A stretch of 24,140 nt of DNA. Origin: a virus. Made by a program: the position numbers and the translations under genes. Positions 1-24,140 of this stretch are shown here, one piece after another (position 1 is the stretch's first letter; each line of letters begins with the position of its first letter). The notes under the pieces are model-generated. The model was not told the origin of the DNA. It worked only from the letters and a program-made list of their open reading frames with translations, and did not search any database. Location of the stretch: positions 1-24,140 of the IMG/VR virus record IMGVR_UViG_3300044984_001653; one strand, written 5' to 3'.

Positions 1-722
1 ATGATGCTTTGCATATTTGCTGTTGTCCACTCGTTATTAGCGACAGTAACTGCTGCTTCGTGAGCATCATTTCCTGCAACTTGATTAACTTGCTTAACGA
101 ATCCAGGCATAATTGAAAGGAATGCATCGTTACCTGAACCTACACCATTGATGGCAAGGTCTTCGATATCATTAGCAAATGCGTTGGTCATCAAGCGAAC
201 TAGATGATCTTCCAAAGCACCGCCTTCAATATTGTCTTCTAGTGATTCTGTAGAAACTTCCCAGTCAAGACGAATCTTCTTGGTTGTTAGCTCTACCTTT
301 GTGAATGTAGCACCTGCGTTTGTGAAGTCAGGTTGTGCCTGAGCAGCAGCACGGATTACACGCTCACCAACGTTAACCTTTTCGATTTCCATGGTGTTTG
401 CTCTCATTGTAACTCTACGTCCGTCTTTAGCGAGAACTGTTGCATCCCACACATAGTCGATGAAGCGACGAGCCTGCTCTGGTGCTAGAATACCACCTGG
501 TGTTCCAGTTGGATTTACAGCATTTGCGCCTGATGTTGTTCCAAAGTTCGCTGTGGCAATGTTACCAAGCGAAGCAGCTGGAGATAGATTACCGTTTGCA
601 TCTGTTGTAGTTGCTGAACCGATTGCACCTGATGCAAAAGCACCGTCGCCGTTGTGGGCATGGTTTTCGGTTGGACTACCTGGATAGTTCTTTACGATAT
701 CTGTATTATTTTGTTCCGACAT
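1..722 (-). CDS. Major capsid protein, HK97 fold (partial, 3' end outside the window)
   Basis: The minus-strand frame starts at ATG 722-720 and stays open to the window edge, giving about 240 residues without the C-terminus. It should form the icosahedral head shell. After a Gly/Ala/Thr-rich N-terminus of about 75 residues comes GGILAPEQARRFIDYVWDAT, followed by segments such as RRVTMRANTMEIEKV and KKIRLDWEVSTESLEDNIEG. This is the usual order of the N-arm and E-loop region in phage_capsid (HK97-like) proteins. A near-perfect ribosome binding site (AGGAGGTGA, 729-737) precedes the ATG, as expected for the most abundant virion protein. The N-terminus has no long coiled-coil delta domain, so a separate scaffold is expected; a nested one is proposed just upstream. 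Family assignment is from recognition of the sequence and from its position after the portal and protease. Confidence 0.9.
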   Translation of the reverse strand, partial: MSEQNNTDIVKNYPGSPTENHAHNGDGAFASGAIGSATTTDANGNLSPAASLGNIATANFGTTSGANAVNPTGTPGGILAPEQARRFIDYVWDATVLAKDGRRVTMRANTMEIEKVNVGERVIRAAAQAQPDFTNAGATFTKVELTTKKIRLDWEVSTESLEDNIEGGALEDHLVRLMTNAFANDIEDLAINGVGSGNDAFLSIMPGFVKQVNQVAGNDAHEAAVTVANNEWTTANMQSI

Positions 723-750
723 ATTGTTCACCTCCTAGTGATTTTATATC

Positions 751-1311
751 TTAGTTGAATAGGTCGGTTGATTTGAGGAAACGACCGCCCCATAGGGATT
801 TTTGAACCTTGGTAGGCTCAAACTGCACGATCTCGCCTAGATCGCCAGACTTGCGGAAAGCGGTGTCGTGCTCTACGGCATCTACTCGCTTACCAAACTC
901 ATTAAAGACACCCTTAACATTGTTAACTTCTCCAGATACGGCTTTAACCTCACCAGATACAGTGTCAATAGATTTACTTAGTGCAGCAATTTGGTCATGT
1001 AATGACTTTACTGTTGCTGCAAGATCGCCAAAGGCATTTGTAAGAGAATTCTTGATTTCAGCAACTGCCTCAACAATTACTTCATCAGACTTGGTTACAT
1101 CATTTACGTCTGTAACCTTTTCTCCCTCTTCTGATTTTTCAATAGAAGAATCTGCACTACCATCAATTGACTTCTCTGCATCTGTAGCTTCTGCTGCTGG
1201 TGCCTCATCAACGACTGCAGGAGTTTCAATAACTTCTGCTGGTTGTGCCTCTGGAGCGACCTCAACATTTTCAACTGCAGCATCTACTGCTACGTCTGTT
1301 GCTTCTGTCAT
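751..1311 (-). CDS. Putative nested scaffold protein, internal in-frame start within the protease gene
   Basis: In the same frame as the protease, ATG 1311-1309 (Met254) is preceded by AAAGGAGG at 1320-1327 with 8 nt spacing. This ribosome binding site is about as strong as that of the capsid gene. Initiation there would give a 186-aa product, MTEATDVAVDAAVENVEV onward, made only of the acidic Ala-rich segment and the coiled-coil segment. That composition fits an assembly scaffold. A nested scaffold sharing the protease C-terminus is known from lambda gpC/Nu3. The adjacent capsid protein lacks an obvious N-terminal delta domain, which also argues for a separate scaffold. The internal start and its ribosome binding site are seen in the sequence; the function is inferred. 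Confidence 0.62.
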   Translation of the reverse strand: MTEATDVAVDAAVENVEVAPEAQPAEVIETPAVVDEAPAAEATDAEKSIDGSADSSIEKSEEGEKVTDVNDVTKSDEVIVEAVAEIKNSLTNAFGDLAATVKSLHDQIAALSKSIDTVSGEVKAVSGEVNNVKGVFNEFGKRVDAVEHDTAFRKSGDLGEIVQFEPTKVQKSLWGGRFLKSTDLFN

Positions 1312-2070
1312 AGGACTAACCTCCTTTGTAATCTTAATTGTGCTAATGCCTTTGGCACTATCAACTAAGAACTTTATCATGTTTACTTTTTCGTTATCAT
1401 TTTTTTCAACAAAACCTATATTTTGCATTTGCTTTTGTGTTACTGGATGCATTGCTGTTTCGGAATCTGAAACCATTACCATTCCTGTTTCTGCATCATA
1501 AAAAATATTTTCTGTTTCAACTTTTGAAAGCATTCCATCAATCACATTAAGGCCATCTTTCTTCTCTATAGAAACAATATTAGCAAATTGATTTGCTGGT
1601 GAATCAACTAAAGATAATTCAAAAAGATCATAATCCTTGATTACTCGGATTGTCTTATCCATATCTTCATTATATGCATCATCCCAAGACTTGATGTTTC
1701 CACCAATTGAGAATCCAGTGTAGGTTCCATCTAATACCTTTTCCCAGGCATTTTGAGCACCCTTTGAAACATAGGCAGATACATAAACTCCGCTATAGAA
1801 CTTCTTATCATTTGGATCAAAGTATCTATCTTCTTTAAATGAGACTATCTTTCCAACTGCTGATGGTTGGTGCATTTCTCTTAGGTTCCCACGAAAATTC
1901 TTAAATGCTTCTATGCTTGATTCGGTTGTTACAATATCACCTTGCTTGTCAATATTATCAAGGGTGGCAAAACCTGACACCATACGGCGCTCAACATCTA
2001 CTTTTCCAATAGGCATTGAAAGACGAACATTGTCGCCATCAGTTACCCAATGTGCTTTATTTATAATCAT
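751..2070 (-). CDS. Prohead maturation protease (S78 / XkdF-like) with C-terminal scaffold region
   Basis: 439 aa. Residues about 15-170 form a phage prohead protease domain. The family landmarks are visible: the histidine motif REMHQPSAVGK (His67), the nucleophile motif TYTGFSIGGNI (Ser121) and the following YDLFELSLVDSPAN block (candidate third residue Glu151). Their spacing is close to that of the HK97 protease. Residues 255-335 are acidic and Ala/Glu/Val-rich, and 335-410 look like a coiled coil, both typical of scaffolds. The protein would cleave the scaffold and capsid N-termini inside the prohead. The gene lies between portal and major capsid genes. There is no Shine-Dalgarno before ATG 2070; instead TGGTATAAT sits 9 nt upstream. 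An internal start with a strong ribosome binding site lies at 1311 (separate entry). Confidence 0.88.
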   Translation of the reverse strand: MIINKAHWVTDGDNVRLSMPIGKVDVERRMVSGFATLDNIDKQGDIVTTESSIEAFKNFRGNLREMHQPSAVGKIVSFKEDRYFDPNDKKFYSGVYVSAYVSKGAQNAWEKVLDGTYTGFSIGGNIKSWDDAYNEDMDKTIRVIKDYDLFELSLVDSPANQFANIVSIEKKDGLNVIDGMLSKVETENIFYDAETGMVMVSDSETAMHPVTQKQMQNIGFVEKNDNEKVNMIKFLVDSAKGISTIKITKEVSPMTEATDVAVDAAVENVEVAPEAQPAEVIETPAVVDEAPAAEATDAEKSIDGSADSSIEKSEEGEKVTDVNDVTKSDEVIVEAVAEIKNSLTNAFGDLAATVKSLHDQIAALSKSIDTVSGEVKAVSGEVNNVKGVFNEFGKRVDAVEHDTAFRKSGDLGEIVQFEPTKVQKSLWGGRFLKSTDLFN

Positions 2071-2079
2071 AGCTTATCT

Positions 2080-2088
2080 ATTATACCA
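2080..2088 (-). promoter_or_regulatory. Extended -10 promoter for the prohead protease gene
   Basis: TGGTATAAT reads on the minus strand, with TATAAT at 2085-2080 and TGG at 2088-2086. It ends 9 nt before ATG 2070. No ribosome binding site lies between, so the transcript would have a leader of one or two bases at most. One of nine similar boxes in the window. Confidence 0.6.
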
Positions 2089-2110
2089 AACATTTTAAAC
2101 ATTATCTCAA

Positions 2111-3709
2111 CTACTGAGACGATCTCCCTTCGCCCTGTGCATTTCTTCCAGAGACAGTTGTTGTAGAGTCTGAATTATTATTTGTTCTTTCAGAATCACG
2201 TTGTCTATTGCCTGCAAGATTTGCTGCTGCATCAGTTGCCTGACGTGCAGACATTACAAAAGGCTCATCTCCATCTGCTCTTTGTGGAAGGTCTAGCTTC
2301 ACACGAGCCTCATTTGGAGTCATAACTTGAGTCTTAACATATCTCTCAAGAATTTGTGACTGAGCAATCTCATCAGTTAATGTAAATTCATTAAACTTAA
2401 GCTCAAGAATATCTGTCTTTTCTTTAATAATTTTATTTACGACTTTGGCAATATGGCTTTGTGCTGGACGGCAAACTTGCTCTTTAAATGTTCGATCTTG
2501 CGAAATAGCTGCAGCAACGCCAGAGCTTTCAGATCCACCAATTTTAGACATAGGCATTTGGTGAGCAATAAAGATATCATCACGATTTTGTTTACGATAC
2601 TCTTTGAATGATCCATCCTGGATACCATTTTCAACAGCTTCCATTTTAAACTCAACTTTGTTTTGATCGGTATCTCCAGGAAGAGGGATGTATAGAGTTC
2701 TATGTGACTGAGACTTTAATCCAGTTTGAAGGAATCTAAACATTTTATCTTCACCGTCAGAAGATAGCTTTGCGCCTTTAAGAGTTACGACATATCTTGG
2801 AACTGCTTTATTTTCAAAATAGTCAATGTTGTATTGAGATGCAAGTTGATCACCAATTAAAGATGGAAGGGCAGCAATAATGTCTGGGATTCCATAATAT
2901 GTATTTAGTGGAGAATATTCTTTATAGTGAATGATTTCATTTGGACGAGCATCTGCTGTCATTGGGTTTGGATTTTTAGCCCCAAAATTTCTAAAGTAAA
3001 CTACAGAGTTTCCAATAATTTGAACAAAGCCATCATGAAGACGACGGACACGAACTGTAGTTGCTGGGATATGTCCAAGATATCCAATTTCTCCAGTTAC
3101 AGTTCTTCCTATTTCTAAAAATCCATTTCCTGTAGCTTGAACATCTGTGTAAAACTTTTCCATTGTTTTTGTAAATGAATCATCATCGTTTAAATCTTCT
3201 AGCCAGTCCTTAAGTTCAAGCTTCATTCTTTCAATTCTGCGACGAGCACGATCAACTGCTCCTTGATCATCATTCATTTCAAACCTAAGCATTGTTCTAT
3301 CTGCTACTTCAAATGAATATCCAAGACCAACAACATTTTCTACCTTTGCATCAATAGCAGCATGATTAGCAAAAGATGTATCATAAAAGTTAGCAAGCTC
3401 ATACATGTTATATGGTGGTGTTATTACATCAAACAATCCATATCCATTACGATATACAGTTCCAGGATTAATAGCTTTTGATGAAGCATCTACTCCAGAA
3501 GGTGTTGCATTAGCTGAATCTAAATATGCATTGGTTGCAGTGTTAATTGCTTTTGTTACATTCCGTGCAGTTTTTCTGCGAAAGTTTTGATTAAGACCTG
3601 AGTAGTCTTTTAAGTTTTCCCAAGATTTATTAAACGGATCCTGAGAAGCAAAAATGTTTTCATCTTTTTCTTGAGTGTTAAGTCCAACACTTACATATTC
3701 ATTATTCAT
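2111..3709 (-). CDS. Portal protein
   Basis: 532 aa from ATG 3709 (MNNEYVSVGL). The portal forms the dodecameric ring through which DNA enters and leaves the head and to which the neck attaches. Recognisable phage-portal segments are PPYNMYELANFYDTSFANHA, the stretch around ENVVGLGYSFEV, HIPATTVRVRR, NEIIHYKEYSPLNTYYGIP, and EYRKQNRDDIFIAHQMPMSK. The C-terminus is Asn/Ser/Gln-rich and probably disordered. The frame is open up to 3763, but that start would overlap the upstream gene by 62 nt. Starting at 3709 gives a compact ATGAATAA overlap with the upstream stop, which suggests translational coupling, as no Shine-Dalgarno is visible. It is followed by protease and capsid in standard order. 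The missing neighbour is a terminase large subunit. Confidence 0.9.
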   Translation of the reverse strand: MNNEYVSVGLNTQEKDENIFASQDPFNKSWENLKDYSGLNQNFRRKTARNVTKAINTATNAYLDSANATPSGVDASSKAINPGTVYRNGYGLFDVITPPYNMYELANFYDTSFANHAAIDAKVENVVGLGYSFEVADRTMLRFEMNDDQGAVDRARRRIERMKLELKDWLEDLNDDDSFTKTMEKFYTDVQATGNGFLEIGRTVTGEIGYLGHIPATTVRVRRLHDGFVQIIGNSVVYFRNFGAKNPNPMTADARPNEIIHYKEYSPLNTYYGIPDIIAALPSLIGDQLASQYNIDYFENKAVPRYVVTLKGAKLSSDGEDKMFRFLQTGLKSQSHRTLYIPLPGDTDQNKVEFKMEAVENGIQDGSFKEYRKQNRDDIFIAHQMPMSKIGGSESSGVAAAISQDRTFKEQVCRPAQSHIAKVVNKIIKEKTDILELKFNEFTLTDEIAQSQILERYVKTQVMTPNEARVKLDLPQRADGDEPFVMSARQATDAAANLAGNRQRDSERTNNNSDSTTTVSGRNAQGEGRSSQ

Positions 3710-4073
3710 CGCTACCATACTTATCATAAGTTTGTCGTGCTGCAACCCAAGCTCCATGATCATTCATAGAAGGAATTAGGCCATTTTTCATTCTGTCTAG
3801 TTGTTCTGAATGCTCTTCTTCACTAATTCTTGTAAGACCTGGAACAAAAACACAGGTTCCTTCACCATCATCACCATAATGCATGGCGACTTTTTTTAAT
3901 TTTGAAATTTGTGAGATATCTCCACGCATTGATTCTATATTTAAGACGCTACCTTCTCCATCTGTAAACCAATTGCCATTAGACTTTTTGTATACGTAAA
4001 GACCCCAATTGTAATCTTTTTCAATTACTTTGCGTCGAACGTTGCTAACTTTCTTAAGAATTTCATTATCCAT
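3702..4073 (-). CDS. Conserved phage protein of unknown function upstream of the portal
   Basis: 123 aa from ATG 4073 (MDNEILKKVS); a GTG at 4079 is also in frame but lies only 1 nt from the -10 box. No signal peptide or membrane segment is visible. The protein is polar, with YNWGLYVYKKSNGNWFTDGE near the N-terminus, a central HYGDDGEG turn, and a C-terminal part (EEEHSEQLDRMKNGLIPSMN) that looks helical. Proteins of this appearance sit beside the portal in other phages, but I know no assigned role. Its last 8 bases overlap the portal start, so the two are probably made together and it may act in head or neck assembly. That role is inference from position only. Confidence 0.75.
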   Translation of the reverse strand: MDNEILKKVSNVRRKVIEKDYNWGLYVYKKSNGNWFTDGEGSVLNIESMRGDISQISKLKKVAMHYGDDGEGTCVFVPGLTRISEEEHSEQLDRMKNGLIPSMNDHGAWVAARQTYDKYGSDE

Positions 4074-4080
4074 AACCACA

Positions 4081-4089
4081 AGTATAGCA
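4081..4089 (-). promoter_or_regulatory. Extended -10 promoter before the portal-upstream gene
   Basis: TGCTATACT reads on the minus strand, with TATACT at 4086-4081. It lies 7 nt before ATG 4073 with no Shine-Dalgarno between, fitting a leaderless mRNA. It falls in the 18-nt gap after the LamG gene and would drive the head module. It also argues for ATG 4073 over GTG 4079 as the start. Confidence 0.55.
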
Positions 4090-4091
4090 TA

Positions 4092-7000
4092 TTAGACAGG
4101 TATACTGACAGATGTCTGCCAAGATGTATCTGCGTATATTTTTAGCTTATCTGCATCAAAAATCATTCCTTCTGAATCATCAATAATAATCTTATTAGTT
4201 CCTAAATAGGTTTTATAAACAGTATCTGGACTTACACCATATAGGTTAGAAGTGCCAATTACCAGAACGCCCTGCCATGTAAAGTTGTTTATCCAAAATT
4301 GCCAATTAAAGTTAGTTATACCATCAGTCTTAACTTTTAGCCAAGGTCTAACTAAAGTGCTTTGAACCTGTTGTAGGTTATTAGCTTGATAGTAGGCAAC
4401 ATTATTAAATAGCATTGGACCAGTCAAGTTAATACCGCCCAGATATGAATCAAGGTTTAGGGCATCGGTAAATGCTAGTCCAAGGACCCCCCACTCTTTA
4501 ACAGTAATGACTGGCTCTCTAACTAGTGATCCATTCCAAAAATATGACAAACCATTAAAATCTAGACCAGTGTTTTGACTTTTTGCATAGATTCTTGCTC
4601 TATTGCCTTTTTCACTATTTGCAACCATATAGAATTTAATCTTGTCATTTTTATAATTAATCTCAAATAGTTCCGTTGGAATTAATGGGAAATTTTCTTC
4701 ATCGTATCTCATCCAAAGTTGTGCAGCACTTACACGATAGCTTGATGATAATTCTTGATTTATAGGAACAGCGATTCCACGACTTATTTGTTTATCAAAT
4801 TCCCCACGAACTTGAATTCCAGTCTTTCTATCTAAGTATAGGTATGGTGTGCTCCCCTTGTATATACTAAATGGATTTTTAGATTTGTAATCATAATATA
4901 TTCCAGATCTTTTATAAGGAAACAGATTAAGTCCAAAACGAGTTCCAATTGGATTAAAAGAGTTTTCACTTAGTGCTTGTGAAGCAAACTCTAGCTTACT
5001 AAGTTTAATTGGTTTTGTTAACGTATTCCTCAAATTAAACTCTAAATGAAAGACAATAGCTAAATCATTAAAGTCAACAGTCTTTGTAGGATATATTAAG
5101 GTATTGTCAATAATTTCAAACTTAGTATCAGCCCATTGTGCATGGTTATCCATATCTATTATCTTGTTGCTTTTTGGTGTTTCAGTTATAGTAAAAGAAT
5201 CCTGTAGGGCATTTGCTCCTTCATCAACATATTGAAATGTTAAATAACTTCTAATTGAAGCGCTTGTAGTGTCATATTCATAATACTTTGCAGATTTTTG
5301 CAGCAGATCTTCATAGTCTGCCCATCCAGTGTATAATATATTTCCTAGTTGCTCATATGTTTTTTGAACTGGATTTTTATATTCATTTTTTAAATCAGAA
5401 TAGGTCCAGTTTTCTACAACTGATTCTGACTCTAGTAGTTTATCTGGTGATGGATACCCAATATTAAACTGTAAGAAATCTAGGTCATAAAATTCATTAC
5501 CAACATCATTTGTTACAAACTGTGCAAAATATGACAACGGTAAATAATCTTGCCAACTTCCAGATATGCCAATATCTAAAAAGAATTTTCCATACGCTTC
5601 TATTGGTAGCAATGTGTAACTTGCTAAGTGAGCTATAAGCGCAATAGCATTGGTTTCTTCTATTGCCCCGCTTTCTGACAAATCATCAAATTTAACAATT
5701 CCAGACTCATTAAAATAAGTTGATATTAGTTTATGATTAAGATCTGTTGTAAATCCTAGTGAGTAAATTTTTCCAGAAAACGAATTTATATCTTCTTCAT
5801 CTCCTGCTACATATACTTTTAGGCTATTTGCGTTACCAAAAAATGCTGAAACATTTCCTCCGAAAGTATTTGATAGTGTATCAATGTCAACCCCAACTGC
5901 AAAAAGTTGATCGGATTCAACAGTTTCTGTTGTATATATTGTTTCCTCTATGTCATTATAATTTAATATATATTCGATTAGATTTCCATTAAACCTTATA
6001 ATAAAAAAGTCATTTGTTAAGGGATTATAGATTTTAATTAATGTTTGAATAGATCCCTCTGCAATTGCTGCTCCACCATCGTATAATTCTGCCCAACTTG
6101 ATGTGTTGTAATATTCTGCATCGTCAGTCTGTGTTGCAGATGAATTGTAGAGTCCCGCATCAACTAACAAAATTTTACTACTAAATACGCCATATATAGA
6201 TTTAACTTTGCTATTTAAAATATTTAATTTTGGAAAATTAAAATAGGTCCCTAGACCACTCCAGGTTTCGTTTGGCCTAAATGTAATAAATTTATCTGGA
6301 ACCGTAAGCCCTGATGAAATCTCTTGAATTTCTTGATTATTTAAATAAAAATTGTTTAATGTTTTTGATCCTAATGAAATTTCAGGCAATGAATACTCTG
6401 GTGTTGTTAGTGATGTTGAGGTTGTAACTAAGTTATCAAAATTTCCCTGTTGCCATTGTGCAAAACTTGGGTAGTTATAATTAGCTGTATAGTCTGCAAA
6501 TGGGTAGTCTATAAATGCCGAAGTTCCTCCGTATGCAGAGTTAATTCCTTCTGGAGAAAGAACTCCCTGTCCATAAACCCATCTTCGTTTAGCAACTATT
6601 GTTGGAACCTGATATGAATATATGGCAACACAATCTATTTCTACTGGAGACACATCCTCATATGTATAAAATCCAAGCCAATCTTGTGAATCTCCATTAA
6701 GTGTTTCATTTGGCAACTCCATATTGGCAGTATCAATTGTTAAAGATATTACTTCTTCACCGTTTAATATCATGGTTGCAGCATTATTAATTACACGGAT
6801 CTGAATAAGCATTGGTCTTACCCATTCACCAACAAAGTGCGAAGCAAAGCTATCACCAATAACTAAAGTTAAAAATCCAGACTCTACATATAATCCATCT
6901 GATCCAATGATTGGGCCAAATATTCTTTTAGGATTTACAGTATTTGAATTTATTCTTGCCCAAAATTCTACCGTATATTCTTTGTGTCTTCCAACTTCAT

Positions 7001-7838
7001 TTAAAAATCCTTTCCCAGGAATTATTAGAGAGGGGTTTCCAGATGTGTTAGGGATTAACTTGGTAACTCCTGATGCACCAAAAACTAAAGGTATGCTGGT
7101 ATTACGTGCCAGCAAAGCATTATCATTGACTATGTAGTATCCCTGGTTTGATGAAAGTCCATAAGCTGCTGCTGGAATTACTTTATCTGTAGTAGTGATA
7201 GCTATATCAGTTGGAAACACTATTGGAGTGACACCAAGAGATGTGGTATTGAATTCTTCTGACCATTGACCTAAAGTAATACCGTTTAAATAAAATTCAT
7301 AATCTGTTGAGTTAGCCCCGCCAGATAAATATGTTATTTTAATTACTGCACGTAGGTTTGTATTTTCATTTGGAATTTCAAATGTTTTTGAAATAAATCC
7401 CCAATTTTGGAATAAAGTTGTTTCAAAGGTTTCTAATTTTTGGACAATAAGAGAAGTGGTTGTATCTGTATACTCATATCCAATAGATATTGATTTAGTA
7501 TATGCACTATTTGGATAAAAATATGAGCCAACAGAAAATGTCCCAAGCTCTGAATTTAAATCAGAAAAATTAACAAGATCTGGACTAATGCAAGTTATAC
7601 TTCCAGTAGCACCAGCAGGGACAGAACCTTGTAGTCGTGTTGTTATACTGTCTGAAAATGGTTCATCACCTATAGTTAATTCTATTGATGTTCCACCAGT
7701 AGTGGTCCATTGATTTTCTATATCCCGTTGAGTTTCTGAAATAAGACTAATATAATCAGCCTGATCGTCTAAAGCCCAAAGCACCAAAGGATGCTCTGCG
7801 TATATCTTTTCTGCATATAGGTTTGATGGGTTAGACAT
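4092..7838 (-). CDS. Giant structural protein with a LamG-like jelly-roll domain
   Basis: 1248 aa, the largest gene here. The start MSNPSNLYAEKIYAEHPLVL is in a good context. Residues about 225-410 read as a concanavalin/LamG-like jelly roll: a KEYTVEFWARI strand, then GSDGLYVESGFLTLVIG, then WVRPMLIQIRVINNAATMIL. LamG domains bind carbohydrate or pack into virion surface proteins. The rest is Asn/Ser/Tyr/Thr-rich beta-type sequence with no collagen or coiled-coil repeats. A role in the tail tip or another host-contact structure is likely but not shown. There is no signal peptide. It lies between the ribonucleotide reductase and the head genes. ATG 7838 has only AGGG upstream, but TGCTATAAT ends 9 nt before it. 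Confidence 0.8.
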   Translation of the reverse strand: MSNPSNLYAEKIYAEHPLVLWALDDQADYISLISETQRDIENQWTTTGGTSIELTIGDEPFSDSITTRLQGSVPAGATGSITCISPDLVNFSDLNSELGTFSVGSYFYPNSAYTKSISIGYEYTDTTTSLIVQKLETFETTLFQNWGFISKTFEIPNENTNLRAVIKITYLSGGANSTDYEFYLNGITLGQWSEEFNTTSLGVTPIVFPTDIAITTTDKVIPAAAYGLSSNQGYYIVNDNALLARNTSIPLVFGASGVTKLIPNTSGNPSLIIPGKGFLNEVGRHKEYTVEFWARINSNTVNPKRIFGPIIGSDGLYVESGFLTLVIGDSFASHFVGEWVRPMLIQIRVINNAATMILNGEEVISLTIDTANMELPNETLNGDSQDWLGFYTYEDVSPVEIDCVAIYSYQVPTIVAKRRWVYGQGVLSPEGINSAYGGTSAFIDYPFADYTANYNYPSFAQWQQGNFDNLVTTSTSLTTPEYSLPEISLGSKTLNNFYLNNQEIQEISSGLTVPDKFITFRPNETWSGLGTYFNFPKLNILNSKVKSIYGVFSSKILLVDAGLYNSSATQTDDAEYYNTSSWAELYDGGAAIAEGSIQTLIKIYNPLTNDFFIIRFNGNLIEYILNYNDIEETIYTTETVESDQLFAVGVDIDTLSNTFGGNVSAFFGNANSLKVYVAGDEEDINSFSGKIYSLGFTTDLNHKLISTYFNESGIVKFDDLSESGAIEETNAIALIAHLASYTLLPIEAYGKFFLDIGISGSWQDYLPLSYFAQFVTNDVGNEFYDLDFLQFNIGYPSPDKLLESESVVENWTYSDLKNEYKNPVQKTYEQLGNILYTGWADYEDLLQKSAKYYEYDTTSASIRSYLTFQYVDEGANALQDSFTITETPKSNKIIDMDNHAQWADTKFEIIDNTLIYPTKTVDFNDLAIVFHLEFNLRNTLTKPIKLSKLEFASQALSENSFNPIGTRFGLNLFPYKRSGIYYDYKSKNPFSIYKGSTPYLYLDRKTGIQVRGEFDKQISRGIAVPINQELSSSYRVSAAQLWMRYDEENFPLIPTELFEINYKNDKIKFYMVANSEKGNRARIYAKSQNTGLDFNGLSYFWNGSLVREPVITVKEWGVLGLAFTDALNLDSYLGGINLTGPMLFNNVAYYQANNLQQVQSTLVRPWLKVKTDGITNFNWQFWINNFTWQGVLVIGTSNLYGVSPDTVYKTYLGTNKIIIDDSEGMIFDADKLKIYADTSWQTSVSIPV

Positions 7839-7847
7839 GATAACCCT

Positions 7848-7856
7848 ATTATAGCA
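7848..7856 (-). promoter_or_regulatory. Extended -10 promoter for the LamG structural gene
   Basis: TGCTATAAT reads on the minus strand, with TATAAT at 7853-7848, 9 nt before ATG 7838. It fits a near-leaderless transcript. A weak AGGG within the spacer might help ribosome binding if the mRNA starts further upstream. Confidence 0.55.
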
Positions 7857-7865
7857 GGATGAGGA

Positions 7866-9896
7866 TTAATATAATTTAATCTCGCAGGCATCTGTAGAGC
7901 AATATGCTTCTCCTGCAGCCTCAAGATTTTCTACTCCATCATAGATAGCAGACCAGTCAATCTTACCAATTTTTCCTACATGAGAGTTATATTCTTCACG
8001 AGTAATCTCAGTATAAGGTTGTTGTGGATAAGTTTTATTGCCCATTGGAAGGAATGAAACTGCCTTTAGTTGACCTTCATACATATTAAGTGCTGGGGCA
8101 ATAAATTTAGTTTCCTCTTCTTTATCAAATGACAGAGTTACAGAAACACCATTGTCTGACCAATACTTTTGTGCAGTTGCTGCTAAGCCAATCTTTTCAA
8201 ATAGGCTAACCTCTTTTTCAGAACGTTTATGCCCTGATGCTATTGGAAAATATACTACTGAAGTATTTGCTGATACTAGATCATCTTCAATTTTATATCC
8301 CGCTGCTTTAAATAAATGTAGCATAGGATCTGTATTACCAAAACGAATAGCACGAAGGTAAAACTCACCACCAGGGCCCCAGTGAACTCCAGGAGTAGCA
8401 CCAGAAAGAAGTGATACAGAGCCTGATGGTTTTACTGTTGTTACACGAATTGATTCACGAACACATAGCCACTCAGAATACTCATGGTCATAATGACGAA
8501 TCTTTTGATATCCCTCATCCATCCATTCACGAACAGTTGGAAGACCATTCTCATCTGCAAATGATGCAATACCAGTAAGGGATGTTCCAATTCTACGGTT
8601 ACGTTGCATAATACCGTTTGTTTGTTGCCAATGTGTTGGAAGAAGAGTTACAGTCTTACCGTATAGGTAAGCAAACTTTAATGTCTTAAGAAAATCTTCT
8701 TTAGACTCATGACGATTTAAATGAACTTCCACAAGTGTGCATAATTCGTATGATTCTAGTGGTTGTTCTGCACAAGGATTAAATCCCATTACTCTAGAAT
8801 CTTTTCCATCTGCAGGATCTGCAAGACGACCAAAGTTTCTAGCAACATCAAGCCAAATAAAACCTGGCTCACCATTATCTGCAATTAAATCTACATAGTC
8901 TTCATATTTTGTTCCAACTTCAGCAGCAATAGAGTTATTACTCATCCATGCCCATCCTGGTTTATCTGGATCATATGAATTTCTTTCTGGGAATACCTCG
9001 GGATTTTTAAGATTGATAAAAGTATCATCTCCTGGAGCACCAAGTGCCAGGGTAGCAGAACGACGAACATTTCCAGAAACAACACAAGTTCCAATAAGAT
9101 TTACAATATCAACAATAGCTCTGGAATCAAGTGTTTGTCCAGCTCTAGAGCCTATTACTTCATTGATCTTGTCATGTAGTGCAATCAAAGGTGCTGGACC
9201 GCTAGCAACGCCACCAAAGCCCTTAATAGGTGCTCCTAGTGGACGGATAAGGTCATAGTTAAACTTTTGGATAGATTGGTTTGGTCGTAGGTATGAATTT
9301 AATAACATTCTAACTGAATCTACCCAGCCCTCACGGGTATCTGGAATTTCCCAAACATTTTCTGGCTCTGTAGGTCCATAAATAGGCATATTTTTATCTT
9401 GCCCAATAGTATCAAAACCTACACCTATACCTAACATTAAAGCATCCATTACCCAAGCAAAAAGGGCACCTGGATCATTACGATCAATATCACGAGTAGA
9501 TACCATTGCACAATTTTGAAGGGAAGCAGAATTACGCTTTTCCATAGTCATAGGAGTTCCAAATGCCCATAGTCCACGTCCTGGAGGTGTCCATTTTAAT
9601 TCAAACATTCTTTGAAAAGCTTCTTGGGCAGACTTCTGTGCTTTGTTATCATTCCAGGGTAGACGATTATCTTTAGCATGATTCTTTTGAACTGAATACA
9701 TACCCTCGATTACACGACGACAAACTTCATGCCAACGCTCTTTTGTTCCATCATCTTTCATGCGAGAATATGTTCTAATAAAAGTAATTTCTCCCAATGA
9801 ATTAGATCCTGCATCTGAAAAACCAAATGGTGCTGGGATATTATTATATTTATTTACAAAATCTTCTGATAGACGAAACGAAAAAACTTCTGACAT
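7866..9896 (-). CDS. nrdJ: Adenosylcobalamin-dependent (class II) ribonucleoside-triphosphate reductase
   Basis: 676 aa. It would reduce ribonucleotides to deoxyribonucleotides in the host cytoplasm, using coenzyme B12 to generate a thiyl radical, so it supplies dNTPs for phage replication without oxygen or a second subunit. The active-site layout matches the monomeric Lactobacillus leichmannii type. It has Cys129 (LQNCAMVST), the NPCAEQPL motif with Asn373, radical Cys375 and Glu377, and redox partner Cys386 eleven residues later. KPSGSVSLLSGATPGVHW is at 489-506, and a C-terminal pair Cys666/Cys671 (CSTDAC) is present for thioredoxin-type re-reduction. No ATP-cone is seen at the N-terminus. 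It is somewhat shorter than the roughly 739-aa Lactobacillus enzyme. GAAAGG lies 10 nt before ATG 9896. The gene has its own terminator-insulated promoter region and sits oddly among virion genes. Confidence 0.96.
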   Translation of the reverse strand: MSEVFSFRLSEDFVNKYNNIPAPFGFSDAGSNSLGEITFIRTYSRMKDDGTKERWHEVCRRVIEGMYSVQKNHAKDNRLPWNDNKAQKSAQEAFQRMFELKWTPPGRGLWAFGTPMTMEKRNSASLQNCAMVSTRDIDRNDPGALFAWVMDALMLGIGVGFDTIGQDKNMPIYGPTEPENVWEIPDTREGWVDSVRMLLNSYLRPNQSIQKFNYDLIRPLGAPIKGFGGVASGPAPLIALHDKINEVIGSRAGQTLDSRAIVDIVNLIGTCVVSGNVRRSATLALGAPGDDTFINLKNPEVFPERNSYDPDKPGWAWMSNNSIAAEVGTKYEDYVDLIADNGEPGFIWLDVARNFGRLADPADGKDSRVMGFNPCAEQPLESYELCTLVEVHLNRHESKEDFLKTLKFAYLYGKTVTLLPTHWQQTNGIMQRNRRIGTSLTGIASFADENGLPTVREWMDEGYQKIRHYDHEYSEWLCVRESIRVTTVKPSGSVSLLSGATPGVHWGPGGEFYLRAIRFGNTDPMLHLFKAAGYKIEDDLVSANTSVVYFPIASGHKRSEKEVSLFEKIGLAATAQKYWSDNGVSVTLSFDKEEETKFIAPALNMYEGQLKAVSFLPMGNKTYPQQPYTEITREEYNSHVGKIGKIDWSAIYDGVENLEAAGEAYCSTDACEIKLY

Positions 9897-9953
9897 TTAT
9901 GTTATACCTTTCAAGTATTTGATTGAGGACTTCTCTTTTTTGGAAGTTCTCTT

Positions 9954-9962
9954 AGTATATCA
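9954..9962 (-). promoter_or_regulatory. Extended -10 promoter for the ribonucleotide reductase gene
   Basis: TGATATACT reads on the minus strand, with TATACT at 9959-9954, just downstream of the terminator. It would give a leader of about 50 nt that contains a GAAAGG ribosome binding site. A second weaker match, AGGTATAAC at 9901-9909, lies only 4 nt from the ATG. The leader is too short for a cobalamin riboswitch. Confidence 0.45.
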
Positions 9963-9966
9963 TGCT

Positions 9967-10001
9967 TTTAAAAAGAAAAACACGCCTGTTTAAGACGTGT
10001 T
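9967..10001 (-). terminator. Rho-independent terminator, minus strand
   Basis: On the minus strand AACACGTCT (10001-9993) pairs with AGGCGTGTT (9987-9979) around the 5-nt loop TAAAC. This is a 9-bp stem including one G-U pair, followed by TTTCTTTTT. On the plus strand the wobble becomes a C-A mismatch and no T tract follows, so it works in one direction. It ends the tail-fibre transcription unit before nrdJ. Confidence 0.8.
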
Positions 10002-10060
10002 AATCTATAGTTTAGGGTTAGAGCTTTGTTGTTGTTAACTTACTACTAAATTAACAGTTT

Positions 10061-10834
10061 TTAGAATCCACCGAAGCTTGGACCAAACGATGGTGGGAAG
10101 AACGGGAATGAAGGCGGGAAGAACGGTGGGAAGAACGGTGGGAAGAACGGGAAGAACGGAAAGAACGGAAAGAACGGTGGGAAGAACGGTGGGAAGAACG
10201 GGAAGAATGGAGGGAAAAACGGAGGAGTTGTAACGCTACCAGATGCAGATGAAGTTACAGAGTTTCCATTAGCATTAGTAGCATAAACAGTATAAGTTTG
10301 TGAAGTATTTGCTTCTTGGGTAACAACAACAGATAGCGTTGATCCATTAACTGTTGCACCTTTACCGTCAGAGGAAGCCCATGTGTATCCAGTAATAGTG
10401 CTTCCACCAGTTGCTGGAGCAACCCAAGTAACAGTATCTGCAAGAGCTGCTGTTGATACAGTCGGTGCTGTTGGAGTTGCTGGAACAGTGGTTGCTGTAA
10501 TAGAGCTAGAGGCAGTAGATGCATCTGAAGTGCCAACTGCGTTTGTTGCTGTTGCTGTAAAAGTATAGGCAGTATTAGATTGTAGTCCTGTTACAGTTAA
10601 TGGTGATGTTGAGCCAGATGCTGTATAGCCTCCAGGAGAAGAGGTAACTGTAAACGATGTAATTGGTGCACCATTTGATCCACCTGATGAAAAAGCTACA
10701 CTTGCAGATCCATTATTAAATGCACGACCAGTTCCAGCGTTTGTTGCAACAACGCTTACTGGAGGGTTAGGCTTTCCTGCACCCTGAAACCCAAGACCTC
10801 TTACACCAGCTCCTCTACCACCAATAATAGGCAT
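10061..10834 (-). CDS. Virion protein with two fibronectin type III domains and a Pro/Phe repeat tail
   Basis: 257 aa. A Gly-rich N-terminus (MPIIGGRGAGVRGLGFQGAG) is followed by two FN3-like beta domains, about residues 22-112 (with GLQSNTAYTFTATATNAVG) and 118-203 (with TITGYTWASS and QTYTVYATNANG). FN3 domains are common in phage tail proteins, where they may bind cell-surface sugars. Residues 204-250 are almost only Pro and Phe in units PPFF and PFF: about 24 Phe, 21 Pro and 2 Ser in 47 residues. The end is GPSFGGF. This tail is neither a normal transmembrane helix, because of the prolines, nor a known trimerisation motif. It could be a sticky or membrane-active tip. ATG 10834 has AAAGGGG upstream. 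The gene is last in the fibre unit, 13 nt after the 524-aa fibre. Confidence 0.82.
   Translation of the reverse strand: MPIIGGRGAGVRGLGFQGAGKPNPPVSVVATNAGTGRAFNNGSASVAFSSGGSNGAPITSFTVTSSPGGYTASGSTSPLTVTGLQSNTAYTFTATATNAVGTSDASTASSSITATTVPATPTAPTVSTAALADTVTWVAPATGGSTITGYTWASSDGKGATVNGSTLSVVVTQEANTSQTYTVYATNANGNSVTSSASGSVTTPPFFPPFFPFFPPFFPPFFPFFPFFPFFPPFFPPFFPPSFPFFPPSFGPSFGGF
10085..10226 (-). repeat. Low-complexity repeat encoding the (P)PFF tail
   Basis: Imperfect tandem copies of GGGAAGAACGG-type units (plus strand) in 9- and 12-bp steps. Each unit encodes PFF or PPFF on the minus strand. The plus strand is almost purely purine, broken mainly by the C of each AAC. Such a tract can change length by slippage in multiples of three without breaking the frame. 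Confidence 0.8.
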
Positions 10835-10847
10835 CTGCTATTCCCCT

Positions 10848-12422
10848 TTATGCGAACTTTGTTTGTGATCCAAATGCTGTAAAGGCAGCATCTCCTGTTT
10901 TTACTATAGTATATGAATAAATATCAATACTGCTTGCATTTCCTGCTGATGGAGCAGTTCCATTTTGCCATTTTGGAGTTACAGAAGAACCATCAATTTG
11001 GAATCCTGTTTGATAATATGGAGTTAAACCATTTGTAACAAAGAACACAACTGTTATAGAGTCATTTGTAGCAAGACTATCATTAAGTGTAGCTCCTGAG
11101 CTTCCACGAACATTTAGTGTCCAGTTAGCACTTGCATTTGATGTGTAATATAATATACCGCTTGTTAAAACGTCCAAAGGAATTGTTCCACTTGCTGCAG
11201 TTGCAGATACTGTTAAACGCTCTTCTGGTCCACGAAGGATTGTGTTTATATTTAAAGCATTTGTTAGTGTTGGAGCAGTTCCAAAAACTAGTGATCCAGA
11301 TCCTGTTTCATCAGTTATAGCTGATAAAAGGTTTGCTGATGAAGGTGTTCCAAGGAATGTGGCAACTCCTGTTCCAAATGCATCTGTTCCAGCAAATTTT
11401 AATGTTTTACCAGAAGCAAGATTAATATGCTCTGAAGATGTCCATGAGTCTGTAGCATCTACCCAGTTAAAGGTTTTATCGGTTGCACCCTTTAATGTGA
11501 TACCGCCACCATCTGCTGTTGTGTCTGTAGGTGTTTCAACATCACCAAGAACAACGTTTTTGTCTTCTACTACAAGGCTGGTTGAGTTAATATTTGTTGT
11601 AGTTCCGTTTACTGTCAAGTCCCCAGAAATTGTTAAGTTAACTGCTGTAGCAGTTCCAGTAAATGCTGGCGCTGCAAGTGGAGCTTTAGCATCTAGTTGT
11701 GTTTGAATTGCCGAAGTTACTCCATCTACATAGTTTAACTCTGTAGCGGTAGCAGTTACTGCAACGTCTTCGTTAATCTTAGGGCTTGTTAAAGTTTTAT
11801 TTGTAAGGGTTTCAGTTCCAGCAAGTGAAGCTACATCGGCATCGCTAACTGCAGTATTTAGTTGAGCAAGAGTTGATGTAACTGTGTTTGAGCCAAGTGA
11901 TATTGACTTGTTTGAAAGTGTATTTGTTGATGATGCTGTTACTGTAATATCGGATGTAAGTGCTACTGTGCCTGTTGCATCTGGGAAAGTAATTGTGCGA
12001 TCTGCGCTAGGGTCTCCTGCTGAAAGAGTCAGCTCAAAAGCATCTGCAGTAGAACCTTCCATTGTAATTGTTGAAGTAAATACTCCGATGTCTGTAATAT
12101 CTGAAAGGTTTCCAGTTGTAATAACTGTTCCTGTTACGTTAGGAAGGGTAATTGTGCGATCAGCAGTAGGGTCTGTTACTTGAAGTGTAGTTTCATAAGA
12201 ATCGGCGGTAGCACCTTCAAAAGTAATGCTAGTTCCAAAAGCAGGATTTACTGTGGAGTTAATATCAGAAAAATAATCTAGATCAGCCCAGTGGTTTGTT
12301 CCATCGCCAATTTTAAATTTATTTGTGTCTGACTCCCAGCCCATTTCACCAGCATTTAATACTGGGTTAGCAGAGGTCCATTGAGAGGCAGTTCCTCTAC
12401 GCTGTTGCATTCTTGTTGCCAT
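10848..12422 (-). CDS. Tail fibre protein with Mtd-like N-terminal domain
   Basis: 524 aa. The N-terminus (MATRMQQRRGTASQWTSANP, then NAGEMGWESDTNKFKIGDGT) matches the short domain at the start of major tropism determinant-like phage receptor-binding proteins. Next come fibre modules with FEGATADSYETT and DPTADRTITLPNVTGTV, present at least twice. After them is TLTNKTLTSP, then APAFTGTATAVNLTISGDLT, then a module with GVATFLGTPSSANL and ITDETGSGSLVFGTAPTL. The last 120 residues, with ILYYTSNASANWTLNVRG and FQIDGSSVTPKWQ, resemble C-terminal domains of marine phage fibres. Probably a trimeric host-contact fibre. ATG 12422 has a good AGAAGGAG ribosome binding site and an extended -10 box 28 nt upstream. 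No variable-repeat/template-repeat pair or reverse transcriptase is seen. Confidence 0.82.
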   Translation of the reverse strand: MATRMQQRRGTASQWTSANPVLNAGEMGWESDTNKFKIGDGTNHWADLDYFSDINSTVNPAFGTSITFEGATADSYETTLQVTDPTADRTITLPNVTGTVITTGNLSDITDIGVFTSTITMEGSTADAFELTLSAGDPSADRTITFPDATGTVALTSDITVTASSTNTLSNKSISLGSNTVTSTLAQLNTAVSDADVASLAGTETLTNKTLTSPKINEDVAVTATATELNYVDGVTSAIQTQLDAKAPLAAPAFTGTATAVNLTISGDLTVNGTTTNINSTSLVVEDKNVVLGDVETPTDTTADGGGITLKGATDKTFNWVDATDSWTSSEHINLASGKTLKFAGTDAFGTGVATFLGTPSSANLLSAITDETGSGSLVFGTAPTLTNALNINTILRGPEERLTVSATAASGTIPLDVLTSGILYYTSNASANWTLNVRGSSGATLNDSLATNDSITVVFFVTNGLTPYYQTGFQIDGSSVTPKWQNGTAPSAGNASSIDIYSYTIVKTGDAAFTAFGSQTKFA

Positions 12423-12450
12423 TTAGAGCTCCTTCTGTATCCCCTGTTAT

Positions 12451-12459
12451 ATTATATCA
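12451..12459 (-). promoter_or_regulatory. Extended -10 promoter for the Mtd-like fibre gene
   Basis: TGATATAAT reads on the minus strand, with TATAAT at 12456-12451, 28 nt before ATG 12422. It lies in the 42-nt gap after the 150-aa gene. Here the transcript would have a leader of about 20 nt with a proper ribosome binding site (AAGGAG, 12429-12434). Confidence 0.55.
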
Positions 12460-12464
12460 GACAA

Positions 12465-12917
12465 TTAGTTAAAATTGTCAGTTGCTACTCCGCCATCGTA
12501 TGTTGCTTCAAATGATGCTGTATTGTATAGTCCAGCACTTACAAGAACACCTGGTTCATTGTATGAGCCACCACTAATAAATGTGCTAACAATTAGTCCG
12601 CTTCCATCAATTGAAGTATCATGTATATGGTCTTTTAATGTTTCTGCATCTTCAAGGGTTGCAATTGCTACCCATTCAGAATTATAATAAATATGAACAC
12701 GTTCTGTTAGCGTATCAAACCATAAATTTCCATTTGCTGGAGATGCTGGTTGTGTTGTTCCAATTGTTGGTGATCCAACAGCTGTATCTACATATAATTT
12801 TGTTGTTGCATGTGCATTTTCAGTAGGAGTGGCAACTGTAACAGTTCCTCCAAAAGTTCCGCCATCGGCAACGTTAATGCCATGCTTTACTTTAAAGTCT
12901 CTATTAAATGTTGCCAC
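12465..12917 (-). CDS. Small tail-fibre-like structural protein
   Basis: 150 aa, with GTG start at 12917-12915 and AAGAGG about 8 nt upstream. The N-terminus MATFNRDFKVKHGINVADGG resembles that of the next fibre (MATVVKDFRVKAGLVVEG), which suggests a shared attachment segment. ENAHATTKLYVDTAV is a motif common in phage fibre shafts. GTTQPASPANGNLWFDT followed by VHIYYNSEWVAI is also typical of phage fibre and collar proteins. The C-terminal 35 residues (VSAGLYNTASFEATYDGG) are beta-type. No catalytic motif is visible. It lies between two fibre genes, so a fibre subunit or fibre connector is the likely role. Confidence 0.75.
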   Translation of the reverse strand: MATFNRDFKVKHGINVADGGTFGGTVTVATPTENAHATTKLYVDTAVGSPTIGTTQPASPANGNLWFDTLTERVHIYYNSEWVAIATLEDAETLKDHIHDTSIDGSGLIVSTFISGGSYNEPGVLVSAGLYNTASFEATYDGGVATDNFN

Positions 12918-12934
12918 AATCTACCTCTTTCTAA

Positions 12935-15040
12935 TTATGCTTCGATATAAACTTTGTTAACTTTAACAACAGTATCTGATGCTGCGCCAGTAACCTGAAG
13001 AAGAACGTTTCCACCGCTGTAAACAGCATCGGTTGTTCCTAGTTGGGCATTGCTGATTACATCTGCATACTCTGTTAAGTAAACGTTATTTGATCCATCA
13101 ACTGTAACAAGCAGTTCAATTACTTCAATGTCAGTTCCCTTTTTCATTTGAACAATATACTTTGCAGATGAATAAGTTGTTGCTGACCATGTGTCAATTG
13201 TTGTTGCTGAAGTTGATGCGGTTGCTGTAGCAGTTCCAAGCAAAGCATCTGTCAGTGTGATAGATGTTGCTGTTGCTGCACCAATATTTGGAGTAACAAG
13301 AGTTGGTGTATTAGCAAATACTAGAGCACCAGTTCCTGTTTCATCAGTTACTGCTGAGATAAGGTTTGCAGAAGATGGTGTAGCTAAAAATGTTGCTACG
13401 CCAGCTCCAAGACCTGAGATACCAGTTGCTACTGGAAGACCAGTTGCGTTTGTCAAAGTTCCTGCTGATGGGGTTCCAAGATCAGGAGTTGTCAATGTTG
13501 GAGATGTAAGAGTCTTGTTAGTAAGAGTCTGTGTGCCTGTTAATGTAACTACTGTTGAATCAATATCAAGAGTGTTTCCAGTCTTGTCTAATCCTGTTCC
13601 AGCAATTATTTGTCCAAGACCAGTAAACTGGGTAAAGGTAAGTCCTGTAGTTCCAACTGTGATTGGACCATTTGTAGTTAATACATATCCAGAATCTGCG
13701 TTAACAGTTCCTTCTTCTACGAATACCGCAAAACTTGCAGTAAGTTCTGCACCTGTGTCTGCATCTGCTGCACGAGTAAAAGTTGGTGATGCATCTCCAC
13801 CATAAACATAAATACCATTTTCAGATGTAGTTGTTTGATTTTTTACTAAAAGCCTGTCTCCAGTGTCGAAAGTAATGCCATCAAATACAGCTGGACTTGC
13901 TCCACCATATCCAACGAAAAACATATTTGCAGTTGTAGCAGCTTTAACTGATGCTTTCCAGTCAATACCTTGTGCTGCTGAATCTACATAAGACTTTGTT
14001 GCTGCATCTGTTGCATCAGTTGGTGTTCCAAGACCTGTGATCTTGTTTGTTCCCATTGCAATTGCACCAGTCATAGTGCCACCAGCAAGTGCTAATTTAT
14101 TTCCAAGATCTGTTGTAAGTCCTGAAATTTTTGACTGAGCAATTGCTGCAGCAGAGTTGATGTCTGCATCTACAATTGTGTCATTAGCAATCTTTGCTGA
14201 AGTAACTGCCTGATCTACAATTTTTGCTGTTTCTACAGAGTCTGCAGCAAGTTTACCAGCAGTTACGTTAGCATCTGTAATTTTTGCTGTGGTTACTGCG
14301 CCATCTGCAAGTTTACCAGTGGTTACGTTTAAGTCTGCAAGTTTACCAGTAGTTACGTTTAAATTTTTAATACTTGCTGTTTCTACAGAATCTGAAGCCA
14401 TCTTAGCAGCGGTTACATTACCATCTCTAATGTTTGCTGTTTCAACTGCGCTAGTTGCAAGTTTTGCTGCTGTTACGTTAGCATCTCTAATGTTTGCTGT
14501 TTCAACTGCGCTAGTTGCAAGTTTTGCTGCTGTTACGTTAGCATCTCTAATGTTTGCTGTTTCAACTGCGCTAGTTGCAAGTTTTGCTGTTGTTACGTTA
14601 GCATCAAGAATCTTTGCGGTTGTAACTGAGTCTGAAGCAAGTAGTGTTGCTGTAACTGTGCCAGTATCACCAGTTGTAATTACGGTTCCTGATACGTCAG
14701 GAAGTGTTATTGTGCGATCTGCTGTTGGGTCAGTTACTGTAACTGTTGTTTCAAAATCATTTGCTGTAGCACCTTCAAATACAATGCTTGATTCAAAAGA
14801 TCCAACTGCTGCTGGGGCTGCCCACTTAACACCATTGGTTGCTGAATCATCTGCTGTAAGAACGTAATTATTTGTTCCAACTGCAAGACGAGTTACCGCA
14901 TCTGCACCAGAGGCTACTAGCAAATCACCTTTTGCATCTACTAGTGCTTCTGTTAATATATCATGTGAGTTAACGGTCGCAGTTGATCCTTCAACTACAA
15001 GTCCCGCTTTTACTCTAAAATCTTTTACTACTGTTGCCAT
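12935..15040 (-). CDS. Large tail fibre protein with decapeptide repeats
   Basis: 701 aa, with ATG 15040 behind CAAGGAGAT. It has an N-terminal attachment segment, then FEGATANDFETTVTVTDPTADRTITLPDVSGTV at about 88-120. Residues 135-294 are sixteen decapeptide steps in register, alternating forms such as DANVTAAKLA and TSAVETANIR. A shaft module with ATKSYVDSAAQGIDWK follows. Then comes a domain with TGDRLLVKNQTT and ENGIYVYGG, then TLTNKTLTSPTL and GVATFLATPSSANL modules shared with the 524-aa fibre. The final domain (SSAKYIVQMKKGTDIEVIEL to the end) resembles that of the 148-aa protein. The repeats suggest a long trimeric fibrous shaft. No chaperone or peptidase domain is recognised at the C-terminus. 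Likely role: host attachment. Confidence 0.82.
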   Translation of the reverse strand: MATVVKDFRVKAGLVVEGSTATVNSHDILTEALVDAKGDLLVASGADAVTRLAVGTNNYVLTADDSATNGVKWAAPAAVGSFESSIVFEGATANDFETTVTVTDPTADRTITLPDVSGTVITTGDTGTVTATLLASDSVTTAKILDANVTTAKLATSAVETANIRDANVTAAKLATSAVETANIRDANVTAAKLATSAVETANIRDGNVTAAKMASDSVETASIKNLNVTTGKLADLNVTTGKLADGAVTTAKITDANVTAGKLAADSVETAKIVDQAVTSAKIANDTIVDADINSAAAIAQSKISGLTTDLGNKLALAGGTMTGAIAMGTNKITGLGTPTDATDAATKSYVDSAAQGIDWKASVKAATTANMFFVGYGGASPAVFDGITFDTGDRLLVKNQTTTSENGIYVYGGDASPTFTRAADADTGAELTASFAVFVEEGTVNADSGYVLTTNGPITVGTTGLTFTQFTGLGQIIAGTGLDKTGNTLDIDSTVVTLTGTQTLTNKTLTSPTLTTPDLGTPSAGTLTNATGLPVATGISGLGAGVATFLATPSSANLISAVTDETGTGALVFANTPTLVTPNIGAATATSITLTDALLGTATATASTSATTIDTWSATTYSSAKYIVQMKKGTDIEVIELLVTVDGSNNVYLTEYADVISNAQLGTTDAVYSGGNVLLQVTGAASDTVVKVNKVYIEA
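14422..14600. repeat. Tandem 60-bp direct repeats within the large fibre gene
   Basis: Positions 14461-14520 and 14521-14580 are identical. The preceding 39 bases (14422-14460) match the same unit, and 14581-14600 start another copy with one change. The 60-bp period equals two decapeptides. Identity is higher at DNA level than needed for protein, so recent duplication or homogenisation is likely. Confidence 0.92.
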
Positions 15041-15055
15041 CTTATATCTCCTTGG

Positions 15056-15502
15056 TTAGGCCTTTAATCCCATACGCATGTAGCGTAGAGTTATAGGTGT
15101 TATTCCCCCTACTGGAACAACAGTTAGTGAAACTGTATCTCCAGCCCGTGAAACAGAGATGGTGCCAATATTCCCATCATTATCTATCGTTCCATACTGA
15201 CTGACGCTAACATCTACTCCGTCAACCAGAATATCCATTGATGTAGTGAAAAACTTGTTTGCTCCACCAGCTACATATTTAATAGAGATTACGTATTTCA
15301 TTGATCTAAACTCAGTTGCAGAAAAATTATCAAATACTGTTGAATTTTCAATACCATTGATTGTTGATTCATTATTGCCATCTGATCCAAGATCAGTGGA
15401 CCTAGCAGAAGCACTATCGATTAGGTCTTCATAGTTTGCTTGTGTTGGGCGGTCTCCTGTTTGGAAGAGGGCCTTTACGTTTGCTATTGATATTTTCGCC
15501 AT
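15056..15502 (-). CDS. Small virion protein sharing a C-terminal domain with the large fibre
   Basis: 148 aa. The N-terminal helix contains LFQTGDRPTQANYEDLIDS, a motif seen at the start of many phage tail and fibre proteins. Residues about 60-148 (RSMKYVISIKYV, then TTSMDILVDGVDVSVSQYG, then GTISVSRAGDTVSLTV) align by eye with the last 80 residues of the large fibre, strand by strand. This suggests a shared beta-sandwich tip or attachment domain. It is the first gene of the fibre pair and ends 16 nt before the large fibre start. ATG 15502 has no Shine-Dalgarno; TGATATAAT ends 6 nt upstream. Function is inferred from shared domains and position. Confidence 0.72.
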   Translation of the reverse strand: MAKISIANVKALFQTGDRPTQANYEDLIDSASARSTDLGSDGNNESTINGIENSTVFDNFSATEFRSMKYVISIKYVAGGANKFFTTSMDILVDGVDVSVSQYGTIDNDGNIGTISVSRAGDTVSLTVVPVGGITPITLRYMRMGLKA

Positions 15503-15508
15503 AATGGA

Positions 15509-15517
15509 ATTATATCA
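15509..15517 (-). promoter_or_regulatory. Extended -10 promoter for the small virion protein and fibre genes
   Basis: TGATATAAT reads on the minus strand, with TATAAT at 15514-15509, exactly 6 nt before ATG 15502. With usual spacing the transcript would begin at or next to the start codon. It lies in the 21-nt gap between two genes. Confidence 0.6.
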
Positions 15518-15523
15518 TATATT

Positions 15524-15829
15524 TTAAAGTATATAGTTATTGATTCCGATTATTTGAAGTCCAATACCTGGAATTCCAGCATTTGCTCCTAAGAGTCCGA
15601 TGCTTGTAAATCTAACTCTAAATGGAAGAACTTCAATAGCAATAGAGGTTTTTTCATTTTCAATAACATTTAATTCTGGATAGTCTGTTTCTTGCATAGA
15701 TGCAAAAAAAGGTTTCACATCTGTAATGATTGCTGAACTAGTAAGATCATTTAGTTCTGTTAGTGGATAACTTTTTGAATTTATTTCTGAAGGTATAAAC
15801 CCTTTTTCAATTATAACAACTGATGCCAT
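15524..15829 (-). CDS. Hypothetical small structural protein
   Basis: 101 aa. The start ATG 15829 overlaps the stop of the preceding gene (TAATG) and has GAGGAG 5 nt upstream. The protein has no signal peptide, membrane helix or recognised motif. It is beta-rich by appearance: VVIIEKGFIP at the N-terminus, TSIAIEVLPFRVRFTSIGLL in the middle, and a hydrophobic Gly/Ile-rich C-terminus (GIPGIGLQIIGINNYIL). I do not recognise the family. Translation is coupled to two small structural genes, so a tail or baseplate part is the best guess. Confidence 0.65.
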   Translation of the reverse strand: MASVVIIEKGFIPSEINSKSYPLTELNDLTSSAIITDVKPFFASMQETDYPELNVIENEKTSIAIEVLPFRVRFTSIGLLGANAGIPGIGLQIIGINNYIL

Positions 15830-16242
15830 TATGACTCCTCGTTGTTTGTAATATCCTCAACTATAATCATTGATCCACGAGCAACAGTCCATACACGGGT
15901 TGCATCTCTTAATTCAATATCAAATATATCTCCAGTATTTAAGCTTCTTGATTCGGCAGATGTTAAAGATACTGTAAATTCTCCTAGACCATCTCCAATT
16001 TCCGCTTCTGGAAAAATTGTTCTTACATGTGCTGCAGTATTACTATCTATGTCTCCTGCTACAGTTGGTCTTTTAATTTCCATTTCAATATCCCAGTCAG
16101 CAATTACTAATGGGTCTTTGTTGTCATCTGTAACATATACTCTAAATGCTGCTGTGTCACCCTTTACGACTGTCCAAGTAACCGTTGGTGGTTTAGAGCC
16201 AATGGAATAAGAATCCTGTCCTGTAGTTCTAAATGTTGCCAT
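15829..16242 (-). CDS. Putative tail/baseplate beta-domain protein
   Basis: 137 aa. The start ATG 16242 overlaps the previous stop as TAATG, with AAGGAAGG about 9 nt upstream. The pattern WTVVKGDTAAFRVYV, then DWDIEMEIKRP, then GEFTVSLTSAESRSL, then DIFDIELRD and WTVARGSMIIVEDIT looks like a single beta-sandwich. It recalls N-terminal domains of phage baseplate proteins such as BppU-like folds. That similarity is by eye and weak. No enzyme motif is visible. It lies in a three-gene coupled unit ahead of the fibres. Confidence 0.65.
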   Translation of the reverse strand: MATFRTTGQDSYSIGSKPPTVTWTVVKGDTAAFRVYVTDDNKDPLVIADWDIEMEIKRPTVAGDIDSNTAAHVRTIFPEAEIGDGLGEFTVSLTSAESRSLNTGDIFDIELRDATRVWTVARGSMIIVEDITNNEES

Positions 16243-16775
16243 TATAATAAGCCTTCCTTAAGTGCTCCCCAAGTTGATGCTCTTGATCTAGGAGATGTAA
16301 CAATAATAACACCAGTTGTTGAATCAGATTTTGCAACAACGCCAACTGTTACAACATTTGATGCTGGCTTAGTTGCTGTGAGTCCTCCACCAGCTGCAAC
16401 ATATAACACATTTCCAGCGGTATATGAATTAGTATTAATACTAGAAAAAACTCCAGAGACAATAATAACCCCATCAGTAGAATTTCCAATATTAGATTGA
16501 GCTAATCCTACTACTGGGAATGTTCCTATAGTTGATGCATTTGCTTTTGCAATTGTTGGTTTAGTTGAATACCCTGAAATATATACTGGATCACCTTTTG
16601 CAATTGATACTCCGCTAACATTTCTAACTTCTAATGTATGATATGCAACTCCAACAATGGCTGGTAGCATTAAGTCAATTGCTTCAGCTAATGATTGAAT
16701 ATCTCCGTGAACATCAACGGGATCTGTTGATAATGGGAACGGTAAATCATAGGTAGATGTCTGTCCTGAAGCCAT
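16242..16775 (-). CDS. Putative fibre/decoration protein with phage shaft-type domain
   Basis: 177 aa. Residues about 45-150 carry a pattern known in many phage fibre and surface proteins: LEVRNVSGVSIAKGDPVYIS, a central FPVVGLAQSNIG, then DGVIIVSGVFSSINTNSYT and GNVLYVAAGGGLTATKP. Such domains resemble small beta-barrels of head-decoration or fibre-shaft type. The C-terminus ends RSRASTWGALKEGLL. It is the first gene of the leftward virion unit. ATG 16775 has no Shine-Dalgarno; TGGTATAAT lies 6 nt upstream. Function is inferred. Confidence 0.68.
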   Translation of the reverse strand: MASGQTSTYDLPFPLSTDPVDVHGDIQSLAEAIDLMLPAIVGVAYHTLEVRNVSGVSIAKGDPVYISGYSTKPTIAKANASTIGTFPVVGLAQSNIGNSTDGVIIVSGVFSSINTNSYTAGNVLYVAAGGGLTATKPASNVVTVGVVAKSDSTTGVIIVTSPRSRASTWGALKEGLL

Positions 16776-16781
16776 TTATCC

Positions 16782-16790
16782 ATTATACCA
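16782..16790 (-). promoter_or_regulatory. Extended -10 promoter opening the leftward virion unit
   Basis: TGGTATAAT reads on the minus strand, with TATAAT at 16787-16782, 6 nt before ATG 16775. No Shine-Dalgarno is present, so this is a strong leaderless candidate. It is divergent to the lysozyme promoter in the 141-bp intergenic region, whose middle (16795-16830) is almost pure A/T. Confidence 0.62.
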
Positions 16791-16837
16791 CCTGTGAAAT
16801 ATTAATTTATTAATTTTATAAAAAATGTTATCAAAAC

Positions 16838-16867
16838 TTGCTTTTTACCTAGAATTCATGTTATACT
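16838..16867 (+). promoter_or_regulatory. Promoter of the secreted lysozyme-like gene
   Basis: TTGCTT (16838-16843), an 18-nt spacer, and TATACT (16862-16867) preceded by TG (TGTTATACT). This is the best complete promoter in the window. Transcription should start near 16874, at the foot of the hairpin described next. Confidence 0.65.
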
Positions 16868-16874
16868 TATATCA

Positions 16875-16892
16875 TGCTACCGACTGGTAGCA
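16875..16892 (+). promoter_or_regulatory. 5' leader hairpin of the lysozyme-like gene
   Basis: TGCTACC and GGTAGCA form a perfect 7-bp inverted repeat around the loop GACT, at the predicted 5' end of the mRNA. The strong AGGAGG ribosome binding site is 10 bp downstream and left free. It could stabilise the mRNA or be a dyad operator; the sequence cannot decide between them. Confidence 0.6.
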
Positions 16893-16916
16893 ATTGTTCT
16901 CTAGGAGGTTATTATT

Positions 16917-17486
16917 ATGAGAAGAGACAAGAAGGCTTGGATTGGAATCCTATCTTTAGTTGGATTATTGGCACCTATAAGTAATCAGGCTAATGCTATA
17001 AGTGTTACAGTTGATAATAATTTACTAAGTAAAACGTCAGTTAAATCTGTTGATCCCGCCCCCAAAGGGGCATTTTTGGTTTCTAAGGTTAGAAATCAAG
17101 TAGCACTTAAAAAATACAAGAATGCAGATAGTCTAACCGACTACCAGTTAATTGATTTGCTTAAGGCTGTAGGGTTTACTGGAACAGGTTTAAAGACTGC
17201 TTGGGCTGTAGCTAAAGCAGAGTCAAATGGTAGGCCTTTTGCCTTTAATGGTAATGAAAAAACTGGAGACAATTCTTACGGGGTATTCCAGATAAATATG
17301 ATTGGCCACCTAGGTCCTGATCGTAGAGAAAAGTTTGACTTAGACTTTAATGCCGAATTATTTAGCCCTGTCAAAAATGCAGAAATTGTATTTCATATGA
17401 CTAAGGGTGGAACAGATTGGAAAGCTTGGAAATATGCTAAGACTCCTGCTGTTCAAAAATGGCTAAAGAAATATCCTAATAAATAA
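16917..17486 (+). CDS. Secreted lysozyme/transglycosylase-like protein, probable endolysin
   Basis: 189 aa and the only plus-strand gene. A Sec-type signal peptide is clear: MRRDKKAW (positive), IGILSLVGLLAPIS (hydrophobic), and cleavage after NQANA (residue 27). Residues about 75-185 form a lysozyme-like domain. AWAVAKAESNGRP gives the likely catalytic Glu102, and TGDNSYGVFQIN (116-127) is the signature of SLT/goose-type lysozyme folds. Trp168 and Trp171 follow in DWKAWK. It would cut peptidoglycan outside the membrane, either for lysis or during entry. The signal peptide means it may not need a holin, although a holin may lie outside the window. The start is set by AGGAGG 7-8 nt before ATG 16917. 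It has its own promoter and terminator and so is independently controlled. Confidence 0.83.
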   Translation: MRRDKKAWIGILSLVGLLAPISNQANAISVTVDNNLLSKTSVKSVDPAPKGAFLVSKVRNQVALKKYKNADSLTDYQLIDLLKAVGFTGTGLKTAWAVAKAESNGRPFAFNGNEKTGDNSYGVFQINMIGHLGPDRREKFDLDFNAELFSPVKNAEIVFHMTKGGTDWKAWKYAKTPAVQKWLKKYPNK

Positions 17487-17500
17487 AAATTAAATACAGA

Positions 17501-17530
17501 TAAAACCCCTGGATTATTCTGGGGGTTTTA
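17501..17530. terminator. Bidirectional terminator between convergent genes
   Basis: TAAAACCCC (17501-17509) pairs with GGGGTTTTA (17522-17530), a 9-bp stem with a 12-nt loop. It is followed by TTTTTAT on the plus strand and flanked by A/T-rich sequence on the other side. It lies 14 nt after the lysozyme-like stop and 3 nt after the SDR stop, so it serves both. Confidence 0.85.
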
Positions 17531-17533
17531 TTT

Positions 17534-18202
17534 TTATCTAAATATAGAATTATTTATATGGCTAATATTTATACTATTTACATTAAAATGACTTGGTAAC
17601 GAAGATACCCAAAGAATAGACTGAGCAAGATCTTCTGCCGTCAATGCATTGTCCTTCTTTTCTGATTGAGTATCAATTGTTCCAGGACAAATTTCAGTAA
17701 TCTTAATATTATATGATGGGAACTCTATTCTCATGGTTTCCAATAAGCCAATTTGTCCTCTTTTAGCATTTGTATAATTACCACCGCCAGGATAGGGAAC
17801 ATTGCCTCCTATAGAAGTTACAAAAATAATTGTTGGAGATGTTGATCTTTGCATACACGGAACAAAAAGTTGGGAAAGATACATTGGTCCTGAAACATTA
17901 ATGTCATAGGCAATCCTAAAATTTACCATAGTTTCTTCTATAATATTTTTGGGGTTTGAACCACCTCCAGCATTATTAACTAAAAGATCTAAAGTAATAT
18001 CTTTATATTTTTCAAAAAAAGATTTGATTTGACTTTCATCTGTAATGTCTAATTGATAGGTTTCAACATTATCAAAATTTGATTCTTTTAATTTTGACAA
18101 ATTTCTAGAAACAGCAATAACCCGATATCCATTTTCAGATAAAAGTTTGACTGTGGCATATCCAACACCTTTACTTGCTCCAGTTACTATAGCAGTTTTC
18201 AC
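17534..18202 (-). CDS. Short-chain dehydrogenase/reductase (SDR)
   Basis: 222 aa, GTG start at 18202-18200. It is a classical SDR with an NAD(P) Rossmann fold: TGASKGVG at 7-14, NNAG at 76-79, the structural Asn102 in INVSG, catalytic Ser130 (VTSIGG), and Tyr143/Lys147 in YTNAK, with CPGTIDT after it. All catalytic residues are present, so it should be an active oxidoreductase. The substrate is unknown. The acidic-then-basic pattern after beta-2 (VSRNLSK) suggests NADPH preference. It is the last gene of the oxygenase cassette, 3 nt after the previous stop, so the two activities may act in one pathway. The weak GGAACG ahead of the start suggests coupled translation. Confidence 0.92.
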   Translation of the reverse strand: MKTAIVTGASKGVGYATVKLLSENGYRVIAVSRNLSKLKESNFDNVETYQLDITDESQIKSFFEKYKDITLDLLVNNAGGGSNPKNIIEETMVNFRIAYDINVSGPMYLSQLFVPCMQRSTSPTIIFVTSIGGNVPYPGGGNYTNAKRGQIGLLETMRIEFPSYNIKITEICPGTIDTQSEKKDNALTAEDLAQSILWVSSLPSHFNVNSINISHINNSIFR

Positions 18203-18205
18203 TAA

Positions 18206-18910
18206 TTACATCGTTCCCTGGCTATTATTCCACGGCATATCATTATGTATCCAATGCGCTGGAACCATATATTTAAATCCTGTCTTTACAGTATGCGCTG
18301 TATGATAATATGGTGCAGAGGATGGAAAAATAATTATACTTCCTGCTTTAGGCTTAACTCCAAATGCTATTTGATTATCCGCCACCGCTATATCATAATC
18401 AATATTTGGTTGTGGTGTCAATCTTACATCTTTGTAGGGAGACATAATAAAAGAAATTTCTCCTCCTTCAAAATCATCATTAAGATACATCACTAAAGAA
18501 TATCTTAAAGTCTTATCTCCATCCAATTGATCATAATGCGATCCCATTCCAACTCCCGCTTTATATTTTTTAATATTAAAAGTAGGAAAAAGTCTTGGTT
18601 CATCACTATCTCCCATTGCTTTAGCATAGTCTTTACAGACATCATAAAAAGATTCTGTAATTGTATTGTAAATAAAATACATTTTGCTTTTTAAAGGTTC
18701 TTCTAGTCTATTAATTTGATCTAAATCAAAAATTTTAGTTACGCCATATACACAACTTTTTTCATTAGATGCTGTCCACTCTAGCCATGAAGAAGAATGA
18801 GTTTTGATTTCAATTAAATCGATCTCATCTATAGTTGACATTAGCTCTGTAAAATTCTTTACTCCATCTGGGTAATAATATACTTTTTCTTCTAAAATTT
18901 CTTTTTTCAT
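18206..18910 (-). CDS. 2OG-Fe(II) oxygenase, prolyl 4-hydroxylase-like (copy 1)
   Basis: 234 aa. The double-stranded beta-helix core has iron ligands His125/Asp127 (GSHYD) and His203 (YYHTAH). Lys213 (TGFKYMV), ten residues further on, is the likely 2-oxoglutarate anchor. The MYLNDDFEGGEISF strand motif is shared by the cassette. The enzyme would hydroxylate an unknown substrate using O2 and 2-oxoglutarate in the cytoplasm. It is a close paralogue of the next gene upstream: both start with an EILEEKVYYY segment, contain KDYAKAxG, and end with a HWIH segment. A likely -10-like TGGTAAAAT lies just before ATG 18910, but no Shine-Dalgarno is seen. Divergence between the two copies suggests different targets rather than dosage. 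Confidence 0.9.
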   Translation of the reverse strand: MKKEILEEKVYYYPDGVKNFTELMSTIDEIDLIEIKTHSSSWLEWTASNEKSCVYGVTKIFDLDQINRLEEPLKSKMYFIYNTITESFYDVCKDYAKAMGDSDEPRLFPTFNIKKYKAGVGMGSHYDQLDGDKTLRYSLVMYLNDDFEGGEISFIMSPYKDVRLTPQPNIDYDIAVADNQIAFGVKPKAGSIIIFPSSAPYYHTAHTVKTGFKYMVPAHWIHNDMPWNNSQGTM

Positions 18911-18934
18911 TTTAATTTTACCAATCTTATAATA

Positions 18935-19564
18935 TTAGTGAATCCAGTGTTGTGGAACCATATATTTAAATCCACTTTTAACCAAATGTGCGGTATGGTG
19001 ATATGGTGGTGATGGTGGAAATACAATAATACTTCCTGCCTTTGGTTTTATAGCAAATGTATAGTTTTTACCTTTTTCTGCTGGGTCAAAATCTGGATTT
19101 GGAGAAGATTCTTGTAGGATTCCTCCAGGAGATGCGATGGTAAAAGAAATTTCTCCACCCTCGTAATTATCATTTAGATACATAACAAAAGAAACCTTTA
19201 ATCTATCATCTCCTTCTTGTTGATCAAAATGAGCACCCATATATGTGCCAGCCTGATATTTTTTAATTGGATACATAGGAAAAAGTTTTGGCTCATCAGT
19301 TATGCCCTGTGCTTTTGCATAATCTTTTGCTACATCATCAAAAGCTTTTTGTAATGTAGAATAGATGTAGTTGTTTTTTTCATCATTTGTATTTGAAGCA
19401 GAAATATTTTTATCTGTTCCATATACATAGTGTTGTCCGCTGCAAGCTGCCCATTCTCCCCACGCATCCGCATTATCACTTTCAATTGCGTCAACAAGTG
19501 CCTTGGGGTCTTCTATTACATTTGTATAGTAATAAACCTTTTCTTCTAGAATTTCTTTATTCAT
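18935..19564 (-). CDS. 2OG-Fe(II) oxygenase, prolyl 4-hydroxylase-like (copy 2)
   Basis: 209 aa, with ATG 19564 behind AAAAAGGAG. Iron ligands are His112/Asp114 (GAHFDQ) and His190 (YHHTAH), with Lys200 (SGFKYMV) as the 2-oxoglutarate contact. MYLNDNYEGGEISF and IKPKAGSIIVFP are core strands. It pairs with copy 1 as a tandem duplication but is shorter at the C-terminus, ending at QHWIH. Between the two core halves it carries an insertion rich in Pro/Ser/Asp (ESSPNPDFDPAEKGKN, about 152-167), as does copy 1 in altered form. The insertion may shape the substrate pocket. Confidence 0.9.
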   Translation of the reverse strand: MNKEILEEKVYYYTNVIEDPKALVDAIESDNADAWGEWAACSGQHYVYGTDKNISASNTNDEKNNYIYSTLQKAFDDVAKDYAKAQGITDEPKLFPMYPIKKYQAGTYMGAHFDQQEGDDRLKVSFVMYLNDNYEGGEISFTIASPGGILQESSPNPDFDPAEKGKNYTFAIKPKAGSIIVFPPSPPYHHTAHLVKSGFKYMVPQHWIH

Positions 19565-19576
19565 ATTATCTCCTTT

Positions 19577-20236
19577 TTAGTATTTATTGTTTTCATAAAA
19601 ATTTTTAACCTTTATAAAACCCACCAAAACATATCTAATTGGTCCTGGCCCAACATGCCTTACTCCGTGGTTATAGTCTTTTGTTCCTGGAAATAAAAGA
19701 AGTGATCCTTGTTTTGGCTTTAATTCTATATTATGATTAGAAAAGAAAAGTTCTCCTTTTGAATACTCTTCATTCAAATAAAGAATTGCAGCATGTCTAA
19801 TAGATGGGTCTGTATCTTGATCTGTATGTGGCTTTAACTCTACCCCCTCTTGCATTCTTTGAATAGTTGCAAAACCACTAAGGTCTAATGACTGATCTGC
19901 TTTTTTTACAAGATCTCCTAATCTTTTATAAATTTTTAATTGAATTTCAGTATTTAGTATATTAAAATTTTTATCTTCCCAGTTTTGAGTAATTTCAAAT
20001 TTACCTTCTGCTACTAAATTTTCAACATCATCTCTTCCAAATTTTTCAAGGCAAAAGTTTTTTAAATTTCCTAAATATTCTATACGCCAATCTTCTTCAC
20101 CGATACTGTCTATAAGACTAAAAATATCTTCTATTTCTTTTTCAGAAATAAAATTTTTTACTAATATAACATTGTCATCTATTTTTTTTATTTCAAAGTT
20201 ATTTTCAATTAGTTCTTTTTCTAAAAAAGCACTCAT
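19577..20236 (-). CDS. 2OG-Fe(II) oxygenase (copy 3)
   Basis: 219 aa. Ligands are His137/Asp139 (LKPHTDQDTD) and His190 (DYNHGVRHV). Arg201 (GPIRYVL) is the 2-oxoglutarate anchor, eleven residues after the distal His. ILYLNEEYSKGELFF replaces the usual EGGE with SKGE. The N-terminal half (DDNVILVKNFISEKEIEDIF) is the helical lead-in typical of P4H-like enzymes. It starts one base after the upstream gene's stop, with GAAGAG upstream, and so is part of the polycistron. It is distinct from copies 1 and 2 outside the motifs. Confidence 0.88.
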   Translation of the reverse strand: MSAFLEKELIENNFEIKKIDDNVILVKNFISEKEIEDIFSLIDSIGEEDWRIEYLGNLKNFCLEKFGRDDVENLVAEGKFEITQNWEDKNFNILNTEIQLKIYKRLGDLVKKADQSLDLSGFATIQRMQEGVELKPHTDQDTDPSIRHAAILYLNEEYSKGELFFSNHNIELKPKQGSLLLFPGTKDYNHGVRHVGPGPIRYVLVGFIKVKNFYENNKY

Positions 20237-20237
20237 A

Positions 20238-20987
20238 TTATTTTAACTCTTCTATGCTATATTTATTTCCACTTTCGTCTAACTTATATCCTTCTTTAAG
20301 AAGATTTTGCCATTCTTCTTTTTCAATTTTTTGAGCAGCTCTAACTTTGTCCATCTCTTCTTTCCATGCAGCCCTTAGTTCTTCTGGATAATCTGATTCT
20401 TCTCTATCATCCCAAAAAGACCCCAGTGTATACCTAATTCCTTTAGTTATTATACTTACTTCATGCATGTTGTTGTGGCTACCATTAAATGCTGCAAGCA
20501 TTCCAACTTTTGGAGATAGCTCAACATTTCTATCTGGGAACTTTAATAGACCACCTTCAAAATTGTCATTAAGATATAGAAATGCTGCATATCTACTTCT
20601 TTCAAATGCTCCGAAATTTCCATGCTCATCTGTATTATCCGAATGAATACGAGCAAATGCTCCTGGCTCCCATTTTTGTGTGTGATATCCTATTTGAGAA
20701 ATTTTTTCTTCGGGGGTATTATGAACAGAAGCTACAGCTTTAATTATGCCATTTTTAATATCTGAAAATACAGTTGGTGTTAATCCAACCTCTTCTAATT
20801 CTGGGTCATTGTCTTGTGGTAATACTGAAGAATATGATTCATAAAAAGATATAGGGGTCCATGAAATCTTTTGATTTTCTGCTTGTTTTTCTAATGCTAG
20901 AATAATTTTAGCAGACTCTTCGGCAGTTAAAAAATTTTCATAAACAACTAGGTCTTCATTGATTCTTTTTTTATCATTTAGATTCAT
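20238..20987 (-). CDS. 2OG-Fe(II) oxygenase with charged C-terminal extension (copy 4)
   Basis: 249 aa. Ligands are His115/Asp117 (ARIHSDNTD) and His175 (NNMHEVSII), with Arg185 (GIRYTLGSF) ten residues on. FLYLNDNFEGGLLKFPDRN is the core strand pair, as in PiuC/P4H-like proteins. After the core (from about residue 192) comes a 55-60-residue highly charged helical extension (WKEEMDKVRAAQKIEKEEWQ) that the other copies lack. It could bind a partner protein. ATG 20987 overlaps the previous stop as ATGA, so translation is coupled. Confidence 0.9.
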   Translation of the reverse strand: MNLNDKKRINEDLVVYENFLTAEESAKIILALEKQAENQKISWTPISFYESYSSVLPQDNDPELEEVGLTPTVFSDIKNGIIKAVASVHNTPEEKISQIGYHTQKWEPGAFARIHSDNTDEHGNFGAFERSRYAAFLYLNDNFEGGLLKFPDRNVELSPKVGMLAAFNGSHNNMHEVSIITKGIRYTLGSFWDDREESDYPEELRAAWKEEMDKVRAAQKIEKEEWQNLLKEGYKLDESGNKYSIEELK

Positions 20988-21655
20988 GGCTTTTTATCTC
21001 CAGTATGTTCTGTAATTTCCCAAAAAAATGGACACGTAAATCTTATGCCACTTTTTATTTCAGTTACTCCATGAATATATTGCATATCTCCTGGGAAAAA
21101 ATAAGCAGCTCCAACTTTGGGTTTAAACTGAACCCCTTGGTTTGGAAAATATAATTCGCCACCCTCGTAGTCTTCGTTTAAATAAAATAAACTTGAAAGG
21201 TCGTAGTTTGGAAAATCATTTGGCAATCCAGCATCTGGCCCCTCATGTAGCTCTTTATCTGCGTGGGGATGTTGATATTGTCCTGGAAGCCATTTTACTA
21301 TTGTTGCTCCAGTTGGAATAACTTTAACTTTATAAAAATCTTCAATAATTGGCTCTAGTCTTTTAAATAACCCTGTGATAACTGGTGCTATTTTAGGATC
21401 ATTTTTATTTAAACTTGGAGTTGTGGCAACTCTATCTTTCCAGTAATCTGAATCATATATCACTGTGCCATTTTCATTAACATGGCTTTGTGTTACATCC
21501 CAAATTGTTATAGATTTTGCAGCATTTTCTAAAAACTCTATTTCATCTTGAGTCATAAAATTTTCTAACTCAACAATCATTTCTTTCCCACTACCAAACC
21601 AGCCAGAAGGTGTTTTAGAGGGTTTTCTTGTTACAACATTATCTAAGTCAGCCAT
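20984..21655 (-). CDS. 2OG-Fe(II) oxygenase (copy 5)
   Basis: 223 aa. Ligands are His131/Asp133 (QHPHADKE) and His195 (YIHGVTEI), with Arg205 (GIRFTCPFF). LFYLNEDYEGGELYFPNQG and FKPKVGAAYFFPG are core strands. KWLPGQYQHPHAD has the usual W-x-G-x-x-x-x-H spacing. A loop of about 15 residues (ELHEGPDAGLPNDFP) follows the HxD. It has its own candidate leaderless promoter inside the operon, in the end of the preceding gene, so copies 5 to 1 and the SDR may be expressed separately from the genes to the right. Confidence 0.9.
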   Translation of the reverse strand: MADLDNVVTRKPSKTPSGWFGSGKEMIVELENFMTQDEIEFLENAAKSITIWDVTQSHVNENGTVIYDSDYWKDRVATTPSLNKNDPKIAPVITGLFKRLEPIIEDFYKVKVIPTGATIVKWLPGQYQHPHADKELHEGPDAGLPNDFPNYDLSSLFYLNEDYEGGELYFPNQGVQFKPKVGAAYFFPGDMQYIHGVTEIKSGIRFTCPFFWEITEHTGDKKP

Positions 21656-21657
21656 AA

Positions 21658-22386
21658 TTAAATTATACCACCGCTTCTATTTTTAGTATTATCTTGAACA
21701 AAAAGCTTTAAAACTTTTGCTTCATGTTTTCCAGTGGTTTCACCTTTTTCATTTACAGCATCTCTATACCAATCTGTCCATTGTCCTTGAGAATTTATTT
21801 TTTGTGCTCCTTCTCCGTAAGATTTAATATTTTTTTGTCTTATATCCCCTGGATCGGAAAAATCAACAATATTAATCGATGTATTATTCATTTCAGTAAG
21901 TGATATTGGAATAATTTGTGCAATAGGAGTATTAGCTTTTATTAAAATATTTTTATTTGGAGATTTAGCTTTTATGGCTATTGGAAAATCTGTATCAAGC
22001 CAAGAAGTGCTAATCAAAGATGACACAACTTCAAAATCATCATTAAAATAATTAATAGGATTTATTGTTAACATGCTAATATTTTCATCAGTTCTAAACA
22101 CTAGGCCAGTTACTATGCTTACTGTTGCCTGACCTCTTCCAGTATAAAGAAAATCCTTTTTACTAAGGATATTAATATTTTCAGAACTTGTATCATTTAT
22201 TCCATTCCAGACAAATTCAATGTCTTGTGTGCAAGACAAACTCCAGCCAACCATATTGGCTTGAGTAACTGGAAAACACCTATATGCATGTTTTTCTGGA
22301 GTAAGGTCCATCCAATCTCTTTTTATAGACATGGGAGATATATTGATTACAGATTCTGTTTTTTTTTCAACTGATATGTTTAGCAT
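21658..22386 (-). CDS. DUF6065-like conserved phage protein, function unknown
   Basis: 242 aa. NISPMSIKRDWMDLTPEKHA and CFPVTQANMVGWSLSCTQDI are features I associate with the DUF6065 family of phage and bacterial proteins; no function is known to me. A middle block TGLVFRTDENISMLTINPIN and ILIKANTPIAQIIPISL reads as beta strands, and the C-terminus is polar with KHEAKVLKLF. There are no metal-binding or catalytic motifs as in the oxygenases. It starts within the stop of the upstream oxygenase (TAATG). It shares an overall strand order with the 263-aa protein two genes upstream (tight turn, then G-x-tP-x-xQI-x-P), so the two may be distant relatives. A partner, carrier or substrate role for the oxygenases is inference. 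Confidence 0.72.
   Translation of the reverse strand: MLNISVEKKTESVINISPMSIKRDWMDLTPEKHAYRCFPVTQANMVGWSLSCTQDIEFVWNGINDTSSENINILSKKDFLYTGRGQATVSIVTGLVFRTDENISMLTINPINYFNDDFEVVSSLISTSWLDTDFPIAIKAKSPNKNILIKANTPIAQIIPISLTEMNNTSINIVDFSDPGDIRQKNIKSYGEGAQKINSQGQWTDWYRDAVNEKGETTGKHEAKVLKLFVQDNTKNRSGGII
21662..21670 (-). promoter_or_regulatory. Extended -10 promoter inside the oxygenase cassette
   Basis: TGGTATAAT reads on the minus strand, with TATAAT at 21667-21662, 6 nt before ATG 21655 and within the last codons of the upstream gene. No Shine-Dalgarno precedes the ATG, so leaderless initiation fits. Confidence 0.5.
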
Positions 22387-23063
22387 TAGTCTTCGTCTGC
22401 ACGATACATTTCTGGAGTATGAAACTTTTTGTTGTAATCTAACATAGTGACAATAGAGTATTTTGTTCCAGAATGAACTGGCATTGCCCTGTGTGGATAC
22501 ATGAAATTAGAAGGAAATATAAACAAGTCTCCTGCTTCTGGTTTAATATTTAAATTTTGTAGTCTAAAGTATAACTCTCCACCTTCATAATCATCGTTTA
22601 CATAGGCTACCAATGAAACTGTGCAGTTATATGAAAAACCGTGGTCGTGATGTTCTTGGAAGTGTTGTCCTGGACCATATTTAATAAAGTTAAAGGCTTC
22701 CCAATACTTTAAATCCATAATGTTGTGATGTGCTCTATAGTCTTCAACTGCTTGAAACTGTGCATCATAAACATCTTGCCACAGTGCTTGAAGAGCTGCA
22801 GAATCGGGATCTAAATCTTGTTGTATATCAGTTTTTTTAAACTTAAAATCTGAACAGTCCCTGTATAATGGCATAAGCTCTTTATAACCTACATATGCTG
22901 GATTCCAGTGGTATTTCTTTCCATCTTTTGATAATTCTCCAATTGGTGCAATTTCTCCTAAAACATTTTCTAGTCTATTAATAACATCAAATTCTTTTTT
23001 TATAACATTTTTATATAAAAAAATTCCATTACCTAGATCTTGCTTTTCTGTCCAAGTTTGCAT
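22386..23063 (-). CDS. 2OG-Fe(II) oxygenase (copy 6)
   Basis: 225 aa, with ATG 23063 behind AAGGGGAA. Ligands are His138/Asp140 (QEHHDHG) and His191 (MYPHRAMPV), with Lys201 (SGTKYSIV). VAYVNDDYEGGELYF and IKPEAGDLFIFPSN are the core strands. It is closest to the partial enzyme at the right edge: both have a DHG-x-x-YNCTVS stretch after the HxD and SGTKY at the 2-oxoglutarate site. The N-terminal 110 residues are mostly helical. It is separated from that relative by the 263-aa conserved protein, so an oxygenase plus unknown-protein pair may have been duplicated. Confidence 0.91.
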   Translation of the reverse strand: MQTWTEKQDLGNGIFLYKNVIKKEFDVINRLENVLGEIAPIGELSKDGKKYHWNPAYVGYKELMPLYRDCSDFKFKKTDIQQDLDPDSAALQALWQDVYDAQFQAVEDYRAHHNIMDLKYWEAFNFIKYGPGQHFQEHHDHGFSYNCTVSLVAYVNDDYEGGELYFRLQNLNIKPEAGDLFIFPSNFMYPHRAMPVHSGTKYSIVTMLDYNKKFHTPEMYRADED

Positions 23064-23073
23064 TTTATTCCCC

Positions 23074-23865
23074 TTATTTATAGTCTCTTTTAGACCAAAC
23101 TTTATTTTTATAAATACCGCCGTCTGGTTGACGATAAAACTTCATGTTCTCTACCATTTTATCATAAATTTCTTTTTCTTGTTGAATGTGTATTTCTTGT
23201 TGCCAACCTTCTCTTTTAAAAGGCAAGATTTGCATGTATGGTGTTCCACCAGGAATAGTTCCTTCCCATCCTTCTGGAATAAAAAATGGAAACGTTCCTA
23301 ATAAATTAACCTTATCCACATCTACAACACCCGTTGTATTTAAAAATGGAAGATCAAATCTATTCATTGGAGACATAAAAATAGCACTATATCCTTCTGG
23401 TAACTCTATAGCCCAATCTGGATACCAAGCAAAATGATCTTTATAAAATCCATAAGGATGTTCAAATTGTGGCATTGGAGGTCTTTTTCCACAAAAATCT
23501 TGATACCTTGGATCTAATATTTTAACATCAATAGTTCCACCATCATTTTTAAAAAAAGTAATATCACAAGGTGTTTTCAATATATAGCCACTTGTAAATC
23601 CATCTAGTATAGCTGGACATGCTTTCCAAGTTGGTATCTTTCCATAATCATTTTCTGTTCCCTCTTTTGGAAATGGACATATTGTTGATGGAGCATCATA
23701 GTATTCATCTGTAATTGGGTTTTTAGCAAACCTATCAGCTTCTTTATACCATTTTGGAATAGCATCTTGAGTTGGACTTGGAGCCGACATACTTTCTTTA
23801 TTTAGCCATGGCCTATAAGATATAAATTTGATTAAATTTAAAGATATATCAAATTTTTTAACCAT
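23074..23865 (-). CDS. Conserved phage protein of unknown function
   Basis: 263 aa, with ATG 23865 overlapping the previous stop by 8 nt (ATGGTTAA). It is rich in aromatic and Pro residues: PTQDAIPKWYKEADRF, IPTWKACPAILDGFTSGYIL, HFAWYPDWAIELPEGYSAIF, FLNTTGVVDVDKVNLLGTFP and GTIPGGTPYMQILPFKREGW. Similar proteins occur in marine phages, but I know no function. The order P-x-W-K-x-CPA, TPCDI, EGYSAIFMSPMNRF, GGTPYMQILPF suggests a double-psi or jelly-roll beta fold. It is flanked on both sides by oxygenases of the same subgroup, which implies a shared process. It is soluble, with no signal peptide. Confidence 0.78.
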   Translation of the reverse strand: MVKKFDISLNLIKFISYRPWLNKESMSAPSPTQDAIPKWYKEADRFAKNPITDEYYDAPSTICPFPKEGTENDYGKIPTWKACPAILDGFTSGYILKTPCDITFFKNDGGTIDVKILDPRYQDFCGKRPPMPQFEHPYGFYKDHFAWYPDWAIELPEGYSAIFMSPMNRFDLPFLNTTGVVDVDKVNLLGTFPFFIPEGWEGTIPGGTPYMQILPFKREGWQQEIHIQQEKEIYDKMVENMKFYRQPDGGIYKNKVWSKRDYK

Positions 23866-24140
23866 GTTGTTTGTGACCTAATTCATTAATATCTGTCATA
23901 ACTACAACACAATACTTTGTTCCAGATTTTATTGGAAGGGATGCATGTTCATAGATATAGTTTGATGGACAAAGAACTATGTCTCCAACCTTTGGTTTAT
24001 ATACAAGGTTGTCTAACCTTGGAAATTTTAACTCTCCACCTTCATAGTCATCATTAATATATACTACAGCTGATACGGTGCAATTATATGCTGGTCCATG
24101 GTCTGCATGAATGTTGAAGTGAGATCCCTTTCCTTCATAC
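23858..24140 (-). CDS. 2OG-Fe(II) oxygenase (copy 7), C-terminal part, N-terminus outside the window
   Basis: About 93 residues remain, ending NELGHKQHG before TAA 23860-23858. The complete C-terminal core is here: His/Asp in FNIHADHGP, YINDDYEGGELKFP, YKPKVGDIVLCPSN, distal His in YEHASLPI, and Lys in SGTKYCVVV ten residues later. It is a close relative of copy 6 by the AYNCTVS and SGTKY segments. The start lies beyond the right edge, so length and promoter are unknown. It overlaps the start of the 263-aa gene by 8 nt, which couples their translation. Confidence 0.9.
   Translation of the reverse strand, partial: YEGKGSHFNIHADHGPAYNCTVSAVVYINDDYEGGELKFPRLDNLVYKPKVGDIVLCPSNYIYEHASLPIKSGTKYCVVVMTDINELGHKQHG

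Follow-up and report, generated by a model that had tools for sequence, protein, structure and literature searches.

The stretch of DNA analysed here, hereafter the window, comprises 24,140 nucleotides (positions 1 to 24,140 of IMG/VR virus record IMGVR_UViG_3300044984_001653). On its minus strand, a tail-fibre gene is followed after a gap of 13 nt by a gene for a 257-residue protein that ends in a tract made almost entirely of proline and phenylalanine (Table 1). Including its stop codon, the open reading frame occupies window positions 10061-10834. Its product opens with a short N-terminal peptide and continues into two beta-sandwiches predicted by AlphaFold2 with pLDDT mostly above 90, the first of which matches Pfam fn3 (PF00041, E=2.4e-10) and places the protein in that family. 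Residues 204-250 then form the tract, PPFFPPFFPFFPPFFPPFFPFFPFFPFFPPFFPPFFPPSFPFFPPSF, and the last seven residues, GPSFGGF, precede the stop codon. The original prediction had described a 47-residue Pro/Phe tail behind two FN3 domains, and our count of 24 Phe, 21 Pro and 2 Ser agrees with it. The interval it gave, 10085-10226, has the correct start but runs one base too far, the tract ending at 10225. On the other side of the gene, a B12-dependent (class II) ribonucleotide reductase gene (7866-9896) lies between it and the gene for a 1248-aa protein.

Table 1. Features of the Pro/Phe gene, its upstream fibre gene and one relative (window coordinates unless a locus is named)
Feature	Position	Strand	Basis or remark
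Pro/Phe-tailed FN3 protein CDS, 257 aa	10064..10834	-	stop codon 10061-10063
N-terminal peptide MPIIGGRGAGVRGLGFQGAGKP, putative docking peptide to fibre end	10769..10834	-	function putative
First FN3 domain, about aa 25-115	10490..10762	-	Pfam fn3 2.4e-10 and AlphaFold2 strands
Second FN3-like domain, about aa 118-203	10226..10483	-	AlphaFold2; second fn3 stretch in relatives
Pro/Phe tract, PPFF and PFF units, 47 aa	10085..10225	-	
C-terminal end GPSFGGF	10064..10084	-	site of other modules in relatives
Terminator-like stem-loop and T-run behind Pro/Phe gene	9979..10001	-	pattern scan only
Tail-fibre gene directly upstream, Mtd_N N-terminus, 524 aa	10848..12422	-	Pfam Mtd_N 1.7e-12; PHROG tail-fibre matches
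C-terminal domain of upstream fibre, aa 401-523, presumed docking site	10854..11222	-	
Split-S74 tip protein	L007 4133-5209		

Metagenomic repeats are error-prone, and an assembly error had been raised as a possible source of the tract. Across the six frames of the window, the maximum count of Phe and Pro per 47 residues is 45, compared with 18 or fewer in 40 dinucleotide-preserving shuffles. Contig L001, assembled separately, has the gene with 0/774 mismatches to the window (3 mismatches in 7178 bases overall), and such tracts are in frame in dozens of other contigs. Chance and artefact are thus ruled out for the tract as such, and we give an assembly or frame artefact virtually no chance of explaining it.

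The Pro/Phe tail is a family trait, found in many uncultured phages that are mostly aquatic. In IMG/VR, a homolog scan identified at least 401 related stretches, and the pattern PPFFPPFFP occurs in at least 120 stretches, the inspected cases lying mostly in frame within long tracts; 43 sequences enter our family alignment. The search for (P)PFF tails in other phage proteins that had been suggested as a check thus yields dozens of relatives with such tails. Cellular genomes almost never contain the tract. Across 257 Gb of sequence from bacteria and archaea, we found 55 matches to the PPFFPPFFP pattern, and only four loci (L213, L224, L244 and L245) have long in-frame tracts of the phage type, the rest being mostly short or chance frames. 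These four look like phage proteins, and a cellular origin was rejected. Sequenced isolates in INPHARED (50,697 phage records) yielded no relative by tblastn with four tract proteins, a search in which BLAST masks low complexity. Tails of this kind seem not to have been described before: the string PPFFPPFF has no match in a search of literature text, the PDB holds no sequence match for the tail, and AlphaFold2 gives it a pLDDT of about 56-64 with no regular structure. The earlier statement that the tail has no described fold is consistent with all three results. The repeat pattern is PPX-like, and because AlphaFold2 confidence is low here, the conformation discussed below is one that we infer. 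The portal of the window phage is 43% identical to that of Streptomyces phages, which suggests an actinobacterial host; the phage is far from isolates. Several phages encode two or three tract genes each, among them G031, a close relative of the window with a one-FN3 version and a two-FN3 version. In the record of L002, syntenic with the window, a second such gene, with a single FN3 domain and a Pro/Phe tail, lies immediately beyond the window's end (L263 6944-7405).

We assessed the repeat grammar in 157 distinct tracts from the family (median length 64 aa), which contain 1544 units of the PPxF type and 711 in which two residues follow a lone Pro (PxF). The residue at x is Phe in 1248 units, Tyr in 187, His in 72, Ser in 25 and Trp in 7, with a handful of others, while the last residue is Phe in 1544/1544. 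Our tract filter required F- and P-rich windows and handled both aromatic positions alike, so this asymmetry is not a product of the filter. Leu, Ile and Val do not occur in PPxF units, which, together with the invariant last Phe, fits ring packing better than bulk hydrophobicity. This bears on the membrane-inserting tip that the original prediction had offered beside a rod or an adhesive, the one element of that reading that we disfavour. A tail that penetrates a host lipid or mycolate layer as the phage enters would accord with a composition of about half Phe and with a C-terminal location in most cases (101/146 closed tracts end no more than 40 aa from the C-terminus), but the units lack aliphatic residues, His, Tyr and Ser are tolerated at one position and not at the next, and phages with Pro/Phe tails do not look like one host group. 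We consider such a membrane-active tip quite unlikely.

Codon use in the tract deviates from that of the genome. Phe is encoded by TTC in 20/24 cases in the window tract versus 35/305 elsewhere, and Pro by CCG in 11/21 versus 4/280. In the tract CCG stands before Phe, and the choices of Phe and Pro codons recur across phages. These deviations, and the switching of tips at the array described below, could be read to mean that the repeat is kept mainly as DNA, as a recombination joint for swapping 3' modules, the protein make-up being secondary. Against this, the last Phe is invariant though its codon varies (TTC about 88%, TTT about 12%), which indicates selection on the protein; the positional constraint in PPxF units acts at the protein level. 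We therefore hold a DNA-level role to be very improbable.

The position of the gene behind a fibre gene is shared across the family. Upstream sequence sufficed for this analysis in 101 tract genes. In 98 of them, an ORF at least 120 aa long lies upstream on the same strand, no more than 150 nt away, and this ORF is tail-fibre-like in 86/98, mostly at 0-35 nt, where tail-fibre-like means resemblance to a small set of reference fibres drawn from the same set of phages. At two loci, L072 and L074, the same strand lacks an ORF of at least 120 aa directly upstream. From gene position, we infer that the window protein is a virion protein. The N-terminal peptide types of tract proteins track the C-terminal types of the fibres: the D/EILG type occurs only with one fibre end (10/10) and MPIIGGRG only with another (6/9), in classes drawn by eye and post hoc, a pattern that shared ancestry could also give. 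Where the fibre end is the same but the tip differs, heads still retain the MPIIGGRGAGVRGLGFQGAGKP-type peptide. A fibre end in phage ctXG6705 shares 68% identity with the C-terminal domain of the window fibre. The gene after it bears the annotation 'phage tail fiber adhesin gp38', and its product is Gly-rich with the N-terminus MPLLQRTGSMGAKGFGL, much like the window's MPIIGGRGAGVRGLGF. Gordonia phages have related fibre ends of another type, again with a small gene behind them; in some of these phages its annotation is minor tail protein.

Behind these conserved N-termini, the tips are exchangeable. L023, L056 and L061 (MPIIGGR heads) follow a fibre end like the window's; their putative docking peptide and first FN3 domain are 75-76% identical to the window, and a Gly-rich tip replaces the Pro/Phe tail. 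In the related L027 and L057, too, the tail's place is taken by a Gly-rich region. Pfam Gly_rich_2 (PF21722) matches L023 (2.3e-23), L061 (3.2e-12) and L057 (4.8e-11), while L056 is Gly-rich by composition only. On the same kind of FN3 head, the C-termini of L033, L038, L047, L064 and L066 carry another type of tail, an aromatic (PFGxFGFx)n repeat. What follows a Pro/Phe tract may be S74, a Hint-like domain, a Cys-rich end or simply a plain end; some close relatives that share the window's kind of head have tracts that continue into a Hint domain or a split S74. In one pair, L015 and L021, heads that are 99.8% identical share most of the tract and then diverge into different ends. C-termini thus swap at the repeat array. 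The array also varies in length between copies with identical heads (140 vs 103, 125 vs 145 and 144 vs 129 residues in assembled repeats, so that part of the variation may stem from assembly), which answers in the affirmative the question, posed with the original prediction, of whether repeat number differs among relatives.

Some of the modules behind the tract are predicted from their sequences to cut themselves off. The Peptidase_S74 domain of chaperone fibres (PF13884) is fused in L134, where the tract leads straight into it at ...PPAFK|SDVRDK (3.7e-11). It is split over two ORFs in L007, L008, L010, L015, L016, L022 and L039: SSxRFK ends the tip protein and the next ORF, about 20 nt further on in most cases, encodes the remainder. 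In L007, L016, L022 and L039, this remainder aligns with profile positions 17 or 18 through 52 at 26-29.5 bits (cut-off 22); L162 and L171 look similar to the split cases. In L018, L025, L129, L147, L179 and L197, the C-terminal 150-170 aa form Hint/intein-like domains whose first residue is a Cys, usually 0-6 aa past the tract, and whose last residues are often HNK. They match the bacterial intein-like (BIL) domain 2lwy (4e-10) and inteins in the PDB. A fold search with a model of the Hint type gave only FN3 matches among the best 50, so the Hint assignment rests on profiles. Because these modules are predicted to cut themselves off, the mature protein of such relatives may have the tract as its C-terminus. 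Neither an S74 domain, fused or split (SxxRxK), nor a Hint domain with its catalytic Cys is present in the window protein, whose stop codon yields by plain translation an end similar to the one predicted for these relatives. The pairing with the tract did not extend to six phage records with similar S74 domains, in which no Pro/Phe tract precedes S74, and in Erwinia phage Y3 and a Yersinia phage a Hint virion protein occurs behind collagen-like repeats.

We think it probable that the window protein is a tail-fibre-tip adhesin, its Pro/Phe tail forming an aromatic rod or tip module of polyproline-II-like character. The N-terminal peptide would dock on the end of the fibre encoded just upstream, one or more FN3 domains would serve as a stalk, and the tract would form a stiff rod pointing outward, singly or bundled, in which the invariant Phe residues are packed and the variable aromatics (F/Y/H/W) lie exposed. 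The tract may contact the host itself or bear a short variable tip; in relatives it leads into exchangeable modules, some of them predicted to be self-cutting (S74 autochaperone, Hint). The rod or adhesive of the original prediction thereby gains support from the position behind tail-fibre genes, the exchange with Gly-rich and other tips, and tip swapping. The strongest alternative is that the tail serves as a module for assembly or docking: it would bundle copies, join different proteins of one phage or bind the fibre, leaving FN3 or PASTA-like heads exposed. Artefact, a DNA-level role and membrane insertion rank below it. In line with this alternative, one tail type occurs on many heads, with one, two or more FN3 domains, PASTA-like (a weak match, 0.0016) or Cys-rich; several phages, G031 included, have two or three tract genes; and S74 domains usually act on trimers. 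For short proteins ending in ...FK, a PASTA identity was rejected, the score lying under Pfam's cut-off. However, it is the N-terminus that is conserved and matched to the fibre while the C-terminus varies, and the tail is swapped for Gly-rich domains on the same kind of head, so we judge this module unlikely. Tracts are also found between FN3 domains and on unrelated heads, so the tract need not always be a tip.

In T-even phages, the gp38 gene sits behind the fibre gene. The window gene has the same placement, and its protein would, like gp38, sit at the fibre tip, with low-complexity repeats tied to a helix type and a contact region that is exchangeable or hypervariable; the gp38-annotated gene itself lies behind a relative of the window's fibre. 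The gp38 of Salmonella phage S16 and of PP01 is a fibre-tip adhesin with a polyglycine-II sandwich (PMC12892980). The window protein differs in having Pro/Phe rather than Gly repeats and an FN3 stalk, and its tip would be the C-terminal end of a linear tract, whereas that of gp38 consists of loops from a lattice. It has no sequence similarity to gp38 (50,697 phage records), its PHROG match being an FN3 minor tail protein, and it has no glycine-rich motifs or polyglycine-II sandwich, so it is not a gp38 member; the best reading is that the Pro/Phe tail is an analogue, not a homologue, of the gp38 polyglycine tip. Closer to the window are the Gly_rich_2 proteins of L023, L061 and L057, with the same kind of docking peptide, FN3 head and upstream fibre end, in which a Gly-rich tip replaces the Pro/Phe tail. 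Polyproline-II bundle domains are known in phage tails, such as Bxb1 gp33 and a cyanophage spike (PMC13243192). Extended left-handed helices in a phage tail tip would be common to these and the window protein, but the bundles compared in that work are Gly-rich, and we found no Pro/Phe example.

The family points to a widespread, undescribed type of host-contact module in aquatic phages and to a rule for recognizing adhesins of uncultured phages: a gene behind a fibre gene, a common N-terminal peptide and an exchangeable tip. Since PPxF is a simple repeat, its structure could teach how a near-pure Pro/Phe chain folds in water. In Hedgehog, the Hint domain brings about a covalent bond to cholesterol. 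As a bolder reading, to which we assign little probability, the tract would be an undescribed aromatic-proline fold that acts as a general socket at fibre tips and is exposed by self-processing (fused or split S74, Hint), and a Hint thioester at the tract end could bond the adhesin covalently to a nucleophile of the host surface.

Rfam found nothing in the window. Elsewhere in it, a second fibre gene contains 60-bp tandem repeats at 14391-14653 (VETANIRDANVTAAKLATSA units), and several adjacent ORFs at 18206-24139 resemble 2-oxoglutarate/Fe(II) oxygenases, a family judged by eye.
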